Shown here piece by piece: positions 1-64,000 of a stretch of 64,000 nucleotides of DNA; within the stretch, counting starts at the first letter, position 1, and the number at the start of each line of letters is the position of its first letter. The notes beneath the pieces were generated by a model, which saw only the letters and a list, made by a program, of their open reading frames with translations, was not told the origin of the DNA and made no database searches. The DNA comes from a virus: IMG/VR virus record IMGVR_UViG_3300019889_000001, positions 1 through 64,000 of that record, one strand, 5' to 3'. Position numbers and translations under genes: made by a program.

Positions 1-1
1 A

Positions 2-1567
2 TCAGATCGGCTTATCCGCGTCTGGCGTGTCGTCATCCGAATCGGAGGGTGCACCCGGGTCACCTTCGCCGGGGCCGCTCGGGGCGTCGCCGGCAGGCTT
101 GTCGGCGATGCGGCCGGTGGTGCGCGGGGCGAGGGCGGGGTCCTCCCAGTCGATGCTGCCCCATTCAGGTGTGCCGTACATCGCCAGCTTCGGGATGCGT
201 AGGGTTTGACCGATCCAACGGACGTATTCGGCGCCTGCGAGCGCGTCGTCGTTGGTGAAGCCGGCGGCTTTGAGGAGCGACAGCATTTTGATGCCGCCGC
301 GGTCACGGATCTGTCCGGCGTCGGCAGTGCGGTTCGCTTTGACGGAGGCTTCGTCGAGGTTGTACCAGACGCCGATGCGGTTGAGGTCGGCCTTCGGGTC
401 TTCCTGTTGGATGGCGGGCCGGAGGATGAGGCGATTCGCGGTCCAGCAGAGCGCTTCGACGTCGGGAATGACGGCGAGCCGCAGCTCGTCAGCATTATTT
501 GACCAGGCATTCCAGTGTGATGCTTCGTCGTTGCCTTCCGTCGCCGGTGCGTTGATGTCGAGGCCGAACAGGATGCGGTCGATGAGTTCGCCGCGCAGCT
601 TCAGGTCGGTTTCGAAGATTTGGCGGTCCATCGTGATGTGTTCGACGACTTTGCCGACTTCGGCTTCGCCCATCATGAGGATCGGGAGGATCGCGGTGAT
701 GTCGTCGGCGTTTTCGGCGTTGACGGTGTTCTCCTTCATGATCTCGTAGATCACGTTGAGAACGGAGGTGCCTTGCTTCGTGGCGTGCTTGTTGCCGATG
801 GCGTCGCGGACCTTGTTCGAGAAGTACAGGAGGCCGGCGGTCGCGAACCGGGATTTGAGGGCGGCCCGCATCGAACGGGTCATGGTGTCGAGCATGTCGC
901 ATTGGATGTCGAGGGCTTCGAGCGGGGATTCGGGGACGTCGAGCCATTGATGGGATGGCATCCACACCCGGCCGAGGTAGTCCTTCTGGGCGATGGTGCG
1001 TTCGAAGGCGCCGATGTTGTTGCCGAGCGTCGGCATGGTCCGCAACTTCAGCTTGCCGCTGTTGCCTTCGATCTGGAGGCCGGTGGCGTCGCGGCCGTCG
1101 GAGAGTTCTTTCGACGAGGCGAACATGTAGCCGTCGGTGCCTTTGCCTTCGGACCAGCGGATCAGGTGGGATTCGCCGGGCACTTTCATCTGGATGAAGT
1201 AGCGCTCGATGAGACCTCTCACCCCGCCGACCCTCGAGTAGATCCCGGAGACGATGTCGGCAGCCAGACCATTCTCGATTTCGGATTCGACGGTGACTCC
1301 GTCGGGGGCGAACCGGACGGCTCGGAGTTTGGCGTAGCCGGCAATCTTCGCGGCACGAGTCAACGCGTAGTGAACTTCTGCGATCGACCCGAACCATTTC
1401 CACGACGAGTTCGCGTACACCCGGTCGCGGAGTAGGACGGTAGACAGTCGGTCGCGGGCCGTCTGGTTCCGCAGGTTCAACCGTTCGGCGGCGAGGACTT
1501 GGACGCCGTCGACGGACTGTTCGTGGCCGCGCTGCGGGCGGTCGATGGTTGCGGTGGCGATAGTCAT
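2..1567 (-). CDS. portal protein
   Basis: 521 aa. Portals form the ring at one capsid vertex through which the terminase pumps DNA and to which the tail attaches. I recognise it from its overall actinophage-portal look: an N-terminal region with SSWKWFGSIAEVHYALTRAA, an internal VWMPSHQWLDVPESPLEAL stretch, and an acidic Gly/Pro/Asp-rich disordered tail. The start at 1567 (MTIATATIDRP) is preferred to the in-frame ATG at 1627, which lies inside the upstream gene; the chosen start leaves a 1-nt gap. The stop codon is at the window edge, so the protease and capsid genes expected next are outside. No single motif proves the family. Confidence 0.75.
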   Translation of the reverse strand: MTIATATIDRPQRGHEQSVDGVQVLAAERLNLRNQTARDRLSTVLLRDRVYANSSWKWFGSIAEVHYALTRAAKIAGYAKLRAVRFAPDGVTVESEIENGLAADIVSGIYSRVGGVRGLIERYFIQMKVPGESHLIRWSEGKGTDGYMFASSKELSDGRDATGLQIEGNSGKLKLRTMPTLGNNIGAFERTIAQKDYLGRVWMPSHQWLDVPESPLEALDIQCDMLDTMTRSMRAALKSRFATAGLLYFSNKVRDAIGNKHATKQGTSVLNVIYEIMKENTVNAENADDITAILPILMMGEAEVGKVVEHITMDRQIFETDLKLRGELIDRILFGLDINAPATEGNDEASHWNAWSNNADELRLAVIPDVEALCWTANRLILRPAIQQEDPKADLNRIGVWYNLDEASVKANRTADAGQIRDRGGIKMLSLLKAAGFTNDDALAGAEYVRWIGQTLRIPKLAMYGTPEWGSIDWEDPALAPRTTGRIADKPAGDAPSGPGEGDPGAPSDSDDDTPDADKPI

Positions 1568-1568
1568 C

Positions 1569-2042
1569 TCATGAAGCCTGGTTGAGGGCATGGTAGTCGC
1601 GGGCGAACTCCAGAGACGAGGAGGCATCTCCAGGGGTGAGCGCCATGTCGATTGTGTAGGCGTTCAAACCGGCGCGTTGGCGTTCGTCGGCGAGGAGTAG
1701 CTCGTAAATCTCAGGGAAGAGGCGACGCAGTTTCCTCGAGGCCCGGTCGGCGCATCCGGCAACAACCCGGCGATGCTCGCGCACTTCGGGCTTCTTCCGA
1801 TCACGGGCTCGGGCTCGAGCGCGCTGGGCTCGGACCCCCGGCCGGCGTTTCGAGATGTTGGTGCGCAACACGATCTTCTCGCGGCCGGCGACGACGGTCA
1901 TGATCGGGTCGAGGATCTCGGCGGCGTGTTGACGGAAGCACTCAGCACAGTGAGACTGGGTCTTGTAGGCAACGAAATCGAGGACGGGCTCGCCGCACTT
2001 GACGCAGACCGAGTAGCCGAAGATGGCATCGTTGGTGGACAT
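1569..2042 (-). CDS. zinc-ribbon protein upstream of portal
   Basis: 157 aa, function unknown. Two CxxC pairs (CVKC and CAEC, residues 13-36) form a likely zinc knuckle, followed by a very basic Arg-rich middle (KRRPGVRAQRARARARDRKK), so nucleic-acid binding is plausible. It ends 1 nt before the portal start and probably shares its transcript. The ATG at 2042 is preferred to one at 2195 because the extra N-terminus would be Ser/Arg-rich shadow sequence and because TAAGAT lies 8 nt upstream of the chosen start. Its ATG overlaps, on the opposite strand, the ATG of the plus-strand gene at 2041. Confidence 0.7.
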   Translation of the reverse strand: MSTNDAIFGYSVCVKCGEPVLDFVAYKTQSHCAECFRQHAAEILDPIMTVVAGREKIVLRTNISKRRPGVRAQRARARARDRKKPEVREHRRVVAGCADRASRKLRRLFPEIYELLLADERQRAGLNAYTIDMALTPGDASSSLEFARDYHALNQAS

Positions 2043-2292
2043 GGCAACGAATCTTAAGACCGAAGTGGCCGAACAGATCCTCGACGAACTGTCTCGAACA
2101 GTCCTGGTGGTCGGCATCCTGCTCGACGAGGTCTTCAAGGACGGGCCGGACTTCGAAGCATGGGTGGAAGACCATTTGCCGTTGCAGACGCGCACCGCGG
2201 AACGTGTCCGCGCGATGGCGTTGCTCTACCAGTTCCGCGAAGGTCATCCCGACCTGCCGCCAGCGTGGTCCGCGCTCTGGAGCCTCGGCTAA
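2041..2292 (+). CDS. small helical protein, DUF3102-like pattern
   Basis: 83 aa, function unknown. The segment FEAWVEDHLPLQTRTAERVRAMALL has the pattern F-x-x-W-(aromatic/acidic)-(arginine)TAxR seen in DUF3102-type phage proteins; this is resemblance only. The ATG at 2041 lies on top of the divergent ATG at 2042. An alternative start at 2023 adds six residues inside the opposing gene. A hairpin follows the stop codon. Confidence 0.55.
   Translation: MATNLKTEVAEQILDELSRTVLVVGILLDEVFKDGPDFEAWVEDHLPLQTRTAERVRAMALLYQFREGHPDLPPAWSALWSLG
2051..2056 (-). promoter_or_regulatory. -10 element TAAGAT, leaderless promoter candidate
   Basis: TAAGAT read on the minus strand, 8 nt before the ATG at 2042. 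No clear -35 hexamer was seen. Confidence 0.4.
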
Positions 2293-2297
2293 CGAGC

Positions 2298-2329
2298 AGC
2301 ACCCCCAGCGGATGTTCGCCAGGGGTGCT
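2298..2329 (+). terminator. hairpin after 2041-2292 gene
   Basis: Inverted repeat AGCACCCC / GGGGTGCT, 8 bp perfect, 16-nt loop, starting 6 nt after the stop codon. No T-run follows, so it is a terminator or attenuator candidate only. Confidence 0.5.
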
Positions 2330-2713
2330 ACATTCGTGTTCGTGCTTAAGGAACGAGTCCAAGTGTAGCAGGTGACCCTGCGCCGGGCAGAGCCCGATGA
2401 CATCAACACCGGAATCGGCGACAGAGGTGGGTTCACCCGTTAACGAGACATGGGACTCAGCGTCCGACCGGTTGTGACTGCTCAGCCCCCCAGCTCAACA
2501 CGGGGCGCTCGGAGAACAGGCAGCCGGTTTCGAACACAGGCAGTGTTCGGCCAGGCAGCGACCGCGGCTTTCAGCGGGGAGGGTGATGAGAGCAATCTCA
2601 TTGGTGCGTTGGTCCGTACTCCGGAAACTCCAGAACGATAATCCCGTTCCCTCGGTCCCGGCAATGAGCACGCCGGAGGAAGACCCAGGCCGAATGGGAC
2701 GGACCCTCGCGTC
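2330..2713. promoter_or_regulatory. non-coding regulatory stretch with two palindromes
   Basis: No convincing gene in about 400 nt; ORFs here have shadow-like composition. It contains two palindromes: CGAACAC-aggca-GTGTTCG at 2531-2549 and ATGAGA-gcaa-TCTCAT at 2586-2601. The first shares CGAACACAGG with the repeat block near 15469, suggesting one DNA-binding protein acts at both places. The stretch precedes the promoter of the gene at 2726. Confidence 0.5.
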
Positions 2714-2719
2714 TAACGT
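2714..2719 (+). promoter_or_regulatory. -10 element TAACGT, leaderless promoter
   Basis: TAACGT followed by 6 nt and the ATG at 2726; no ribosome-binding site in between. Confidence 0.5.
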
Positions 2720-2725
2720 TCAGCC

Positions 2726-3016
2726 ATGCACCGGATTGTCGACGACGACTGGGACGAGGAGTACGACCTCGGTGGAGGACGGAAGATCCTGATCTACCGA
2801 AGCAAGGATCTCCGAGTCATCGAACGGGTCGCCTTCGAACACATCTGTGATCGGGCCCACCGCAACGCCGGCACGCTCATTTGCGCGCCGGAACTCCAGC
2901 TCGGCAACGGCCACGAGATCGTCACGCACAACCCGCTCACGATCGTGCGGTCAATCCTCTGTTCGGACTGCGGCACCCACGGCCACGTCACCGACGGCGT
3001 TTGGGTGGCCGCCTGA
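2726..3016 (+). CDS. hypothetical protein with C-terminal CxxCGxHG motif
   Basis: 96 aa, function unknown. Residues 40-96 contain ICDRAH, CAPELQLGNGHEI and LCSDCGTHGHVTDGVWV; the end (CxxC-G-x-HG-x-(I/V)xDGxW) is the kind of zinc-binding tail common in actinophage hypothetical proteins. It appears to be the first gene after the regulatory stretch and starts leaderless. Confidence 0.65.
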   Translation: MHRIVDDDWDEEYDLGGGRKILIYRSKDLRVIERVAFEHICDRAHRNAGTLICAPELQLGNGHEIVTHNPLTIVRSILCSDCGTHGHVTDGVWVAA

Positions 3017-3035
3017 CGTTCTACGCCTACAGCTC

Positions 3036-3284
3036 CTATGGTCGGTGGAGCGCGATTCCTCGCGTGGAATTCTGGGATCGTTCCTTCGTCTTCGCTCGAG
3101 CGGCTGCGAGTTCTCGGTGGCGTTCGATGATGATCGTGAACGCCCGGTTCCGGGTGACCGGGTCATCAGGGGTGGTGAGTTCTTCGGCGACTCGGGTGAC
3201 GTAGTCGATGATGTCGTTCGACATCCACACCGTGATCGCCCTCGAGGTCGGTACGGCGTATCCGTTGAGTGCGGGGGTTTCCAT
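3036..3284 (-). CDS. ribbon-helix-helix-like regulator
   Basis: 82 aa. The segment SRAITVWMSNDIIDYVTRVAEEL resembles an RHH DNA-binding unit (short beta strand, then two helices), with a basic C-terminal half. It is transcribed away from the whiB gene across a 67-nt region with mirrored TAACATGT promoter elements, so it may repress itself and whiB. Converges with the 2726-3016 gene. RHH assignment is by pattern, not a firm match. Confidence 0.5.
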   Translation of the reverse strand: METPALNGYAVPTSRAITVWMSNDIIDYVTRVAEELTTPDDPVTRNRAFTIIIERHRELAAARAKTKERSQNSTRGIALHRP

Positions 3285-3351
3285 GTCTTACATGTTAGGA
3301 GAAGGGTGGTCTCTCTTGCGAACGCGCCGGCGGGCGGCTAACATGTCAGGC
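3285..3351. promoter_or_regulatory. divergent leaderless promoters with mirrored TAACATGT
   Basis: Minus strand: TAACAT (3297-3292), 7 nt, ATG 3284. Plus strand: TAACAT (3339-3344), 7 nt, GTG 3352, with TTGCGA (3316-3321) at exactly 17 bp as -35. Both hexamers are embedded in TAACATGT, so the two promoters form an inverted repeat that could also be an operator. Confidence 0.65.
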
Positions 3352-3744
3352 GTGCCGCTTGCCGTGATCGCTGACACCGCGTGGATGAACTCTGCTCTCT
3401 GCAAACATCAGTGGGATCTCATGTTTCCCGACGAAGAACGCCAAGGCGACCAGGAATGGGCCATCGCGCAAGCCAAGCAGATCTGTGCTGCCTGCCCCGT
3501 CCAGTCCGACTGCCTCGACTGGGCCCTCCACCTCCCCTCCCCGATCAAAGGCGGAGTTGTCGCCGGACTCAACGAACGCGAACTTCTCGTCGCCCGTCGC
3601 ACCTACGTCCGGGAACGCCGAGCCAACTCCGCTCCCCGCTGCGGAACGGGCCCCGCCTACCGCCGCCACCTCGAGCGCGGGGAGCAGTGCGCAATATGTC
3701 TGGCCGCCAACGCGCAACGGAAGAACCATGGCGAAGCGAGCTAA
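3352..3744 (+). CDS. whiB: WhiB-family transcriptional regulator
   Basis: 130 aa. WhiB proteins bind a redox-sensitive 4Fe-4S cluster and act with the actinobacterial sigma factor; phage copies can redirect host transcription. Four cysteines are spaced C17-X27-C45-X2-C48-X5-C54 (CAACPVQSDC). The usual G[VI]WGG turn is replaced by IKGGVVAGLNERE. The C-terminal CGTGPAYRRHLERGEQCAICLAA is typical of phage and host WhiB tails. GTG 3352 is chosen because a -10 element lies 7 nt upstream; the ATG at 3343 would fall inside that hexamer. Heads a plus-strand run to 7265. Confidence 0.9.
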   Translation: MPLAVIADTAWMNSALCKHQWDLMFPDEERQGDQEWAIAQAKQICAACPVQSDCLDWALHLPSPIKGGVVAGLNERELLVARRTYVRERRANSAPRCGTGPAYRRHLERGEQCAICLAANAQRKNHGEAS

Positions 3745-3970
3745 GGCAGCCCGCGGCCCCGCCCGACAAGTTGCGAACCCGACCGGCCTGCCGACTTGCG
3801 AGGCGGACTGCACGCGGCCGTCGACGGTGTTCGCGTGCTGGAAGTGGTGGTGCGACCGGCACAATCCCGGCACCACGCCAGCGGCGAACTGCGGTCACTC
3901 ATTGCGATCCATGATCCACGGGAAACTCACATGCTCGTGGTGCGGCGGCCAGGACGAAGAATGGACATGA
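3728..3970 (+). CDS. Cys/His-rich hypothetical protein
   Basis: 80 aa, function unknown. A basic N-terminus (MAKRAKAARGPARQ) precedes paired Cys and His residues (CEADC, CWKWWCDRH, CGHS, CSWCGG), probably one or two zinc sites. Starts inside the end of whiB (17-nt overlap) and ends in an ATGA overlap with the next gene. Confidence 0.65.
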   Translation: MAKRAKAARGPARQVANPTGLPTCEADCTRPSTVFACWKWWCDRHNPGTTPAANCGHSLRSMIHGKLTCSWCGGQDEEWT

Positions 3971-4218
3971 ACAACCAGGCTCAGATGACGGCCGGACGAC
4001 GACTGTGGCAGGCGATGCTGACCGAACAACTCCATGGGCGTCGGGAAGCCGCCACTCAGTTGATGGGCACCGCGACCGACATCCTCGAACTGTTCGCCGC
4101 GCTCAACATCTCGGTCGCCGCGATCGCCGAGATGTTGAAGATGGCGATCCCCCACGAAGAGACACGCAACGATTTCCTGATCCGTTTCATGACCTCCTTC
4201 GAGGCCGCGAATGGCTGA
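3967..4218 (+). CDS. small alpha-helical hypothetical protein
   Basis: 83 aa, unknown. Largely helical by composition, with LELFAALNISVAAIAEMLKMAI suggesting a helix-turn-helix-like or coiled segment. Coupled to both neighbours by ATGA and an 8-nt overlap. Confidence 0.6.
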   Translation: MNNQAQMTAGRRLWQAMLTEQLHGRREAATQLMGTATDILELFAALNISVAAIAEMLKMAIPHEETRNDFLIRFMTSFEAANG

Positions 4219-4552
4219 CCGGCCGACCGAACTCGCCTGTGAAGCGGCGGTCATCCAAGGCGCCGTCGCTCTCGGCTGGCGCGTCCACGGCGAACGGGCG
4301 GCGCGCCGCAAGCCGGACGCCGACGGCAAGCAGACCTGGGAGACCCCCATCAAAGGTCACGCCGGCTGGCCCGATCTCGTCTTCGTCCGCGGCGACCGAA
4401 TGGTCGTCACCGAATTGAAGCGCAAGCCGCGGAAAGTCGATCCCGCCCAGGAGGAATGGCTGGCCGCGATCGCTGCCGTCAAGACCGTCCAAACCGGCGT
4501 GCTCTGGGTCCCCGACGAGCAGGACTGGTTCCTGAACGAATTTCTGCAATGA
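4211..4552 (+). CDS. VRR-NUC domain nuclease
   Basis: 113 aa, the usual size of stand-alone phage VRR-NUC proteins, PD-(D/E)XK-fold enzymes proposed to cut branched DNA. Visible core: GWPDLVFV with D55, then VTELKRK giving E68 and K70, then a QEEWL helix. An early Glu (TELACEAAVIQ) fits the alpha-1 position. Lies just before the DNA methyltransferase gene; a part in DNA processing is inferred from the family. Confidence 0.8.
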   Translation: MADRPTELACEAAVIQGAVALGWRVHGERAARRKPDADGKQTWETPIKGHAGWPDLVFVRGDRMVVTELKRKPRKVDPAQEEWLAAIAAVKTVQTGVLWVPDEQDWFLNEFLQ

Positions 4553-4574
4553 CCACCAACCCGATTGGAAACTC

Positions 4575-5441
4575 ATGAACGTCTTCGAACAGGCAATGGA
4601 ACTTTGCCGCTCGCACGACTACCACCTTGGCCCCGAAGGCTGCGGGCCAGCCGCGCTCATCGACAAGCTGGAGGCGGCCGGCCTGTTCCGCTCCGACGAA
4701 CCGGAGCCCGACGAAGTGATGGCGTTCCGCACCCACGGCAACAACGCCGACATCATCGCCGACTGCCTGACGCTTGGCTACATCGGCGAACACGATCTAG
4801 TACTGGATTCAACCTACGGCTTGGGGGCCTTCTGGTCGAAGTATCGCCCGAAGCATCTCTTCGCGAACGATCTCGACTCAGCCAAAGGCGACTATCACGA
4901 TGACTTCGCGAATCTACACTGGGCTGACGCCTCATTCGACGTAGCAGTGTTCGACCCACCGTTTAAGATGCAGGGAACCTCGTCGAATGCCGGCCCCGCC
5001 ACCTCGAACGCGGCGTATGGTATGGACCGCAAATACCGTTCGATCACTGAGCAGTTCGGGTCCATCGGCGCCGGACTCGCCGAATGCCATCGGGTGACAC
5101 GGCCGAACGGCGTAATCCTCGTGAAATGCATGAGCGCCGTCGTCTCCGGCGCCGTCGTATGGCAGGACCGAGTCTTCGCCGACGCCGTCGAGCAACTCGG
5201 GGCGCGGTTGATCGACCGGTTCTGGCTGCTTGGCTATCGCAAGCAGCCGGAGCGCACCCATAAGTGCCCGCACTGCAAAGGTGACGGATTCGTCGAGAAC
5301 CCGAACTACTGCTGCCCGGATGATGAGCCGCCGTCGATCGACTGTGAATCATGTGAAGGCTCCGGCCGTGAGGTGTCGGTTCAGCAACATGCACGCCAAA
5401 ACGCGTCGTGCCTTCTCGTTTTTCGGAAGGGAACGTCGTGA
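4575..5441 (+). CDS. DNA methyltransferase with internal zinc finger
   Basis: 288 aa. Amino-type DNA methyltransferase: SAM-binding motif I around D78-STYGLGAFW, and the catalytic DPPF at residues 127-130. Residues 231-264 carry a DnaJ-type zinc cluster (CPHCKGDG ... CESCEGSG) inserted before the last strand, which is unusual in this family and may mediate DNA or partner binding. No restriction enzyme is encoded beside it, so it is likely an orphan methylase protecting phage DNA. GTGA overlap with the next gene. Confidence 0.8.
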   Translation: MNVFEQAMELCRSHDYHLGPEGCGPAALIDKLEAAGLFRSDEPEPDEVMAFRTHGNNADIIADCLTLGYIGEHDLVLDSTYGLGAFWSKYRPKHLFANDLDSAKGDYHDDFANLHWADASFDVAVFDPPFKMQGTSSNAGPATSNAAYGMDRKYRSITEQFGSIGAGLAECHRVTRPNGVILVKCMSAVVSGAVVWQDRVFADAVEQLGARLIDRFWLLGYRKQPERTHKCPHCKGDGFVENPNYCCPDDEPPSIDCESCEGSGREVSVQQHARQNASCLLVFRKGTS

Positions 5442-5731
5442 ACGAGCAGAAACGGAAACTGTCGGCCGCACAGGCAGTCATGATCCGTGAGCGGGCCGCT
5501 CGCGGCGAACCGCACCGCGGACTCGCCGAAGAATTCGGGTTGAGCCAGGCCCAGGTGTCGAACATCGTGAATGGACGCAGCTACCAGGATGCTGGCGGGC
5601 CGATCACCCGGGCCCGGTTCAGCACCCGCGACGGGCTCGACCCGATGTTCTGGTATGCATGCCAGGGACGGTCGTGGGAAGAGGCCCGACAGGCACTCCA
5701 CTGCCTCCAACGTCGCAAGGCACGGGCATGA
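5438..5731 (+). CDS. helix-turn-helix protein
   Basis: 97 aa. Residues 9-47 (AAQAVMIRERAARGEPHRGLAEEFGLSQAQVSNIVNGRSY, in parts) form a clear HTH with the second helix LSQAQVSNIVNG, similar to phage and recombinase HTH units. GTG start in the GTGA overlap. Probably a small DNA-binding protein. Confidence 0.65.
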   Translation: MNEQKRKLSAAQAVMIRERAARGEPHRGLAEEFGLSQAQVSNIVNGRSYQDAGGPITRARFSTRDGLDPMFWYACQGRSWEEARQALHCLQRRKARA

Positions 5732-5973
5732 GTCCTCAACCGATCATTTCGCCGACCGCACACGAATGGAAGGGCAACAGCTACCACTGTGAGACATGCG
5801 GGCATTCGCTGCACTGCGCGTACTGCGGTGACGGCGCGAACGGCAACCAAGGTCATCTCGTCGGAGATGAGGAGGGCTGGTACACGCTCTGTCAGGATCC
5901 GGAACGCTGGGAGCGTCAACGTGCGGCCTTGTTCGAGCGGATGAACAAGGCAGCCCGAAGGATGCAGCGATGA
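5728..5973 (+). CDS. zinc-knuckle hypothetical protein
   Basis: 81 aa, unknown. CETCGHSLHCAYCGDG gives four closely spaced cysteines (zinc site); the C-terminus is helical and basic (RMNKAARRMQR). ATGA overlaps on both sides. Confidence 0.6.
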   Translation: MSPQPIISPTAHEWKGNSYHCETCGHSLHCAYCGDGANGNQGHLVGDEEGWYTLCQDPERWERQRAALFERMNKAARRMQR

Positions 5974-6368
5974 CCGGCCATTGGGAACTACGAGCCATGT
6001 GCCTGCACGCCGAGACACCGCTCGACTGCCCCGGCTTCGATGAGAGGGTGTTCGAACCACGCAAGGTGAAAGCAGTCCGAGCGAACATGGAGATCTGGAT
6101 GACCGAGCACTACCGCAAGACCGGGCATCACCGGTTTGAGGTGACCGACACGAAGATCGAAGAGGTCTCCGTCGCGACCGTCGTCGACCCCAACCAGCTC
6201 CTCTTGTCCGACGATCCGTCATACTCGACATTCACGCTCGGATCAGATCATCGACATTTCTGTCTCGTCTGCTCGGACGGGAATAGCCCTGGTCCCGGCT
6301 GCATCAACTGTCGCCAGACCGGGATGGATCAGACCCCGTGCCTCAACTGCCCATCGGAGACATCGTGA
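5970..6368 (+). CDS. hypothetical protein with C-terminal zinc site
   Basis: 132 aa, unknown. Mixed alpha/beta N-terminal part; the last 35 residues contain CLVCSDGNSPGPGCINC and CLNC, which could bind zinc. Part of the overlapping plus-strand run. Confidence 0.6.
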   Translation: MTGHWELRAMCLHAETPLDCPGFDERVFEPRKVKAVRANMEIWMTEHYRKTGHHRFEVTDTKIEEVSVATVVDPNQLLLSDDPSYSTFTLGSDHRHFCLVCSDGNSPGPGCINCRQTGMDQTPCLNCPSETS

Positions 6369-6658
6369 CCAAGTCGGAAACAGCGGGTCGATGCGCCCAG
6401 TGTGGCAACCCGTTCGATCGTCCGTCGACCCGAGGCCGGTCACCGATCTACTGTTCTCACTCCTGTCGCCAGAGGGTATACGAGAAGCGGCACGCCTACG
6501 ACCGACAGCTCCTCGTCGAGGTCCTCGTATGCCACCAGCACCGTGACATTGGCCCCTGCTGCTGCGGTTGGCACGTGCTCGGTGAGTCCCATGCCGAGCA
6601 CGTCGCCGATATCTACGAGGCGTCGTTACTCGCACGAACCGAAGGGGTAGACGCATGA
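6365..6658 (+). CDS. zinc-ribbon protein
   Basis: 97 aa. CAQCGNPFDRP...YCSHSCRQRVYEKR is a treble-clef-like ribbon seen in many small phage and actinobacterial proteins, with the second pair on a basic helix. GTG start in the GTGA overlap. Function unknown; a DNA/RNA contact role is inferred. Confidence 0.65.
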   Translation: MTKSETAGRCAQCGNPFDRPSTRGRSPIYCSHSCRQRVYEKRHAYDRQLLVEVLVCHQHRDIGPCCCGWHVLGESHAEHVADIYEASLLARTEGVDA

Positions 6659-7152
6659 CCCAGGCGAGTGAACGTTTCACGCTGTACCGCGACAACCCGG
6701 TTCAGTCCATACAGGCGCGACGGGCCGGGCAGGTGCTCTGGGTGATGTTGAACCCGTCGACCGCTGATGCCATCATCGACGATCCAACCATTCGTCGGGT
6801 CATGGGATTCTCATGGCGGGAGGGATTCGGGGCACTCGCAGTCGTCAACTTATTCGCTCAGCGGTCGACGGACCCAAAACATCTCATCACGCCAGCCCGT
6901 CACGTGCAGATCCAGAACATCGAGACGATCGAGTACCACATCGACCGCTGCTCGGCGGTCGTCGCCGCTTGGGGGACCACCATCCCGAAGTCGTTGATGT
7001 CCTACGCGAAGGCGATGATCGGGATCATTCGGTTGCACGCCGACAATCAGGGGAAGCCGATATATCGCCTCGGCGTCACAGCCAATGGCAGCCCGAGACA
7101 TCCGTTGTACGTGAAGGCTGACGTCCCGTTCCAGGTCTGGCCGGTGCTATGA
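6655..7152 (+). CDS. DUF1643 protein
   Basis: 165 aa, full length for the family. Hallmarks: WVMLNPSTAD, DDPTIRR, the GFGALAVVNLFAQR block and a late AWG. The family is common in phages and bacteria and its biochemical role is not established. Coupled by ATGA to the membrane gene that follows. Confidence 0.85.
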   Translation: MTQASERFTLYRDNPVQSIQARRAGQVLWVMLNPSTADAIIDDPTIRRVMGFSWREGFGALAVVNLFAQRSTDPKHLITPARHVQIQNIETIEYHIDRCSAVVAAWGTTIPKSLMSYAKAMIGIIRLHADNQGKPIYRLGVTANGSPRHPLYVKADVPFQVWPVL

Positions 7153-7265
7153 ACTGGGTGATCGGCGCCAGCGTGTTCCTTGGTGCCGGCGCGGCGGCGT
7201 ACATCGCTATGGTGTTCATCGGTCGCCTGGTCGGCGAAGATGACGATTGGATTGATGAGACCTAA
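7149..7265 (+). CDS. small single-span membrane protein
   Basis: 38 aa. One hydrophobic segment (VIGASVFLGAGAAAYIAMVFI) followed by an acidic tail (GEDDDWIDET). ATGA overlap with the DUF1643 gene supports translation. It is the last gene of the plus-strand run. Function unknown. Confidence 0.55.
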   Translation: MNWVIGASVFLGAGAAAYIAMVFIGRLVGEDDDWIDET

Positions 7266-7356
7266 GCAGCCGGTTAGCCGCTATCAGCCCGTTGTGAGTC
7301 GGGACGCGATGAAGGGACCGCAGGAATTTGACTTTTCCACCTGTTGGTCGGATGCT

Positions 7357-7390
7357 CCCCGGTCGCATGCGCTTGGTCGTGCGACCGGGG
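7357..7390. terminator. strong bidirectional hairpin
   Basis: Perfect 11-bp stem CCCCGGTCGCA / TGCGACCGGGG with a 12-nt loop between two convergent gene runs. No T-run, but placement suggests termination from both sides. Confidence 0.65.
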
Positions 7391-7410
7391 CGACACCTCA
7401 TTCGGTGTCG
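7391..7410. terminator. second hairpin of the convergent terminator
   Basis: CGACACC / GGTGTCG, 7 bp with a 6-nt loop, directly after the first hairpin and overlapping the stop codon of the minus-strand gene. Confidence 0.45.
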
Positions 7411-7619
7411 GACTTCCACCGCCAAGCATTCCGGGCATAGACCCAGCCATAGGCGAACGCTGAGACGATGAAGCCCCATTGTTCGGTCGCGACCGCGTAA
7501 GCGACCCAGAGCACCTGTGCCACCAGCCCGACAAGCCACGCCCACCAGTAGCGCCGGCCAGCCAGATAGAGGCCGAGAACGCCGACCGCCGTGAGTAAAT
7601 ATGACCAGTACGGATTCAT
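7398..7619 (-). CDS. small multi-span membrane protein
   Basis: 73 aa. Two to three hydrophobic segments (YLLTAVGVLGLYLAG, YWWAWLVGLVAQVLWVAYAVA, FIVSAFAYGWVYA), Trp/Tyr-rich at the boundaries; resembles small phage membrane proteins of unknown role. ATGA overlap with the SLOG-like gene. Confidence 0.65.
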   Translation of the reverse strand: MNPYWSYLLTAVGVLGLYLAGRRYWWAWLVGLVAQVLWVAYAVATEQWGFIVSAFAYGWVYARNAWRWKSDTE

Positions 7620-8050
7620 TCGTCGACAGGATGCCATTCGGCGGTCTGTTCGGGGCTGACCTCGAGGATTTCGATGCTGCGCTCGAGCGCAGCTCGCTTG
7701 CAGTCGGCCGTCCCTGCGCCGCCGGGGAAGACGACGAGAAGATCGGGTTGGAAGTCATCGAGCATCTTGCGGTTCCGCACCGGGCCCGCACCGCGGCCGT
7801 ACGACGTCCAGTCGGCGATGAAACGCTGGCGCGGAATGTCGTTGGAGTCGGCCCATGTCAGGGCCTGAAGGTCGACGCCGAGTAGACGACCGGACAGTGG
7901 CGCGAGCTTACCGGCGTCGCCGGCGGCAAGCTCGGTGATCCCCGGATCACAGAGGAGCCCGTCCACGTGATCGTGATGCAGCCGATCCAACGTGTCGTAG
8001 ACGAACTGACGGTCAGGGAACGCCCGGCCACCACATACCGCTAGACGCAT
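7616..8050 (-). CDS. YspA/DUF2493-like SLOG-domain protein
   Basis: 144 aa. N-terminus MRLAVCGGRAFPDRQFVYDTLDRL and the later DLLVVFPGGAGTADCKRAA match the two conserved stretches of SLOG-fold DUF2493 proteins, which bind nucleotide-derived ligands and occur in stress and conflict systems; the substrate here is unknown. ATG at 8050 forms TGATG with the upstream HNH stop; an in-frame TTG at 8053 is less likely. Confidence 0.75.
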   Translation of the reverse strand: MRLAVCGGRAFPDRQFVYDTLDRLHHDHVDGLLCDPGITELAAGDAGKLAPLSGRLLGVDLQALTWADSNDIPRQRFIADWTSYGRGAGPVRNRKMLDDFQPDLLVVFPGGAGTADCKRAALERSIEILEVSPEQTAEWHPVDE

Positions 8051-8637
8051 CAAGACTCCCTCGATTGCTGACGCCTAAGTCTCTGCGCCTCATTGGTGCA
8101 GAGACGGCATTGGCGTTCACTTCTCCATAGTTCACGCGGATGACCTCGGATGCAATGGGTCTTCAGTTCACCTCGAGGGTAGGAGTCCGCCCGCGGCCTC
8201 CGTCTGTTGGCGTTCTGTTCGGGAATGGTTGCCCATCGGCAGTTACTCGGCTCGTAGTTTCCATCACTGTTGATGCGATCGAGGGACCAGTAGCTCACCT
8301 TGCCCGCCCAACCAGAAGGGTCGGGCGGTCTCTCGCCCATGTCCGCAAGGAAGTTCTCGAAGACTAACCACCGGTCGCAGACTGTGATGCCCCGATCTAC
8401 GTATCCCCGTCGGCTCCTGACACGTTCTCGCATCGCGCGCCACGACCTGTAGGTCGGCAAACGTCGCTTCTCGCGCCATCCATTCACGCGAGGTGTGATC
8501 TTGTACGTGAGGCCACTAGGACGCACCGCGTGCCGGGACCGACAGAGACTCGAACAATACTTCCCCCGCCCTCGAGCTAGTAGGGCCTCCGTGGTATCAA
8601 AGACGGCCCCGCATGGGCATGTCACGCAGATCCTCAC
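8050..8637 (-). CDS. HNH homing endonuclease with zinc ribbons
   Basis: 195 aa. N-terminal ribbon (CVTCPCG ... YCSSLCRSRH), central block YWSLDRINSDGNYEPSNCRWAT typical of phage free-standing HNH enzymes, C-terminal CxxGH...CRLC finger. Such enzymes nick or cut one site and spread by homing. It sits tightly between two genes with 1-4 nt overlaps at both ends and is related to the enzymes at 37729 and 60872. Confidence 0.85.
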   Translation of the reverse strand: MRICVTCPCGAVFDTTEALLARGRGKYCSSLCRSRHAVRPSGLTYKITPRVNGWREKRRLPTYRSWRAMRERVRSRRGYVDRGITVCDRWLVFENFLADMGERPPDPSGWAGKVSYWSLDRINSDGNYEPSNCRWATIPEQNANRRRPRADSYPRGELKTHCIRGHPRELWRSERQCRLCTNEAQRLRRQQSRES

Positions 8638-8921
8638 GGATTTTCAGCTTTGCGAAGCAGGGCGACAACGGCATCATCAGGGAAAGCGAGATAGTTGGCG
8701 AACGTCGCTCTGATCTCGTGGAGGAGTTCGCATGCTTCGCTCATCCACGCCTTCAGCTCACCGTTGACTTCGGATGACTCCTCGCGCTCCATCGTCAAGG
8801 TGTTGTCGAGACGCTCGATGGTGTCGGCGGCATCCCGAAGGGCATCGGCGATACCGAATAGACCGAGACTGTGCTCGGCGAGATTAGCGAGTTCTCGAAG
8901 ATCGTCGACCCGGGTGCTCAT
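8634..8921 (-). CDS. coiled-coil hypothetical protein
   Basis: 95 aa, unknown. Nearly all helical with heptad-like repeats (LRDAADTIERLDNTLTMEREESSEVN in parts); resembles small phage proteins with an N-terminal LRELAN motif. ATGA overlaps on both sides. Confidence 0.6.
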   Translation of the reverse strand: MSTRVDDLRELANLAEHSLGLFGIADALRDAADTIERLDNTLTMEREESSEVNGELKAWMSEACELLHEIRATFANYLAFPDDAVVALLRKAENP

Positions 8922-9160
8922 CTACTGGATCCGTATTCCGCGAGGAGGGCCGCGCCGGCGCTCGAGGTTTCGACGCCATGGACGGCTGCGGCTGCTTTCG
9001 GGTCGTTGTGGGACAGGTTTTCGAGGTGGTGTTGCATGACGTTGTCGACATAGTCACGGGGCGTCATGTTCTCCTGGCGGGCGACGATGATCAGCATGTC
9101 GTGGAGATGGACGGGGAGTCTGATAGCGATCGAGGCTCCTTTAACTTTTGGGCGCGACAT
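8918..9160 (-). CDS. ribbon-helix-helix-like protein
   Basis: 80 aa. KVKGASIAIRLPVHLHDML followed by ARQENMTPRDYVDNVMQHHL fits the beta-alpha-alpha RHH pattern of CopG/Arc proteins. Overlaps the end of the methyltransferase gene by 20 nt. Likely a DNA-binding regulator. Confidence 0.6.
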   Translation of the reverse strand: MSRPKVKGASIAIRLPVHLHDMLIIVARQENMTPRDYVDNVMQHHLENLSHNDPKAAAAVHGVETSSAGAALLAEYGSSR

Positions 9161-9821
9161 TCGGGGTCTCCTTCGGTTTCGTGGCCCGGTAGCAGGTGTA
9201 GTCGATCTGCTCGAGCTGGAACGGTTGCTCGAGGCTGGCGTTGTAGCTGTCGACGGCGTTGCGGGCGCCTTCCCAATGGCCGTAGTCGTCGACGATGAGG
9301 ATGCCGCCGGGGGAGAGCAGTGGGTAGAGGTGGGTGAGTTCGTGGAGGGTGGATTCGTACCAGTCGGTGTCCAGCCGGAGCACCGAGATCAGGTCTGGGG
9401 CGAAGAGTGGGATGGTGTCCACCACGTTGCCTTCGACCATCTTGATTCGCTCCGGCGGGTAGTTCGTCCACGACATATGGACGCGGACTTCGATCACGTC
9501 GGCGATAGCCCACACGTGGTCGGTGGGTTTCGCCGCGGCGAGGATGTCGGCACCTAGGTGGCCGGCAGGCGTTCGATCGAGGTCGGTGGGTTCGGTCATG
9601 CCGGCGAACGTGTCGTACATCCAGATCTCGCGGTCATCGACATTCTGATGTAGCGCGGTGATTGCCATCGCCATCGCGCAGCCACCCTTCCAAACGCCGC
9701 ATTCGACGAACGCACCGGGGATGCCGTTGTCCATCACGTGCTCGACGGCACGGCATGTCGCGGCGAGGCTCTTGCGCGACGTCATCGTGAAGTCCTGGAG
9801 CTGCTGATATAGGTCGTTCAT
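9141..9821 (-). CDS. TylF/MycF-like O-methyltransferase
   Basis: 226 aa. The family methylates sugar hydroxyls using SAM and a metal ion. Visible: SAM loop VECGVWKGGCAMAMA, aspartate-rich LRLDTDWYEST, and VDDYGHWEGAR with the metal-binding acids. ATG 9821 is chosen for the ATGA overlap with the upstream stop; ATG 9836 is possible. Together with the sugar genes at 37049-40852 it suggests decoration of a glycan on the virion, DNA or host surface; the acceptor is not known. Confidence 0.8.
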   Translation of the reverse strand: MNDLYQQLQDFTMTSRKSLAATCRAVEHVMDNGIPGAFVECGVWKGGCAMAMAITALHQNVDDREIWMYDTFAGMTEPTDLDRTPAGHLGADILAAAKPTDHVWAIADVIEVRVHMSWTNYPPERIKMVEGNVVDTIPLFAPDLISVLRLDTDWYESTLHELTHLYPLLSPGGILIVDDYGHWEGARNAVDSYNASLEQPFQLEQIDYTCYRATKPKETPNVAPKS

Positions 9822-10123
9822 GGCGTCCTGACCCATTCGACGTCGAGTTCCATCGGTCGGCGGCGGTACGAATATCCGAACATCCCAGACTGGATCAGCT
9901 TCAACGACTCCTCGCAGTCGGCGCGGGTTTCGTAGCCGAGACTGTTACCAAGGGAATCGTCGACACCACGCAGTTGGTTGACGGTGTCGATCAGCGTGTA
10001 GATGACGGTGTTACGCAGATTGAACGGCTTCGTCGCTACCACCCACCGGCCGTCAGTGGAGACAGCCTGGATCTCATACGAGTTGTGCTCGCTGACGAAC
10101 TTGATCCGATCCCCGACGTTCAT
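9818..10123 (-). CDS. hypothetical protein, small beta-rich
   Basis: 101 aa, unknown. MNVGDRIKFVSEHNSYEIQAVSTDGRWVVAT suggests an SH3-like beta barrel at the N-terminus; the tail repeats aromatic/basic residues (FGYSYRRRP). Overlaps both neighbours by 4 nt. Confidence 0.6.
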   Translation of the reverse strand: MNVGDRIKFVSEHNSYEIQAVSTDGRWVVATKPFNLRNTVIYTLIDTVNQLRGVDDSLGNSLGYETRADCEESLKLIQSGMFGYSYRRRPMELDVEWVRTP

Positions 10124-10848
10124 GCCGCGTTCCTCTCGCCGTTCCACGACCAGATTCGTTGGTGGCCTCGTGCCGGTATCGGGTCGCAGCGGCCGAATCC
10201 TTTGCATGCAGTGCAGTACGGATCCGCACCGAGGTTCCGAGGTGCGCTGATCCAGCCGCGCCCCCAGCACCAGGGGCAGCGTTCGGTGGTGGGTGCGGCG
10301 TCCTCGATCAGCCAGGCGTAGCGTCCGGGCGAGAAGTCGCCGTAGGGAGCTTGGCTGGTGATGTCGGCCATCACATACGGCCCGAACGCAATCACCAACA
10401 GGTCGGGATTCACCTGCCAGATCGAGTATCCGTCAACTGGCCATTCGCCCCAGCCGACGATCGGGTAGCAGGCGACCACCCTTCCCGACCCGACGATCGC
10501 ACCGAGCGGCAGCCATTCGCCGAAAAGATCAGCGATCGGCTCGCCGGTGTAGCCGTCCTGTCCGATCGTCTCGGCGAGCATCGAGCGACCATCGGTCGTG
10601 TTCCAACATGCGTACTCGCCGACTTCTAGTTCGTTCGCCGGTATCTGTTTCGTGGCGTGGAACACAATCCGTTGGCCGATGAGTGCGGGTGGGCACGGCC
10701 ACGAGCGTGTCTCGAACCGCTTGACCATCGAGCGTGTGTTGCACCGTTCGGCGTGCGGGTCGTTCTCGGGGTACTTGCAGTCGCACAGTTGGCGGGTGGT
10801 CAGGAGGCTTGCCCAGGGTTGATGCAAACTGATCGCGGGCATCGTCAT
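10120..10848 (-). CDS. ASCH/PUA-like domain protein with zinc cluster
   Basis: 242 aa. The N-terminus (PAISLHQPWASLL ... KRFETRSWP) carries the ISLxQPWAxLL and ExRxW pattern of ASCH domains, which are predicted RNA- or modified-base-binding folds. A Cys set (CDCKYPENDPHAERC) interrupts it, and CPWCWGRGW...CTACKGFGRC forms a late DnaJ-like zinc cluster. Start at 10848 uses the ATGA overlap. Function inferred only at fold level. Confidence 0.65.
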   Translation of the reverse strand: MTMPAISLHQPWASLLTTRQLCDCKYPENDPHAERCNTRSMVKRFETRSWPCPPALIGQRIVFHATKQIPANELEVGEYACWNTTDGRSMLAETIGQDGYTGEPIADLFGEWLPLGAIVGSGRVVACYPIVGWGEWPVDGYSIWQVNPDLLVIAFGPYVMADITSQAPYGDFSPGRYAWLIEDAAPTTERCPWCWGRGWISAPRNLGADPYCTACKGFGRCDPIPARGHQRIWSWNGERNAA

Positions 10849-11255
10849 ACCGGTGCCGTCCATCCACCCGAGGTGATGATGCCGGTCGGTAGACCGGCCG
10901 AAGGGTCACGGGGTGGGATCTGATCGGGTACGAGGCCGAGTTCTTCGAGCTGGTCATCGGTGATCTCGCTGAGGCCGTTGGAGCGGATGACGTCGTTGAC
11001 TTTGCGCTGGAAGGCGAGGATCGCCTGGTCGCGCCCAGGAGTCGGGGCGGGCTCGGTGCCGGTGAAATAGCTGATGCCGCCGCGGACTGCTCCGAACATC
11101 GGCAGGCTGGAGGCGATGGAGCCCTCGCGATGGTCGACATGCTCTCGTTCTTGTCGCATCGCGAGGACGTTCTTGGCGTAGCGGCGCAGCTTGGCGAGCT
11201 GGCCTGTGTCGACAAGCTTGCGGAGGTTGTAGAGGTCGATCGGGTCGATGGTCAT
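10845..11255 (-). CDS. hypothetical protein
   Basis: 136 aa, unknown. Helical first half (DLYNLRKLVDTGQLAKLRRYAKN), a Gly/aromatic middle and a Pro-rich end. ATG 11255 overlaps the stop of a small zinc-ribbon ORF by ATGA. Confidence 0.55.
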   Translation of the reverse strand: MTIDPIDLYNLRKLVDTGQLAKLRRYAKNVLAMRQEREHVDHREGSIASSLPMFGAVRGGISYFTGTEPAPTPGRDQAILAFQRKVNDVIRSNGLSEITDDQLEELGLVPDQIPPRDPSAGLPTGIITSGGWTAPV

Positions 11256-11374
11256 GGGATCACCTTGGTTGCTTGGGTTACGTGGTTGGCGAAGGCGCCG
11301 CGGGCGGCACGGCGGGTGTCGTGGAAGTCGCTGGCCCAGCCGCATGTGCAGCGGGCGTTCCAGGCGTGAGAAAT
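11252..11374 (-). CDS. tiny zinc-ribbon protein, probable ATT start
   Basis: About 40 aa from ATT 11374: SHAWNARCTCGWASDFHDTRRAARGAF in outline, with the RCxCGW and RRAAxxAF pattern common in small actinophage proteins. Its TGA overlaps the ATG of the next gene as ATGA, which supports it being real. The frame is open back to the stop codon of the 11399 gene but contains no ATG, GTG or TTG; ATT is the first plausible start. TGA read-through of the upstream gene is the alternative. Confidence 0.45.
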   Translation of the reverse strand: MSHAWNARCTCGWASDFHDTRRAARGAFANHVTQATKVIP

Positions 11375-11398
11375 GGGTGAGTTTGAGGATGTGGAGGA

Positions 11399-11635
11399 TC
11401 ATGGGATGCGCTGCCAGCCGTACTCGGCCATGATTTCGGTGTCGACGACACGGATTTCGTCGAGATCTCGCACGAAGATGAAGATCGGGCACGTGAGCCC
11501 CTCCGAACGCAACCAGCCGGAGATGGCATCAACCATTTCCTTCTGGTCGGCCATCCGGGACGGGTCTTCAGACTTGACGGCGAGGATGAACGGCCCGTCG
11601 GGGATTGGCATGGCCTTGAGCTGGTCGGGGGTCAC
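11399..11635 (-). CDS. hypothetical protein
   Basis: 78 aa, unknown. Alpha/beta pattern with a strand PIFIFVRDLDEIRVV; GTG start in a GTGA overlap. The frame stays open for 50 codons past its stop into the zinc-ribbon ORF. Confidence 0.6.
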   Translation of the reverse strand: MTPDQLKAMPIPDGPFILAVKSEDPSRMADQKEMVDAISGWLRSEGLTCPIFIFVRDLDEIRVVDTEIMAEYGWQRIP

Positions 11636-11811
11636 GTGGATTCCTTTCGGGCGGTGTCGGAGCCGGGAGACATGCGGGCTCGAGGTGCGGGTTCGAACTC
11701 GGGTTGCTGGACCGGCTTGTGGTCTTCGACGGCTTTGGCGAGCCGGTTGAGTGCCTTGACGAGCCCCGAGCCGATGTCGATGATGGCGCGCATGTCGCCG
11801 CCGGTGATCAT
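11632..11811 (-). CDS. small hypothetical protein
   Basis: 59 aa, unknown. Helix IGSGLVKALNRLAKAVEDH and a Pro-rich basic tail. Start at 11811 overlaps the preceding stop by 4 nt. Confidence 0.5.
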   Translation of the reverse strand: MITGGDMRAIIDIGSGLVKALNRLAKAVEDHKPVQQPEFEPAPRARMSPGSDTARKEST

Positions 11812-12122
11812 GATCCCTCCTCGAGCGCTTCGAGGAGGGCGGTGCAGGCTGCGTCCATCGCGTCCCAGGTGCCGTCTGGGACTGTTACGCCGGGGGGTGC
11901 ACAGAACCGGGCCATGGCGTCGATGTAGTTGCCGCGGAGTTCCCACAGTCGGACTTGCCGTTCGGATTCGAGGTAGTCGGGGCTCGCGAAGATCGCCTGG
12001 AAGTCTGCGCTCTTCTCGAAGGTCTTCTGGGTGGCGTCGTCGACAGCTTTGGTGACGACTGGGGTGATGGCTTTGAGGGCGGCCGCTTCGGCGATCTGAC
12101 GGAGTGCGTCGTCGACGGTCAT
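11808..12122 (-). CDS. helical hypothetical protein
   Basis: 104 aa, unknown. Alanine-rich helices (DDALRQIAEAAALKAITPVVTKAVDDATQ in parts) and an acidic C-terminal helix. 4-nt overlaps on both sides. Confidence 0.55.
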   Translation of the reverse strand: MTVDDALRQIAEAAALKAITPVVTKAVDDATQKTFEKSADFQAIFASPDYLESERQVRLWELRGNYIDAMARFCAPPGVTVPDGTWDAMDAACTALLEALEEGS

Positions 12123-12337
12123 GAGTTCTCCTTGAAGCAGGTGTGGCAGGGTCGGGCGAACAGGTCGGCGTGTTCGCGCCGGAGGTGGGCGGACCACCAG
12201 TGGATCTCTGGTTCGGTGCGTCCGCAGACGGTGACGGCGACGTATCGGAACGAGGGAAGCATTTCGACGTCGGCGATCTGGTGGTAGATGGGCCGCGGGG
12301 TGTCGGTGGCGAAGATCATGACTCGCCCGACGGTCAT
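12119..12337 (-). CDS. hypothetical protein with CxxC
   Basis: 72 aa, unknown. Beta-rich start, then a His-rich segment (IHWWSAHLRREHADLF) and CHTC near the end, a possible zinc site. Confidence 0.55.
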   Translation of the reverse strand: MTVGRVMIFATDTPRPIYHQIADVEMLPSFRYVAVTVCGRTEPEIHWWSAHLRREHADLFARPCHTCFKENS

Positions 12338-12903
12338 GAGGTCTCCTTGTCGGCTGCTCGAACGATGTCCTCGAGTGCTTCGAAGACGGTGGGACGGCAG
12401 GCCGAGTGGAAGCGTTTGTCGCTGTAGGTGATGTGGACGTCGAATGCTTCGGGTTGGATGTAGTCGACGCCCGGGTCGGGGTAGATCTCGATCATGGCGA
12501 ATCCGTCTCGGGTCAGCCAGGCCAGCAGGTCGTCGGCTTCGACACGTTCAGCAGTGCGGTACTCTCCGTCGTCTTCGAGATCGGTGGTGATCCATTCGTC
12601 TTCGCTGTTGTAGCTCTGGAAGTCGGGGTTGCGGGGCCACCCGATGATTTCGGCGATCGTGCGGTCGGGTTCGCAGGGAGGTGGCATGCACGGTTTGACT
12701 TCACCCCGGTCTGCGGGCGGTGTGTATTGGAGGCCGGCGGCTTCGGCGACGATCAGGTCCGGGATGCTGAAGTCGTCCTCGGGCTGGGTCATTGGTTCTT
12801 CCGTTTCGATGTCGTGCCGGGGGGCTGAGGAGAGGAGGCCGCAGAGTGCGCAGGTGTCGGTGGCCGGTTGGAACCGGTGGTTCTCGGGGTGTCCGAAGGG
12901 CAT
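12334..12903 (-). CDS. hypothetical protein, first gene of minus early operon
   Basis: 189 aa, unknown. N-terminal HPENHRFQPATDTCALCGL is a His/Cys zinc-type motif, followed by an acidic, low-complexity middle and a mixed alpha/beta end. The ATG at 12903 follows a well-formed leaderless promoter, making it the head of the operon that runs to 7398. Confidence 0.65.
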   Translation of the reverse strand: MPFGHPENHRFQPATDTCALCGLLSSAPRHDIETEEPMTQPEDDFSIPDLIVAEAAGLQYTPPADRGEVKPCMPPPCEPDRTIAEIIGWPRNPDFQSYNSEDEWITTDLEDDGEYRTAERVEADDLLAWLTRDGFAMIEIYPDPGVDYIQPEAFDVHITYSDKRFHSACRPTVFEALEDIVRAADKETS

Positions 12904-12909
12904 TCCCCC

Positions 12910-12938
12910 AGTGTACCCGTTCCCGGTCCCGTAAACAA
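12910..12938 (-). promoter_or_regulatory. promoter TTGTTT-N17-TACACT, leaderless
   Basis: Minus strand: TTGTTT at 12938-12933, 17-bp spacer, TACACT at 12915-12910, then 6 nt to the ATG at 12903. The best-formed promoter of the window on this strand. Confidence 0.7.
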
Positions 12939-12968
12939 GTGGTTTGCTTATTTTTGCTGTGATTCCGG

Positions 12969-12974
12969 TAGTGT
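12969..12974 (+). promoter_or_regulatory. -10 element TAGTGT, leaderless promoter
   Basis: TAGTGT then 7 nt to ATG 12982; TTGCTT at 12944-12949 is a weak -35 at 19 bp. Divergent to the promoter at 12910. Confidence 0.5.
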
Positions 12975-12981
12975 GTCGGTT

Positions 12982-13191
12982 ATGACGAATCCACGTGTGA
13001 AAATCCCGGTCACCTGCACCATTTCGCCCGACCTCCTCGAAAGACTCGACCGCGCCGCCGAAGCCGAAAACCGCTCCCGGAGCAACATGTTGGAGCGTGT
13101 CCTCGACACGGCCTTCGGACCGAGTCCAGAAGAACAGCTCGAGGAGGCCGCTACCTGGATCGAAGACGACGCCCCCATCGACCTCGACTGA
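12982..13191 (+). CDS. ribbon-helix-helix regulator
   Basis: 69 aa. VKIPVTCTISPDLLERLDRAAEAENRSRSNMLERVL (in parts) is a clear RHH unit: strand, helix, turn at NRSRS, helix. Acidic tail. Probably a dimeric repressor of the divergent promoters just upstream. Confidence 0.8.
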   Translation: MTNPRVKIPVTCTISPDLLERLDRAAEAENRSRSNMLERVLDTAFGPSPEEQLEEAATWIEDDAPIDLD

Positions 13192-13215
13192 TCAGCTGGG
13201 CCAGTTGCCTTTGAG

Positions 13216-13302
13216 GATCGACCGGCGCGGTGTCGCAGCGTCTCATCCCGCCGTTGATGACTGTCGATTTCGGATGTTGGCAGGAGTCCGCGCCGGTCGA
13301 TC
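13216..13302. repeat. 15-bp perfect inverted repeat with 57-nt loop
   Basis: GATCGACCGGCGCGG (13216-13230) and CCGCGCCGGTCGATC (13288-13302) are exact complements. It lies between two RHH genes in a stretch without ORFs, and could be an RNA stem, a terminator or a protein-binding element. Confidence 0.65.
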
Positions 13303-13362
13303 AGATGCGCTCGAAGGACGGTCGATGACTGGCAGATCGACCTCGAGTAGGAGGCCCAGAGG

Positions 13363-13387
13363 CATGTATGTACACTGTTAATACATG
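13363..13387 (+). promoter_or_regulatory. operator CATGTAT/ATACATG around a -10 element
   Basis: Perfect 7-bp inverted repeat CATGTAT (13363-13369) and ATACATG (13381-13387), 11 nt apart, enclosing TACACT (13371-13376), which is 8 nt before ATG 13385. The arrangement suggests autoregulation by the RHH protein that follows. Confidence 0.6.
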
Positions 13388-13594
13388 ACCCGCCGTCTTG
13401 CCTCCTTCCGTCTCCGACCAGAAGCCATCGAACTCCTCGCCGCCTGGGCCAACCACCACAACACCAGCCAATCCCGCATCATCGAACGCCTCCTCCAACG
13501 CCAACCACCCCCCGAAGCACTCGGCCCCAACGAAACAGCCGTCCGAATCGCCCACCGCACCTACCTACGCTCACTCGAACCGAAAACCCCCTGA
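13385..13594 (+). CDS. ribbon-helix-helix regulator
   Basis: 69 aa. RRLASFRLRPEAIELLAAWANHHNTSQSRIIERLL (in parts) is an RHH domain with the turn NTSQS; Pro-rich tail. The start codon lies inside the proposed operator. Converges with the 13898 gene across a nested hairpin. Confidence 0.75.
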   Translation: MTRRLASFRLRPEAIELLAAWANHHNTSQSRIIERLLQRQPPPEALGPNETAVRIAHRTYLRSLEPKTP

Positions 13595-13897
13595 TACGGA
13601 ACCGAAACGCCCACAAACCGCCTCGCCCTGAACAGAAACCGCCCCGAACACCCACCAAATCCGTGAAACCGCCCTCACACGCGCAGAATTAGCCATCTAC
13701 CAGCCCCTACATACCGACCTACGAGACGCCAACGGACCGTTTAGGGACGTGTGAAGACCCGGGGACGCGCCCCTTTCCTGGTCTTCCCGGTTTGGAGACC
13801 GGTGCGAAACGTTCGACGAAACGGGAACGCTACGAACACGAAACCGACTTGGGCGGCGCGGCTCACGCGTTGTTGGTGGCGGCGCCGTTGTTCTGTG
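13595..13897. terminator. gene-free stretch with nested hairpin at 13754-13787
   Basis: About 300 nt without a gene. GAAGACC (13754-13760) pairs with GGTCTTC (13781-13787), enclosing GGGG/CCCC around ACGCG, giving a nested stem between convergent genes. The rest is C-rich with no further signal seen. Confidence 0.5.
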
Positions 13898-15052
13898 TCA
13901 GGCGTTTGTGAGCGCGTTGTGGAGTGCGATTGCGGCTGTTGCGTGGGATGCGTAGGTGGTGCCGTTGGTGTCTGTCCAGTGTGAGGCGGAGCGGCGTGTG
14001 AGTCCTGCGAGTGTTTGGCCTACGGTCATGGCCCGTAGTGTCGTCAGGGTGTCTCTCCCCGGGCGCTTGGCAGCGCTTCGGCCCGTGGGCGCCTCGACGA
14101 GGCCGAGCTTGGTGGGGGTGCTCTCTGCCATGGTGGTGGCCCTCACGGTGGCGCGGTGGGCGTTGTGTTGTTCGATGCGTGCTTCGTGACGTGCGAGACG
14201 CTTGGCGCGGGCCCAACGTGCTCCTGTGGGTTGAGCGGTGTGTTCGTGGCCGATGAACCATCCGTCGTCACTGAAGCTGGCGAGCATGGTTCTGTCCGCC
14301 ATGCGCCGGCCGATCACCCTCCGCTTGCGGCCGTTCTCGTCCACTCCGTCAGCGAGCACTGCGACGCTGGCCTTCGCGAGCTGGGTCTTGGTGTGCAGAC
14401 GGTTCGCCGCGGAGATCCGCAACCTTGTCGGCCAGGCGAGCCGCGTGGACTGGTCGGTGACGGCGGATCCGTTGGCCAGATCCAAACCGAACCATGCGCC
14501 CAGATCCCCGTTCGAGACGACGATGGCGCCCATCGCTGAACGTTCCCCGTTCACGACCTGACCCATGCTCGACCGGTCACCTGCGATCACCTGCGGCCGT
14601 GTCACCGTGTTGCCGATCAACCGCGGCCAATCCTCGTCGTCACGACTCAGAAGTGCGTCGGCGGCGGCGATCAGGTTGCGCTCCGTGATGTTGCACTGGC
14701 AATGCCTCGCGTGCGTCTCAGTCTCAGTGCACGGGATGAGACTCGCCACCATGTCGACCACGGGATCGACGTGATGCACGTCGCCTGTCGTGATCAGATG
14801 CGTCGGGCGTGGTCCGACAGGGACGAACGACGAGCGTCCCTTGCGTGACCGGGTGACCCTGGTCTCGGTGCGAGGCAACGGGTTGCGTTCCAGCGGGCCA
14901 GTGCTCCAGTTGGACGGTCGTCCACCGGACGGGGCGTACGTGACTCCGCTCTCGGTTTCGGTCCTGGAGTAATGCCCGATGACGTCGGGGCTGTGCCCGT
15001 CGATCGGACGGGGGTCGGCCGTGCTCTCCTCGTTGGTCAAGCGGTAGCTCAT
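13898..15052 (-). CDS. 384-aa hypothetical protein beside repeat block
   Basis: Function not recognised. Arg/Thr-rich protein; a Cys/His cluster CTETETHARHCQC near residue 110, strongly basic patches (RVTRSRKGR; KRRVIGRRMADR) and a C-terminal helical region. The start at 15052 follows AAAGGAAA; the in-frame ATG at 15175 would include shadow-like sequence. It is the only sizeable gene next to the iteron-like block at 15282-15497, so an origin- or repeat-binding role is a guess from position. Clustered Thr and Arg suggest nucleic-acid binding. Confidence 0.55.
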   Translation of the reverse strand: MSYRLTNEESTADPRPIDGHSPDVIGHYSRTETESGVTYAPSGGRPSNWSTGPLERNPLPRTETRVTRSRKGRSSFVPVGPRPTHLITTGDVHHVDPVVDMVASLIPCTETETHARHCQCNITERNLIAAADALLSRDDEDWPRLIGNTVTRPQVIAGDRSSMGQVVNGERSAMGAIVVSNGDLGAWFGLDLANGSAVTDQSTRLAWPTRLRISAANRLHTKTQLAKASVAVLADGVDENGRKRRVIGRRMADRTMLASFSDDGWFIGHEHTAQPTGARWARAKRLARHEARIEQHNAHRATVRATTMAESTPTKLGLVEAPTGRSAAKRPGRDTLTTLRAMTVGQTLAGLTRRSASHWTDTNGTTYASHATAAIALHNALTNA

Positions 15053-15110
15053 GGTCGTTTCCTTTGGTTCGGCGGACGCAGATGTCCGCACCACCATTGA
15101 ATCAGATGGG

Positions 15111-15133
15111 AACCAGGGTTGCAACCCCTGGTT
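15111..15133. repeat. palindrome AACCAGGG/CCCTGGTT
   Basis: Perfect 8-bp arms with 7-nt centre containing GGGTTGCAACCC-type symmetry, in the region upstream of the 13898-15052 gene. Operator or structured leader candidate. Confidence 0.5.
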
Positions 15134-15637
15134 CAGACTCATTGCCCCAGGTAGGTGGGCAACTTGGGAGCTCATGCTCCACGGGGTACAGACATGGTGA
15201 GGGTTAGAGCAACCGGACAGGGCAACCTAGGCCGGTCGCTCCCCTACCCGGGCAGTCGCCTCACCGGTCGCACTCAGTCACCGCTTGCAGGTGCGAGCAC
15301 GTTGCACGCTGGCCGCTCCAATCGGCCCGCGAGCACGACGCTTGCCGGCGCGAGCGCACACCTGTTCGCTTGCAGCCGCGAGCACCGCGCTCACTCGAGC
15401 GCTCGGACACCTGTTCGTCGAACACTCGTCCGCTAGCTGCTGGCTAGCACCCTGGGTGATTCCGCGATCGAACACAGGTACGTCGAACACCTGTACGCCG
15501 GCCGAATTCGTCGAAGGGGGATCCCCCCCACGAATAAAGGGGCTTTTTCTGGGGGACACGTCCCTACCCCTCCCGGGGCGCCCAACAAGCCCCCCTCCCC
15601 CCATGGCTATTCCGAAGATCTACAGAAGGGAGACGCC
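15134..15637. other. non-coding repeat block, iteron-like
   Basis: About 500 nt without a credible gene. Three copies of CGCTTGC-N5-GCGAGC (starting 15282, 15339, 15367) and three of ACACCTGT(T/A)CG (15358, 15407, 15487), plus CGAACACAGGTACG at 15469. A G-tract/C-tract and the only strong T5 run (AAAGGGGCTTTTT near 15538) precede the operon at 15638. Candidate origin, partition or master regulatory site. Confidence 0.5.
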
Positions 15638-15829
15638 GTGAAGCGTCCGCTCTGCGAACTGTGCCCATCGGACGGCACCGCGATCATTCTCGAGCCCGAC
15701 CCGTTCATGGATCGCCGGTTCTCCGACATCCACCGGGTGCGGGTCGTCTGCGCCGAATGCGACCGCCGATTCTCGAACCACGACGACATCCGGTTCACGC
15801 CCTTCCATCCGACAGTTTCGACACTGTGA
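15638..15829 (+). CDS. CxxC zinc-type hypothetical protein
   Basis: 63 aa, unknown. CELCPSDG near the N-terminus and CAECDRRFSNHDD later form two CxxC pairs; the fold looks like a small zinc ribbon. GTG start with AGAAGGGAGA as ribosome-binding site. First gene of the long plus-strand operon. Confidence 0.65.
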   Translation: MKRPLCELCPSDGTAIILEPDPFMDRRFSDIHRVRVVCAECDRRFSNHDDIRFTPFHPTVSTL

Positions 15830-15963
15830 TCCGCGCCGTCTTCCAGGCGCTCCGGTTGCTCATCGGCATCACGTTGCTCGTCGTGTGCAAGCTCGCCTAC
15901 ATCGTCCACATTCTCGCCGGCAAACTCGCCGGCGTGTGTATCCCCCAAAGGAGACCCCAATGA
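15826..15963 (+). CDS. small membrane protein
   Basis: 45 aa. One long hydrophobic span (ALRLLIGITLLVVCKLAYIV) and a basic tail (IPQRRPQ). GTGA and ATGA overlaps with both neighbours support translation. Confidence 0.55.
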   Translation: MIRAVFQALRLLIGITLLVVCKLAYIVHILAGKLAGVCIPQRRPQ

Positions 15964-16250
15964 TCATCCCCCTCGCACTCCTCGCGTTGGCCGCGCCGAC
16001 CGACACCCCGATCGAGCCGATCACCGAATCGTTGATGACGCTCGGCATCGAATCCGGCGTCATGGACGAATCATGCACGTCGTACGGCGTCGTCATCCCT
16101 CTGCTCGCTGTCGCGCTCGACGGCGACACCGCGCTCGCCATGGACATCACCGACGGATATTTCATCGTGACGTTCGAAACCGGCTACGGCGGACGCCTCA
16201 CCGACGAAGCCCGCGAGGCAGTCACATCGTTCCTCCACGGCTGCGTTTGA
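15960..16250 (+). CDS. secreted hypothetical protein
   Basis: 96 aa. Short hydrophobic leader MIIPLALLALAAPTDTP looks like a minimal export signal; the mature part has two cysteines (DESCTSYG, LHGCV) that could form a disulfide. Similar in layout to the proteins at 16477 and 22427, so these may be a family of exported phage proteins. Confidence 0.55.
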   Translation: MIIPLALLALAAPTDTPIEPITESLMTLGIESGVMDESCTSYGVVIPLLAVALDGDTALAMDITDGYFIVTFETGYGGRLTDEAREAVTSFLHGCV

Positions 16251-16258
16251 TCCCCCCG

Positions 16259-16286
16259 GACGCGGCCACAATGACGTGGCCGCGTC
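16259..16286. terminator. 11-bp perfect hairpin
   Basis: GACGCGGCCAC / GTGGCCGCGTC with loop AATGAC, 8 nt after a stop codon. No T-run; likely terminator or mRNA-end stabiliser. Confidence 0.6.
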
Positions 16287-16310
16287 TCGCCCGCTGCACT
16301 GGAGTGTGTC

Positions 16311-16338
16311 AACGCAGGTTCGATCCCTGCCCGGCGGC
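16311..16338 (+). other. tRNA T-arm-like fragment, possible attachment core
   Basis: GCAGG-TTCGATC-CCTGC (16314-16330) has the exact stem-loop of a tRNA T-arm, followed by CCGGCGGC. No matching 5' acceptor or D-arm was found upstream, so it is not a whole tRNA. A phage attP identical to a host tRNA 3' end would look like this. Confidence 0.35.
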
Positions 16339-16380
16339 CTCAACGGAAAGGATGAGCGATGAAGATGCCCTAGCACTACT

Positions 16381-16420
16381 GGGGGCAGGGCCGCATTGCG
16401 GTTTGTCAAATCCTGCCCCC
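16381..16420. terminator. 9-bp hairpin GGGGGCAGG/CCTGCCCCC
   Basis: Perfect arms 22 nt apart in the gene-free stretch before the gene at 16477. Structured leader or terminator. Confidence 0.5.
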
Positions 16421-16476
16421 GGTTCTGGGCTCCCATCGCTCCCCCCGTCAAGTTCTCAACAACAAAGGAGATCCCA

Positions 16477-16740
16477 GTGATCACCCAACTGGTATTCGCA
16501 GGCGCCCTGCTGGCGACACCGGCGACGGATTCGGGCGACGACACCGCCGCCATGATCCTCGTCATCGACTCCAGCGCGCCCAACCTGTGCGAGCTGGTCA
16601 ACCACCAGATCGTCATGGGTGAAGACCCCGCGGAAGTCGTCGAGCACGGCACCGAGTCGTTCGCGGTCGCATTCAACCCGTCCGACGACGTCGTCGCCCA
16701 CATGCATCTGACGCTCACGATCTGCGCCTACGGGTTCTGA
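16477..16740 (+). CDS. secreted hypothetical protein
   Basis: 87 aa. Hydrophobic start ITQLVFAGALLATPATDSGDD suggests export; two cysteines (NLCELV, TICAYG) and an alpha/beta mature part. GTG start with AAAGGAGA 7 nt upstream. Layout matches the proteins at 15960 and 22427. Confidence 0.6.
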   Translation: MITQLVFAGALLATPATDSGDDTAAMILVIDSSAPNLCELVNHQIVMGEDPAEVVEHGTESFAVAFNPSDDVVAHMHLTLTICAYGF

Positions 16741-16742
16741 CC

Positions 16743-16934
16743 GTGGACCCCGACGCAGTGTGGGCCGTCCTCAACGACGAGGCCGAATTCGGCGAGGACC
16801 GCGACTTTGCCGCATTGGACTTACTCGTCTGGTTCGCAAAGGGCGGAAGCTTCCCGATGGAAGGTCTCCGACCGCGCTCAGACGCCATCGAACGGTGCGA
16901 GCGGCGCCTGGTGGCGGCGATCGAGGGATCGTGA
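16743..16934 (+). CDS. small hypothetical protein
   Basis: 63 aa, unknown, acidic and helical (WAVLNDEAEFGEDRDFAALDLL). GTG start 2 nt after the preceding stop; GTGA overlap at its end. Confidence 0.5.
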   Translation: MDPDAVWAVLNDEAEFGEDRDFAALDLLVWFAKGGSFPMEGLRPRSDAIERCERRLVAAIEGS

Positions 16935-17053
16935 TCGCCGTCGACTTGACCCCGCTCGAATTCGCGCTCGCCTACGTCGGCGCCATCGCCCTGCTCTACG
17001 GGGTGTGGCGGCTCGGCATGTGGTGGCGCTACAACAGGAAGGACCACCGATGA
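16931..17053 (+). CDS. small membrane protein
   Basis: 40 aa. Single span FALAYVGAIALLYGVW with a Trp/Arg/Lys-rich tail (MWWRYNRKDHR). Coupled by GTGA and ATGA overlaps. Confidence 0.5.
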   Translation: MIAVDLTPLEFALAYVGAIALLYGVWRLGMWWRYNRKDHR

Positions 17054-17412
17054 CCATTGAAGTGGTTTATGGTCGAGCCGAGATGCTCGGCGACGAATTC
17101 AACGCCGACCGAATCCGCACCTACCTCGACGACGAAGGCAACGTGTGGACCGGCACCGAGACGACAGACGTCGACTACTACTGCTCGCGTGACTGCGCCG
17201 AGCGGTCGTTGCCGTGGTTGACCCTCTCGGCCATGCAGGGCATCGCGCTCCGCGCCGTGTTCGCCAACGCTCAATACTCGGACTTCAAGACGGCCCGAGA
17301 GCACGGTAACGCCGGGACGGCCGACGCCGGGACTCACTACGGCGACTTCCCGGACTATTCGGTCTACTGCGCGCGCTGCGGCGACACGATCCACCAAGGA
17401 GACGACGAATGA
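17050..17412 (+). CDS. hypothetical protein with two CxxC-type pairs
   Basis: 120 aa, unknown. YYCSRDCAER in the middle and YCARCGDTIHQGD at the end probably bind one zinc ion; between them a helix ALRAVFANAQYSD. Confidence 0.6.
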   Translation: MTIEVVYGRAEMLGDEFNADRIRTYLDDEGNVWTGTETTDVDYYCSRDCAERSLPWLTLSAMQGIALRAVFANAQYSDFKTAREHGNAGTADAGTHYGDFPDYSVYCARCGDTIHQGDDE

Positions 17413-17636
17413 CCTTTCGCGTCACCGAAACGACCCACCACGGCACGTACTACAACGTCGCCGAATCCTTCGGCCCCACACCGCGTGAGGCATTCCTCGC
17501 CGCGCTCTTGACGTCGCCGTACAACTTCACGGCGACACTCGACAACCGTTACGCCGCCGAATGTCTCGCCGACCTCGTGCTCACCGGGCGCGGAGATTTC
17601 GGTTGGGCCCGCTACACCCTCACGGAGGAATCATGA
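17409..17636 (+). CDS. small hypothetical protein
   Basis: 75 aa, unknown. Beta strand start, helix PTPREAFLAALLTSP and beta end; no motif recognised. Confidence 0.5.
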   Translation: MTFRVTETTHHGTYYNVAESFGPTPREAFLAALLTSPYNFTATLDNRYAAECLADLVLTGRGDFGWARYTLTEES

Positions 17637-17851
17637 ACATCACCTACGGAAGTGTCTCGCTCAAAGTCAAGGACTCGAGCCCGGCGTTCCACTGCAAGCA
17701 TCCGGACGGGATGGTTTCGATCCGGGCGACCACCATCGCCGGGACGGACGTGATGCTCTACCTCGACGGGACACCCGAGGAGTTGCTCGACTGGGCGCTC
17801 AAAGTGCGAGTCGCTGCTCATGAGCTTCAACTCCAGGAGGAATCCGAATGA
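17633..17851 (+). CDS. small beta-rich hypothetical protein
   Basis: 72 aa, unknown. Alternating strands with one His/Cys (FHCKHPDG) and a C-terminal helix. Confidence 0.5.
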   Translation: MNITYGSVSLKVKDSSPAFHCKHPDGMVSIRATTIAGTDVMLYLDGTPEELLDWALKVRVAAHELQLQEESE

Positions 17852-18288
17852 CCAACACCGCGACACCAGAACTGACCGCCGAACAACGAGAACTCCGTCT
17901 CGCCTGGCAGATGGCCTTGGATATCGAACGGGCGTGCCGCATCGTCGGATACGTCCACGAACGCAACGCCAACGTCTGCGAGCGGGGCTGCGAATGGGAT
18001 GAGCTGGCCGATCGGATTCTCGACGAACACGTCGGCGACCCCCTGTCGATCGACGTCCAGCTCTCCGGCACCTACGCCGACTACCAGTCCGGTGATCTGT
18101 CCGACATGACGCTCGACCACGTCGGCGTCCTCCTCGGCACCGGTGGCCCGGCCCGCGGCATCGAGTTCCGCGCCTACGGCGATGCCCGGGTGTGGCATCA
18201 GGACTGGGGTACGCAGCGTGCCTACGCGGTGCTCGGAGACGACGCCGCCGAAACTCTCGCCAACCATTGGGGGATCGACTTTCCATGA
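17848..18288 (+). CDS. hypothetical protein
   Basis: 146 aa, unknown. Helical N-terminus with CERGCEWDELADRIL, acidic overall. Part of the 4-nt-overlap chain. Confidence 0.55.
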   Translation: MTNTATPELTAEQRELRLAWQMALDIERACRIVGYVHERNANVCERGCEWDELADRILDEHVGDPLSIDVQLSGTYADYQSGDLSDMTLDHVGVLLGTGGPARGIEFRAYGDARVWHQDWGTQRAYAVLGDDAAETLANHWGIDFP

Positions 18289-18491
18289 TGGCATCGATAG
18301 TCACTCGGCCGCGACGATTCTGGTGTCTCGAATGCCGGGAGTGGACGGCGAGCGGCCCGCTCGACTTCGAATGCTCCCGCTGTCGCTCGCAGTACCTCTG
18401 CGGCGAATGCGGATTCCAGATCAACCAGACCGGTCGGTGTCTCAGACCCGAGCATCTCGGTCCCTGCCCCGAAACCACGGAGGACTCGTGA
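18285..18491 (+). CDS. double zinc-ribbon protein
   Basis: 68 aa. Four CxxC-type pairs (CLEC, CSRC, CGEC, then C and C around RCLRPEHLGPC) in a tiny protein, so most of the fold is zinc-stabilised. Role unknown. Confidence 0.6.
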   Translation: MMASIVTRPRRFWCLECREWTASGPLDFECSRCRSQYLCGECGFQINQTGRCLRPEHLGPCPETTEDS

Positions 18492-18685
18492 AGCAAGTCA
18501 CGGTCAAGTGTGACGGCTGGTGCAGTCAGGCGCACAACGGGATCACGCACATCGACGAATCCGGCTTCGCCTACTGCGCGCCGTGCGGACTCCGCAGGCA
18601 GGCTGACGGCTGGAAGCGTTGCCGCAAGCTCCGACCCTTCGAACTCCGACGCCTGCTTCGAGGCGAACAATTAGCGAGGTACTGA
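18488..18685 (+). CDS. small zinc-type protein
   Basis: 65 aa. CDGWCSQAHNGITH and CAPCGLRRQ suggest one zinc site; very basic C-terminal helix (KLRPFELRRLLRGEQ). GTG start in a GTGA overlap. Confidence 0.55.
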   Translation: MKQVTVKCDGWCSQAHNGITHIDESGFAYCAPCGLRRQADGWKRCRKLRPFELRRLLRGEQLARY

Positions 18686-18686
18686 A

Positions 18687-18770
18687 ATGACACGTATCAA
18701 ACCGGGCCCTACCGACTCCCCAACTCCTGTCGGGCAGTCGGCGGCTGCCCGGCACGGGGGTTCGAGATGA
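18687..18770 (+). CDS. very small ORF
   Basis: 27 aa (MTRIKPGPTDSPTPVGQS...). Supported only by position: it starts 1 nt after one gene and ends in an ATGA overlap with the next. It may be a translated spacer. Confidence 0.3.
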   Translation: MTRIKPGPTDSPTPVGQSAAARHGGSR

Positions 18771-18955
18771 AAGTCTCAGAGATGCGCGCCGTCGCTGATG
18801 CGTGCGCTACGAGCGCTGGTGTCTGGCTGAGCTACGCCGAGACCTCGCAGACCGAGGAGGGCACGTTGGCGTACGCCACGCAGTCGCTCGCCTCGATTCA
18901 GATCGCCAACTACTGGCGGGAATCCGCCAACGACATCGAACGGAGCTACGAATGA
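18767..18955 (+). CDS. small hypothetical protein
   Basis: 62 aa, unknown, helical with a Ser/Thr-rich middle (YAETSQTEEGTLAYATQ). Confidence 0.5.
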   Translation: MKVSEMRAVADACATSAGVWLSYAETSQTEEGTLAYATQSLASIQIANYWRESANDIERSYE

Positions 18956-19134
18956 AGATCAAGGCACGCATCACCGCCCGCGCCCCGAAGCCGCAGGAAT
19001 CGGTGGAGAGGCTGCAAGCCCAGTTCGCCGACTGGCCGGACTACGTCGCGGTCGGCAACATCACGCTCGTCTCGAAGTATTCGAACGGGCTCCACTGGAT
19101 CGCCGCCGTCACCATGGAGAAGGAACTGTCGTGA
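18952..19134 (+). CDS. small basic hypothetical protein
   Basis: 60 aa, unknown. Basic start MKIKARITARAPKP, then a beta hairpin region (VAVGNITLVSKYSNGLHWIAA). Confidence 0.5.
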   Translation: MKIKARITARAPKPQESVERLQAQFADWPDYVAVGNITLVSKYSNGLHWIAAVTMEKELS

Positions 19135-19298
19135 GCTGGTTCCGCGTGTCCTTCTCGCAGACCGAGTACCGCTCGGCGATCGTCGAGGCCGCCTCATCTG
19201 AGGCCGCTGTCGAGATGGTGCGCGAAGGTGACTACGACGACAGCAGTTTCGACATGGCTGAGGGATTCACCTTGGTCGACGTAGAGGAGGTGGAATGA
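19131..19298 (+). CDS. small acidic hypothetical protein
   Basis: 55 aa, unknown. SWFRVSFSQTEYRSAIVEA then an acidic tail; GTG start in the GTGA overlap. Confidence 0.5.
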   Translation: MSWFRVSFSQTEYRSAIVEAASSEAAVEMVREGDYDDSSFDMAEGFTLVDVEEVE

Positions 19299-19486
19299 AG
19301 CGCACACTCACCTACCTCGATGCAGTCGGGGAAATCGAAGTATGGGTCATCCCCGAGGACGCTTCGATGTATTGGCATGACGGGATGGTGTTCGTCAGGA
19401 GCGACTGGGATGCACTTGGATGGTCATCGCGTCGTTGCTTCGCGGTGCCTATCAACCGCTTGTTGCACTACGAGGAGAAGTCATGA
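19295..19486 (+). CDS. small hypothetical protein
   Basis: 63 aa, unknown, mostly beta (TYLDAVGEIEVWVIPED) with Trp-rich centre. Confidence 0.5.
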   Translation: MKRTLTYLDAVGEIEVWVIPEDASMYWHDGMVFVRSDWDALGWSSRRCFAVPINRLLHYEEKS

Positions 19487-19680
19487 CCACCAAGAAATCA
19501 CCGAAGAAGAAGACCGCGAAGAAGTCGTACGAGACGGACCGCGGTATCCGGGTCTGCCGCGACGAGGACTGTCCGGAGTGCGGCTGGCCTGAGACGTACG
19601 CCGAGGTCGACATCTTGACCGGCACGCCATGTGTGCTCGCGCTCGGATGCAGTAAATGCGGCTGGAAGGTGGAGGTGTGA
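19483..19680 (+). CDS. small zinc-ribbon protein
   Basis: 65 aa. Lys-rich N-terminus (TTKKSPKKKTAKK) then CRDEDCPECGW and CSKCGWKVEV. A nucleic-acid-binding zinc ribbon is the simplest reading. Confidence 0.6.
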   Translation: MTTKKSPKKKTAKKSYETDRGIRVCRDEDCPECGWPETYAEVDILTGTPCVLALGCSKCGWKVEV

Positions 19681-19904
19681 TGGCCCGCGAACTGTGGCCC
19701 GACCCGGACGACAACCTCGACTGGCAAGACGAGCAGGACGCGATCGGCGACATACTCGACGACCGCGACGGCGACCACGACGGGTTCGGCTCCCATTGGA
19801 ATGATCGGATCTCGGCGATCGAAGGGTACTGCGACTACTGCGAGCGCGAAGGCCACACGTTTCGCTCGTGCCCACGACGAGACGACCACCAGGACCAGTT
19901 GTGA
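19680..19904 (+). CDS. acidic zinc-knuckle protein
   Basis: 74 aa. Acidic first half (DPDDNLDWQDEQD), then CDYCEREGHTFRSCPRR, a CCHC-like CX2CX4HX4C knuckle. TGATG overlap with the previous stop. Confidence 0.6.
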   Translation: MARELWPDPDDNLDWQDEQDAIGDILDDRDGDHDGFGSHWNDRISAIEGYCDYCEREGHTFRSCPRRDDHQDQL

Positions 19905-20101
19905 GTGGCACCTCCCCGCGGCCAGGGCGGTCGTGGGTGTGCGAGTCCGATCCTCGTTGCATCCGCCCGGAACATCGCGGCCCGCACTTCTACCGGGAAT
20001 GCGCGACTGCCGGCTGTACCAGCCACGCTCGTCGTGAGGAACCGATGTGCCCTCGGCATGAGGACCGGGCGACGTACGAGAAATACCAAGAGGAGTCATG
20101 A
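19901..20101 (+). CDS. Cys/His-rich small protein
   Basis: 66 aa. Cysteines and histidines at CESDPRCIRPEHRGPHFYREC and CTSH...MCPRHEDR; zinc binding likely. GTG start in GTGA overlap. Shares the CIRPEHxGPH pattern with CLRPEHLGP of the 18285 gene. Confidence 0.55.
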   Translation: MSGTSPRPGRSWVCESDPRCIRPEHRGPHFYRECATAGCTSHARREEPMCPRHEDRATYEKYQEES

Positions 20102-20271
20102 GTTTCATCGTCCGCTGTTCTGATGGTGCGCAACGTCACCGCGATCCGTTTCCGACTCGCCGCCAAGCCGACGAGTTCTCATGGTGGGGTCACTGTTGCA
20201 CCAGCGAACACGAAATCATCTCCCTGGAGGAGACATGCCCGCACCCCACGATCTCGACCCCGGCGCCATGA
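20098..20271 (+). CDS. small Cys/His protein
   Basis: 57 aa: SFIVRCSDGAQRHRDPF, then WWGHCCTSEHE and ETCPHP. ATGA overlap at its start. Unknown. Confidence 0.45.
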   Translation: MSFIVRCSDGAQRHRDPFPTRRQADEFSWWGHCCTSEHEIISLEETCPHPTISTPAP

Positions 20272-20366
20272 CCGAAGCCGAGAGGCTCGCGAAACGCAGG
20301 TACCAAGCGCATTTCGCCTTCGAGATGATGCCTGACCCGCCCGACGAAGACAAGGAAGCCGAATGA
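20235..20366 (+). CDS. very small hypothetical protein
   Basis: 43 aa from the ATG preceded by GGAGGAGAC; a shorter version from ATG 20268 would overlap the previous stop by ATGA. Basic helix EAERLAKRRYQAHF then an acidic tail. Confidence 0.4.
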   Translation: MPAPHDLDPGAMTEAERLAKRRYQAHFAFEMMPDPPDEDKEAE

Positions 20367-20647
20367 GCACCCAAATCTGGAAATTCCGAATCCCCGTCGA
20401 CGGAATCACCGTCGACCTGTCCCGCCCGACCCCGATGTTCGTGGGCTGTGATCCGCGCTCGTCATCCATCGACGATGAAGATCTGCCTTCGATCTGGATC
20501 AAATGCCACTCGGATGGGATCCCCACTCGACGGCGGTACTACCTCGTTGGCACAGGCCATTCAATACCACCAGGCAACGACCGTTATTGCGGGTCCGCGG
20601 TCTGCGGGTCGTACGTGTGGCATGTCTTCGAATCGGAGAAGCCATGA
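20363..20647 (+). CDS. DUF7352-like hypothetical protein
   Basis: 94 aa. Opening IWKFRIPVDGITVDL and closing YVWHVFE match the IWKYxIP...HVF pattern of small phage proteins grouped as DUF7352; role unknown. Confidence 0.55.
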   Translation: MSTQIWKFRIPVDGITVDLSRPTPMFVGCDPRSSSIDDEDLPSIWIKCHSDGIPTRRRYYLVGTGHSIPPGNDRYCGSAVCGSYVWHVFESEKP

Positions 20648-20952
20648 GTCGCTCAGATCACCCCTCGCTCGCCCAGAACGCTCACATCGAGTACGTCATC
20701 CGGTTTGAGGGCGACGACATGGTCTGCTTCTTACAGGCCGGCGCGAACTTCATCGAGTTGTATCGCGTCGAGCATGGATGTGCTGACGGAGACACAGAGA
20801 TGTGCCTCGAGCAGCTCAATCGTTGTCAGTTGATGTGCGAAGACGACTACGGAACCGGTCTGCCTTGGATCGTCTCCCAAGACCCGGAAAACGACCCGCG
20901 CCTGTCCTGGACGGGCACGGTCCCTACGAATATGAACAGGAGAACCACATGA
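20644..20952 (+). CDS. hypothetical protein
   Basis: 102 aa, unknown; four cysteines dispersed (VCFLQAG, HGCADG, EMCLEQ, QLMCED). No family recognised. Confidence 0.5.
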   Translation: MSRSDHPSLAQNAHIEYVIRFEGDDMVCFLQAGANFIELYRVEHGCADGDTEMCLEQLNRCQLMCEDDYGTGLPWIVSQDPENDPRLSWTGTVPTNMNRRTT

Positions 20953-21491
20953 CCACGAACGAGTTCATCCCCGGCGAACTGCGAGCCCGGATTGATGCGA
21001 CGGGCGACGAGTTCGACCGCTTCGATCTCGCCCGGAAGTTCATTCGGGACATGAAACGGAAGCATCCCGACGAATGGGACGAGTGGATGTTCGACGCCGA
21101 AACGTCACGCATCCTCACCATGATCCGACGGATCGTGGCGGACCGCCGACACACGGTGCGGAAACGTCACATGCGTGACGTCGCCAACAACCGGGCCTCC
21201 GCGACGATCAAGGCGAAGACGCCGACCCCGGTTGCGTTTCCGGCCGTCCCGGCGGGCTCAATGCATTACGGCGTCGAGAACGGGAAATTCCGACGGCTGC
21301 GCGCCATGCGTCGCCCCGAAGTCCTCGCTACCGCCGCCCATTGTGAACATCTCGGCCAGGGCTCGCTACTCCAGGCCGCCGTTTTGCGGACCATCGCGAA
21401 ACGGATGCCCGACGACGTTGTCGTTGTGCGAGACGTCTGCACCGACGAACAGCTCGACACGCTGTTCGGCGAGCAGCAAGTCACCTTCTGA
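20949..21491 (+). CDS. hypothetical protein, helical and basic
   Basis: 180 aa, unknown. Repeated Arg-rich helices (ARKFIRDMKRKHPDEWDEWM; MIRRIVADRRHTVRKRHMRDVANNR in parts) suggest nucleic-acid contact. Last gene before a C-rich non-coding segment. Confidence 0.55.
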   Translation: MTTNEFIPGELRARIDATGDEFDRFDLARKFIRDMKRKHPDEWDEWMFDAETSRILTMIRRIVADRRHTVRKRHMRDVANNRASATIKAKTPTPVAFPAVPAGSMHYGVENGKFRRLRAMRRPEVLATAAHCEHLGQGSLLQAAVLRTIAKRMPDDVVVVRDVCTDEQLDTLFGEQQVTF

Positions 21492-21695
21492 ACGCAGCGC
21501 CAGGCTGCTATACGACTCCCCTCCACCCCCCGTCCCAGTTCACCTCATCCCATACCGACAACCCAACCCGTCCCAGTACTGCCCACCCACTGCCCTCTCC
21601 GACTACCCGTCCCTCCCCGTCTCCTTCCTCCCCGCCCCGACCACCCTCCTCTCTCCTGGCCAACCTCGCCCCATACCGACAACCCAAAGGAAACA
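21492..21695 (+). other. C-rich, G-poor stretch with 17-bp direct repeat
   Basis: No gene. From about 21510 the plus strand is dominated by C and T with few G. The 17-mer CCCATACCGACAACCCA occurs at 21549-21565 and 21670-21686. Unstructured C-rich, G-poor RNA is the usual substrate for Rho, so this may be a Rho-dependent terminator between two operons. Confidence 0.5.
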
Positions 21696-22430
21696 ATGCC
21701 CACAGCGACACTCACCAAGCCGACGTTCAGGGACGTCTTCGCTAAACATCAGCCCAAGGTGTGGAAGCACCGCTACCACGTCGAGCTGTACGTCGAGAAC
21801 CTCACCGGCGGCACACCAAACGACCCGCGCGTCATCGAGAAGTGGTTGCGTACCAAAGTGCTCAACGACAACGCCGCCCTGAACGAGGCGATCAGCAAGA
21901 CGATGGTCGAGATGGGCGTCGACCCCCTCGAAGATCCGGCCGCCGGCGAGAAGGCGATGGAGAAGTACATCTCCTCGGCGCATCTCAACGGCTTCAAGCG
22001 GGTCGAAGGACAACTCATCTACGAGGGTCGGAACGCGAAGGCCGCCATCAAGGAGGCGTTCGGTGTCGCGCTCGGCTCGGGCCACATCAAGGCTCGTGGT
22101 TGGGGTGAGACCAACAAGGGCTCGAAGGCCTTCGTCGCCGAGCACATCATGATCCCCGACCGATACATCCCCATCCTTCGAGAGGACGGGTCGCCGTTCA
22201 CGGAACCGACCGGCATCAACCAGCGCTTCGTCCACACCCACAACGGCGACGGCATCCAGTACGAAGAGTTCTGCGATCCGGCCCTCCTCCGCTTCGAGGT
22301 CTGGACTGACTGGGATTTCGACCAGCACTGGCCGACGATCTGGTCGATCGGCGGCAAGCAGGGCGTCGGTGCGACCCGCTCAATGGGGTGCGGCGTGTAC
22401 TTCGTCTCGCGTTGGGACAAGCAGTCATGA
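21696..22430 (+). CDS. RAMP-like phage protein
   Basis: 244 aa. The layout follows a widespread phage family related to RAMP (ferredoxin-like) proteins: an opening strand-rich VELYVENLTGGTPNDP, LIYEGRNAKAAIKEAFGVAL (compare the family's xYFPxxNIxxALxEA helix), a mid segment IMIPDRYIPI, and near the C-terminus a Gly-rich IGGKQGVGATRSMGCGVYF resembling the RAMP glycine loop. Not part of a CRISPR locus. Starts 5 nt after AAAGGAAA, first gene after the C-rich segment. Assignment is by pattern only; no catalytic residue can be named. Confidence 0.5.
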   Translation: MPTATLTKPTFRDVFAKHQPKVWKHRYHVELYVENLTGGTPNDPRVIEKWLRTKVLNDNAALNEAISKTMVEMGVDPLEDPAAGEKAMEKYISSAHLNGFKRVEGQLIYEGRNAKAAIKEAFGVALGSGHIKARGWGETNKGSKAFVAEHIMIPDRYIPILREDGSPFTEPTGINQRFVHTHNGDGIQYEEFCDPALLRFEVWTDWDFDQHWPTIWSIGGKQGVGATRSMGCGVYFVSRWDKQS

Positions 22431-22777
22431 TCGCCCAACTCACCCTCGCGGCCCTCCTGCTCGCCGCTCCCGCACCACCCGAGGTTCCCCAGAGCGAGGT
22501 CGACTACATCAACGAGGTGGTGGGAATTTACTTCGAGAACATCTTCCCCGACTCGTTCGCCCCCGCGTGCAACGTGACCTTCGCAACGGCGGGCGATGCC
22601 GTGACCGGCACGTGCTATGCCTCTAGCGGAATCTCGGTGATCGTATTGCTCGTCGTGCATTCCGGCATCGAAGTCACCATCATCCCCATCGGTGAGCATC
22701 AGTACGTCGACAACGCGGAGATGGCGAGTCCCGAACTAACACTCACCGCTGACGCTCCACTCGCGCCCACGCCGTGA
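22427..22777 (+). CDS. secreted hypothetical protein
   Basis: 116 aa. Leader MIAQLTLAALLLAAPAPPEV, two cysteines (APACNVTF, GTCYAS) and a beta-rich mature part. Third member of the exported-protein layout seen at 15960 and 16477. Confidence 0.6.
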   Translation: MIAQLTLAALLLAAPAPPEVPQSEVDYINEVVGIYFENIFPDSFAPACNVTFATAGDAVTGTCYASSGISVIVLLVVHSGIEVTIIPIGEHQYVDNAEMASPELTLTADAPLAPTP

Positions 22778-22795
22778 GCTTTCGGACCGAACCCA

Positions 22796-22824
22796 TTGTC
22801 GTGTCGTCCCTGACATGCTAGGCT
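22796..22824 (+). promoter_or_regulatory. promoter TTGTCG-N17-TAGGCT, leaderless
   Basis: TTGTCG (22796-22801), 17-bp spacer, TAGGCT (22819-22824), 7 nt, GTG 22832. The -10 is inside TGACATGCTAGG, a 12-mer that recurs with one change at 35224 and 61413 on the minus strand, so it may also be an operator. Confidence 0.75.
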
Positions 22825-22831
22825 AGCGTCC

Positions 22832-22981
22832 GTGCAGTTCTCGGACGAGATGAGCCTCATGTTCGGCGGAACCGAGTGCGAGCTGGCGGTTGATGAGATC
22901 CGCCAGCTCGTGCTCGACGCCCGCACCCGCCTCCTCGAGGCGCATCCATTCTTCAACGACAACAACAAGGAGACTCAATGA
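22832..22981 (+). CDS. small leaderless ORF
   Basis: 49 aa: helical, acidic (MQFSDEMSLMFGG, then ECELAVDEIRQLVLDARTRLL). GTG start 7 nt after the -10 element; stops in ATGA overlap with the surface-protein gene, whose translation it may couple. Confidence 0.6.
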   Translation: MQFSDEMSLMFGGTECELAVDEIRQLVLDARTRLLEAHPFFNDNNKETQ

Positions 22982-24000
22982 AGACCCGCATATTTGCCGC
23001 CGCAGTTCTGGCGGCAAGTGCACTCACCATCGGCATCGCGCACGGCAACCCTGCCGCCGCCCACCACAACACAGTCAGTTGCCAATCACCCGGTGTCTGG
23101 CTCATCGAGAACTCGGAGTCCGACAAATCCGAGACGTTCGTCACAGACCAAGGTCACTCAGGCAGCATTCCGGGTGGAGAGTCCACGACGGTCGCCTACT
23201 CCGGCACGTCGCTGACGGTGACCGGCACCTGGAACAACGGCCAGAGCCAGTCCACGACCGGAACGGGCGATTGCACGGTTCCGACCGAAACGACTGACCC
23301 GCCCGTCGAGACAACCGAGCCTCCGGTGGAGACCACCGAACCTCCCGTTGAGACGACGGACCCGCCCGTCGAAACCACGGAACCTCCGGTGGAGACAACC
23401 GAGCCGCCCGTCGAGTCCACAGAACCCCCAGTGGAGACGACCATTCCGATCGACGCCAGTTTCGACATCGACGTCGAAGGCACCTGTTCGAACACGTTGA
23501 CCGTCACCATCGGCGGCGGACCTGCCGACCTGTACGCCTACGTCGTCGTCAACGGCACCCCGATCGAAGGTCCGCTCGGCACCTACGCCGAAGGCGTTCA
23601 CCAGACGAACGGATCACTCGATCAGGACGTGACGATCGTCTTGACGATCACCGCGACATTCGAAGACGGCACGGTCCTATCCGACACCGAGACGATCGTC
23701 GCCGACTGTGCACCCGACGTCACCACGACGACGGAGCCTCCGACCGTGACGACTGATCCACCCGTCGTCACGGTTCCACCCGTCGTCACGGTTCCGCCGG
23801 TCTGTGAACCGCTCGACGGCGAGCCGATCGATGGTGATGGCGACGGATTCGTACTCGACGGCACGACCGGTGTCCGACCGCTCCGCACCACCTGCGATCC
23901 GCCGACGACCGTCGCTGTGTCGCCCTCCGTGACGCCGACCACCGAGAAGGGGACCGGCGACACGTACACGAAGCCGCAGACGCTTCCGGCGACACGCTGA
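22978..24000 (+). CDS. secreted Thr/Pro-repeat surface protein
   Basis: 340 aa. Signal peptide KTRIFAAAVLAASALTIGIAHG with cleavage near AAAHH; a beta domain (residues 30-98); a stalk of eight 7-residue repeats PPVETT(E/D) (about 103-158); a second beta-sandwich-like domain; a second TTEPP/TVPPVV spacer; and a C-terminal KPQTLPATR. Built like a wall-anchored protein, but the anchor helix is missing in this frame and is encoded by the next ORF at +1. Probably exposed on the infected host's surface; a part in exclusion or host binding is inference. Confidence 0.75.
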   Translation: MKTRIFAAAVLAASALTIGIAHGNPAAAHHNTVSCQSPGVWLIENSESDKSETFVTDQGHSGSIPGGESTTVAYSGTSLTVTGTWNNGQSQSTTGTGDCTVPTETTDPPVETTEPPVETTEPPVETTDPPVETTEPPVETTEPPVESTEPPVETTIPIDASFDIDVEGTCSNTLTVTIGGGPADLYAYVVVNGTPIEGPLGTYAEGVHQTNGSLDQDVTIVLTITATFEDGTVLSDTETIVADCAPDVTTTTEPPTVTTDPPVVTVPPVVTVPPVCEPLDGEPIDGDGDGFVLDGTTGVRPLRTTCDPPTTVAVSPSVTPTTEKGTGDTYTKPQTLPATR

Positions 24001-24007
24001 GGTCGCT

Positions 24008-24103
24008 ATGACCTTGCTCATCATCGGAGTCGGCTGGCTCCTCGGAATCGTCCTGCTCGTCGCATTCTTTGCGGGGGCAGGACGGAACCGAGGCCGCCGA
24101 TGA
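24008..24103 (+). CDS. membrane-anchor ORF (hydrophobic span plus basic tail)
   Basis: 31 aa: TLLIIGVGWLLGIVLLVAFFAGAG then RNRGRR. This is exactly the tail expected after an LPxT sorting motif. The frame is open upstream across the LPAT codons of the 22978 gene, so a +1 shift could join them; as a separate gene it has its own ATG and an ATGA overlap with the next gene. Confidence 0.5.
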   Translation: MTLLIIGVGWLLGIVLLVAFFAGAGRNRGRR

Positions 24104-24321
24104 CCGACACTCCCACTCGGCGTCGGTCAGGACCACGTCCTCGGTTCGACGCCGAGACCCGGGCTGCCCGCAAAGCCGAACGCAACAAGCGGCATCCCCT
24201 CATCAATTCGAGCGCGCTCGCCTGGCTCGCCGACAACCACCCCAAGATCCACGCCCAAGCCAAGGCATTCGCCGAGGCACAAGTCCTCTCGGAGCGTGGC
24301 GCGCTCCCAGGCGACGACTGA
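24100..24321 (+). CDS. small basic hypothetical protein
   Basis: 73 aa. Arg/Lys-rich N-terminal half (TRRRSGPRPRFDAETRAARKAERNK in parts), then a short helical domain. Possibly DNA-binding. Confidence 0.5.
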   Translation: MTDTPTRRRSGPRPRFDAETRAARKAERNKRHPLINSSALAWLADNHPKIHAQAKAFAEAQVLSERGALPGDD

Positions 24322-24333
24322 ACAGGAGACAGC

Positions 24334-24639
24334 ATGTCCAGCACACCATCCAACCCGAGGCTCACCCCGCCGATCGTGGAGCCCCCGATCGCCGACGACC
24401 TTCCCGATGACTACGTCCCGTACGAGCCGAAAGAGTCGGTCCCGGCGGCCGACCCGCTCGACGAGATGGTCAACGTCTTGAAGACGAAGCGCGCGGCGGT
24501 CGCTGCCAGCATCGAGGAGGACATCCTCCACCGCGCCGAACTGATGACCCGGATCAACGAGGGCCGCGCCGAACTGAAGCGACTCGACCGGTTCATTGCC
24601 GCCGAGACACCGCGCGGTTCGAAGCCGAAGACGAAGTGA
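24334..24639 (+). CDS. hypothetical protein with coiled coil
   Basis: 101 aa. Pro-rich acidic first half, then a helix EEDILHRAELMTRINEGRAELKRLDRFIA (in parts) likely to form a coiled coil. ACAGGAGACAGC precedes the ATG. Confidence 0.5.
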   Translation: MSSTPSNPRLTPPIVEPPIADDLPDDYVPYEPKESVPAADPLDEMVNVLKTKRAAVAASIEEDILHRAELMTRINEGRAELKRLDRFIAAETPRGSKPKTK

Positions 24640-24643
24640 CCTG

Positions 24644-24922
24644 ATGACCGTGACCGGCTCGGATTTCCTGTGCCTCACCCCGGCGGGGGAACTCCGAGCC
24701 GGAGACGGCGTCTACTTCTTTCGCCCCGCCTATCCCCAGCGCGGCTGGCTGACTGCGACAGCATTGTCACCGAACGGCAAATGGGTGTATGCCCGAGATC
24801 GTAAAGGTATGGCCCGGGTCATCGAGATCGATTCGATTACCCGGATCGGTCCTGCGCCCACCCCGTATCGACAACGGGAAATCAAGCCACCACGGCGGTC
24901 CCGGAAAGGGCGGCGGCGATGA
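24644..24922 (+). CDS. small beta-rich hypothetical protein
   Basis: 92 aa. SDFLCLTPAGELRAGDGVYFF and a basic C-terminus (REIKPPRRSRKGRRR); SH3-like composition. Unknown. Confidence 0.5.
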   Translation: MTVTGSDFLCLTPAGELRAGDGVYFFRPAYPQRGWLTATALSPNGKWVYARDRKGMARVIEIDSITRIGPAPTPYRQREIKPPRRSRKGRRR

Positions 24923-25251
24923 CGAAGACGTACACCACTGAGGAAGCCTGCGAAATAGCGGGCCTTTCCGAACGGGTTGTCCGCTACTGGGTGAGTGTCG
25001 GAGCGGTTGTGCCGCTCGTTCCCCCTGCCGGCCAGGGCTCACACGTCCGGTGGACGCCAGACCAGGTTCATCTCCTCGGGATCATGCGTACCATTCGCGA
25101 TCACACGATCAACAGTCTCGACTTGCGGTTCGCGTTCAGCGCGACGACCGCAGGGGAGATCTGGAAGGCTCTCGTGAAGGGCGAGTCGTGGTCGTTCTCG
25201 ATCGATGTCGATTCGGCCGGTCATGTCACTCTCTTGTCGAGTGAGCGATGA
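24919..25251 (+). CDS. MerR-type helix-turn-helix protein
   Basis: 110 aa. YTTEEACEIAGLSERVVRYWVSVGAV is a MerR/HTH-17 winged-helix unit, and VRWTPDQVHLLGIMRTIRD continues it. The rest is short, without an effector domain, so it may act as an excisionase-like or simple regulator. Confidence 0.7.
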   Translation: MTKTYTTEEACEIAGLSERVVRYWVSVGAVVPLVPPAGQGSHVRWTPDQVHLLGIMRTIRDHTINSLDLRFAFSATTAGEIWKALVKGESWSFSIDVDSAGHVTLLSSER

Positions 25252-25562
25252 AACCGGCCCGGGAGACACAGAGGGCGTACCGCGCTCGAGTGCAAGCCAG
25301 CATCATTCGTGGTGAGGTTCCCCTCACCGACGAGCATCGTCGGGCCGCCGTTGTGATCGGCTCGACGAAATGGGCGAGCGTCCGTTCTGTCGCCACCGAG
25401 CTGGATGTCACGATCTCGAAGGCGTGGCTCCTCATCCTGAACCTGAAAGCCCACGGGGTCGTCCGGAGTGTTCCTCGTGACGTGAACGTCTTGGCGTTGG
25501 CCCCCGACATCACGATCATCGCCGGCGACGTCTGCCGTGCCATCCGCTTGGAGAATTCATGA
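25248..25562 (+). CDS. winged-helix-like protein
   Basis: 104 aa. SVRSVATELDVTISKAWLLILNLKAHGVV has the HTH spacing with a following wing; adjacent to the MerR-type gene. Unknown target. Confidence 0.55.
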   Translation: MKPARETQRAYRARVQASIIRGEVPLTDEHRRAAVVIGSTKWASVRSVATELDVTISKAWLLILNLKAHGVVRSVPRDVNVLALAPDITIIAGDVCRAIRLENS

Positions 25563-26176
25563 CCTACGACCGATCACAGATCGCCGCGATCGATACCGAG
25601 ACTTTAGGACTGGACCCTGATTACCATCCCCTCTGGGAGGTCGCAGTCATCGTCGACGGCGTCGAACACCAATGGTTCCAGAAGGTTGGGTTGCGCGCCC
25701 AGCTGCAGGCCGACCCATACGCAGTCGAACTCGGCGGATTCAACGAACGCTACGACCCCGACATCGCGCTCGACCCGCATGACTCCGTACGACGCTTCAA
25801 CGAACTCGTCACCGGACGACATCTCGTCGGCGCCTGCCCCTGGTTCGACTCAGAACGGATGCATCGCACCCATCGCATGTCGCTCCCCGCCTACAACGGT
25901 GAAACCGTCGCCGAACAGATGGAAGCACGCCGCACGCCGTGGCATTACCACCTCATCGACGTCGAAGCTCTCGCCATCGGCTACCTGTGCGGATTGCAAC
26001 AGGGATCAGACGACTACTACGAGACCCGGCAGTTCGCGACCTTGCCATGGAAGTCGACCGAGCTGTCACTCGCCCTCTACGTCGACCCCGAGCAGTTCTT
26101 GCCGAAACACACGGCGCTCGCGGACGCACGCTGGGCCCTCGCTATGTGGGAAGCCATGATGGGAGATCCGGCATGA
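25559..26176 (+). CDS. DnaQ-like 3'-5' exonuclease (DEDDh)
   Basis: 205 aa. IAAIDTETLGLDP supplies D12 and E14, and HTALADARWALAMWE gives H184 and D189 of the DEDDh set; ExoIII aspartate likely in GACPWFDSE. RNase H-like exonucleases of this type trim DNA or RNA ends. No polymerase is nearby, so it is not an obvious proofreading subunit. Confidence 0.8.
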   Translation: MTYDRSQIAAIDTETLGLDPDYHPLWEVAVIVDGVEHQWFQKVGLRAQLQADPYAVELGGFNERYDPDIALDPHDSVRRFNELVTGRHLVGACPWFDSERMHRTHRMSLPAYNGETVAEQMEARRTPWHYHLIDVEALAIGYLCGLQQGSDDYYETRQFATLPWKSTELSLALYVDPEQFLPKHTALADARWALAMWEAMMGDPA

Positions 26177-26703
26177 CTGCCCGATCCGTTCACAGGAACG
26201 CCGAACTGGAAGTCATTCGGGCCGCTCGGGACCTGATGAACACCAACCCGAACGCCGAGGAGCTTGACCCGTCCGATGGGACGGCGATCATCCAACGCCT
26301 TGCGCTGCGTGAACTGATTCGAAGGTTCGCAGCGCTCGACGCTCTCCCCCTGCCCGATCCTGACGCAGCCCGCTCGAGCCGTGGCGCGCCGCTCACATCG
26401 CAGAACGCCGCGGCCTACGTCCGTGGCCCTCGAGCTGCGTCCCTGTCCGGCCGGATCGTGCGCCGACTGTACAATTCCGGCTTTGGGATGACCGTCGAGG
26501 AACTGTGTGACAGCCTCGATCGCAAGCACCAGTCGACAAGCGCTCGAGTTCATGACCTCAAAGAAACAGGATGGATCACCGGCAGTGATGACGACACCCG
26601 CATTACGCGCTCTGGTTCCCCCGCCATCATCTGGCAGTTGTCAGACGCGGCCCGTTACCAGCTGACAGCCGCCAAGCTCGAGCACCGAGAGAGGGTGATC
26701 TGA
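26173..26703 (+). CDS. winged-helix DNA-binding protein
   Basis: 176 aa. Helical N-terminus; C-terminal SGFGMTVEELCDSLDRKHQSTSARVHDLKETGWI (in parts) is a winged HTH of the kind found in phage and MarR-like proteins. Coupled by ATGA to the exonuclease gene. Confidence 0.6.
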   Translation: MTARSVHRNAELEVIRAARDLMNTNPNAEELDPSDGTAIIQRLALRELIRRFAALDALPLPDPDAARSSRGAPLTSQNAAAYVRGPRAASLSGRIVRRLYNSGFGMTVEELCDSLDRKHQSTSARVHDLKETGWITGSDDDTRITRSGSPAIIWQLSDAARYQLTAAKLEHRERVI

Positions 26704-26870
26704 TGAAGTCCATGACTGTCGAGGTTGTCTGCCACGTCTGTGGAAAGCGTCTCCGAGGCACCGAGCGGGCCGCCGGAGGTTTCGAGGTCCGCAACCACAA
26801 GGGTCTCAGCGGACGTCCTTGCCTTGGCGCACGTCTGTTGGTTCATCGGAAGGTGGCTCGTCGTGGTTGA
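26703..26870 (+). CDS. small zinc-type protein
   Basis: 55 aa. VVCHVCGKRLRGTERAAGG with basic remainder; one CxxC plus a later Cys. TGATG at its start and overlap with the next gene at its end. Confidence 0.5.
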   Translation: MKSMTVEVVCHVCGKRLRGTERAAGGFEVRNHKGLSGRPCLGARLLVHRKVARRG

Positions 26871-27624
26871 ACGAACCCCACCGACCAACGCCGAGATCGT
26901 CGACGTGTTGCGTCTGGCGATTGTTGCGGCCGGCGAAATGTCGGATCTGCCGTCGTGGCGTGGCCGTCTGGCCGCGTTGATCCCGGAGGTCGTCGCCACG
27001 ATCTCTGAAGGCTCCCGCGAGTACCGCCAGGTCCACGACATGATGACCGCCGTCGTCCTGTCCGCCGAGTTCCTCGGCTTCGAACTCCAGGACCGCTCGC
27101 ACCGCTGCAAGGTGGTGATCATGGCCGACTATTCGAAGAAGGGTGAGCCCGAGCATGTCTGGTCGGAACGGACCGACACGAAACTCGGCGCCGCTCAGCT
27201 CGCCATCTTGAAGACCTTGAAGAAGGGCAACAAGGTGCTCGTGTGGAAATCCACTGAGAAAATTGATGACGAACGGAAAGTTCGAATGCTCAATCACATC
27301 GCGCGACTTGATGCTACTACGCCGGTCCCGCAAGCGTCCCCGGCGCCCCAAACACCATCGCCCCAGCCAGAGTCCGCTCCCCCAGCGGAGACTCGGCCGG
27401 CGGAATCCCCGACCGGAACCGCCCCGGTCGGGGAGCAATCTTCCAACATCCCGCCACCCGACCTACACGAAGCGCTCGAGCGCCTGTCGGGCAAGGAGCG
27501 GGTCGCGGTGATCCGCTGGGCGAAGGAGCAAGGCATCGCCAACGTGTATGGCGCCGACCTACTCCCCGAACAGACCAACTCGATCCTCTCCTACATGGAG
27601 CTGATGAAACAGGGGATGACGTGA
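26863..27624 (+). CDS. 253-aa hypothetical protein
   Basis: Not recognised. N-terminal helical domain (NAEIVDVLRLAIVAAGEMSD...), a central basic segment (ADYSKKGEPEHVWSERTDTKLGAAQL in parts) and KGNKVLVWKSTEKIDDERK, a Pro/Ala linker (residues 160-200) and a C-terminal helical domain. The build, two small domains with a disordered linker next to an exonuclease, suggests a DNA-metabolism accessory protein. GTG 26863 fits the 8-nt overlap. Confidence 0.5.
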   Translation: MVERTPPTNAEIVDVLRLAIVAAGEMSDLPSWRGRLAALIPEVVATISEGSREYRQVHDMMTAVVLSAEFLGFELQDRSHRCKVVIMADYSKKGEPEHVWSERTDTKLGAAQLAILKTLKKGNKVLVWKSTEKIDDERKVRMLNHIARLDATTPVPQASPAPQTPSPQPESAPPAETRPAESPTGTAPVGEQSSNIPPPDLHEALERLSGKERVAVIRWAKEQGIANVYGADLLPEQTNSILSYMELMKQGMT

Positions 27625-27809
27625 GACGTCTCGACACACGTCGGAAGGCACGGCTCACCGTGTACGAGCCTGACACGATCGTCATGGCAGCCAACAAGAC
27701 CACCGGGGAGATCTTCGAAGGCCCGTTCCATCGGGTCGTCAACCACATCACCATCGGGTTGATGTGCGGCAACACCTGGAAGATCAAGACACGAGAGGGA
27801 CCATCATGA
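27621..27809 (+). CDS. small hypothetical protein
   Basis: 62 aa, unknown; basic beginning (RRLDTRRKARLTVYEPD) and beta-rich body. GTG start. Confidence 0.5.
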   Translation: MRRLDTRRKARLTVYEPDTIVMAANKTTGEIFEGPFHRVVNHITIGLMCGNTWKIKTREGPS

Positions 27810-28069
27810 ACCGAGTCATCGACGCCACTTTCGCTGTCGTCATCGTCGGCAGTCTGACTGCCGCCGGGGTGACAGCTGGCGCGGCGCTTGCTGGCGAAGA
27901 CAACGAGATCGACACCGAGGTGTACAGCTTCGACGCCGGCAGTCACGTCGCTCGGGTGTGGGCGTTCTGTTTCGGTGGCAACGGCATCTACATGGTCGGA
28001 GACACCGACCAGTTCCAAGTCCTTCAAAGCGACGAGGAATGCAACGAGGGAGGGGTGCTCGATGGCTGA
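27806..28069 (+). CDS. exported or membrane-anchored small protein
   Basis: 87 aa. TFAVVIVGSLTAAGVTAGAALAG is a signal or anchor, and the remainder has two cysteines (AFCFGG, EECNEG). Unknown. Confidence 0.55.
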   Translation: MNRVIDATFAVVIVGSLTAAGVTAGAALAGEDNEIDTEVYSFDAGSHVARVWAFCFGGNGIYMVGDTDQFQVLQSDEECNEGGVLDG

Positions 28070-28424
28070 GCCGCATTGCGTGCCTGTCGTCGGCATGTCG
28101 TTCGTACCGGGATACCCGGATTTCGTTCACACTTTGCGTGAACTCGTCGACGGCCTCACCTGGCAGGACGAACCGATCCCAGTCGTGTTCGTCCGCAACC
28201 CGGACAACGAACACGACGCCAACGCAGTCCAGGTTCATGTTCCGGCGCTCGGGATCATGATCGGACATGTCTCCCGTCAGATTGCCGCCCGCCTCGCCCC
28301 CAGTCTCGACGAAGGGGTCGTGTTCGCGGCGTCGGTCGACAGAGTCCGCGTCGATCCCGATCATCCGGAGAATCCGGGTGTCGACATCAAGTTTCAACGA
28401 GAGGAACAGGAGACATCAATATGA
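28062..28424 (+). CDS. HIRAN-domain protein
   Basis: 120 aa. VVGMSFVPGYPDFVHTLRE, then VVFVRNPDNEHDANAVQV and IGHVSRQIAARLAP follow the HIRAN order; in HLTF-type helicases this domain grips 3' DNA ends. Stand-alone copies occur in phages and may recognise stalled or damaged DNA. Confidence 0.75.
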   Translation: MAEPHCVPVVGMSFVPGYPDFVHTLRELVDGLTWQDEPIPVVFVRNPDNEHDANAVQVHVPALGIMIGHVSRQIAARLAPSLDEGVVFAASVDRVRVDPDHPENPGVDIKFQREEQETSI

Positions 28425-29005
28425 ATGTCGGAACTCCTTGCTCAGTCCCGAGCTGCGATCGAAGAGTCACGCAGCTCGCCGAGGTCACAACGGATCTCAT
28501 GATCTCCGTTGACATCATCGACGACATCATCAACGAAGCCGACTCACACAACGTCGACCAGGCCATCGTTCTGCGCAAAACGTTGATGGATGTCATCGAA
28601 AAGGCCCGGGAAGGCATCGTCGCCCTCGACGTGCACCTGCTGTCCGTGCTCGAGGCGCCCATCCAGTACCAGGGGTGGGCGTTCGAACGTCGGCGCAAAT
28701 CTGAGTCGAAGCGGTACAACCACAAGCTGGTCGCCGCCCAGGTCCCTGGCGTCGCAGTGCAACGCACCGCGGACCCCGATACCGGAGAGATGGCTCCGGA
28801 GGAGCGCATCCACCGCGAGATCGTCGACGTCATGCTGAGCCTCTACACGTCGGGGGAACCTGATTCGTCATCGACGTCGGTGAAGGTGACGCAGCTCGAC
28901 CGGTACGGCATCAGCCGTGACGGCATCGTGTCGAAAGTTCCAGGCGAACGGTACATCAACGCCTTTCCGTTGATGGCCGGCGACCAGTCCGCAAGGGAGG
29001 CATGA
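28421..29005 (+). CDS. 194-aa hypothetical protein
   Basis: Unknown. Long helical central region (residues 20-75) that may dimerise, then a basic segment (ERRRKSESKRYNHKLV) and acidic C-terminal part. Lies next to the HIRAN gene. Confidence 0.5.
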   Translation: MNVGTPCSVPSCDRRVTQLAEVTTDLMISVDIIDDIINEADSHNVDQAIVLRKTLMDVIEKAREGIVALDVHLLSVLEAPIQYQGWAFERRRKSESKRYNHKLVAAQVPGVAVQRTADPDTGEMAPEERIHREIVDVMLSLYTSGEPDSSSTSVKVTQLDRYGISRDGIVSKVPGERYINAFPLMAGDQSAREA

Positions 29006-29616
29006 TGTGCCGAGTCAATGACGATTTCGATTGGATAGTGGAAGCCACCAATCCGGAGGCCGTGTCGGAAACTGACGAGCACTGCGAGGACTGCGGCCGG
29101 AAGATTCCCGTCGGTGAACCACACACCGTGTTCACGGCAATGGTCGACGAGGTCGAGCGCGAGCAGTCCCCGCTCGTGTTCGTCGCTCAACATCCGAAGC
29201 CGGGCCAGACCTATTTCGACGAGAGCAGGCCCTTCATCAGACTGCCGGACTTCTACGAAGATCCGCTGACCGACAACGCATTCGAAGCGCTCGGGTTCAT
29301 CACCGACGAGGTCAGCGAATACGACCTCGTACCTCACGAACCGCAGTACCACATCTCGTGCAACCACTGTCGGGCTGCGAACATCTGGCTCGAGAAGGTC
29401 TGCGACCAGACCACTGTGCTCATCACCGTCGAAGACCTCGCCTCGCATTGGGATGACTACACACCGGAGCAGCTCGGCGCGTCGTTCAGGATTCTCTACA
29501 ACCTGAGCCGTCAGCAGTGGCGGTCCGGGACGAGACTCGTCTCCGTGAAAGAGGTGGCCGTGCTGGCCGAAACAGCAGCCGAGTTCGCTCTCGCGGGGAA
29601 CCTCGTCCATGACTGA
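29002..29616 (+). CDS. 204-aa hypothetical protein with zinc pairs
   Basis: CEDCGRKIPVGEPH near residue 30 and CNHC near residue 117 probably share a zinc ion; helical C-terminal half. ATGATG gives two starts 3 nt apart. Unknown. Confidence 0.55.
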   Translation: MMCRVNDDFDWIVEATNPEAVSETDEHCEDCGRKIPVGEPHTVFTAMVDEVEREQSPLVFVAQHPKPGQTYFDESRPFIRLPDFYEDPLTDNAFEALGFITDEVSEYDLVPHEPQYHISCNHCRAANIWLEKVCDQTTVLITVEDLASHWDDYTPEQLGASFRILYNLSRQQWRSGTRLVSVKEVAVLAETAAEFALAGNLVHD

Positions 29617-30007
29617 GGAACCGGCCTACATCCTTCCCGCCGAATACGTCGGCGAAGCACGCCATGATGATGACGGCTGGTTGACCATCGGTCTACCAGA
29701 CGACAAGGGCGAAGGTGTCGTGCGACTCCAGTTGACGAAACCTGGCCTGGTCGGATGGTGGAACACTGGCAGCGTCGGTGTCTATGTACGGCGCGTCTCG
29801 GATGATCTCAGCATCGTCGAAATCGCGATCGCCCGTCACGACGGCCTCGCTCAGGAAGAACTGGACGCCGAAAACGACGAAGCCCAAAGATATCCGCTCG
29901 GGCCGAAGGAGTATTGGCGCACGAAGAGTGTCGGCCACTACACCTACGGCGAAGACGGTCACCTGATGACCGATGACGAGTTCGAGCAGGATTGGCACGA
30001 CGGATGA
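29609..30007 (+). CDS. hypothetical protein
   Basis: 132 aa, unknown; beta-rich first half, acidic C-terminus (LMTDDEFEQDWHDG). Confidence 0.5.
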   Translation: MTEEPAYILPAEYVGEARHDDDGWLTIGLPDDKGEGVVRLQLTKPGLVGWWNTGSVGVYVRRVSDDLSIVEIAIARHDGLAQEELDAENDEAQRYPLGPKEYWRTKSVGHYTYGEDGHLMTDDEFEQDWHDG

Positions 30008-30444
30008 TCGTGGGACTCATCAATGAATGGGCTCGTCGCATCTTCGTCCGCCGGCCAGCCGACAGCCGCACCGACGAACAGGTCATGAGCGTCTGGATCT
30101 CACCGTCGCGTCCTCGTTGGGATTACGTGTCGGAAACCGGTCCGTACCGGCTGATCCGACTCGACCGGTTCGAGAGCCCGGTGTACTGGCTCGAAACCTA
30201 CGACAAGATCGCCGACGCCATCTTGGAGTTCGACCGGTTCAACCAGCCGCGGCCCAACCAGATGTGCCTACTCGTCGACGGACGCGACCAGACGATTCTC
30301 GGCTGGAACGACCAGGACGACGATGATGCAGACTTCCGGTACGCGATTTTTGGGTGCAAGTTCGGCTTCGACCTGCTTGCAGTAATCAACCCGATCGACT
30401 CCGCTTTGTGGGAGTCGATCGCTCAACGAGAGGAACGACCTTGA
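30004..30444 (+). CDS. hypothetical protein
   Basis: 146 aa, unknown. Alpha/beta with aromatic-rich segments (YRLIRLDRFESPVYWLETYDK) and a hydrophobic strand near the end. Confidence 0.5.
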   Translation: MIVGLINEWARRIFVRRPADSRTDEQVMSVWISPSRPRWDYVSETGPYRLIRLDRFESPVYWLETYDKIADAILEFDRFNQPRPNQMCLLVDGRDQTILGWNDQDDDDADFRYAIFGCKFGFDLLAVINPIDSALWESIAQREERP

Positions 30445-30656
30445 ACGTTCGCGAAAGCACATTGGGGGCCGTCAACCGGTACCGCATGTTGACCGGGAAA
30501 TGGCCGACCCGCGACGCCCTGTACCGGGTGTTGCCCGACCGGGTCAAAACCAAGATCGACGGAAGGCTCGACGCCCTCGAGCAGCAGGGGCTCATCGAAA
30601 TCCAGCGGGGGCGGATCGTCGCCTCCGTCATGGTCGCTGAGCGGGAGACGTTATGA
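30441..30656 (+). CDS. small winged-helix-like protein
   Basis: 71 aa. TTG start in a TTGA overlap. LGAVNRYRMLTGKWPTRDALYRVL and LEQQGLIEIQRGRIVA look like a compact winged HTH. Confidence 0.5.
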   Translation: MNVRESTLGAVNRYRMLTGKWPTRDALYRVLPDRVKTKIDGRLDALEQQGLIEIQRGRIVASVMVAERETL

Positions 30657-30868
30657 GTGACGAGCCCCAGCCCTACGAATGGCTGGTTCCGGAGCCACCC
30701 AGGGAACCGGATCTTCTGCCTATGGCTCGTCTCGAGGAGACGAGGGCTGAGATCTCGATGCCGGCGCTGTCCATCTACGTCGAAGTCGTCGAGCTGTTGC
30801 GCGAGTTCTCCGGCGACGAGGCTCGACTCTTCGAATTCGTGGGCAAACTCAAGGATTTACTCCGATGA
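30653..30868 (+). CDS. small acidic hypothetical protein
   Basis: 71 aa; Pro-rich start and one long C-terminal helix (VEVVELLREFSGDEARLFEFVG). Unknown. Confidence 0.5.
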   Translation: MSDEPQPYEWLVPEPPREPDLLPMARLEETRAEISMPALSIYVEVVELLREFSGDEARLFEFVGKLKDLLR

Positions 30869-31104
30869 GCTTCCAGCGCATCGAGCAGGAGTTCCCCGTC
30901 GGTGACGTCCGTGTCCAGGCGGCGAAGGCAGCCCGCGAACTGATCGAGGCCGCCCGTCGGGAACCAGACATCAAGGAGATGATCGCCGCGGTGTGTGCCC
31001 GTACGGGACATGCCAGCATCATCGATCTGGCCGCCGCGGAACCGGCCGACGTGATCATCCTCGCTGAGGAAGTTCTCAGCCTCGCCGAACAGGATTTTGA
31101 GTGA
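30865..31104 (+). CDS. small helical hypothetical protein
   Basis: 79 aa, almost entirely helical (VRVQAAKAARELIEAARRE), unknown. Confidence 0.5.
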   Translation: MSFQRIEQEFPVGDVRVQAAKAARELIEAARREPDIKEMIAAVCARTGHASIIDLAAAEPADVIILAEEVLSLAEQDFE

Positions 31105-31667
31105 TCGTCGTTTTGTCGTACGCGCAGCTCAACGCCGCTCGCCATTGGGGTACGGCGCGGCACAAGCAGCACCTCATCGCCAACCGCGAACGGACGAAGG
31201 CTGGGCACGCCGTGGCGATGCCGGCGATCGGCTGGAAAACTCTGGCGGAACGGATGGAGAACAACGTGTTCTACGCCTCGTCTGGAAGGCATCGCAAGAC
31301 CAGCAATGCCCGGGATGGGGTCCCGGCCTCGCGAAAGGCTCTCAAGAAAATCATTACTGCCCTCAATCAGGTCACGATGCACCCAGCGTTGAGGGGCGAG
31401 CCTCAGGTCGGCAGCTTTGGGCTCGTGCTGATGGTGTGGCCGCAAGGCGCCAAATGGTCGCTGTATCCTGTCGCCGATCAAGATCCGGTCTTCTTCGTGC
31501 CAATCCAGGAACATCACTCAACGCTCGGTGTCATCACGTGGTGGCGTCCGCAGGCTGAATGCCCGGCCGACCTACCCGACTTGTTCCCCGATCCGTCAGA
31601 TCACGCCGGCTGGCTCGTCGGCGGACATGACGTCGTTGGAGTCGCCGAGGACCACCGAGGCGCGTGA
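31101..31667 (+). CDS. 188-aa hypothetical protein, end of plus operon
   Basis: Unknown. First half basic (ARHWGTARHKQHLIANRERTK in parts), second half beta-rich. Its last 72 nt run into the terminase gene on the other strand, with no hairpin between the convergent operons. Confidence 0.5.
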   Translation: MIVVLSYAQLNAARHWGTARHKQHLIANRERTKAGHAVAMPAIGWKTLAERMENNVFYASSGRHRKTSNARDGVPASRKALKKIITALNQVTMHPALRGEPQVGSFGLVLMVWPQGAKWSLYPVADQDPVFFVPIQEHHSTLGVITWWRPQAECPADLPDLFPDPSDHAGWLVGGHDVVGVAEDHRGA

Positions 31668-33193
31668 CCCGCGGCCTCGTAGGTGGAGGTCGGGGATCAA
31701 CATTTCGACGACGCTCGAGTCGAGCATGTCGTTGATGGCATGCGCAGTAACATCGATCATGTCGTCATTCCTTCCCTTGCGGCCGTCGCCCATCATCTTG
31801 CGATGTTCGTCGATGAACGGCGCAACCCAGTCCGGTGACTTGCCATCCTTGCCGCGGGGAAGTCTCACTCGTCCCTGTTGCATGAGTGTCGAGTACGGCC
31901 GGGCCCGCTCCTCCTTCGAGCCTTCGGCGCGCGCCATGGTGACGGTGTAGTTCTTCAGTTCCTTCTGGTAGAAGGCGATCACGGCTAGGCCGTCTCCATT
32001 CCTGGAGCCCTCGATGAGCACGGGGACCGACACTCCGTCGGTGAACGCAGTCACCTTGACTTCGTCCATCACTTCGTTCGCGCCCTTCTGGAATCGGGTG
32101 ATGTCCTGCACATAAAAGACGTCGTCGATGTCTTTCGTGACGAGCCCGCCGACGCTGTAGTCGCCGCCACCTTCTGAGGCCGCGAGGTCCCAGGCTCGTC
32201 GGCGGGACTGCATCCACGGCTTGTCGTCCGGGTCGTACCACGCCCATTTATCCGGGGGGAACATACCGCCCGTCGGCGAGGTGGGCTCCTGTTCGTACAC
32301 GACGGAGAAGATGAACGGAACGGTCGTGCGCTTGCGCCGGTAGAAGAACGAGTCGTGCCAGCGCTCCGGGTCTTCCTCTTCGCCTGACTTCGAGAACCGC
32401 GTCTTCAGGGGTTCACCGCGTTTGCGGCCGAGGAGGTCGCGCCACTCCGGGTCGTCCGGGTTGTCTTCGTCGAAGTCGGGCTCGGCGATCGCCTTGAACA
32501 CGAGGGATTCCCAGCGGTCTCCGTCGTACTCAGGATCTTTCGCCTGGGCGTCGATGCGGCCGGACATGTCGTCGTCCGCAAATCGGGTAGCCCCGAGGAG
32601 CATCGTGCCGCCGGGTTGTAGGCGAGGCAGGATGGCGCCGTGAAACTCTGCCCAGTGCGTTTCCTTCGTCTTCGTTGAGCCGGCTTCCTCCATGCCCTTG
32701 ATTAGGTCGCCGAGTACGACCAAATCTCCTGGCATACCTGAAATTCGCGAGCCGATCCCGACGGACAACATCCCACCTTGGTGTCCAGCCAGACGCCATT
32801 CCTGTTTCGACTCGTAGTTCGCGTCGACGGTCTGGCCGAAGAACTCGGGGCCCCACTTCATGAAGATGTCCCGCACGAGCGCGCCGGAGCGGATCGCGAG
32901 GTCGTCGGAGTAGGCGATCAGGATGACTCTGGTATCAGGCCAATGGCCGAGCACCCAGAGAGGAGTGAACAGCTCGACCAGGCTGCTTTTCCCGATTGTG
33001 GCGGAGCGTTGATCTTCAAGAACCGCTGGTTTTCACGGTCACTGACCGCGTCCATGATCCGACCTTCACACATCCGCAGCCATGGGTCGGCCTGGTATGT
33101 CGACCGGGGGCCGTAGAGATGTGGGGCAAGCGTTTGTGCAAGTCGGAGCGGTGAGCCGACCTTGCGGAGATGTTCGATGTCGGGGTTAGTCAT
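31596..33193 (-). CDS. terminase large subunit, read through a -1 frameshift
   Basis: The DNA-packaging motor, with an N-terminal ATPase and C-terminal nuclease. Two frames join at 32987: residues 1-69 from ATG 33193, then 463 residues to 31596, 532 aa in all. The joint gives the Walker A NAPPQSGKSSL; without the shift it reads SGKAAW and stops 21 codons later. A Walker B-like DLVVLGDLIKG and the nuclease segments AWDLAASEGGGDY and GRNDDMIDV are in the second frame. Overlaps the small-subunit gene by 8 nt. A sequencing indel in a 4-A run could also explain the split. Confidence 0.8.
32945..32993 (-). promoter_or_regulatory. -1 frameshift signal: GGGAAAA plus stem
   Basis: Minus strand: slippery heptamer G-GGA-AAA in the zero frame (32993-32987), 7-nt spacer, stem GGTCGAGC (32979-32972) / GCTCGGCC (32952-32945), 8 bp with one G-U, 19-nt loop. 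All three elements have the classical spacing. Confidence 0.65.
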
Positions 33194-34475
33194 CGACTAC
33201 CTCGGCGTCGACGACGTCCTCCATCTTGTCGAGCGGCCCACCGAGAGCAAGCGCCTGGTGGCCGTGTTTCGCCATCAGTTCGAGCGCTGCACTCGTGACG
33301 GCAAGCACCCGTTCTGCGGCTGGTGTGCCCTGGTGACTGACGTTGACGCGGTGTGTCGGTGGACGCCACCCTCTGTCTTGGCCGTGACAGTAAAGCCACA
33401 TTTGGATCATCGGCGTGTTGTGAGTCGCGCCGTATTCCGTCAGGAATGTGCCGGTCGATGTCGCGAGGGTGCAGATCTCGGCCTCTCCGTCTGGCTCTGC
33501 CGATACCACCTCTCGGAGGCTCTCTTCTCCGAGACGGCTGAACGTCCTGCCCTCAACCGCGCCCCGCGTCAACCAGTTATCTAGTAGACGCGGGGGGCGC
33601 ATCTGCCCAAGGAACCGTAGGGTTTGCCAGCGATCCTTCAGCCTCAGGTAACTAATCGACGACAGTCGGCTGTTCGGGGTCATCCGGCTCCCTTCCTTGT
33701 AGGGAAACCCGTGCTCGTCGAGGGCCTGCTTTACGGCGTCCAGTAGGGGATTCGCATACTGAGAAAACTCGGCAGTGGGCCAACACCGCAGCGACCCCAT
33801 TGAGATAGAGCCATCAGCGTCGAAGGCCCCCGCGAGAAACCCTGCCGCGTAGTCCCGCGGGGGTGTGCTCCAGGGAGCGAACGGTCTGACGATCCAGGCC
33901 GAACTAGGCCCGCGACGGGGGCCTCCAGTGGCGAGGCGTTGAGCGATGTCTGGCGGCGTCAACCAGAATAGACGGTTGTCTCCGCCTTGAAGTTGGCGGT
34001 TGCGGGTGACTATCCAGGGGTGATCGGGGGTGCAGCGGACTGACTGGCCGTCAGCGAACCTGAGTCGCCACACTTCGCGGCGATCCAGCCCTGTCGATAG
34101 GACCGTAGCGATGCGATATCTCCGCGCTCTCTCCCCCTCTAGGCGATACTCATCGAATCCAATGAGTCGCTCCCCGAACAGCAGGTCGCCGGCCGCCACC
34201 CACTGCAAGTCCTCGGTGAGCACGCGCACATCGGGTGTTACGCAGTTTCCAGCGATCGCCATGGCCGCCGACTTCTCTTCGATCGATTCGATGAGCTGCT
34301 CGCGGGCCGCTTCCATCACTTCGACGAACTGGGCGTCCGACTGTAGTTCTCGGAGCTGGCGAAGGCTCCAGCCGACGGCGATCGCTGCGTTCTTCGGTCC
34401 GACCCCTTTCGAGATCATGCCGAGGAACTCCTCCATGCCGTCCAGGACGACGGGAGACAGAAGATCAGTCGTCAT
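33186..34475 (-). CDS. terminase small subunit interrupted by an intein
   Basis: 429-aa precursor. Extein residues 1-77 (HTH-like GVGPKNAAIAVGWSLRQLREL, then a helix up to MAIAGN) and 354-429 (TPMIQMWLYCHGQDRGW...) would splice to a 153-aa small terminase, which recognises phage DNA for packaging. The intein occupies residues 78-353. Located directly upstream of the large subunit, with leaderless promoter TAACGT, 6 nt, ATG 34475. Confidence 0.8.
   Translation of the reverse strand: MTTDLLSPVVLDGMEEFLGMISKGVGPKNAAIAVGWSLRQLRELQSDAQFVEVMEAAREQLIESIEEKSAAMAIAGNCVTPDVRVLTEDLQWVAAGDLLFGERLIGFDEYRLEGERARRYRIATVLSTGLDRREVWRLRFADGQSVRCTPDHPWIVTRNRQLQGGDNRLFWLTPPDIAQRLATGGPRRGPSSAWIVRPFAPWSTPPRDYAAGFLAGAFDADGSISMGSLRCWPTAEFSQYANPLLDAVKQALDEHGFPYKEGSRMTPNSRLSSISYLRLKDRWQTLRFLGQMRPPRLLDNWLTRGAVEGRTFSRLGEESLREVVSAEPDGEAEICTLATSTGTFLTEYGATHNTPMIQMWLYCHGQDRGWRPPTHRVNVSHQGTPAAERVLAVTSAALELMAKHGHQALALGGPLDKMEDVVDAEVVDD
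33417..34244 (-). mobile_element. intein with LAGLIDADG endonuclease
   Basis: 276 residues from C78 to N353 of the precursor. Block A: CVTPDVRVLTEDLQWVAAGDL; block B: VRCTPDHPWIV (Thr and His as expected); endonuclease motif FLAGAFDADGSIS; block F/G: FLTEYGATHN followed by Thr as +1 nucleophile. One LAGLIDADG motif is obvious, so the endonuclease may be a dimer or have a diverged second motif. All splice residues appear intact. Confidence 0.85.
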
Positions 34476-34481
34476 GGGCCT

Positions 34482-34487
34482 ACGTTA
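34482..34487 (-). promoter_or_regulatory. -10 element TAACGT for small terminase
   Basis: TAACGT overlaps the stop codon of the upstream gene, 6 nt before ATG 34475. Confidence 0.5.
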
Positions 34488-34874
34488 CTCGCCGTCGGTG
34501 ATCTCGAGCACGACGACCGCCACCATCCAGGCCGCCAGCCACCACAGCACTGGCGCGGGAACGGGTTCGACGAAGATCCGGAAGCCGAAAAGGACCAGGG
34601 CCGTGCAATACGCGGAGGCGCAATACGCGCATTGGATCATGTAGCCCAGCTTGTTCCGCAACCAGTACGCCACCTTGCCTCGCGAGTGGTATTCGGGTTC
34701 GGCGAGTGGGCGGAAACGGAAGCCGTCGCGCTCCCGGGTTTTCACTTGGACGGGGTCTTGGAGTCCGCCGACGATCCAGTTGCGGGGCTCGTCGAACAGG
34801 ACATCGAGGCACACCAGCCGAGTCAGCCGGGCCGAGGCGAGTGAGATCAGTAGGAAGGCGAGCCAGACGTTCAC
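34485..34874 (-). CDS. DUF1360-like membrane protein
   Basis: 129 aa. Two hydrophobic ends (VWLAFLLISLASARLTRL and PVLWWLAAWMVAVVVLEI) around a conserved-looking CAYCASAYCTAL segment, the pattern of DUF1360 small membrane proteins (often with sigma or stress genes). Role in phage unknown. Confidence 0.7.
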   Translation of the reverse strand: MNVWLAFLLISLASARLTRLVCLDVLFDEPRNWIVGGLQDPVQVKTRERDGFRFRPLAEPEYHSRGKVAYWLRNKLGYMIQCAYCASAYCTALVLFGFRIFVEPVPAPVLWWLAAWMVAVVVLEITDGE

Positions 34875-35206
34875 CGATTACCACATTCGCGGCATTTGTC
34901 GTTGAGAGTGAGGACGATCTCGACGACGGTGGGGATCGTCCCCTTGAACTCTTGGGACACCCGCAACGATTCGCCGTTGAGACGCAGCTTGCCTTTCTCT
35001 TCGGTGACTGTCACGTTCTGCATGACGTCGACCTGTTCGCCGCGCCGGCTGCCGGAGTCGAACGACAGGATCGTCACTTTCGACTTCGGGGATTTGCCGA
35101 TGATGAGCACGACGCCCCGTTCGATGTTCGGATACATCAACTCCTTGTTCTTGGCGTAGGAGATCGATCCGTTGTAGCGAGGCTTCTGGAGGATGGTGGC
35201 TGCCAT
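34871..35206 (-). CDS. hypothetical protein
   Basis: 111 aa, unknown, beta-rich, ending CRECGNR. 4-nt overlap with the membrane-protein gene. Confidence 0.55.
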   Translation of the reverse strand: MAATILQKPRYNGSISYAKNKELMYPNIERGVVLIIGKSPKSKVTILSFDSGSRRGEQVDVMQNVTVTEEKGKLRLNGESLRVSQEFKGTIPTVVEIVLTLNDKCRECGNR

Positions 35207-35212
35207 CGCGTC

Positions 35213-35235
35213 AGCTTAGTGGTCCTACCATGTCA
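35213..35235 (-). promoter_or_regulatory. -10 element TAAGCT with upstream TGACATGGTAGG
   Basis: TAAGCT (35218-35213) is 6 nt before ATG 35206. Just upstream is TGACATGGTAGG (35235-35224), identical to the copy at 61413 and one base off the one at 22811. Confidence 0.5.
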
Positions 35236-35673
35236 GCGGGTGCGGGCGTCCCTCACAGCAAACTGCATCGGCCGGCCGTCGGCCTCGGCCCGGCGGATGA
35301 TCGCCTCCGGGTTGCGTTGCTTGCGGAGCCACAGCAGATCGTCGAGCGGCATCGAGCGGGTGCCGAAGTCCTCTTCGCAGGCGACAGCGAATCTTGCGCA
35401 GTCAAACTGGACGGAGCACAGCGAACAGTGACCGAGCGCGACCTCGGTGAGGGCACTGCCGAGGATTGGTTCATCGCCGACCATGTAGGTTTCGTGGTCC
35501 TCGACGATCCAGATGGACGGGCGTCCACCTTTCGGTGCTGACGTCACCACGAGGTTCTCGGATATGCATCGTGCTCCGGCGCGGTAGCCGATCGGCTCGG
35601 GCTTGTGCCCCTTGGTGTAGGCGCGGGGGAGTTGGTCGATGTTGGCGTCCCCTGCGGTCACATACCGAGCCAT
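35233..35673 (-). CDS. hypothetical protein
   Basis: 146 aa, unknown. CSLCSVQFDCARFAVAC holds four cysteines; the C-terminus is helical and basic. Divergent to the 35700 gene. Confidence 0.55.
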   Translation of the reverse strand: MARYVTAGDANIDQLPRAYTKGHKPEPIGYRAGARCISENLVVTSAPKGGRPSIWIVEDHETYMVGDEPILGSALTEVALGHCSLCSVQFDCARFAVACEEDFGTRSMPLDDLLWLRKQRNPEAIIRRAEADGRPMQFAVRDARTR

Positions 35674-35686
35674 ATATCTGAGATTG

Positions 35687-35692
35687 TAAGAT
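35687..35692 (+). promoter_or_regulatory. -10 element TAAGAT, leaderless promoter
   Basis: TAAGAT, 7 nt, ATG 35700. TACAAT on the opposite strand, 9 nt before ATG 35673, may serve the divergent gene. Confidence 0.5.
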
Positions 35693-35699
35693 GCTTGGG

Positions 35700-35921
35700 A
35701 TGGGAAGTGGTGGCAATCCACAGTCGCCGCAACTCAAGAAACTGTTCCTCCTGGCCGACGAAATCGGGCTCACCCGCGAGGAACGGATCGAATACGCCCA
35801 GTTCCTACTTCGTCGAGACGTCGTGTCGTGGGCGCAGCTCGAGCATTCCCAGGTGTTGCGGCTCCTCGACGGGCTCGAGTCCTATCAACTGGTGACGGCG
35901 CTCATCGACCTGCGGGCCTAG
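35700..35921 (+). CDS. small helical protein on the plus strand
   Basis: 73 aa: LADEIGLTREERIEYAQFLLRRDVVSWAQL in outline. A lone plus-strand gene in the minus-strand late region. ATG 35700 is favoured over 35691 because of the -10 spacing. Unknown role; resembles small phage proteins with REERIEYAQFLL. Confidence 0.55.
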   Translation: MGSGGNPQSPQLKKLFLLADEIGLTREERIEYAQFLLRRDVVSWAQLEHSQVLRLLDGLESYQLVTALIDLRA

Positions 35922-36226
35922 GCACCGAGGAGCTGCACGACACGCTCGGCGCAGAGACTCCGTGCGTTCACGAGGCGTCCGACCTTGACACCATGTTCCT
36001 TGGCGTAGAGCTTGGCTTCCCGGCTGGCCGATCGCAGGAAGATCTTCTCGTGTTCGGTGCCGCGCCCTACGATATGGAAGTGGGTGCCCTGGAAGATGCC
36101 GGAATACGACTCGCAAGCATAATCGTCCTCGCCGAGGAGCACCATTGACCGGTCGTTGCGGACCAGATCTTCGTACTGGGCGTTCAGCTTCGCCAGCGCG
36201 CCCTTTTTGTTACAGCCGCAAGCGAT
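35918..36226 (-). CDS. hypothetical protein, ATC start codon
   Basis: 102 aa if started at ATC 36226, giving (M)ACGCNKKGALAKLNAQYEDL, the MxCGCNKK opening common in small actinophage proteins. A perfect AGGAGG lies 9 nt upstream and an in-frame stop just before it. The first ATG (36145) would drop this conserved-looking N-terminus and has no ribosome-binding site. Converges with the 35700 gene. Confidence 0.6.
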   Translation of the reverse strand: MACGCNKKGALAKLNAQYEDLVRNDRSMVLLGEDDYACESYSGIFQGTHFHIVGRGTEHEKIFLRSASREAKLYAKEHGVKVGRLVNARSLCAERVVQLLGA

Positions 36227-36247
36227 GGCTACTGCCCTCCTCGTTGT

Positions 36248-36445
36248 CTACGCCGAAACCAATGCTCGAACCCTGATCTCTGCGACTGCGCCGCGGAGTC
36301 CATCGGTGACCGCCATCGGGACGTCGCGTAGATGCGCGGCATCGTGAAGCTGGTCCTCGATGACATACGAGAGTAGTCGCTCGCAGAGCGCGAGGAGATC
36401 GCCAAGCGTGTCAGCGTCGACCGCAACCAGACGAGGGCTCTCCAT
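36248..36445 (-). CDS. small hypothetical protein
   Basis: 65 aa, helical (DTLGDLLALCERLLSYVIEDQL). ATG 36445 is 6 nt after TAACAT; ATG 36451 would overlap that promoter. Unknown. Confidence 0.55.
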   Translation of the reverse strand: MESPRLVAVDADTLGDLLALCERLLSYVIEDQLHDAAHLRDVPMAVTDGLRGAVAEIRVRALVSA

Positions 36446-36451
36446 GTCCAC

Positions 36452-36457
36452 ATGTTA
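36452..36457 (-). promoter_or_regulatory. -10 element TAACAT (in TAACATGT)
   Basis: TAACAT, 6 nt, ATG 36445; the same TAACATGT octamer as the mirrored pair at 3290-3346. Confidence 0.5.
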
Positions 36458-36464
36458 TCCACAG

Positions 36465-37031
36465 TCACTGCGCCCGTTTAGCGGTACGTCGGTGGCGGTC
36501 GCGCGCACAGACCTTACAGTGTCTCCACCCAAGCTTCGACACATACGTGTTCTCCGGGCTGAAACGATGCCCACGTTTGCATGCTCGCTGATGACGGCGT
36601 AGCCCTCCGTCGGGGCCGATGCCGCGGCGGATGTTCTCGGCGTTCGACACTGGCTCAAGATGATCCGGGTTGCAACAAGCCTCCACGCGACATAGGTGGT
36701 CGAGTACGAGTCCCTCGGGGACGGGCCCGATGAGATGCTCGTAAACCCAACGGTGTACGTAGTGAGTGAAGTTCTTGCCGAGAGCGTTGTATCCAAACAT
36801 GCCGTGATTTGACCTAGCGAACTTCGCCTTGGTCCACACCCAGCAGCCGCAATCCCACACCTCGATCTTCTTCGCCAGCTGCTCCATGAGCAGCTCTGCG
36901 GCTGGGATCGGGGTGTCTCGATATTGGTCTGCGATGTAGTGACGCCGACAGAGTCCACGCCAGTAGGCCATCATCGAGCATCCGTCCATCGAGCACCGGA
37001 CGGATGGGTCGGTCTGGCGGGTTGTACTCAT
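36465..37031 (-). CDS. HNH homing endonuclease
   Basis: 188 aa. CWVWTKAKF, HRWVYEHLIGPVPEGLVLDHLC, and CCNPDHLEPVSNAENIRR form a typical HNH nuclease core; an N-terminal CSMDGC and C-terminal CKRGH...CKVC fingers flank it. TAAGGT stands 8 nt before the ATG. Inserted between a small gene and a glycosyltransferase. Confidence 0.85.
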   Translation of the reverse strand: MSTTRQTDPSVRCSMDGCSMMAYWRGLCRRHYIADQYRDTPIPAAELLMEQLAKKIEVWDCGCWVWTKAKFARSNHGMFGYNALGKNFTHYVHRWVYEHLIGPVPEGLVLDHLCRVEACCNPDHLEPVSNAENIRRGIGPDGGLRRHQRACKRGHRFSPENTYVSKLGWRHCKVCARDRHRRTAKRAQ

Positions 37032-37048
37032 TACTAATAACCTTACCA

Positions 37049-37732
37049 CTACTTATGGGACCAGGGGCTGCCATTGCTGGGCGCCCACTTCCCGAACTCG
37101 GTGTGGACGAGTGGGCCGGTGACGAATCGGTCACGCCATCGAGGTTCGCGCAGGACCCGGTTGAACGTGGACATATCGGTCAGGTCTCCGCCATCCATCG
37201 GGTACTCGATGAGGTCGTCCAGGAGCTCAAGGACGTCTGCCCGACTGCCGCCGAGGAGCCCGGCGTTGAGGAGCACGCGATCAGGGAACTCTTCCGCCAT
37301 CGGCTTGATCGACGGATGGTTGTCGACGATCCACTTGTTGGCAACCGTGTCGTTCTCTGATCCGACGTAGAGATGGTCGGCTTCCATCATCGGCCACGGC
37401 GGGCGGTTCATCACGACGTCGGAGCCGTCGGTCATGAACACCTTGTCGACATCCGGCTGATTGTCGAGCCAGACGCGCAGGTGAACCCAGCGGGCGAAGA
37501 ACAGGTTGGTGTCGGACGACTCGACCTGGACGAACTCGACGGGGACTCGGGCCCACTGCCGGCCAATTGCTTGGTGATGCTCGGGCAGTTCGTCGTGGAT
37601 CACCACGGCGTGGCAGTCCATCAATGACTCCAGCCACTTGCGGAGGATCGTGACATCCGGTGAGTAGTTCGAGCACCCGACGCACATTGGATTCTCGATG
37701 GAGGTGAGAAGGCAGGTGGCGACGGTGTTCAA
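37049..37732 (-). CDS. glycosyltransferase-like protein
   Basis: 227 aa. VDKVFMTDGSDVVMNRPPWPM contains a DGSDVV acid cluster in the place of a DxD metal site, with FLNTVATCLLTS at the start and LLNAGLLGG later, resembling GT-A type sugar transferases. TTG 37732 overlaps the stop of the upstream HNH gene (TTGA). Acceptor unknown; grouped with two other transferases and a methyltransferase. Confidence 0.6.
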   Translation of the reverse strand: MNTVATCLLTSIENPMCVGCSNYSPDVTILRKWLESLMDCHAVVIHDELPEHHQAIGRQWARVPVEFVQVESSDTNLFFARWVHLRVWLDNQPDVDKVFMTDGSDVVMNRPPWPMMEADHLYVGSENDTVANKWIVDNHPSIKPMAEEFPDRVLLNAGLLGGSRADVLELLDDLIEYPMDGGDLTDMSTFNRVLREPRWRDRFVTGPLVHTEFGKWAPSNGSPWSHK

Positions 37733-38358
37733 GAATGGTCCCCCATCCACAAACGGCGACATGCTCGACAATGACGTACTCCAGTCTTCGGTGCCACGTA
37801 GGTGTTCTCCGACGTGTACTCATGCCCTCGACGGCAGGACGTGGCGGGATTGAGGACCCGCCTCTGGTTGGCTCGCTGGGTTACCGGGTCGGCCCATCGA
37901 CAATTGGTGGGTTGGTAGTTCCCGTCGTTGTCGATTCGGTCCAACGACCAATAGGACTTCCGACCACTCCATCCCGGGGGCTCGGGTGGCCGTTCTCCGA
38001 TGTCCTGAAGGAAACGGACAAACCCATCGATCCCCAGCCATTGCTCGCAAACTTGGACACCTCGCCCTCCGTACCGAGGGAAGGCCGAATCATTGGGATT
38101 GTGACACCGGCCCAGCATGGCCCGGTAGGCGTTGTACGTGGCCGAGGCGCGCGGATTACCGCGATGACCGTGGATTCGGTTCGCCGCCGATCCCCGTTCC
38201 CTCATCAGGCATCCACAAGAGGAGCTATCTCCACGTTGAAGCGACGAGAGAGAGACACTCTTGGTCGTCCCGCATTCACAAAGAACGAGCAGTCGGCGCC
38301 TCCCCTTGACTATCCCTCCATCGCTTTGGACGACCCACCGGCCGAACTGCCGACCCAT
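37729..38358 (-). CDS. HNH homing endonuclease
   Basis: 209 aa. Opening GRQFGRWVVQSDGG, zinc CECG...CGCLMRERGS, core SYWSLDRIDNDGNYQPTNCRW, C-terminal CRRGHEYTSENTYV...CRACRR finger. Same class as the 8050 and 60872 enzymes. Its stop overlaps the start of the glycosyltransferase. A GTG at 38367 is an alternative start. Confidence 0.85.
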   Translation of the reverse strand: MGRQFGRWVVQSDGGIVKGRRRLLVLCECGTTKSVSLSSLQRGDSSSCGCLMRERGSAANRIHGHRGNPRASATYNAYRAMLGRCHNPNDSAFPRYGGRGVQVCEQWLGIDGFVRFLQDIGERPPEPPGWSGRKSYWSLDRIDNDGNYQPTNCRWADPVTQRANQRRVLNPATSCRRGHEYTSENTYVAPKTGVRHCRACRRLWMGDHS

Positions 38359-38372
38359 AAGAGCTTCCACGT

Positions 38373-38765
38373 TTACCACGAGTCGTGCTCCGGCAGCCCG
38401 TGGAGCAACACGCCCCAGGTGTCCCGAAGTCGTTGCTTGACCGCTCGGTAGCACTTGCGGGTCCGGACCTTCAGCCGACGCTGCTCGCGGTGCCACGATG
38501 CGTTCTCGGCGCGGACCTTGGCCTGCTGCTCGGGTGAGAGCAGGTGGTAGGGGCCCTCGGCGTAGAACGTGAACTGGTTCCGAGCGAAGTCCTGTGGGCG
38601 TTGGTCAACTCCGAGATCGAGCTGACCCGTGCGCTTCTCGTACTCTGTCGGGGTCTGTCGGATCGTGCGAGCGATCCAATCCTGGCCAAAGGGGAACTCC
38701 TCCATCGGTGGGCACGGGATCGAACGACACGGGTTCGCCGCATCCGGATCTATTTCTTCGCCCAT
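38373..38765 (-). CDS. hypothetical protein
   Basis: 130 aa, unknown. Helical, basic at the end (HREQRRLKVRTRKCYRAVKQRLRD in parts). Overlaps the end of the methyltransferase by 16 nt, so it is likely from the same operon. Confidence 0.55.
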   Translation of the reverse strand: MGEEIDPDAANPCRSIPCPPMEEFPFGQDWIARTIRQTPTEYEKRTGQLDLGVDQRPQDFARNQFTFYAEGPYHLLSPEQQAKVRAENASWHREQRRLKVRTRKCYRAVKQRLRDTWGVLLHGLPEHDSW

Positions 38766-39244
38766 GCGCGCACGTCCTCTCCGAGCTGGTCGACTTCCCA
38801 CTCCGAGAAGCCCGCGGTTTGCAGAGCGAACTCCAGCTCGTCCGGCTCGATGTTGGCATAATGACCGGGCACGAGTGGGTCGTCGTGGTAGAGCCCGTGG
38901 ACCGCCCGTCCGGGTCCGGCCATCGTCATAACACACATCCCGCCATCCTCCAACATCGCGTAGATGTTGGCGAGGATCTCCCTCATCGCGGGTGTGTGCT
39001 CGAACAGCTCGGTGCACAGGACGAGAGGAACCGGCTGATCGGGTTGCCATGTCGCACCGTCGGCGACGATGTCTACGCCTGGCCCATCGGCTGCGTCGAC
39101 AACAGTCCAGCGGGCGTTCCGAAAGATCCAGCGGGCGTGACCGTTCGTCTCGCGGCCGCCGATGTCGACGGCGACGACGTCAGCAGTTTCGAGGCCAGTG
39201 ATGGCGGCGAAGTCGGCTACAAATTTGAGAGCGGCATCATGCAT
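38750..39244 (-). CDS. SAM-dependent methyltransferase
   Basis: 164 aa, short class I fold. VVAVDIGGRETNG is motif I, LVLCTELFEHTP the post-motif strand-helix, and GGMCVMTMAGPGR the next; ends at a compact C-terminus. Inside the sugar-gene cluster, so it may methylate a glycan or its carrier. Overlaps the next gene's start by 8 nt. Confidence 0.75.
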   Translation of the reverse strand: MHDAALKFVADFAAITGLETADVVAVDIGGRETNGHARWIFRNARWTVVDAADGPGVDIVADGATWQPDQPVPLVLCTELFEHTPAMREILANIYAMLEDGGMCVMTMAGPGRAVHGLYHDDPLVPGHYANIEPDELEFALQTAGFSEWEVDQLGEDVRAWAKK

Positions 39245-39914
39245 CCTGGTTCTCCGGTTCGCGTTCGGCGATGATGGCCCGCATGGCTGCGGGGTTGTTG
39301 CGGGCGTGGTAGTAGCGCTGGCTGAGCGCCGAGTTCGGCTGCCAGCGTTCGCTGCCGATGTCGCGGCAGGCGCCGTCGTGGTAAAGCGACAGCGCCATCC
39401 CCGTGTGCCACCGCGGTCGCCCGAGGATCGCTGTGGCCGCCGAGGTTAGGGCTCCATCTTCTCCGCCATATCCGGTGAAGCGTTCGTCCTGGCCGCCGCA
39501 CTCCCAGTACGACGTCGGCTTGATCGCGATGACCGACGAATCATGTTGGAGGGCTTGCCGGGTCGGCATGATCCCGGCGTGGTAGGCGGCGGTCTCCTCC
39601 TCGGTGAGGTACAGCATCGTGTCGAGCCCGAAATGGAGAAGCCCGTCGTCGAATGCCCCGAACACGGCCGCGGTCACCGCTTTCAAATCGGGGATCGTGT
39701 CGGCATCGTTGAGGACGACGACATCCGCCCCTTCCTTCTCTGCGAGCCGGACGCAGGTATTTCGGGACCCGGCCCGCGAGAACTCGGGGTGGCCGGAGTC
39801 AGCGGTCCCGAAATACCAGTTGCGGGCGTTGGTGAGATACCAGTCCCGCACCGTTTGGAACGCGGCGAGACGATCAGGGGTCGGTCTCCAGGGGCACATC
39901 ACGGTGACTCTCAT
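39237..39914 (-). CDS. GT-A fold glycosyltransferase
   Basis: 225 aa. MRVTVMCPWRPTPDR start, VVLNDADTIPD as the DxD-containing strand, and a later ECGGQDERFTGYGGED segment that matches the ED-containing loop of galactosyltransferase-like enzymes. Sugar-nucleotide donor not determinable. Confidence 0.75.
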   Translation of the reverse strand: MRVTVMCPWRPTPDRLAAFQTVRDWYLTNARNWYFGTADSGHPEFSRAGSRNTCVRLAEKEGADVVVLNDADTIPDLKAVTAAVFGAFDDGLLHFGLDTMLYLTEEETAAYHAGIMPTRQALQHDSSVIAIKPTSYWECGGQDERFTGYGGEDGALTSAATAILGRPRWHTGMALSLYHDGACRDIGSERWQPNSALSQRYYHARNNPAAMRAIIAEREPENQDA

Positions 39915-40852
39915 CCGACAATCTCCTCTAACCGCTTGATGAACCTCGTCAAGGAGTCGTCCTTGGCGAGTTGGTCTGCTCGAGCCTTTGCCCGCTTCGA
40001 TGCCGCCGCGTATTTGCGGGGGTTGTCGAGGTCTTCGATGATGTCCAACCAGGCGTCGAGGTCATCACGGTCTGCGAAGAGCCCGGCGTTGCCGAGGGAT
40101 TCCTTCAGTCCTGGCGTCGGGTGTGCGATCACGGGAATTCCGGCACACATGGCTTCGATCCCGATCATCCCCCAGGTTTCGTGATCCGATGGCATCAACA
40201 GAATGCGGGTCTTCGCCAGGATGTCGTCGCGGACGTTGCCGGTCGGCTTGATGATCGTGACGTTCTTGCGGGCCTGGCCTTCCGGCTGTGGGCCGTAGCC
40301 GCCTCGGACGCCGAGGAAGGGGCGCTTCGGGAGGTAGCGGGCGAGGGCGTCGAACGTGAGGTAGCCCTTCGGTTCGATCAAGTTGACGAGCGTGATCGAA
40401 TCGCCTGGTGTCGTCGCGAATTTGGTGGGATCGATGATGGGGTGGCACACCATGTGTTCGCCGGTGTAGCCGACGTGTTCGGCGAGACTGTACGAGTTGA
40501 AGACGGTGAGGGTTGGTTCGCCGTGCTTCACGAGGTTGTGGAACATGGTGTCATGGGTGCCATGAACGAACCGGACCGACGGGACGTGTTCCGTCATCGC
40601 GACGCGATGGAGGCGGGCGTCGTCACCGTGGATCGAAATGCAGACATCGGTGCGGGCGAACCTCGGTCGCATGTTGGAACCGAGGTGTTCGACGTGGACG
40701 CCGTCGATGTCGTATGACTTGATGTGGTCGGGAACCTGCACAATGACTTTGTGGCCAGCCGCGGCGAGCCCCGCGAGATAGCTGTGCGTCGCAATCCAAC
40801 TGCCGACACGGGCGTGGGGTGGATATCCAAGAACGAACGCTAAGACGCGAAT
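39911..40852 (-). CDS. GT4-type glycosyltransferase, ATT start
   Basis: 313 aa. N-terminal (M)RVLAFVLGYPPHARVGSWI with the following ATHSYLAGLAAAGHKVIV is the classic GT4 opening, and SDHETWGMIGIEAMCAGIPVIA is the C-terminal donor-binding motif. Between the last stop and the first domain there is no ATG/GTG/TTG; ATT 40852 is the only plausible start, with AGAGGGAG upstream. Starting at GTG 40741 would delete the first 37 residues of the fold. The start overlaps the end of the HNH gene. Confidence 0.75.
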   Translation of the reverse strand: MRVLAFVLGYPPHARVGSWIATHSYLAGLAAAGHKVIVQVPDHIKSYDIDGVHVEHLGSNMRPRFARTDVCISIHGDDARLHRVAMTEHVPSVRFVHGTHDTMFHNLVKHGEPTLTVFNSYSLAEHVGYTGEHMVCHPIIDPTKFATTPGDSITLVNLIEPKGYLTFDALARYLPKRPFLGVRGGYGPQPEGQARKNVTIIKPTGNVRDDILAKTRILLMPSDHETWGMIGIEAMCAGIPVIAHPTPGLKESLGNAGLFADRDDLDAWLDIIEDLDNPRKYAAASKRAKARADQLAKDDSLTRFIKRLEEIVG

Positions 40853-41358
40853 GAGGTGGCTCCCTCTGCGTAGAACAGGTGGAGATTACGCTTTGCTGTC
40901 TCGTACGCTGCACCGGCCTCCTCTGGGGTACTAAAGCTTCCAAGATGTTTGGATTCGCCATTCAGCCCAATGCACGCGGCCCAACGGTTCTTCTTCGGGT
41001 AGACGCCCAGCAGACCAGACTTGTTGTTTGACTTGGGACCCTGGATATTCTGAGCGTTCTGCGCCTGGGTTGCGGGGCGTAGATTGGTGATTCGATTATC
41101 CAGTTTGCAGCGGTTGATGTGATCAACACCATGCTCCGGCCACGTCCCGTAGAAATGCGCCCAGCCGAGGCGATGTGCTCGATAGGACTTGCCGTCTATC
41201 TTGATGGCCCAATACCCGCTACACAGGGGAGTGCCGGCCACGTCGCCAATTCTGATCTTGATCGCCACTCGGATCTTCCAGCGGAACACGCCAGTGTCGG
41301 GGTCGTAGTCGAGGACCTCCCGCAGGCGCTCCACTGTGAGCGTAGGCTTCGTGGGCAT
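40840..41358 (-). CDS. HNH homing endonuclease (AP2-type)
   Basis: 172 aa. LTVERLREVLDYDPDTGVFRW start, HNH_3-type RAHRLGWAHFYGTWPEHGVDHIN core, NNKSGLLGVYPKKNRWAA AP2-like DNA-binding end. Close relative of the enzymes at 59574 and 62547. Preceded by a promoter and hairpin leader shared with 62547. Ends inside the start of the GT4 gene. Confidence 0.9.
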   Translation of the reverse strand: MPTKPTLTVERLREVLDYDPDTGVFRWKIRVAIKIRIGDVAGTPLCSGYWAIKIDGKSYRAHRLGWAHFYGTWPEHGVDHINRCKLDNRITNLRPATQAQNAQNIQGPKSNNKSGLLGVYPKKNRWAACIGLNGESKHLGSFSTPEEAGAAYETAKRNLHLFYAEGATSFAS

Positions 41359-41363
41359 CGGAC

Positions 41364-41422
41364 ACCTCCGTTGTGTCTGGTCGGTCCCGGCACGTTCACG
41401 CGTGGCCGGGACATTCATCCTA
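41364..41422 (-). promoter_or_regulatory. promoter and 5' hairpin leader of HNH gene
   Basis: Minus strand: TAGGAT (41422-41417), GAATGTC, then stem GTCCCGGC (41412-41405) / GCCGGGAC (41391-41384), CCGACCAGACA, GGAGGT (41369-41364), ATG 41358. The order and sequences match the leader at 62485-62541. Confidence 0.65.
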
Positions 41423-41505
41423 CTCATGGGGATGTAGGGATGTCAGAGTTAAGGAGCCCACGCGGGCATACGGCGCATACCCCAGCTGGAAGCCTAAAAT
41501 CCGAA

Positions 41506-41799
41506 TCACGTGGTGGTTGGGATGTTCGGGTCGGCGAGCAGCGCGGTACGGGTGGCGACGTCGAAGTTGCCGTTCGGCGCCCCGTCGTAGAACCCGTCTT
41601 TGATGAGCTGCTGCTGGAGTAGGGACACACTCGAGCGCATGTCGTTCCCGTAGTACCCGTTCACTCGGCCCTTGTAGTAGCCCAAGTCAATCAACAGGCC
41701 TTGCAGCTCGCGGTTCTTCGTGGACGGCATCCCACCGGGCTTCGATGCCGGTGGGACAGTCACGGGCGGCAGGGGACGCTTCGAGGAGGTGGGAGGCAC
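41506..41799 (-). CDS. peptidoglycan-binding domain protein
   Basis: 97 aa. NRELQGLLIDLGYYKGRVNGYYGNDM and IKDGFYDGAPNGNFDVATRTALL repeat the PG_binding_1-type pattern of alternating helices and GxxG turns. Pro-rich N-terminal spacer. GTG start 6 nt after TACCCT. Likely cell-wall targeting helper in lysis or a virion-associated factor. Confidence 0.65.
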   Translation of the reverse strand: MPPTSSKRPLPPVTVPPASKPGGMPSTKNRELQGLLIDLGYYKGRVNGYYGNDMRSSVSLLQQQLIKDGFYDGAPNGNFDVATRTALLADPNIPTTT

Positions 41800-41805
41800 C
41801 CTGAC

Positions 41806-41811
41806 AGGGTA
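41806..41811 (-). promoter_or_regulatory. -10 element TACCCT, leaderless promoter
   Basis: TACCCT, 6 nt, GTG 41799. Confidence 0.4.
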
Positions 41812-41842
41812 GCCGATGGTGCGAGTGCCGGGATGACGTCCG

Positions 41843-41941
41843 CTATTCCCAACGGGCGCCTGGCGGGAGGGGGGTGAAGAATCCGCCGAGCCAAGCGATC
41901 AGCCCGCAGCCGACCACGGCGAGGACGGCGACAAGACGCAT
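41843..41941 (-). CDS. tiny membrane protein of the lysis cassette
   Basis: 32 aa: MRLVAVLAVVGCGLIAWLGG then FFTPLPPGARWE. Single span; Cys in a VVGCG context could be lipidated. Start forms TGATG with the upstream stop. Confidence 0.45.
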   Translation of the reverse strand: MRLVAVLAVVGCGLIAWLGGFFTPLPPGARWE

Positions 41942-42372
41942 CAGTCGGGCGGGCTGTCCGCCGGTCCGATCTCCTGAAGTTTGGTTTCAGCTTCGCTGTT
42001 GCGGACCAGGCCGAAGTACGAGCCGATCGCTGCGAGGAATGCCAGGAACGCCGACTTGAGGGAGTCGACTGATATCACTGATCCGCCGCCGTCGATCATG
42101 CCGACCGTGACCAACCCTGCGACCGCGGAAAGCGCAAGGGTGAGCACCTTCTTGAGCCAGGCCGCAGTGCTCGCTTTCGTGACGAGCGCGACGAGCGCCG
42201 GGATCAATGTCCCGAGGATCATCGTGACGACGAACGGATCGAGGTTGAACAGTGAGTCAGCCGTCGAGTCCGGGCCGATCGGAGTGTCGACGGGAACTTG
42301 GGCGAAGGCGACCGTCGGGGCGGCGATCCCAAGGAACACCGCGGCGAAGACCGCGAACAGCTTTGCTTTCAT
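41941..42372 (-). CDS. holin-like membrane protein with signal peptide
   Basis: 143 aa. KAKLFAVFAAVFLGIAAPTVAFA signal, then spans FVVTMILGTLIPALVALV, VLTLALSAVAGLVTVGMI and FLAFLAAIGSYFGLV; charged tail. Small, multi-span and next to the lysin genes, it is a holin candidate. GGTGGAG lies upstream of ATG 42372. Confidence 0.55.
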   Translation of the reverse strand: MKAKLFAVFAAVFLGIAAPTVAFAQVPVDTPIGPDSTADSLFNLDPFVVTMILGTLIPALVALVTKASTAAWLKKVLTLALSAVAGLVTVGMIDGGGSVISVDSLKSAFLAFLAAIGSYFGLVRNSEAETKLQEIGPADSPPD

Positions 42373-42411
42373 GCCGTCATTCTCCACCATCCAACACGTC
42401 AAAGGCCACTC

Positions 42412-43329
42412 TCATGCGGCGTCGCCGTACACGACTTCGCAGGTGATTTCGCCGATCGGGTTCGGCTGCGTGCAGTTCACTGCGATCACTTCCCGCGCCG
42501 GCGCGCCGGGTAGGCCCGTCGCGCCGGGCTGACCTTCCGGACCCGGAGGCCCCGGAATGGCGCAGGTGCCGGAGCCGCCACACCATGCGGCCATCGCGAC
42601 GTCGACCTGGGCTTGCGTGAAACACTGGCCGGCCCCACACGACGACAGAACGACTTGGGCTACCTCTTCGGCGGTTGGAGGTCGCCCGGGCTCGCCTGTG
42701 GCTCCCTGCGCGCCGGTGGCGCCGTCCTCGCCGGGCATTCCGGCACAGTTGCCGGGCTGTGAGCAATGTGCGACAACGATGGCGGAGAGCTGTTCGTCGG
42801 TGATCGCTGGAGCATCGACACCTGGGGCCCCAGTTCCGCCGGATGGCCCGGGACCTCCTGTCCCGCCGGTGTCACCGGTCGATCCTGGGGGACCGTCGCA
42901 GACGTCGCTCGAGGCACAGACATCGAAGACGATCGGTTCGACGAGGGCGCGGACTTCGGCGAGGTCGAGGACTTCGGTGACGATGACCGGTTGCGCGGTT
43001 GGGGGTCCGGCCTGCTCGGGCTCGGTCGGTCGGGGCATCGAGGTGTCCGGCATGATTTGCTCGATAGGGACGTCGTTCTCTTCGGCGGCATCCACCACGA
43101 TCTCGGCGGGGGTCGGCACGGAGACGTCAGGCGACTCCTCCTGGAGGACGTCGTAGCCGTCGGTGAGCCGTTCGATGACCTGGTTCTGCGCCTGATCCGC
43201 CACCGACCCGTCGGTAACCGCGTCTTCCAGGTCGGTCATCCGGCCCGCGAAGGTGAGCCCGATGATGAAGATGAAGATGGCAGCGGGAACGGGCCAGCCA
43301 ACAGCGATGATGGTGCGTAGGCGGCTCAC
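42412..43329 (-). CDS. membrane-anchored collagen-like protein
   Basis: 305 aa. N-terminal span (TIIAVGWPVPAAIFIFIIGLTFAG), an acidic linker, then three blocks of Gly-X-Y repeats (GPPGSTGDTGGTGGPGPSGG; GEDGATGAQGATGEPG; GPPGPEGQPGATGLPG) separated by Cys-containing helices (CASSDVCDG, CSQPGNCAG, CGAGQC, CGGSGTC). GTG start inside the end of the preceding gene region. Could trimerise and be cross-linked by disulfides; function unknown. Confidence 0.65.
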   Translation of the reverse strand: MSRLRTIIAVGWPVPAAIFIFIIGLTFAGRMTDLEDAVTDGSVADQAQNQVIERLTDGYDVLQEESPDVSVPTPAEIVVDAAEENDVPIEQIMPDTSMPRPTEPEQAGPPTAQPVIVTEVLDLAEVRALVEPIVFDVCASSDVCDGPPGSTGDTGGTGGPGPSGGTGAPGVDAPAITDEQLSAIVVAHCSQPGNCAGMPGEDGATGAQGATGEPGRPPTAEEVAQVVLSSCGAGQCFTQAQVDVAMAAWCGGSGTCAIPGPPGPEGQPGATGLPGAPAREVIAVNCTQPNPIGEITCEVVYGDAA

Positions 43330-43332
43330 ACG

Positions 43333-43716
43333 TCACCCACATACTTCGTCGACATCCACCTCAGGCTTCTCGCGATCCAGGACCGCCGTGATCGTGTCGA
43401 TGATTTCCTGGTCGAACTGGAACTCGGCCGACAGAGCGAACCATAAGGCGCGGTCGCCAAGGTCGTCGGCGACGTCGGCCTCACAGATGTTGCGTTTGAG
43501 TTCATCGACGTCACGCTCACGAAGGTAGAACGCCGCGGTCAGCCCCACGCCGAAGATGGCGAGCGTGACGGTCATCCATCGGGTTGCATTGGAGAATCGG
43601 CGGGTGACCTGCGAGAACGTATCGGAGTCGACGTAGGAGTCCTTGGTCGTCGTCTCCACTCCGCCTTCGGACGACTTGGACTCGTGGCTGCCGCTTCGCC
43701 GGCGGACTAATTTCAT
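43333..43716 (-). CDS. single-span membrane protein
   Basis: 127 aa. Basic start (KLVRRRSGSHESKSSEGG), span WMTVTLAIFGVGLTAAFYL, acidic C-terminus. Its first 200 nt overlap the end of the 43517 ORF in another frame. Part of the lysis cassette. Confidence 0.6.
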   Translation of the reverse strand: MKLVRRRSGSHESKSSEGGVETTTKDSYVDSDTFSQVTRRFSNATRWMTVTLAIFGVGLTAAFYLRERDVDELKRNICEADVADDLGDRALWFALSAEFQFDQEIIDTITAVLDREKPEVDVDEVCG

Positions 43717-43963
43717 CGTCGGGCTCCCGTTCCGACCGCCGTTCCTCTTTCAGGTCTGCCCACTTCAATCCGGCGTGTGAACCGGTGCCGATCGCGGCGA
43801 GGGTTGTCATTGCCATGATGTCGGACGACATCACTTCGTTGCCTTGGATGAGTCGTAACGCGACGAGGGCGGGGATCATCGCGAAACAGAGTGCCTGCGC
43901 CCACTGGATCATTTTGCGTGGCGTGATGAATGGCTCCCGGTCGACGGCGCGGCGCTGGTTCAC
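43517..43963 (-). CDS. holin-like protein, long overlap with next gene
   Basis: 148 aa. Span IQWAQALCFAMIPALVALRLI and a second weaker one (DIMAMTTLAAIGTGSHAG). After about residue 82 the sequence is Arg/Pro-rich and is the shadow of the 43333 gene, so the functional protein may be the first half. GTG start after GGAAGAGGA. Holin assignment rests on size and place beside the endolysin. Confidence 0.5.
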   Translation of the reverse strand: MNQRRAVDREPFITPRKMIQWAQALCFAMIPALVALRLIQGNEVMSSDIMAMTTLAAIGTGSHAGLKWADLKEERRSEREPDDEISPPAKRQPRVQVVRRRSGDDDQGLLRRLRYVLAGHPPILQCNPMDDRHARHLRRGADRGVLPS

Positions 43964-44033
43964 GTGTCATCCTCTTCCTGTTCAGCGCCGCTTGTCTCAT
44001 CATTCATCGCCTGACGCGCCTCTCAGCGCCATG

Positions 44034-45098
44034 TCACTTCCCTCGGACCGCCACCATTCGGGCCGACGACGCCGGCCCGAACTCGCCGTCCGCGGTCAGT
44101 CCGTTGTGGCTCTGCCAGAACTTCACGGAGTTGAATGTGGCGTCACCGAAATACTGCTGCCCGTTGCGGACCGTGCCGTTGTTCGTCGAGTCGCCACCGA
44201 CCCACGCCGGGTTGTAGATCGGGTTGCCATCGGGTCCGGGCATTGAGCACAGGACGGCCTGGAGCCACATCGTGTCCGAGTGAACCTGGCCGCGCTTCAT
44301 GAGCGGCTGACCGTCAGGGGATGTGAATCCCATGCCCTTCGAGATCCAGTCGGTTGGTGTCCCTGGCTGTGGTGCGGTGCCAGGGACTTTCAACACCTGG
44401 CCGGGATGCAGCATCGTAGACAGCGAGGCGCCGTTGACGGCGAGGAGCGGACCGACCTCGACGCCGGTCTTGCGGCCGATCGCGAACCAGCCGTCGCCGG
44501 CGACGACGGTGTAAGTGCTCGTCGTCGGGCCGGGGTCGGTCGGCGGGTCCGCCGGTGGCGTCGTGCCGGGCTCGAACACCCCAGCCTTCAGCTGGGCGAA
44601 CACACCGTCACCCGGGCAGCGTGTCTTCGTGGCCTTCGGGTGATATTGCGGTCCCTCTCGGTGTCCGATGATGATCGCACCGGGTGCCTTCGCGCGGATC
44701 TGTGACACCAGGTTCTGGATCGCAGCGGTGGCGAACTTCGAGGCGGGGTCCTGCCAGTCGACGAGCACGAGAATCGCGATGGCACGGTCGTTCAGGTTGA
44801 GGTTCGCCGCGCACTTGAACGTGTCGCCTCGGATCTCCCACGTGCCGCCAAGCCAGTCGACCGCGATGCTGTAGCCGAGGCTGTACCCGCGGTTCGGGTC
44901 GTTGAGATATGAGTTGTGGGCGCTGCGGATGTAGTCGTCGAGACGGTCGGCGCTCTCGCCGGGGTCGCCGTCGATCAGGTCGTCGGCGGCGGTGTAGTGA
45001 ATGACGATGAGGTTGATGCCAGCCCAGTTGAACGCGGGCCCGGTGACCGGGCGGGTCGTCACCCACGCCGATCGATTGTGCGTGTACGTGAGCGTCAT
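44034..45098 (-). CDS. endolysin: amidase + LysM + peptidoglycan-binding
   Basis: 354 aa. Amidase_2/PGRP domain (residues 20-170) with H34 in VIHYTAADD, GHREG at 145-149 and C161 in RCPGDG as zinc/active-site positions, cleaving the lactyl-amide bond of peptidoglycan; LysM domain about 193-238 (YTVVAGDGWFAIGRKTG); C-terminal PG_binding-like repeat (SVKFWQSHNGLTADGEFG). Leaderless promoter TACTAT, 6 nt, ATG. Confidence 0.85.
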   Translation of the reverse strand: MTLTYTHNRSAWVTTRPVTGPAFNWAGINLIVIHYTAADDLIDGDPGESADRLDDYIRSAHNSYLNDPNRGYSLGYSIAVDWLGGTWEIRGDTFKCAANLNLNDRAIAILVLVDWQDPASKFATAAIQNLVSQIRAKAPGAIIIGHREGPQYHPKATKTRCPGDGVFAQLKAGVFEPGTTPPADPPTDPGPTTSTYTVVAGDGWFAIGRKTGVEVGPLLAVNGASLSTMLHPGQVLKVPGTAPQPGTPTDWISKGMGFTSPDGQPLMKRGQVHSDTMWLQAVLCSMPGPDGNPIYNPAWVGGDSTNNGTVRNGQQYFGDATFNSVKFWQSHNGLTADGEFGPASSARMVAVRGK

Positions 45099-45104
45099 GA
45101 CGTC

Positions 45105-45110
45105 ATAGTA
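45105..45110 (-). promoter_or_regulatory. -10 element TACTAT for endolysin
   Basis: TACTAT, 6 nt, ATG 45098; allows the lysis cassette its own timing. Confidence 0.55.
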
Positions 45111-45139
45111 GTTCGCCGATGTGTCTATACGCCGGAAGG

Positions 45140-45730
45140 CTAGGCCCGCGGGTAGAACCCGGCGATATGGATCTGGTCGCCGATGGTCCAGATCCAGGGA
45201 ATGGTGCTGCTAATTCCTGAATAGCTCACCCAATTCCCTCCCCCGATGACGGTAACGGCGTGGAGAACCAACCGAAGTTGACCCGCCGGAGTGAATTGGG
45301 CGCGGCCCGCCACCGACTGACCCGCAGAAGCATCGATGATGTCTATGAGGATCAGGGGCAGACTTCGCGTCGCAGACGCCGAGGGGCCTTCCGCTATCGG
45401 CGGCGAAGTGATGCGCGGTTCGACCGCACCGAATGTTGCCCCGGTGCCGAACGTGATGTCGATATGGAAGTGGACGAGATCACCGGAGTTCGGCCCATCC
45501 ACCCAATATTCGCCCTCGACCAACGACCCCGACCCGAACGACCATCCTGCCCCCGAGATTGAGGGGTTGTAGGTTTGGCGATCACCACGTGCTTCGAGAT
45601 CCGTCAACCGGTCCCCGACGCTGGTTGCGACCTCGAAGATGTAGGGGCTGAGGGCGGAGCCGTTGCCGGAGATCGACAGTGACGAGGACTCAATCGCACA
45701 ATTGCACTGACCTGTGGAGCAGAGAGCCAT
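45140..45730 (-). CDS. tail-tip/decoration protein with Cys N-motif
   Basis: 196 aa. Opens CSTGQCNCAIESSSLSISGNG, closely similar to the next protein's opening but with a different body, beta-rich (WVDGPNSGDLVHFHIDITFG). Suggests a common attachment segment with variable receptor-binding or decoration domain. ATGA overlap at its start. Confidence 0.55.
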   Translation of the reverse strand: MALCSTGQCNCAIESSSLSISGNGSALSPYIFEVATSVGDRLTDLEARGDRQTYNPSISGAGWSFGSGSLVEGEYWVDGPNSGDLVHFHIDITFGTGATFGAVEPRITSPPIAEGPSASATRSLPLILIDIIDASAGQSVAGRAQFTPAGQLRLVLHAVTVIGGGNWVSYSGISSTIPWIWTIGDQIHIAGFYPRA

Positions 45731-46368
45731 CAGTTCTCCTCCCAAGTGATATCCATGGTGATCCAGCAGCTGCTGTCGGATCGCAAAGCGCCAGTGCCGC
45801 CGCCGCGACTAGCCGTCAGTGTTGGAGTCAGCGTGGCTCCCGGAGTGAGGCCATCCCAGATGCCATTCCCGGAGAGTGATGTGCGGACGGAAATTTCGCT
45901 GATTGCGCCATAGTAAAGGCCGCCATTGATGGTCGCGTTGGCCCCGTCAAGCTGTACAGAGATGGAGAAGTTTGCCGGGTTCGTCACGATGTGGAAGCCA
46001 ATCAGACTGACGGTTGCTCGTGCGACCGTCGCCCATGGAGGGGCCACCACGTCGGGCAGCGTATGCCAGAGAGTCGGCACTCCGGCGGTGAAATCGGTCG
46101 TCACCCCCGGGACGAGAGTGCAGTCGGCGTAGGGCTCCGGGTCGCGTTCGATCCGCCAGTCCGAGCCATCCCAGTAGTAGATCCGGTCCGTGTCGGTCTC
46201 CAGGATCTGCTGCCCAAGGAACGGCGAGCCCGGCCGCGTCACCGACGTGACGATCGTCAGCCCGGTGGATTCCAGGTTGTACGGGTTTCCTGCCGAGCCG
46301 TTGCCGGAGATCTGGAGGGACTCGGATTGGATCGCACATGTACAAGCACCTGGTGTGCAGAGTCCCAT
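45730..46368 (-). CDS. tail-tip/decoration protein with Cys N-motif
   Basis: 212 aa. Opens CTPGACTCAIQSESLQISGN, then GQQILETDTDRIYYWDGSDW, a phrase common in phage fibre and baseplate proteins, and a beta-sandwich-like C-terminal part. Paralogous N-terminus with the 45140 protein. Confidence 0.6.
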   Translation of the reverse strand: MGLCTPGACTCAIQSESLQISGNGSAGNPYNLESTGLTIVTSVTRPGSPFLGQQILETDTDRIYYWDGSDWRIERDPEPYADCTLVPGVTTDFTAGVPTLWHTLPDVVAPPWATVARATVSLIGFHIVTNPANFSISVQLDGANATINGGLYYGAISEISVRTSLSGNGIWDGLTPGATLTPTLTASRGGGTGALRSDSSCWITMDITWEEN

Positions 46369-46392
46369 CGGTTCATTCTTCCACAGTCGTCA

Positions 46393-46872
46393 TCAAAACG
46401 GCAGCAAGCGCAGGCCGGGATAGATCCAGGATGTTGCGAGTGTCGTCGATCCCCAGGCCCGGAGCGTGACGGTGACGGCCTCATCCACGGAGAAGTCGCC
46501 CATCATCGGTATGGGAAGCGACACGAATCCGGTGACCGGCACAGAGATCCCGATCGATAGACCGGGACCGAGGAGACTCGAGAGGTCGGCTCCGGTTTCG
46601 TTGCTGATCAACGCCAGGTCAGTTGAGAAGACATGCCCCGCGACGAGGGTCGCGCTCGCGTAGGTGAGGGTGTCGACCGCCCATCGTCCGGCCGACACTT
46701 CGGTCGAGATGAGGGCGGTCGGGGAGGTCGAGCCGGTGTCGACGACCGGGGTGCGGACGGACCGCATCGCCCCCGAGTAGGCGCGTTGGCTAAGGTTGCG
46801 TGTCTTGGCGTTGAGTGCCTGGACTTGTTGGACGTGGGCCCGTCCCGGTTCCCGAAGATTACGATCCGACAC
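46393..46872 (-). CDS. minor tail protein
   Basis: 159 aa. Helical start (REPGRAHVQQVQALNAKTRNL), then a beta-rich body. GTG start after GGAG; two nt gap to the large tail protein upstream. Family not recognised; assigned by position. Confidence 0.5.
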   Translation of the reverse strand: MSDRNLREPGRAHVQQVQALNAKTRNLSQRAYSGAMRSVRTPVVDTGSTSPTALISTEVSAGRWAVDTLTYASATLVAGHVFSTDLALISNETGADLSSLLGPGLSIGISVPVTGFVSLPIPMMGDFSVDEAVTVTLRAWGSTTLATSWIYPGLRLLPF

Positions 46873-46873
46873 G

Positions 46874-48739
46874 TCAGGCTCCTTCCACCCAGCCCAAAGG
46901 GTAGAGCGTTGGCGCGACTGATTCTTCGAGTCCGTCGGTGCCTGCGGTGACGGACACCTCGACCCGCTTCAATCTTCCGGCTTGGAGGAGCTGGCGGTAG
47001 CCGGAGTCGTGGACGTCGAGACGCCAGATCGATCCGGGCAGCAAATTGTTGACGTCGACCGGCGCGGACTCTGACAGGATCCCGCCGGAGATGACGGCCG
47101 GAGGTTTGCGGCGCAACGCGAGGACGGTGTCTGCGCGGCGTTGCAGGGTGGAGTCCGGCAGGTCGATTTCTGCGCCACCGGGTTGCGCGAATGGGTCAAC
47201 GTCGACGTAGAATAGGACGCCGACTTCGGCTTGCGACGGGACGTCTTCGGCAACTTTGTAGCGGCGGAAGCCTTCTTCGCCGCTGTCGGCGCTCGTCGAG
47301 ATCACGAAGTTCGTTTGGACGTCACCGGAGATCGCCCATTTCGGGCGGGTCGTGAACGCGGCGTTGGTGAAGGTTCCGAACTCCATGTCGAACGCCGAGT
47401 TGTAGGGGCCGGGAAGGACACGTGTTACGCCGTCGTCGATGTCGACGAACATCCAGCCGCGTCGCGGGTCCCACACGAACAAGGTGTCGAGCACCATGAA
47501 CGCGTCGATGCTCGAACCCATCAGTTCTTCGAGCAGCGGCCACGCGTATGAGCCTTGCCGCCATCGGAGCGTCCGGTCGGTGAACACTCCGACATACACC
47601 TCGGGGGCTTGGAGACGGTACGGGTCGGACGGTGACGCGGAGTGAACGTTGATGATGTCGGTGAACAACACCGCGGCATCAACAGAGGTGTAGATGGCTG
47701 GTTCGCTAGCGTAGATCGCGGGACGTTTCATCGTGCGGGCCAGGATGTCTGAGGCTCCAAGGACCAGCTCGGATTCTTCGCGCGTGATCGACGTGATCGG
47801 ACCGGACCAGACTCGTTGGTCGTTGCGTTCGATGAGGAGACCGAATTTCCAGGTTTCGATGCCACCGAACTTCTCGACACAGTACGCGCCGCCGAGATGG
47901 TCGGGTAGGCGTGCGCCGGCGGTGCTGATTTCGTCGAGGGAGCGGCTCCAGTTCAGGTTGGTCCAGCCGACTTTGTCGAGGGTGTTGCGGTAGCTGGAGT
48001 CGGTGAGCCACACGTTGTACGAGTCGGGGCAGCCGAGACGCAGACGACGCGGGTTCGCGAACGTAGGAGTGGTTTCGGGTTTCGGGATTAGCGTGGCCGA
48101 CAGGACAACACCTGCGGTGTTCGCGGCGGGGCTGTCGACGGACACTTTGCCGAGAGTGGTGTCGACGTTCGATTCCTGGGTCAGTACCGCGCCGGCGACG
48201 GAGCCTTCGTTGATCGGGAGAACTGTCAGCCGGTCGAGGTTCCATCCGCCGGTCGCGTTGATGGAGCCGACGACGGCGTTGTTGCACAGGACGTACAGGT
48301 AGTGCATGACGAGCCGGTCGTCGCCGAGGACGTCCATCGGGGGAAGATCCCATTCGTTGACCGGCAAGTTTTGGAACACATTCCAGAACTCCCAGTACGG
48401 ATCGGTGTCGGTGACACCGCGGACGACGATGGATTGCGCCCACCAGCCGATCTGGGCCGGGGTGTTCTCGTTTCGCTGCAGGATGATGTTCTGGGTGGTG
48501 CCGGTGATTCTGCCGGTCATGTAGCTGTTCCAGCCGCCGGTGCTGGTTTGGGTCCACAGGGTTTCCCAGCCGTCCGGCGCGATGATGTGACCGAAGTTGT
48601 CGGCCGCCAATGTGAAGGCGGCGGTTTTGATGAACGCGACGTCGCCGGGCGCCGCGGCTTCCAACGGGATGGTCAGGGTGTGGGAGGACAGTGTTTCGTC
48701 GTACACCCATCCTGACGTCGAGACGACGCGGATCGTCAC
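46874..48739 (-). CDS. large minor tail protein
   Basis: 621 aa. GTG 48739 overlaps the stop of the distal-tail gene (GTGA); the ORF extends 108 codons upstream only as shadow. N-terminal beta domain (TLTIPLEAAAPGDVAFI...), then a tail-hub-like part with RVWSGPITSITREESELVLGASD (in pieces), typical of siphovirus tail-associated proteins. Probably at the tail tip. Confidence 0.6.
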   Translation of the reverse strand: MTIRVVSTSGWVYDETLSSHTLTIPLEAAAPGDVAFIKTAAFTLAADNFGHIIAPDGWETLWTQTSTGGWNSYMTGRITGTTQNIILQRNENTPAQIGWWAQSIVVRGVTDTDPYWEFWNVFQNLPVNEWDLPPMDVLGDDRLVMHYLYVLCNNAVVGSINATGGWNLDRLTVLPINEGSVAGAVLTQESNVDTTLGKVSVDSPAANTAGVVLSATLIPKPETTPTFANPRRLRLGCPDSYNVWLTDSSYRNTLDKVGWTNLNWSRSLDEISTAGARLPDHLGGAYCVEKFGGIETWKFGLLIERNDQRVWSGPITSITREESELVLGASDILARTMKRPAIYASEPAIYTSVDAAVLFTDIINVHSASPSDPYRLQAPEVYVGVFTDRTLRWRQGSYAWPLLEELMGSSIDAFMVLDTLFVWDPRRGWMFVDIDDGVTRVLPGPYNSAFDMEFGTFTNAAFTTRPKWAISGDVQTNFVISTSADSGEEGFRRYKVAEDVPSQAEVGVLFYVDVDPFAQPGGAEIDLPDSTLQRRADTVLALRRKPPAVISGGILSESAPVDVNNLLPGSIWRLDVHDSGYRQLLQAGRLKRVEVSVTAGTDGLEESVAPTLYPLGWVEGA

Positions 48740-50028
48740 CCGCCACCCAACCGTTCCTGGAGTCGCATGGTCACTGCGGGGTAGTGGGGGTCGTCGTATT
48801 CGATGCCGTTCCATGTGAACTGGCCGAGCGCCCACTGCCCGCACAGTGATCCGGGTTCGAGTACGAGATGGAAATGTCCGCAGCCCAACGTGAAATCGCG
48901 GGGGACTGGGGGGTCGTTCTCGTCGAGATATGCGTAGGTTTCGGTGAGGACGCCGGTCGTCACGTCGCGATAGAGGACGCTTCTGCCTGCGACGTCCCAC
49001 ACCATTGTCGACCATGGCGGCAGGGGGCGGACGTAGATTTCGCCGAGGATGCCGAGACCGCATGGATTCGGGGAATGGCCGATGTCGAGCGGGTCGGCGT
49101 ACACGATGGCGCGCATCGGGACGGTGCCTTCGTCATGATCGTTGACCATGGTGACGATCGGGGCCATCGCCCCCATCGGGTCCGCTTCGAAGGAGAGGAT
49201 GGTGCGGCACGTGTCGTCAAGTTCGATGCAGCCGGGACGGCACGGGATACGCGACTGGTTGATCGTGACATCATCGAAACATGTCGGCAGATCGGCGACG
49301 CGGTCTTCATCGGTGGCCGGAACTTCGGTGTCCGGCAGGTAGATGGCGGGATCTCCAGCAGTCAACGTGACTGACGCGGCGCGCAGGAAGCAGGAGCCGC
49401 GGGGCACGAGGTCGGCCATCCATTCGAGACCTGTTGTTACCCCGACGCGCCGCATTTCTCCGAGCCCTTTCGACGGGTTGTCCATCGTGCCGCAGGTGCG
49501 TCGAATCAGAAGTGATTCGTCTGCGCAGCCGCCGCACACCCCGGTCAGGGTCGCTCCGAGCCAGTCGAACAGGTAGATCATGGCTTCTTCGGATCGGGCG
49601 AACAGAATGAAGTTCAGCTTCATGACTCGTCCGTCCGCGGAGGCGCGGCCGAGTCGTACGCCACCCCCGTATCCACCGATCGGTGACGACGGACGCGACA
49701 CGTGTCCTTCGCCGAGCCCCGTCCAGTCGGTGATGAAGAACCCGAGGGCTTCAGCGGATTCCGGATAGTTCGGGTTGTACCACGGTGCCGGATCGGCATC
49801 GGGTGACACGAAGTCGAGATGTTCCCATGTGTCTGGACACCACTGGTTCAGTTCGTCGAACGGCACCCACGAATATGTTTCGCAGGCGTCGTACAGAACG
49901 TCACACGGCGAGATGCCGTCGATCGCGAGGTCGGGGTCCGACAGGTATGCGCCGGTCCGTGCCCAGTTGATGATCTCGAGGACGCTGCTGCCGCTCTTGA
50001 GCAGCAGGTAGTTATGGTGTACGCCCAC
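48736..50028 (-). CDS. distal tail protein
   Basis: 430 aa. Dit-like layout: GGGVRLGRASADGRVMKLNFILFA followed by a beta-sandwich with paired cysteines (CGGCADESLLIRRTC). It lies after the tape measure and fibre genes, the normal place for the tail-tip adaptor. GTG start, leaderless TAGGCT, 6 nt. Confidence 0.7.
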   Translation of the reverse strand: MGVHHNYLLLKSGSSVLEIINWARTGAYLSDPDLAIDGISPCDVLYDACETYSWVPFDELNQWCPDTWEHLDFVSPDADPAPWYNPNYPESAEALGFFITDWTGLGEGHVSRPSSPIGGYGGGVRLGRASADGRVMKLNFILFARSEEAMIYLFDWLGATLTGVCGGCADESLLIRRTCGTMDNPSKGLGEMRRVGVTTGLEWMADLVPRGSCFLRAASVTLTAGDPAIYLPDTEVPATDEDRVADLPTCFDDVTINQSRIPCRPGCIELDDTCRTILSFEADPMGAMAPIVTMVNDHDEGTVPMRAIVYADPLDIGHSPNPCGLGILGEIYVRPLPPWSTMVWDVAGRSVLYRDVTTGVLTETYAYLDENDPPVPRDFTLGCGHFHLVLEPGSLCGQWALGQFTWNGIEYDDPHYPAVTMRLQERLGGG

Positions 50029-50034
50029 TGCGCG

Positions 50035-50040
50035 AGCCTA
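50035..50040 (-). promoter_or_regulatory. -10 element TAGGCT, leaderless promoter
   Basis: TAGGCT, 6 nt, GTG 50028; the same hexamer as at 22819. Confidence 0.5.
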
Positions 50041-50157
50041 ACCTCGCCGTGAGTCGTGGGCGATGAGATCGCTCGGGGTAACGCTGATTCATGGCGTCCC
50101 CGATGCTGGAGAATTGGTGTTGTCCGGTACTGAGGGGTCGTGTGCGAGACTCGGCCG

Positions 50158-50808
50158 ATGGGAATCGTGATCATCGGAGCGGGCGGATTCGGCCGAGAAA
50201 TACTTGACGTGATCGACGCGTCGCCGATCGCGACCGTTGAGCGTGACGATCGAACGGACCACATGTTCGCCTGCTTCGTCGACGACGGCACCCCCGACCT
50301 GGCCAAGGTCGCCGCCCTGGGTGAGCGAGTACTCGGCGGACTCCAGATGCTCACCAAACTGCGATGCACCTACCTGATCGGCGTCGGGAATCCGGCGACG
50401 CGTCGCCTGATCGACGAGCGCGCGTTGGGGCTGGGCAGGTTGCCGTACCCGATGGTCATGCATTCGACGGCAGCGATCGGTCGGAGTGTCGATCTCGGCG
50501 CTGGGGCGGTGGTGTGTGCGCATGCGGCGCTCACGACGAACATCGTCGCCGGTCGTCATCTGCATGTGAACCTCGGAGCGACGATTGGCCACGACTGCGT
50601 GATCGGCGACTACGTGACTTTGGCCCCCGGCGTCAACGTGTCCGGAAATGTGACGATTGGCGATGAGGTTGAGTTCGGCACAGGGGCGCAAGTACTCCCC
50701 GGACTGGCCATCGGCGCCGGTGCTCGTGTTGGGGCGGGAGCCGTCGTGACACGCGACGTCGAGCCCGGAACCACAGTCATCGGTGTCCCGGCGAAGCCCC
50801 GGCGGTAG
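50158..50808 (+). CDS. NeuD-like sugar O-acyltransferase
   Basis: 216 aa. Rossmann-like opening GIVIIGAGGFGREILDVIDA, then a left-handed beta-helix of hexapeptide repeats (IGRSVDLGAGAVV, LGATIGHDCVIGD, VTIGDEVEFG, LAIGAGARVGAGAV) ending VIGVPAKPRR, as in PglD/NeuD acetyltransferases. Encoded on the plus strand between two minus-strand tail genes, so it is an autonomous insert (moron). GTG 50140, 6 nt after TACTGA, is an alternative start. May acetylate a sugar made by the transferase cluster. Confidence 0.85.
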   Translation: MGIVIIGAGGFGREILDVIDASPIATVERDDRTDHMFACFVDDGTPDLAKVAALGERVLGGLQMLTKLRCTYLIGVGNPATRRLIDERALGLGRLPYPMVMHSTAAIGRSVDLGAGAVVCAHAALTTNIVAGRHLHVNLGATIGHDCVIGDYVTLAPGVNVSGNVTIGDEVEFGTGAQVLPGLAIGAGARVGAGAVVTRDVEPGTTVIGVPAKPRR

Positions 50809-50816
50809 GTGCTGGC

Positions 50817-52763
50817 TCACGTGACGAGTCCAAGGTTGCGAAGGGCGGTGATGATGGCGTTGATCACGGTGGCGTCAGTGCCAGCCGCTACGCCCGGGCT
50901 CGCGGCCTTCACGACGGGAGTCGCGCCGTAGAACCCGGCAGTCGTGCCGTCGTGGTTTAGCGCGCCTCCGATGTTGGCGTTGCGACCAAGTGTGATGTCC
51001 CGGGGTCGAACCCCGGCAATACCGATGTCGTACGTGTTGTCGGCCGAGAAGGCGATGTGACCCTTGATGCCGAGGAATTGAGCGTTGTAGCAGTAGACCC
51101 GGGCAACATCTGGGGTGCCGGCAACTCCGAACACGAACCCGCGGATGTTGGCGTCGGCCTTCATGATCTGCGTGGCGTCGGACTCCTTGCCCGCCGGGAC
51201 GTACCAGACAACATCGCCGTTCGCGAATGTTTCGATCTGTGTTTCGGCGCCTTGCATCACGGTTTGCACGACCGGGTTGCCAACCTCGCCCTTCAACACC
51301 ATGCCTTTGTCGTTGAATGAGGTCTGACCGAACGAATACTTCACGTATGAGAAGGTGTCCACATCGTTGTATGTCCCGAGGTCGGATATTTTGGCGCTGC
51401 CAACCAGGTCATAGCCGCCGATGATCTTGTTGGCCGACGAGCCCGCCAGGAATTGGATCGAGCCGTCGGGGTTCGCCTCCCAACGGCAGCCGACGTAAAC
51501 GTTGGCGTCGCCGCCTTCGAGCAGAGTTGTTTCCTGGCTGGAGCCTTCAAACCCGAAGCACATCCAGGTGTTGCCGTTCGACTGCGCTGTGTTGTCGACC
51601 ATCACCGTGCCGACGTAGCTGGCGGCTCCGGAGAAGAACGCGACGCGTCCGTGGAACTCGTTTTGGTTGGTCCAGCCGCTGTTGACCTGCTCGAACTTCA
51701 CGCCGGTCTTGTTGTCGAGCACCTCAAGGTCGAATATGTTGTACGACACTCCGGCCGCATCGCCATGCAGCGTGAGTCCGGCGCAGAACTCACGGATGTC
51801 CAGATGGAAGCGGGCGTGGTAGGTGTTCTCGATGACAACGCCCTTCGACGTCGAATCGGTCGAATCCCATAGTCGCGAGGCGCGGTGGATGGCCAGCCGA
51901 ATGTCGCAGCCGTTCGCCCCCGATATCTCCACCGCCGTGCCGGTGCCGCTGTAGGTGATCTGCGTGACGTAGAGCGCGGTCATCGACATCTGGACGTTGA
52001 TGTTGCCGAACGTCAGGGTGTCCGATGTCGAGTACTCTCCCTCCCTGAAAACGAGGGTCCCACCTGGCGCAAGCGAATCGGCGGCAGCCTGAATGGCTGC
52101 CGTGTCATCGCCGCCGGATGGCTCCACGACAACAAACGGCAGATTGGCTGGAGTGACGATCCTGTCTGTCGCTGTCCCTGCCGCCATGTCGGCGGCATCA
52201 GCCGCCGCGCTGGTCACCGCAGGAGAAGGGATGTTCTCCAACACCCATCCGACGCCCGGGTCCATCGATATGTCGCCGGGGATGGCTGCTAGTCCGGCGG
52301 GGTTGACCCATTTCGTGGTGAGAACGCCCGCGATCGTCTCTGGGCCGGTTGCTGCTAGTGCGCCTGATCCTGGGGGGCCGGGAGGTCCGACGACGACAGG
52401 GGTTCCTTCGAATTCTGCGACCGGGGTGACGTCGGCCAGGTCAACAGTGGACCCGGACGCCAGGTTCATGAAGAACGAGTAGTGGACGCGTGCCCCGCCG
52501 CGTTTCGTGGCGACGTCGACACGCCAAGTCCAGTCGACCGGATTCAGATCAGGGTCGTCGGTGGCGACGAGTTCGATCGAGAACGACCCGTCTACATCCA
52601 GGTCCGCGTCCATGGACTCGGGGAGCAGAATGACGTTGTCGGAGGCGTCCAGCAGATAACGGACCGAAGGGGTGAACGACACCCGCCCTTGTGCAGCAGT
52701 GCCGTCTACCAGCGTATAGGTCCCTGTTACGGTCCCGGTCGAGACGGACGGAGGCAACGGCAT
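50817..52763 (-). CDS. tail fibre/spike with collagen-like and pectin-lyase-like parts
   Basis: 648 aa. N-terminal beta domain for tail attachment, VVVGPPGPPGSG collagen-like hinge (about 125-135), then DDTAAIQAAADSLAPGGTLVF, the start of a right-handed beta-helix (pectate-lyase-3 type), and a C-terminal cap. Binds or cuts host surface glycans by family. TAGGAT lies 8 nt before ATG 52763. Converges with the acyltransferase gene. Confidence 0.75.
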   Translation of the reverse strand: MPLPPSVSTGTVTGTYTLVDGTAAQGRVSFTPSVRYLLDASDNVILLPESMDADLDVDGSFSIELVATDDPDLNPVDWTWRVDVATKRGGARVHYSFFMNLASGSTVDLADVTPVAEFEGTPVVVGPPGPPGSGALAATGPETIAGVLTTKWVNPAGLAAIPGDISMDPGVGWVLENIPSPAVTSAAADAADMAAGTATDRIVTPANLPFVVVEPSGGDDTAAIQAAADSLAPGGTLVFREGEYSTSDTLTFGNINVQMSMTALYVTQITYSGTGTAVEISGANGCDIRLAIHRASRLWDSTDSTSKGVVIENTYHARFHLDIREFCAGLTLHGDAAGVSYNIFDLEVLDNKTGVKFEQVNSGWTNQNEFHGRVAFFSGAASYVGTVMVDNTAQSNGNTWMCFGFEGSSQETTLLEGGDANVYVGCRWEANPDGSIQFLAGSSANKIIGGYDLVGSAKISDLGTYNDVDTFSYVKYSFGQTSFNDKGMVLKGEVGNPVVQTVMQGAETQIETFANGDVVWYVPAGKESDATQIMKADANIRGFVFGVAGTPDVARVYCYNAQFLGIKGHIAFSADNTYDIGIAGVRPRDITLGRNANIGGALNHDGTTAGFYGATPVVKAASPGVAAGTDATVINAIITALRNLGLVT

Positions 52764-52771
52764 TGGTCGGG

Positions 52772-52777
52772 ATCCTA
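52772..52777 (-). promoter_or_regulatory. -10 element TAGGAT for fibre gene
   Basis: TAGGAT, 8 nt, ATG 52763. Confidence 0.4.
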
Positions 52778-52779
52778 GT

Positions 52780-55700
52780 TCATCCGCCGAGAGTCTCGAA
52801 GGCCACGCGGTTCAGCACAGCCAAACCGATTGCCTCTGGATCGCCGTACGGCACCACCAGATTCAGGTTTTCGATAGTGGGGCGCGGGGCCTGGTCGTTG
52901 GCGCCCGGCAACGCCGCCGCGGCACCGGCGGCGGCGGCTTCGAAATCTCGGATCTGCTGGATGAAATTGGCGAGAGCGGTGTCGGACAGGCCGACCTGTT
53001 CGACGAGGGCGGCGATCTGGGTGGCGTTAAATCCGAAGGCGATCGCCGAGTTGACGAGGTTGTCGCGGAAGCCACGGAGATTCGAGACGACCTGGTCGGC
53101 GCTTTGACCGGCCTCGAGCATTTCGGTGGCGAAGCCGCGGATCGACTCGAGCTGTTCGAGGATCAGGGCGTTGTTGGCGAGTCCTTCCGCCGAGAAGTCG
53201 AGGGCGGTCAACTGCTGGCGCCATTGAGCAAGGGCGGCGCTCGACACACCGTAGGCGGCGATGACTTCGTCGACTTGGGCGACGTTGAAGCCGAGGCTGG
53301 CGGCCTGGTTGCGAAGCGCGTTGACATAGGCGTTCATGGTGTCGGTGACTCCACCGGCGCTGCTGCCCGCTTCTAGCGCAGCGCGGCCCCATTCGGTGAT
53401 GCTCGCGATGGCGGACGCGAGGGCTTCGCGGTTCGCGGAACCGGCGAACGTGCCTTGGCTGAGGGCGGCCGGTCCGGTGGCGAGGATGTTCTGCTGACGC
53501 AGCGATAGCGGTTGGGCGACACCTTCGTTGTTGGTGCCTGCCCGTAGATGCCAGGCATCGTTCCATTCCTGGGCGATCGAAGTGAACGCATCCTGGAATT
53601 GGAGGAGGGCGAGGTTGATGCCGACCTGGGCCTTCTCCAGACCGCCTGCCGTGCGCGACCCGAGTGATTCGCTTGCCGCCGATCGGAACTGGCCGTAGAT
53701 TCCTTGCGCCCGCTGATACTCCTGGATCACCCGCTGACTGGACGCCGACAGCGATGTTCCTCCTGGAATCAACGACGGGGTGAGCGCGCCGAAGATGGCG
53801 GAGCCGACCTGGGCTTTCCGCATTGCTTCACCGGCACGTTCGGTGCCTTTCGCGATGGCTCCTTCGATGGCGTCGCCCATTGCTTGAGCCATGTCTCCTT
53901 CGGCGTCCTGGATGCCCTGGACGAAGCCTTGGCCGATCTGGGTGCCGATGTCGAAGAACACCTGTGATGGTGAGCGGATCTTCAGTTTCGCCCGTGCCGC
54001 CGCAGCGACGATCGCCGCGACATTAGCGGCGGCGTTCGCGGCCTGTCCGGCTTGCGAGCTGATGCCTTGCGCCATGGCGTTCGTCAGGTTCGCGCCGGCG
54101 CTGTACATCGCGATGTTGTACACCCTGACCGCGCTGACAGCCGCCGCGGCGGGCCGGGCGGCGGCCGATGCGGCTCCGCTGCTGCCGCCGGTGATGCCGG
54201 CCGTGATAGCTGACCCGATAGCGGTCGCGGCACGCAACGCCTGGACCGCGCCGGCGATCAAGGTGGCGACGATTCTGGATGTGACGTCGCGGGCTTGGGC
54301 GATGCCGCGGTCGTCGACGGTGACGCCAACCGAACTCGGAGATTTCGCTCTGGTCTTCGTGGTGCCGGTCACGCTTGCTGTGATGGCGTTCGCGACTTCC
54401 TTCGAGGAGGAGATGCCTTCGGCGATGCCTCCAGCAATCTTCGTGCCGATTTCACGGGCCTGCGGATAGGTCCCGCCCCCTGCTCCGGCGACAGCCCCGG
54501 CGAGAACGTCGTCTGCGGCTTGGGCGCCGATTTCCATGAATCTGCCTTTGCCTTCGGTGCCCGCCGTGCCTAATTCGGCCGCGACAGCCAGCATGACTGC
54601 CTGTGCCTTCTCCTTGACGAGGGCTCTGGCTTCGGGGGTGTCGAGGGCGTTGACGGCTTCGAGCATGAGGAGTTCGGCTTCGGGGGTGAGGTCGGCGTCG
54701 ACGATCTGCTGACGTAGCCCGTTGAGGAACGAATCCATTTCGGCGCCGTTCGTGACGAGGCCTTCGTCGACGGCCTGGCCGAACAGATCGGCGATGCTGT
54801 CGCGGAACGGTCCGACGGCCTGACGGATCGCGGCGGCCTGATCTGCGGGGGCGACGCCTTCGAGGGCGCTGAGGATCTGTTCGTTGACGTTGGGTAGCCC
54901 GAGAGCGAATTCGTCGGCGAGCGCCTGGAACGATCCTCCGTAGCTGCCGATGTTGAGAAGATCTTCGAGGGCGGCCTGCGCGTCATTGGCGGCATCCTTC
55001 AAGTCGTCGAGAGGGACCACGACGTCACCGACAGCACCCTTGATTGCGGACACGTCGGTGTCGTTCAACTTCTTCACGTCGGTGGTAGCCAGCTCGGCAT
55101 CCAGACCAATCTGAGCGAGCGCTTTCGCGACGGCGTCGGATTCGCCAGCGAGCACTCCGTGGATGTTGGCGAGGTCGCCCTCGGTGATGCCGAGGAGTCC
55201 GAGGATTTCGTTACCGCGGTTCAACAGGTCAATCTGGGATTGGTCCATACCGAGATCGAGCAGCCTTTGTGGATCGAGATCGCCGATCTCGGCGAGGTTG
55301 AGTCCAAGTTCGTCGACGAGCGCGATGAAATCCTCGAACTGTGCTCCGGTCAATCCGACGTCGTCGAGCGCGGCAGCCTCGTCCGCGAGGCCTTGGAGGA
55401 AGCGGGTGGCTTCGTCGGCTGGAGTGGAGATTCCTTCGGTCAGGCGATCGCCGAACGCGACGAAGTCGAAGTCGGCCATGTTCACGAGCGCGTCGCCCCA
55501 CGCCGCGAATGCGTCGGGTCCGGCCTCGCTGAGGCTGTTGAGGATGAGCTCTGAGATACCTTGACCGATTTCGATGCCGCTGAGGTCACGCAACGCGTCG
55601 ACGTAGGTCGAAACTTTCTCGGCAGCCTTCTCGGCTTCTCGGGCCTGCGATCCGAACAGGGCACCGAGTCCCGCCACTGCGGTGCCGAGAACCGCTCCGA

Positions 55701-58700
55701 TTGCTGTGCCGACACCGGGAGCGATCGACGTGCCAATGGCCGCGCCTGTCGCGCCGCCCGTAAGGAGTCCCAGAACGAGTCCGCCGAAGCTGCCGCTCTG
55801 ACCAGCAAGGTTGCCTGCTTCAAAGGCGATGAGGCCGCCAACGACAGCGCTACCGATCGAACGGCCGACGGTTGCCAACTGATCGCGGAAGCGAACGGGG
55901 ATTTGGGCAGACAGTTTCGTCTGGGCGATGCCGTCGGTCACTGCGCCGCCGAGTCCAGCCTGGGCGATGCCAGAGGTGACAGCGTTCTTCAGCTTCGCCG
56001 ATTCGGTGCGGTTACGGAAGATGCCGACGAGGCCACCGAGGAGTCCTCGACCGGCGGACGTCCCAATGATGAGCGCGCCGACTGCGACAGTGAGCCCGAC
56101 CGCCGGGTCGGAGAGAATCGCTCCGATGGCGTCCGTGAGGAGGCCGGGTCCTTCGGTCTTGATGAAGTCGAACGCGACGCCAAGACCGTCGAGGAGGATG
56201 TTGCCCCATTCGTCGGCGTTTTCGGCGATGCCTTCGAAGACGCCGAGGAGGGCGGCACCGATAGCCGCTAGCAATGCGGCCGCGGTGACGGCGAGTGCGA
56301 TGACAAAGCGGGGGTCGGAGACGAACAGTCCGAGGACGCGTCCGACCTCGCGAATGATGTTGCCGATGTCCTTCGCGACACCGATGACATTCGCCGAGCT
56401 GAACGTGCTGGCGAACCAGGCGGTGATTGCGTCCCATACCGGTCCGAGGGCGTCGCCGACTTCCTCGGTGATGTTGCCGAGGGATGTCGTCAGGCCGTCC
56501 CAGATTCCACCAAGATCGACGCCGCCACCATCGGCACCGAGTGACTTACCTTCGGTGTCGTTCCCACCAAACAGTCCTTGGATCGCATTGCCGATCGCGT
56601 CGGTCAACGGCTCGATCAGGGTGAGGCCGGTTTGGATGGCGGCGGCGATGGTGCCGATGACGTCCCCGATGAATCCGACGACGTTCGACACGCCGTTCGC
56701 GAACGGCCCGCGGAAGAACCGGACGATGGGTCCGAGGAATGTGTCTTCGAGGACGTTGAGGATTCGTGTCCCAACTCCGCCCGGGTCGTCACCGAAGAGG
56801 GCGTTGAAGATGTCGCCGAGGAACCCGCCGAAGTCGGCGATGCCGCCGCCGATCGTTTCGACGAGATCGGCGAACGGACCGCGGAAGAATTCGGTGATGG
56901 GACCCAGGAAGGTTTGCTCGAGGACGTTCAGGACGCGGGTTCCGACGCTCTGGTCGGCCGTAGCTTTGCCCGCGCCTGCCCCACCGCCACCGAAGATCGC
57001 CGAGAAAATGTCGCCGCCGAACCCGCCAATGCCTTCGATCGCATTGGCGAACGGGCCGCGGAAGAACTCGACGAATGGGCCGAGGAATGTGGTTTCGAGG
57101 AGGTTGAGGAAGTCGTTGCCGCCGCGGGCCTCGGCGAACATGGCTTCGCCGGGTTCGATGCCGAACAGGCTTGTCACGATGCTTTCGGAGAAGTCGCCGA
57201 TGGCTCGGCCGATGTCCTGCAAAGTGTCGGCGAGGAACCGGCCGCCTTCGCCGATGCGGAGGAAGAATTCGAACATCTTCACCCAGTTGGTGAGACTGAC
57301 GATTCCGCGTCGCAGGCTTTGGACGAATCCGGCGACGCGGTCGCCGAGGGACTTGAAGAAGTTCTGATTCCCGAAGATGGCGCTGCTCGCGATGCCGCCG
57401 ACGAATTCGAGTAGACCGCGAACCGCTTCGCCGAGCCCGGCGAACGCTGGCTTCAATCCGGCGAGGGCCCCGCGAAGACGCAGGGAGCTGTCCCGGATGC
57501 GTCCGAACAACGCGCCGAGGCCGCCTGCGGCGAGCACCGTCAGACCCAGCGGGCTCGTGAGAGCGATGAGAGCGAGGCGGAGGATCTTGAATCCGCCGGC
57601 GAGGGCGAGGACGCCACCGATGGCTTTGGCCGCATCCCCGAGGGAGTCGCGGAACTGCTTCAGCCGTTCGTTGGTTTCTGCGGGAGGAGTGAAGTTCTCC
57701 CAGATTTCGGCGGCGTCTTCGGCGGAGACGAAGTTCTCGTCGGTGAATCCAAACTGGGCGCGGAGGACTTCCTGGGCGGCGGGGGGCAGATCAAGGATGT
57801 TGACTTCGGCGTTCGGGTCGGTCGCTGCCAGGTCGGCGAACGGGTTCTTCCCGCGGTCCCTCGAGAACATCGAACCCGAGATGAATCCTCCGGCCGCGGA
57901 GAGGAACTGGTTGAGGGCGCCCATCCCTCGCTTCAGCGGGCCTTCGACGAGCCCGATGATTTCGGCGCCGAAGATCGCGAAGTTCTCACGAAGGTTGTCG
58001 GCCAGGCCGCCGAGTGATTGACCGACTTTTTGGGAGAAGCCTTCGAGTTCTGGGAACCTTGCCGCGGCGCCTTCCTGGAGGGCTTCGAAGAAGGCGTCGG
58101 CGGTGATCGCACCACCGAGGTCGCCGTCGCGTCGGGCCTTTTGGAATGCGGCCTGGTCGCCACCGAAGAACCGGTCGGCGAGAATCGAGACGAGTGGGAC
58201 GCCGGGGATGGATTCGAGGAGCTGGTTGAGTTCTTGGCCTTCGAGGCGGCCGGAGGCGGCGATCTGGCTGAAGGCGAGGCGGGCCGCGGCGAACTGCTGT
58301 GTTCCGCCACCGGTCAAAGAGACGAGATCCGAAAGGAAGGTGACGGTGTCGAAGGCGCGGTCGGCATCTCCGAACGCCGCGGTGAGTTGGGCGACTGATC
58401 CTGCGACCTCGGTGAAGTCGAAGCGGGTGGTACGGGCGTAGTCGGAGATCTGCTGAAGCATTGCCGTCGCCTTGGGGCCCGACTGAAGCAGGGTGGTGAA
58501 CTGGAGTTCCAGCGACTCTTCCTGCCCGGCGCGAGTGAAGCCGGACGTGAGTAACGCACCGAGGCTGAGCCCGCCGGCGGCACCGGCCAGCCCGAGGCCG
58601 CCGAGGATGCCGGACTGCTGTTGAGCTTGGAATCGCTGCTGAGCCTGTGCTTGTCGGCTGAGACTTGCGGTGAGAGCGCGTTCGCGTCGGCTCATGCTGG

Positions 58701-59571
58701 TCTGGTAGGCGCGTTCGTCGCGGCTCAGCGCCGACGAGATGGCACGGGACACAGCGCCCAACGACGACGTGATGCCGCGGCCGATCGTCGCCAAAGCGCG
58801 GTTGGCTCCCGTGGCGAAGGTGGAGACCGTCCGGCCGAGTCCCGAGAAGATCGTGGAAACCGTCCGGCCGAGCCCGCGCAGAGTGGTTCCGGCTATGTTG
58901 ACGAAGCCGCGCACGGCGCGCTCCGCAGATTTCCAGGTCAGTTCGAAGACGCGGGTGAGTGACCGTTCGATCTGGAGGGCCTGTTTCGAGAAGGCTTTCA
59001 GGAGGGCGACGCGCTGCGCCGACGAGGCCCGCAGGGCGGCGGACTGTGCCTGCTGGTTGGAGATGACGGTGCGCTGGATCTGAGCTTCGGCTTGGAGACG
59101 GTCACGGTTCTGCTGATCCTGAGAACGGGTCGCGGTGCGGGCCGACGTGGCGAGATCTTTGAGGAGGTCGCGCTGCACTCGGGTCGCCTCGGACAGGTCC
59201 TCCATGTTGTTCGCCATCGCAGAGATCTGTTCGGCGAGAACGTTGAACGACCGGTTCGTGCCCGACGGGAACTTGGTGGCGTCCGTCGCGGCCTTGCCGA
59301 CCTTTTTGAACGCGTCGGTCATCGCCTTCGCAGCCCGGTTGGCCTGCTTGACGGTTTCGTCGAAGGCCTTGTTTGTCGTCTTCGGGATCTTGCCGAGTTC
59401 TTTGATGATGCCCGCGACGAGACTCGTGACGGCTTTGCGGACCCGGGGGTCGTTCATCGCTTGAGCTAGCGCGTCGGAGAATGCGTCCTCGACTTGTTTG
59501 GCGCCGGGCTCCGCATTCGCGTTGATGTCAACGGTGATTTCTCCGTCGCCACCTCCTCCGAAGGATGCCAT
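52780..59571 (-). CDS. tape measure protein
   Basis: 2263 aa; sets tail length and is threaded through the tube. Tape-measure N-terminal core around RTTRFDFTEVAGSVAQLTAAFG and GGTQQFAAARLAFSQI, typical of the TIGR02675 domain; long Ala/Gly-rich helices, many hydrophobic Gly stretches, and three imperfect repeats with FLGPxxxFFRGPFA (DNA about 56690-57115). The start at 59571 gives MASFGGGGDGEITVDINAN; the longer ORF to 59703 overlaps the HNH gene. By the usual 0.15 nm per residue the tail would be about 340 nm. Confidence 0.9.
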   Translation of the reverse strand: MASFGGGGDGEITVDINANAEPGAKQVEDAFSDALAQAMNDPRVRKAVTSLVAGIIKELGKIPKTTNKAFDETVKQANRAAKAMTDAFKKVGKAATDATKFPSGTNRSFNVLAEQISAMANNMEDLSEATRVQRDLLKDLATSARTATRSQDQQNRDRLQAEAQIQRTVISNQQAQSAALRASSAQRVALLKAFSKQALQIERSLTRVFELTWKSAERAVRGFVNIAGTTLRGLGRTVSTIFSGLGRTVSTFATGANRALATIGRGITSSLGAVSRAISSALSRDERAYQTSMSRRERALTASLSRQAQAQQRFQAQQQSGILGGLGLAGAAGGLSLGALLTSGFTRAGQEESLELQFTTLLQSGPKATAMLQQISDYARTTRFDFTEVAGSVAQLTAAFGDADRAFDTVTFLSDLVSLTGGGTQQFAAARLAFSQIAASGRLEGQELNQLLESIPGVPLVSILADRFFGGDQAAFQKARRDGDLGGAITADAFFEALQEGAAARFPELEGFSQKVGQSLGGLADNLRENFAIFGAEIIGLVEGPLKRGMGALNQFLSAAGGFISGSMFSRDRGKNPFADLAATDPNAEVNILDLPPAAQEVLRAQFGFTDENFVSAEDAAEIWENFTPPAETNERLKQFRDSLGDAAKAIGGVLALAGGFKILRLALIALTSPLGLTVLAAGGLGALFGRIRDSSLRLRGALAGLKPAFAGLGEAVRGLLEFVGGIASSAIFGNQNFFKSLGDRVAGFVQSLRRGIVSLTNWVKMFEFFLRIGEGGRFLADTLQDIGRAIGDFSESIVTSLFGIEPGEAMFAEARGGNDFLNLLETTFLGPFVEFFRGPFANAIEGIGGFGGDIFSAIFGGGGAGAGKATADQSVGTRVLNVLEQTFLGPITEFFRGPFADLVETIGGGIADFGGFLGDIFNALFGDDPGGVGTRILNVLEDTFLGPIVRFFRGPFANGVSNVVGFIGDVIGTIAAAIQTGLTLIEPLTDAIGNAIQGLFGGNDTEGKSLGADGGGVDLGGIWDGLTTSLGNITEEVGDALGPVWDAITAWFASTFSSANVIGVAKDIGNIIREVGRVLGLFVSDPRFVIALAVTAAALLAAIGAALLGVFEGIAENADEWGNILLDGLGVAFDFIKTEGPGLLTDAIGAILSDPAVGLTVAVGALIIGTSAGRGLLGGLVGIFRNRTESAKLKNAVTSGIAQAGLGGAVTDGIAQTKLSAQIPVRFRDQLATVGRSIGSAVVGGLIAFEAGNLAGQSGSFGGLVLGLLTGGATGAAIGTSIAPGVGTAIGAVLGTAVAGLGALFGSQAREAEKAAEKVSTYVDALRDLSGIEIGQGISELILNSLSEAGPDAFAAWGDALVNMADFDFVAFGDRLTEGISTPADEATRFLQGLADEAAALDDVGLTGAQFEDFIALVDELGLNLAEIGDLDPQRLLDLGMDQSQIDLLNRGNEILGLLGITEGDLANIHGVLAGESDAVAKALAQIGLDAELATTDVKKLNDTDVSAIKGAVGDVVVPLDDLKDAANDAQAALEDLLNIGSYGGSFQALADEFALGLPNVNEQILSALEGVAPADQAAAIRQAVGPFRDSIADLFGQAVDEGLVTNGAEMDSFLNGLRQQIVDADLTPEAELLMLEAVNALDTPEARALVKEKAQAVMLAVAAELGTAGTEGKGRFMEIGAQAADDVLAGAVAGAGGGTYPQAREIGTKIAGGIAEGISSSKEVANAITASVTGTTKTRAKSPSSVGVTVDDRGIAQARDVTSRIVATLIAGAVQALRAATAIGSAITAGITGGSSGAASAAARPAAAAVSAVRVYNIAMYSAGANLTNAMAQGISSQAGQAANAAANVAAIVAAAARAKLKIRSPSQVFFDIGTQIGQGFVQGIQDAEGDMAQAMGDAIEGAIAKGTERAGEAMRKAQVGSAIFGALTPSLIPGGTSLSASSQRVIQEYQRAQGIYGQFRSAASESLGSRTAGGLEKAQVGINLALLQFQDAFTSIAQEWNDAWHLRAGTNNEGVAQPLSLRQQNILATGPAALSQGTFAGSANREALASAIASITEWGRAALEAGSSAGGVTDTMNAYVNALRNQAASLGFNVAQVDEVIAAYGVSSAALAQWRQQLTALDFSAEGLANNALILEQLESIRGFATEMLEAGQSADQVVSNLRGFRDNLVNSAIAFGFNATQIAALVEQVGLSDTALANFIQQIRDFEAAAAGAAAALPGANDQAPRPTIENLNLVVPYGDPEAIGLAVLNRVAFETLGG

Positions 59572-59573
59572 GG

Positions 59574-60101
59574 TTATTCCACTCGATCCCAGAATGGATG
59601 CAGTGCGTTCTTGGCGGCGAGGTAGGCGGTAGAAGCTTCCTCCGGTGTGGCGAAGGCGCCGAGGTAGTACTTCTGGTGATCGACGACGATCTTCGCCTGC
59701 CACCGATTGCCGTTCGGGGCGACGCCGAGGTACCCCGCCTTGTTGCCTCGTTGAGGGCTATGTTGGTTCTGTGCGTTCTGCGTGTCGGGGTCTTCGCGCA
59801 GATTGGCGATCCGATTATCGTCTCTGCGGCCGTTGCGGTGGTCGAGATCGATGGACGGCCAGACACCGTAGATGTACAGCCACGCCAGATGGTGGCCCCT
59901 TCGACTTACCCCATCCAGTTCGATCACGCGGTACCCATTCGGATTAACACAGCCCGCGCGACCGCCGGGCCGGACGCGACATGCGGCTGGGTGGGGGCGT
60001 TTCCGCCATTGGAACACCCCTACGTCGGGATCGTAGTCGAACACCTCGCGCACCCGGTCGGCTGTCGGCGGTGGATACCGAGAAGCGCGCTTGAATGCCA
60101 C
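59574..60101 (-). CDS. HNH homing endonuclease (AP2-type)
   Basis: 175 aa. ADRVREVFDYDPDVGVFQW, core RRGHHLAWLYIYGVWPSIDLDHRN, AP2-like GNKAGYLGVAPNGNRWQAK. GTG start 6 nt after TAGAAT. Ends 2 nt before the tape-measure ATG, which may depend on it for ribosome delivery. Confidence 0.9.
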   Translation of the reverse strand: MAFKRASRYPPPTADRVREVFDYDPDVGVFQWRKRPHPAACRVRPGGRAGCVNPNGYRVIELDGVSRRGHHLAWLYIYGVWPSIDLDHRNGRRDDNRIANLREDPDTQNAQNQHSPQRGNKAGYLGVAPNGNRWQAKIVVDHQKYYLGAFATPEEASTAYLAAKNALHPFWDRVE

Positions 60102-60107
60102 GGGAGG

Positions 60108-60113
60108 ATTCTA
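60108..60113 (-). promoter_or_regulatory. -10 element TAGAAT for HNH gene
   Basis: TAGAAT, 6 nt, GTG 60101. Close to consensus. Confidence 0.5.
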
Positions 60114-60142
60114 CGACGCCTGGGTGACCCAGAAGTGCGCAA

Positions 60143-60867
60143 TCATGAGGCACGCTTCGCCTTGATGCGTTCGATCTCGGCGTTGAAGTCGTCGAGTTTG
60201 CGCTGATCGGCGGCCGTCATGCCTCCGCCGCCTCGAGGGAGGGCTTTCTGTCCGCCCGACTTCTGTGGTGGTGGGGTGCCTTCGTCGAAGAGGTTCCACA
60301 TCGTTTCGCGGTACTGGAATGGGTTGGACATCATCGGCGTCTGACGCATCATGTAAGCCCAGGCCACCGCACAATAATCACCGACCGTAATCCTGTCCGG
60401 GTCGCGGCCGGCGAGGATCAGCTCCCCGCGGATAGCGCTTTCCCACCCGCTCTGCGAGCAGAACGATTGGATCCGGACGACCCGTTCGTAGGGTTTCCGT
60501 CCGCCACCGCCTCGGTCATGCGCTTCATGATGAACAGGAGGCGGTCGATGTTGAGGGCGATACGTGAGGCCATTGCGCTCTGGAACCGTTTGCGGTCGTC
60601 GGGGTGGACCATCGACAGCATGTAGCGCTGAAGGGCGGCGGAGTCGTTCTCGATGTCGCCGAGCCCGGAGACCGCGAAGAAGTTCATCTCTTTCAACAGG
60701 AGGTACTCTTCGCCGTAGATCGGTCCGAATACGACGGTGGCGACGTCTTCCTCTTCGCCGAACTCCTCGAGCATTTCGCTGTCGATGTCGTAGGTCGTCT
60801 TCGGCTTGCGTTTCGCGGGCGTGACGCGGCCGGACGTGGAAGCCTTGCGGGGAACTGTGGTAGCCAT
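60143..60867 (-). CDS. tail assembly chaperone pair (gpG/gpGT-like, -1 frameshift)
   Basis: The short product (149 aa) ends at 60418; the -1 product is 241 aa to 60143. Slippery heptamer A-AAC-CCT in the zero frame at 60496-60490. After the shift the sequence runs through GELILAGRDPDRITVGDY to AWAYMMRQTPM, the usual downstream part of siphovirus tail chaperones that fold the tape measure. The in-frame ATG at 60367 is therefore internal. Located just before the HNH gene and tape measure as expected. Confidence 0.85.
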
Positions 60868-60871
60868 TGGA

Positions 60872-61390
60872 TTACATCCTTGTGGTGGTGGAGTGGGGTT
60901 GACGTCGCCGTTGGTTCAATCGTTGTTCGGTGGGTGTGGACCACCGACAGTTGGCTGGTTCGTAATCGCCCTCCGGGTCTCGCCTATCCAGCGACAACCC
61001 CTCAGGTCTGCGTCCCAGGTCGGCGAGGAAGTTTTCGAACGAGGCCAACCACCGGTCACAGACGTGGATGCCGCGACCGCCGTAGTACTTCCAGTCCTTG
61101 TTCTTTGGGTTGAGGCAACGACTCTTCATCGCTTGCCAAGAGTTGTAGGTCGGTGTTCCGCTCATGCCGTGGGTTCGGTAGTGGGTTCGGTTGTTGGATA
61201 GGCGACTCCGATGTCGGCCGCAGCCACAGGAGCGCGACCGACCCGACTTGAGATTTTGATCCGTGACGACAGTCTGACGCCCACAATCACACCGGCATTC
61301 CCACTGTGTTCTCGCTCCGGGTCGCTTGACCCGCAGTAGGACCTTGAGGCTTCCATATCGTTGCCGTACTCTTATGGGTGGGGCGGGCAT
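60872..61390 (-). CDS. HNH homing endonuclease
   Basis: 172 aa from ATG 61390 (182 from 61420). CRCDCGRQTVVTDQNLKSG with CGCGRHRSR fingers, then GLSLDRRDPEGDYEPANCRW core. Third member of the 8050/37729 class. Ends 4 nt before the chaperone ATG. Downstream of a palindrome at 61396-61424. Confidence 0.85.
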   Translation of the reverse strand: MPAPPIRVRQRYGSLKVLLRVKRPGARTQWECRCDCGRQTVVTDQNLKSGRSRSCGCGRHRSRLSNNRTHYRTHGMSGTPTYNSWQAMKSRCLNPKNKDWKYYGGRGIHVCDRWLASFENFLADLGRRPEGLSLDRRDPEGDYEPANCRWSTPTEQRLNQRRRQPHSTTTRM

Positions 61391-61395
61391 TGGGT

Positions 61396-61424
61396 TGACA
61401 TGGTAACCGCTTCCTACCATGTCA
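61396..61424. promoter_or_regulatory. palindrome TGACATGGTA/TACCATGTCA
   Basis: Perfect 10-bp arms (61396-61405, 61415-61424), 9-nt centre. The minus-strand arm is part of TGACATGGTAGG, also found at 35224. TACCAT is 9 nt before ATG 61390. Likely operator/promoter. Confidence 0.6.
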
Positions 61425-61433
61425 TGGTGACAG

Positions 61434-61925
61434 CTACAGACGGCTGACGAATCCGCCGAGCGCCTGCTCGATGCCACGCTCCCAGAAACCACTCCCCGCG
61501 GTGCCAGGGTGGATGACGGCTGTCTTCGAGAAGAACCCCTTCGGCCGCTTGCTGGTGTCCGCCTTGTTGGCGAGCGGCCCGCCCCTCGGAGAGATGGTGT
61601 GGGCGACCGAGCCGTAGTTGAGACTGCCAAATTTCTTCATGAATGCGTCGTCGCCTTTCACTGAGAAAACGAGTTCAACACCGCGCGCCGACGGGTTGAT
61701 CTTGTAGATGTAGGCGTCATACGAGAACAGGGGCTCCGAGCGAGCCTTACCTTTGCGTTGGCCGTAGGTGGTGCCGATGATCCCGAGGATTCTGCCGACC
61801 GAATCCTCCCCGGTGGCTTCGGCGGCACGGATCAGCTTCGGCTTCGATGCTTCGACCATGGCGCGGGCCAGCCGTTGAGTGCCGCCGGCGATCGACGTGC
61901 GGGCGTTGAACGCGAAGCCGGCCAT
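61434..61925 (-). CDS. tail-completion protein, HK97-gp10-like
   Basis: 163 aa. TQRLARAMVEASKPKLIRAAEA start, central SVAHTISPRGGPLANK and a basic end; gp10-like proteins join head and tail. Start at 61925 overlaps the upstream stop (TAATG). Confidence 0.6.
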   Translation of the reverse strand: MAGFAFNARTSIAGGTQRLARAMVEASKPKLIRAAEATGEDSVGRILGIIGTTYGQRKGKARSEPLFSYDAYIYKINPSARGVELVFSVKGDDAFMKKFGSLNYGSVAHTISPRGGPLANKADTSKRPKGFFSKTAVIHPGTAGSGFWERGIEQALGGFVSRL

Positions 61926-62455
61926 TACAGATTCAGGGTCGCCCGGAACTGCCAGTTCCATGCGACCCATTTCGATTGCGGCACTGCCGCCTCGTCGGAA
62001 ACGAACTGGATGGTTTCGCAGCCTCGAGTACACGCCGGACGCATCACGTTCAGCATGGCGCGGTGCGCCACTTCGGCATGGGAATAGAAGTGGAGTGCGG
62101 CGTAGTCGAGGGCTTCGAAGTCGGGCTTCATGATTCCGCCGCCGACAGCCTTCAATGTCGGGAAGCCCTCCTCGACGAGACGGATGTTGATGGTCGTCAC
62201 CATCTTCGGGACGAAGAACTGTTTCGCTCCTGGTGTCGTGGCCCGGGAAGCGATCGGAGTTTTCGGGCCGGTCCAGCCCGCGACGAAATCACCGAAGTTC
62301 TGTGGTTCAGCGATCGACACGTACCGGCCGAACTCGGGGCAGGTTTCACCGATGCAGGCTTCGACGGCGTCGGCGGCGGCATCGACGAGAGCGCGGACCG
62401 TTGTGTACAGGCAGTCGCAGCACGGATCGATCGGATCACACGGATCGGGGAGCAC
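61925..62455 (-). CDS. tail terminator/completion protein
   Basis: 176 aa. Cys-rich start (DPCDPIDPCCDCLYTTV), CIGETCPEFGRYVSIAEPQNFGDF, and a beta-rich body; placed between the major tail and gp10-like genes, where terminators lie. GTG start, leaderless TAGGAT, 6 nt. Confidence 0.55.
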   Translation of the reverse strand: MLPDPCDPIDPCCDCLYTTVRALVDAAADAVEACIGETCPEFGRYVSIAEPQNFGDFVAGWTGPKTPIASRATTPGAKQFFVPKMVTTINIRLVEEGFPTLKAVGGGIMKPDFEALDYAALHFYSHAEVAHRAMLNVMRPACTRGCETIQFVSDEAAVPQSKWVAWNWQFRATLNL

Positions 62456-62461
62456 GACGCG

Positions 62462-62467
62462 ATCCTA
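62462..62467 (-). promoter_or_regulatory. -10 element TAGGAT, leaderless promoter
   Basis: TAGGAT, 6 nt, GTG 62455; back-to-back with the HNH promoter at 62485. Confidence 0.5.
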
Positions 62468-62484
62468 CGTCAACGACGGGTCGG

Positions 62485-62541
62485 TAGACTGATGTCCCCG
62501 GCGCGCTGTTCACGCCCGGGGACCGACCGGACATTGGAGGT
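62485..62541 (+). promoter_or_regulatory. promoter and 5' hairpin leader of HNH gene
   Basis: TAGACT (62485-62490), GATGTC, stem GTCCCCGG (62494-62501) / CCGGGGAC (62516-62523), CCGACCGGACA, GGAGGT (62536-62541), ATG 62547. Same order as at 41422-41364 on the other strand. Confidence 0.65.
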
Positions 62542-62546
62542 GCCCG

Positions 62547-63065
62547 ATGGAACCGAAGCCTACGCTGACGGTGGAGCGGCTGCGAGAACTGCTCGACTAC
62601 GACCCCGAGACCGGCGAGTTCCGGTGGAAGGTGCGAGGCAAGGGTCGCCGAGTTGGAGTCTCGGCTGGGGGGCGGCGGGATAATGGTCTTCATCGGATCA
62701 TGATCGACGGGGCCCGATTCAAGGCGCACCATCTCGCCTGGTTCTACGTTTACGGCGTATGGCCGACCGGCATCCTCGATCATCGGAACGAGACCCCGGC
62801 TGACAACTGGATCTCGAATCTACGCGAAGCCACCGTGACTCAGAACCAGCAGAACAGGAGCCGCGCCTGTTCTGATAGCCGGACTGGCTTGTTGGGCGTG
62901 AGCGCCAACGGGAAGGGGTGGCAGGCGCGCATCGTCGTCGACGGCAAAACGCGATGCCTCGGAACCTACGCCACACCAGAAGAAGCCCACCACGCTTACC
63001 TGGCGGCCAAACGGAAGCTACATCCGTTCTGGCAGGGCTCAGATCAAGAGAGGCCCCCAGCGTAA
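62547..63065 (+). CDS. HNH homing endonuclease (AP2-type)
   Basis: 172 aa. LTVERLRELLDYDPETGEFRW, core KAHHLAWFYVYGVWPTGILDHRN, AP2-like SRTGLLGVSANGKGWQAR. The only HNH gene on the plus strand, between two minus-strand tail genes. First 20 residues nearly match the 40840 enzyme. Confidence 0.9.
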   Translation: MEPKPTLTVERLRELLDYDPETGEFRWKVRGKGRRVGVSAGGRRDNGLHRIMIDGARFKAHHLAWFYVYGVWPTGILDHRNETPADNWISNLREATVTQNQQNRSRACSDSRTGLLGVSANGKGWQARIVVDGKTRCLGTYATPEEAHHAYLAAKRKLHPFWQGSDQERPPA

Positions 63066-63077
63066 GCCGGGGGCCTC
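63050..63077. terminator. 9-bp hairpin between convergent genes
   Basis: GAGGCCCCC / GGGGGCCTC with a 10-nt loop, overlapping the HNH stop; terminates both directions. Confidence 0.65.
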
Positions 63078-63095
63078 GTCCGCTCTCTAGCCCGT

Positions 63096-63821
63096 TCAAC
63101 TATACGAACTTGGCAAAGTCGCGTACCCGCAGGCGACTGCTCCTGCGATGGCCTCGTACTGCTCCTGCGAGTAGTACACCTCCACCTTCGGCGAGTTCGG
63201 AACAACACCCACGTTGGGGAGGTCATTCCACGGCCCGAACACCAGGTTCGGGTTGCCTTCGACCGTGCCGGTCAACGCCACGTTGTGTTCGGTGTCGTTG
63301 AAGGTGATGGCGTCTTCGGTGAGCTTCGACTTGCCGAAGATGTAGCCCTTCCACGGCGGGTACGGGTCTTCTGGGTCGGCACATTCGCCGACGCCTTCGG
63401 CGGCGTTTTGGACGATGATCTCGAGGTACACCGACGGGGGTTTCGGGTCGTCGCATGTCGGGGCTGCGTAGCCGCCGACTGATCCGGCCCATGGCACGCC
63501 GGCGCTCGCGACCTGGGTGGTGCCGCCGAAGAGGATCTTTTTCATCTCGGGGTCGTGGAACCCGATTTCGGCGGTGAGCGTCGCCGACTCGAGGCAGCCG
63601 GGCTCGACGAAGCTGAACATGCGGGTGCCGCAGCCGTTGCGGGGCTGGATGCGCCGTTCGTCGGAATACACCGGCGTCCACGTCGCCGTGATGATGCCGG
63701 CGGTGACGAAACCGGAGTCGGGCCCGCCAACCACGGAGCAGTCCGGGTTGAGGAGGGCACCACGGATGATGCAGATGCTATGTTCTCCGAGGCAGACGCC
63801 TCCGGGGAGCGCTGACGGCAT
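63096..63821 (-). CDS. major tail protein
   Basis: 241 aa, tail-tube subunit. N-terminal PSALPGGVCLGEHSICIIRG, GIITATWTPVYSDERRIQPRNGCG, and DAITFNDTEHNVALTGTV then a C-terminal YYSQEQYEAIAGAVA fit actinophage tube proteins by length and position. AGGAG precedes ATG 63821. Confidence 0.7.
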   Translation of the reverse strand: MPSALPGGVCLGEHSICIIRGALLNPDCSVVGGPDSGFVTAGIITATWTPVYSDERRIQPRNGCGTRMFSFVEPGCLESATLTAEIGFHDPEMKKILFGGTTQVASAGVPWAGSVGGYAAPTCDDPKPPSVYLEIIVQNAAEGVGECADPEDPYPPWKGYIFGKSKLTEDAITFNDTEHNVALTGTVEGNPNLVFGPWNDLPNVGVVPNSPKVEVYYSQEQYEAIAGAVACGYATLPSSYS

Positions 63822-63889
63822 GATGAACTCCTAATCGAGTGAGGATCTGGTGTCATCTTGGCCTTCGGGCAGGCTCATAGGCAAACGGG

Positions 63890-64000
63890 TCAGGCGAGGT
63901 GGTCGACCTCGCACTCGAGCCCGCAGCCAATCACTGGATCGGGGTGACCTGTCGATCCGCGACGCAACAGGAGTCCATGTCTGTACGCCCAGTCGGGGTT
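63890..64000 (-). CDS. C-terminal fragment of a virion gene
   Basis: Last 36 codons of a gene that enters from the right edge: ends RGSTGHPDPVIGCGLECEVD then HLA and TGA. By position a head-tail connector or completion protein; not recognised. Confidence 0.5.
   Translation of the reverse strand, partial: NPDWAYRHGLLLRRGSTGHPDPVIGCGLECEVDHLA

Follow-up and report, generated by a model that had tools for sequence, protein, structure and literature searches.

The presence of ATT and ATC where two viral proteins must begin raises the question of how these genes came to open with such codons and whether the codons serve a purpose. The stretch of DNA analyzed here (the window) comprises positions 1 to 64,000 of IMGVR_UViG_3300019889_000001, a bacterial virus record from a metagenome assembly. 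In it, two late genes on the minus strand have no ATG, GTG, or TTG at the N terminus: a GT4 glycosyltransferase gene with a putative ATT start (position 40852) and a gene for a small CGC protein with a putative ATC start (position 36226). These genes were compared with G001, a related virus in IMG/VR (70 kb) and the sole relative available. Protein, alignment, and DNA motif searches for GT4 relatives in viral_contigs recovered only this genome, none was found in genome_contigs, and the single hit among phages was to Streptomyces phage TurkishDelight (35%).

Across 105 coding segments, an ab initio census identified three clear cases without a canonical start near the onset of coding, at 36226, 40852, and 11374. 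The first two lie on the minus strand at the places given in the original prediction, and alignment of the N termini showed that the genes of G001 start at the same codons, with ATG (CGC) and GTG (GT4). The third proposed case, ATT 11374, fell away as an indel artefact: the alignment with G001 shows that this ORF (11350..11402, minus strand) opens at ATG 11402 and is then shifted out of frame by an indel in the window near 11366 (TCACGCCTGG versus TCCCGCTGG). The G001 counterpart has an ATGA overlap at its start and keeps a single frame throughout; the net size of the indel is one base, with the 12-base tandem repeat of G001 set aside. A phage initiator tRNA with an altered anticodon was ruled out, the window's sole tRNA being a tRNA-Arg and G001 having none.

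The GT4 gene (39911..40852, minus strand; 313 codons) matches Glyco_trans_1_4 (2e-11) and PHROG 26352, which covers residues 1 to 309 counted from the ATT codon (8e-70). The putative start (40850..40852) lies 7 nt after AGAGGGAG and aligns exactly with the GTG of G001. Its reading frame is closed upstream by TAA, 12 codons away, and downstream no in-frame ATG, GTG, or TTG occurs before GTG 40741 (residue 38). The Shine-Dalgarno (SD) pairing energy at the ATT (-6.3 kcal/mol) is beaten by 11 of 39 canonical starts and matched by about 10% of internal ATT/ATC codons; this SD is good, not exceptional. RNA folding around ATT 40852 and ATC 36226 is unremarkable. A PDB search with the GT4 protein returned matches mainly to the C-terminal domain and was thus uninformative on the N terminus, and AlphaFold, run on two sequences, gave a pLDDT of 30, too low for use. 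We infer that ribosomes use both codons.

The origin of the ATT can be read from the region upstream. A gene with a peptidoglycan-binding domain (lysin-type; 41506..41799, minus strand; Pfam PG_binding_1, 5e-12) ends in a TGA (41508-41506) that overlaps a GTG at 41509 as GTGA; the junction of the corresponding gene with GT4 in G001 reads TGACGTG. This GTG opens a stub (41452..41509, minus strand) that resembles the start of the G001 GT4 gene and reads GTG ATT CGG ATT TTA ... GGC TCC T (MIRILGFQLGYAPYARVGS), being truncated after codon 19. It is followed by an HNH endonuclease gene (40840..41358, minus strand; 172 aa), which matches PHROG 99 (1.5e-66) and Pfam HNH_3 (2e-13; 50.1 bits against a curated cut-off of 24.8) and has CGGAGGTG as its SD. 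A leader hairpin, GTCCCGGC...GCCGGGAC (41375..41412, minus strand), lies 5' of this gene, and the fold of the whole leader stretch is no better than those of shuffles (z = -1.4). A comparable leader precedes an HNH copy at 62547 and also that copy's counterpart in G001. The HNH gene at 40840..41358 is missing at this place from G001, a collinear relative, a presence/absence pattern that would make it a homing endonuclease element with putative nuclease activity.

The stop TAG of the HNH gene falls within GT4 (overlap, 13 nt), and the GT4 gene has there a substitute, apparently foreign 5' end (40799..40852, minus strand; from the putative ATT start, IRVLAFVLGYPPHARVGS). The stub is identical to the G001 GT4 start at 44 of 51 bases and 17 of 17 residues, versus 29 of 51 bases and 12 of 17 residues for the attached end (Fisher p = 0.002 for bases), and the two peptides are homologous to each other (0 of 20,000 shuffles). 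At the position of the stub's GTG, the attached end has CTC. Third-position identity to G001 is low in later parts of GT4 too, so the attached end could partly represent fast local divergence. No donor allele of this end was found.

From this arrangement, it is likely that an HNH homing-type gene entered the 5' end of GT4 together with a foreign, diverged copy of that end, and that ATC 36226 is a separate change or an error. In the ancestral state, still visible in the stub, the lysin-type gene would have ended in the GTGA overlap with the GT4 start. The recipient GT4 would then have been broken after GGC TCC T (codon 19), where the junctions are visible, and the HNH gene and the donor's own GT4 5' codons would have been fused to the recipient GT4 body, presumably by homologous repair of a cut; the observed order is stub, HNH gene, and hybrid GT4. 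Because the hybrid gene lacks a usable ATG, GTG, or TTG, its translation most likely begins at the ATT, led by the SD and aided by ribosomes that finish the HNH frame and then re-initiate, probably at reduced yield. The recoded 5' end preserves the protein and probably protects an allele that already carries the insertion from the enzyme. The ATT itself may have arrived with the HNH insertion or changed after it, the GT4 5' end having apparently been replaced by the insertion.

The ATC start appears to have a different history, rather than being part of one phenomenon. The CGC gene (35918..36226, minus strand; 102 aa) has its putative start 9 nt after AGGAGG, and the aligned codon of G001 is ATG. 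The frame of the window gene is closed upstream by TAG, 8 codons away, and downstream it contains no ATG, GTG, or TTG before ATG 36145 (residue 28). The SD pairing energy (-10.6 kcal/mol) beats those of all 39 canonical starts (best, -9.9), and only 0.3% of internal ATT/ATC codons are not beaten by it. The protein has no phage match and belongs to no Pfam or PHROG family. The ATC would be an independent single-base change of ATG that leans on an exceptionally strong SD, or a sequencing error. An ATG misread in sequencing or assembly as the ATC, and perhaps as the ATT too, is rather unlikely but deserves weight, given that each codon is one base from ATG, that the record is a metagenome assembly, and that the indel near 11366 disrupts another gene. 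Nothing specific speaks against such an error; the sequence flanking the ATC has several differences from G001 and is not a simple one-error copy, and the signs of insertion around the ATT do not depend on the base at issue.

It is also unlikely that GT4 lost its working start through the insertion and is barely or not expressed, with the ATT an ordinary codon in a gene undergoing decay. HNH insertions may carry a cost, and the lack of a canonical start and the CTC in place of the stub's GTG would fit such decay, but the 313-codon frame is intact, the protein is 89% identical to that of G001, the attached 5' end conserves the protein although its DNA differs, and an SD is well spaced from the ATT.

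The original prediction held that AUU and AUC starts are rare and respond to initiation-factor levels, so that these genes might be kept low on purpose. The first part is borne out by the literature, in which such starts are rare and IF3 repressed (PMC5472188). Known IF3-controlled genes include infC, which starts with ATT in Escherichia coli and ATC in Streptomyces, and Streptomyces sigR, which starts with GTC (PMC5472188). The window genes resemble them in start codon types and SD-led initiation: both lack a canonical start at a conserved N terminus and have an SD at a working distance, and each codon is one third-position change from ATG. However, the starts of infC and sigR are conserved or experimentally shown and are regulated by IF3 (PMC5472188), whereas those of the window are putative and neither is conserved in G001. 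Deliberate low output is unsupported because the ATT is tied to the HNH insertion, at whose scar it is located, and the ATC is one base from ATG behind a very strong SD, which runs counter to low output. We therefore regard maintained regulatory starts that hold the two late genes low as very improbable.

Two further explanations can be set aside as highly improbable. Fusion of GT4 to the HNH frame by frameshifting, and of the CGC protein to a preceding 67-aa ORF by readthrough, would draw on the HNH and GT4 frames being both open across about 46 nt and on the preceding ORF and the CGC ORF sharing a frame in the window, with one TAG between them; no slippery heptamer was seen in the HNH/GT4 overlap, and in G001 the preceding and CGC ORFs lie in different frames, so this arrangement is not conserved. 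Least plausible of all is removal of the HNH region as an intron or intein, with GT4 translated from GTG 41509. This codon of the stub is a true GT4 start and retains the ancestral stop-start overlap, which favors such a reading, but the attached 5' end, which keeps the GT4 peptide, would need removal too, no Rfam match was found in 35800-42500 even at E = 1, and the stub and HNH frames are closed by stops, with HNH_3 as the only domain found.

In most descriptions, the free-standing homing endonucleases of phages are intergenic or gene-splitting. The HNH (mob) endonucleases of T4-like phages, such as mobE in nrdA of Aeh1 and mobA in gene 60 of T4, are free-standing and resemble the window's HNH gene in lacking an intron or intein, in overlapping their neighbors, in being inserted within coding genes in some cases, and, presumably, in co-conversion of flanks (PMC2988022). 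These insertions split a gene into two polypeptides or sit between genes, and no donated replacement end is described for them (PMC2988022). Such an end is known from the gene hybrids that mobile endonuclease ORFs (mORFs) form in fungal mitochondria (i.e., atp6 of Allomyces and atp6, atp9, cox2, and nad3 of Glomus), in which, as at the GT4 locus, an endonuclease ORF lies within a gene, the far-side end is replaced by a diverged but protein-conserved one, and the native end remains as a remnant nearer to the relative's sequence (PMC3630166). The fungal cases involve the 3' end (C terminus), LAGLIDADG or GIY-YIG enzymes, and mitochondria (PMC3630166), whereas the window locus involves the 5' end with its start codon, an HNH enzyme, and a phage gene. 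The ShiLan-domain HNH in an actinophage methylase likewise lies inside a coding gene and is neither intron nor intein, and its insertion keeps the methylase frame and is read through, the HNH ORF being out of frame (PMC11855218). In the window, by contrast, the target gene has a new start following the HNH gene. An in-frame HNH of G001 (L008:8492-8984) is closer to the ShiLan type.

Two other loci in the window have a related anatomy. An HNH gene that is missing from G001 (59574..60101, minus strand) opens with GTG GCA TTC, the ancestral start of the tape-measure gene, and directly after its stop, a new tape-measure start (59569..59571, minus strand; ATG GCA TCC TTC GGA) stands in place of the GTG GCA TTC GGA of G001. 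The self-similarity test for a stub detected nothing at this locus, whose donated end is only some three codons long. The stop of an HNH-type gene (37729..38496, minus strand) overlaps the new TTG start of the next gene (37732) as TTGA; G001 has ATG there.

The same anatomy occurs at the endolysin of the cultured Salmonella Jerseyviruses SETP7, SB3, and S138. Their HNH gene opens with the ribosome-binding site, ATG, and first ten codons of the endolysin, which restarts after the HNH gene with a new ribosome-binding site, a new ATG, and recoded codons; the endolysin is uninterrupted in Jerseyviruses SE2, LPSE1, and VSe101. Here and in the window, the element thus appears to rebuild the gene it enters, with a new recoded 5' end and its own start. 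We tentatively suggest that phage HNH elements of this kind are distinct, widespread, intron-free homing elements, which would cut genes at the 5' end, often capture the ribosome-binding site and start of the gene that is cut, and bring in a recoded end with a new start for its rescue. If so, they would be nature's equivalent of "recoded rescue" gene drives, and the window's ATT would be a by-product of rescue with a weak start codon. A donated 5' end would explain how an HNH gene can enter a tape-measure or endolysin gene without killing the phage, and odd start codons or shifted gene starts beside HNH genes may, as a caution, be insertion scars. The HNH-plus and HNH-minus Jerseyviruses provide ready-made test pairs. 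Among the other cultured contexts, the stub self-similarity test was clear for SETP7 only, with borderline scores in X14 and Nobby_B4. The HNH stop overlaps the start of the next gene in 8 of 11 co-directional cultured contexts, a frequency that a donated 5' end would also explain.

The uncultivated virus record that holds the window is 69.7 kb long, and its relative G001 (IMGVR_UViG_3300021408_000002; 70.2 kb) is collinear with most of this genome at roughly 74-98% DNA identity. The original prediction placed noncanonical starts on two minus-strand genes, namely, ATT 40852 for a glycosyltransferase (GT4; 39911-40852) and ATC 36226 for a small protein (the CGC gene; 35918-36226). Both codons were found at these positions, and in both genes the stretch from the upstream in-frame stop to the proposed start is free of ATG, GTG, and TTG codons. 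Alignment of the N termini with G001, which had been proposed as a check, revealed GTG in GT4 (GTG AGG ATT TTA versus ATT CGC GTC TTA in the window) and ATG in the CGC gene (ATG GGC TGC GGT versus ATC GCT TGC GGC). A codon-usage census of 105 segments identified no further well-supported gene of this kind beyond these two and a third case at 11374.

A homing-type HNH gene (41358-40840; minus strand) is located upstream of GT4, and G001 lacks an HNH gene at this site. Upstream of the HNH gene is a leftover stub of the original GT4 5' end (41452-41509; minus strand), which reads GTG ATT CGG ATT TTA GGC TTC CAG CTG GGG TAT GCG CCG TAT GCC CGC GTG GGC TCC T and is followed by unrelated sequence. 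Over 17 aligned codons, the stub matches the start of the G001 gene at all 17 residues and 44 of 51 bases, whereas the attached 5' end with which GT4 now begins, encoding IRVLAFVLGYPPHARVGS, matches at 12 of 17 residues, 29 of 51 bases, and 5 of 17 third positions (stub versus attached end, Fisher P = 0.002 for bases and 0.04 for third positions). The stub and attached peptides are clearly homologous (score reached by 0 of 20,000 shuffles). Because the stub is closer to G001 than the attached end is and the two are homologous, we infer that the intact GT4 gene is a hybrid, in which a foreign, protein-conserved but DNA-diverged 5' end is joined to the resident body. Insertion with 5'-end replacement is very probable at this locus. 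Third-position identity to G001 also falls in later parts of GT4, which blurs the right-hand limit of the foreign tract.

At the stub, the stop of a lysin-type upstream gene overlaps the GT4 start as GTGA and there is no Shine-Dalgarno (SD) sequence, so ancestral GT4 expression was presumably coupled to that gene. The hybrid GT4 overlaps the HNH gene, whose TAG stop ends 13 nt into it; AGAGGGAG lies 7 nt upstream of the ATT, and the codon preceding the ATT is CTC. This ATT, which aligns with the GTG of G001, may have arisen from ATG by a one-base change; alternatively, a longer, stub-like N terminus (MIR...) may have lost its first codon, leaving codon 2 in this place. Under both histories, the ATT is the best-placed near-cognate codon. 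Use of ATT 40852 by ribosomes seems somewhat more likely than not, probably with a low yield.

Several other HNH-type insertions in the window are absent from G001 and end flush with or overlap the start of the next gene, and the sequence indicates that the GT4 insertion is not a one-off in this genome. At the tape-measure start, an HNH gene (59569-60101) has taken over the ancestral GTG GCA TTC as its start; after the HNH stop, the tape measure begins anew with ATG GCA TCC TTC GGA. Another HNH-type gene (37729-38496) ends in a TGA that overlaps, as TTGA, the TTG start (37732) of the glycosyltransferase-type gene following it, where G001 has ATG. G001 also lacks two further insertions (8050-8637 and 60872-61396); the former starts at a GTGA overlap, where G001's own next gene starts with ATGA. 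Conversely, another gene of G001 (L008:8346-9035) has an HNH gene inserted in frame close to its 3' end, and its counterpart in the window (20076-20367) is uninterrupted; a short AFEM stretch is duplicated on both sides of this HNH gene.

In annotated genomes of cultured phages, the stop of related HNH genes overlaps the start of the next gene by 4 to 23 nt in 8 of 11 codirectional contexts. The clearest parallel to GT4 is found in cultured Jerseyviruses. The endolysin is uninterrupted in SE2, LPSE1, and VSe101, beginning MSNRNISDNG. In the Salmonella Jerseyviruses SETP7, SB3, and S138, the endolysin's ribosome-binding site (RBS), ATG, and ten initial codons have become the start of the HNH gene. 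The endolysin opens again thereafter, with another RBS (GGGAGG or AAGGAG), another ATG, and recoded codons. Two different replacement 5' ends occur among these endolysins (ATGAGAAACATTAGCAACAACGGC in SETP7 and SB3 and ATGCGCTCGATGAGTGACAACGGC in S138, compared with CGAAACATCAGTGATAACGGA in SE2). The anatomy is that of GT4, but the Jerseyvirus start codons are ordinary. At least 80% of the HNH-bearing form is covered in 16 of the 346 records that contain part of this locus. In Acinetobacter phage Fri1, the DNA polymerase gene is annotated as HNH interrupted, and the HNH stop overlaps the start of the second part by 8 nt; this gene is a candidate for either the same rescue structure or a split enzyme.

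In homing, the empty allele is cleaved and repaired from the donor, with coconversion of the flanks (PMC2988022). At GT4, the HNH enzyme would cut near the 5' end of its target gene and the right side would be repaired within the gene, so that the donor's 5' codons would travel with the element; recoding (e.g., at the GT4 junction, where Ser is AGT rather than TCC) would block recutting while the protein is kept. Mobile open reading frames (ORFs) of fungal mitochondria show an equivalent replacement (91-98% identity to the relative in native remnants and 64-81% in inserted ends), but of 3' rather than 5' ends (PMC3630166). Searches of an open-access library turned up no account of such 5'-end replacement in phages, which may be new.

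At ATC 36226, no insertion accounts for a change from ATG. The SD sequence of the CGC gene (GAGGAGG; -10.6 kcal/mol) pairs more strongly than those of the 39 canonical starts measured, and because infC in Streptomyces starts with ATC (PMC5472188), use of this codon would be plausible if the host is an actinobacterium. A one-base error of the metagenome assembly is about as likely, and the chances that ATC 36226 is really used appear evenly balanced. In G001, the counterpart of this gene (L002:7021-8286) carries an intein (Pfam Intein_splicing) that lies between ...DDPYE and CAAYSG... and ends ...VHN; the window copy is intein free. An intein is unusual in a protein of about 100 amino acids without a known family.

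The third proposed start, ATT 11374, was correctly described as lacking an SD sequence but was not borne out. The G001 counterpart opens with ATGACC, overlaps the stop of the preceding gene, and continues in a single frame to ...WNARCTCGWAS.... The window retains that ATG (11402), and ATT 11374 merely sits in a displaced frame because the indel TCACGCCTGG shifts the frame. The affected ORF (11350-11402) is small and Zn-ribbon-like, and its frameshift relative to G001 reflects either real decay or an assembly error. At the same place, G001 has a 12-base tandem duplication.
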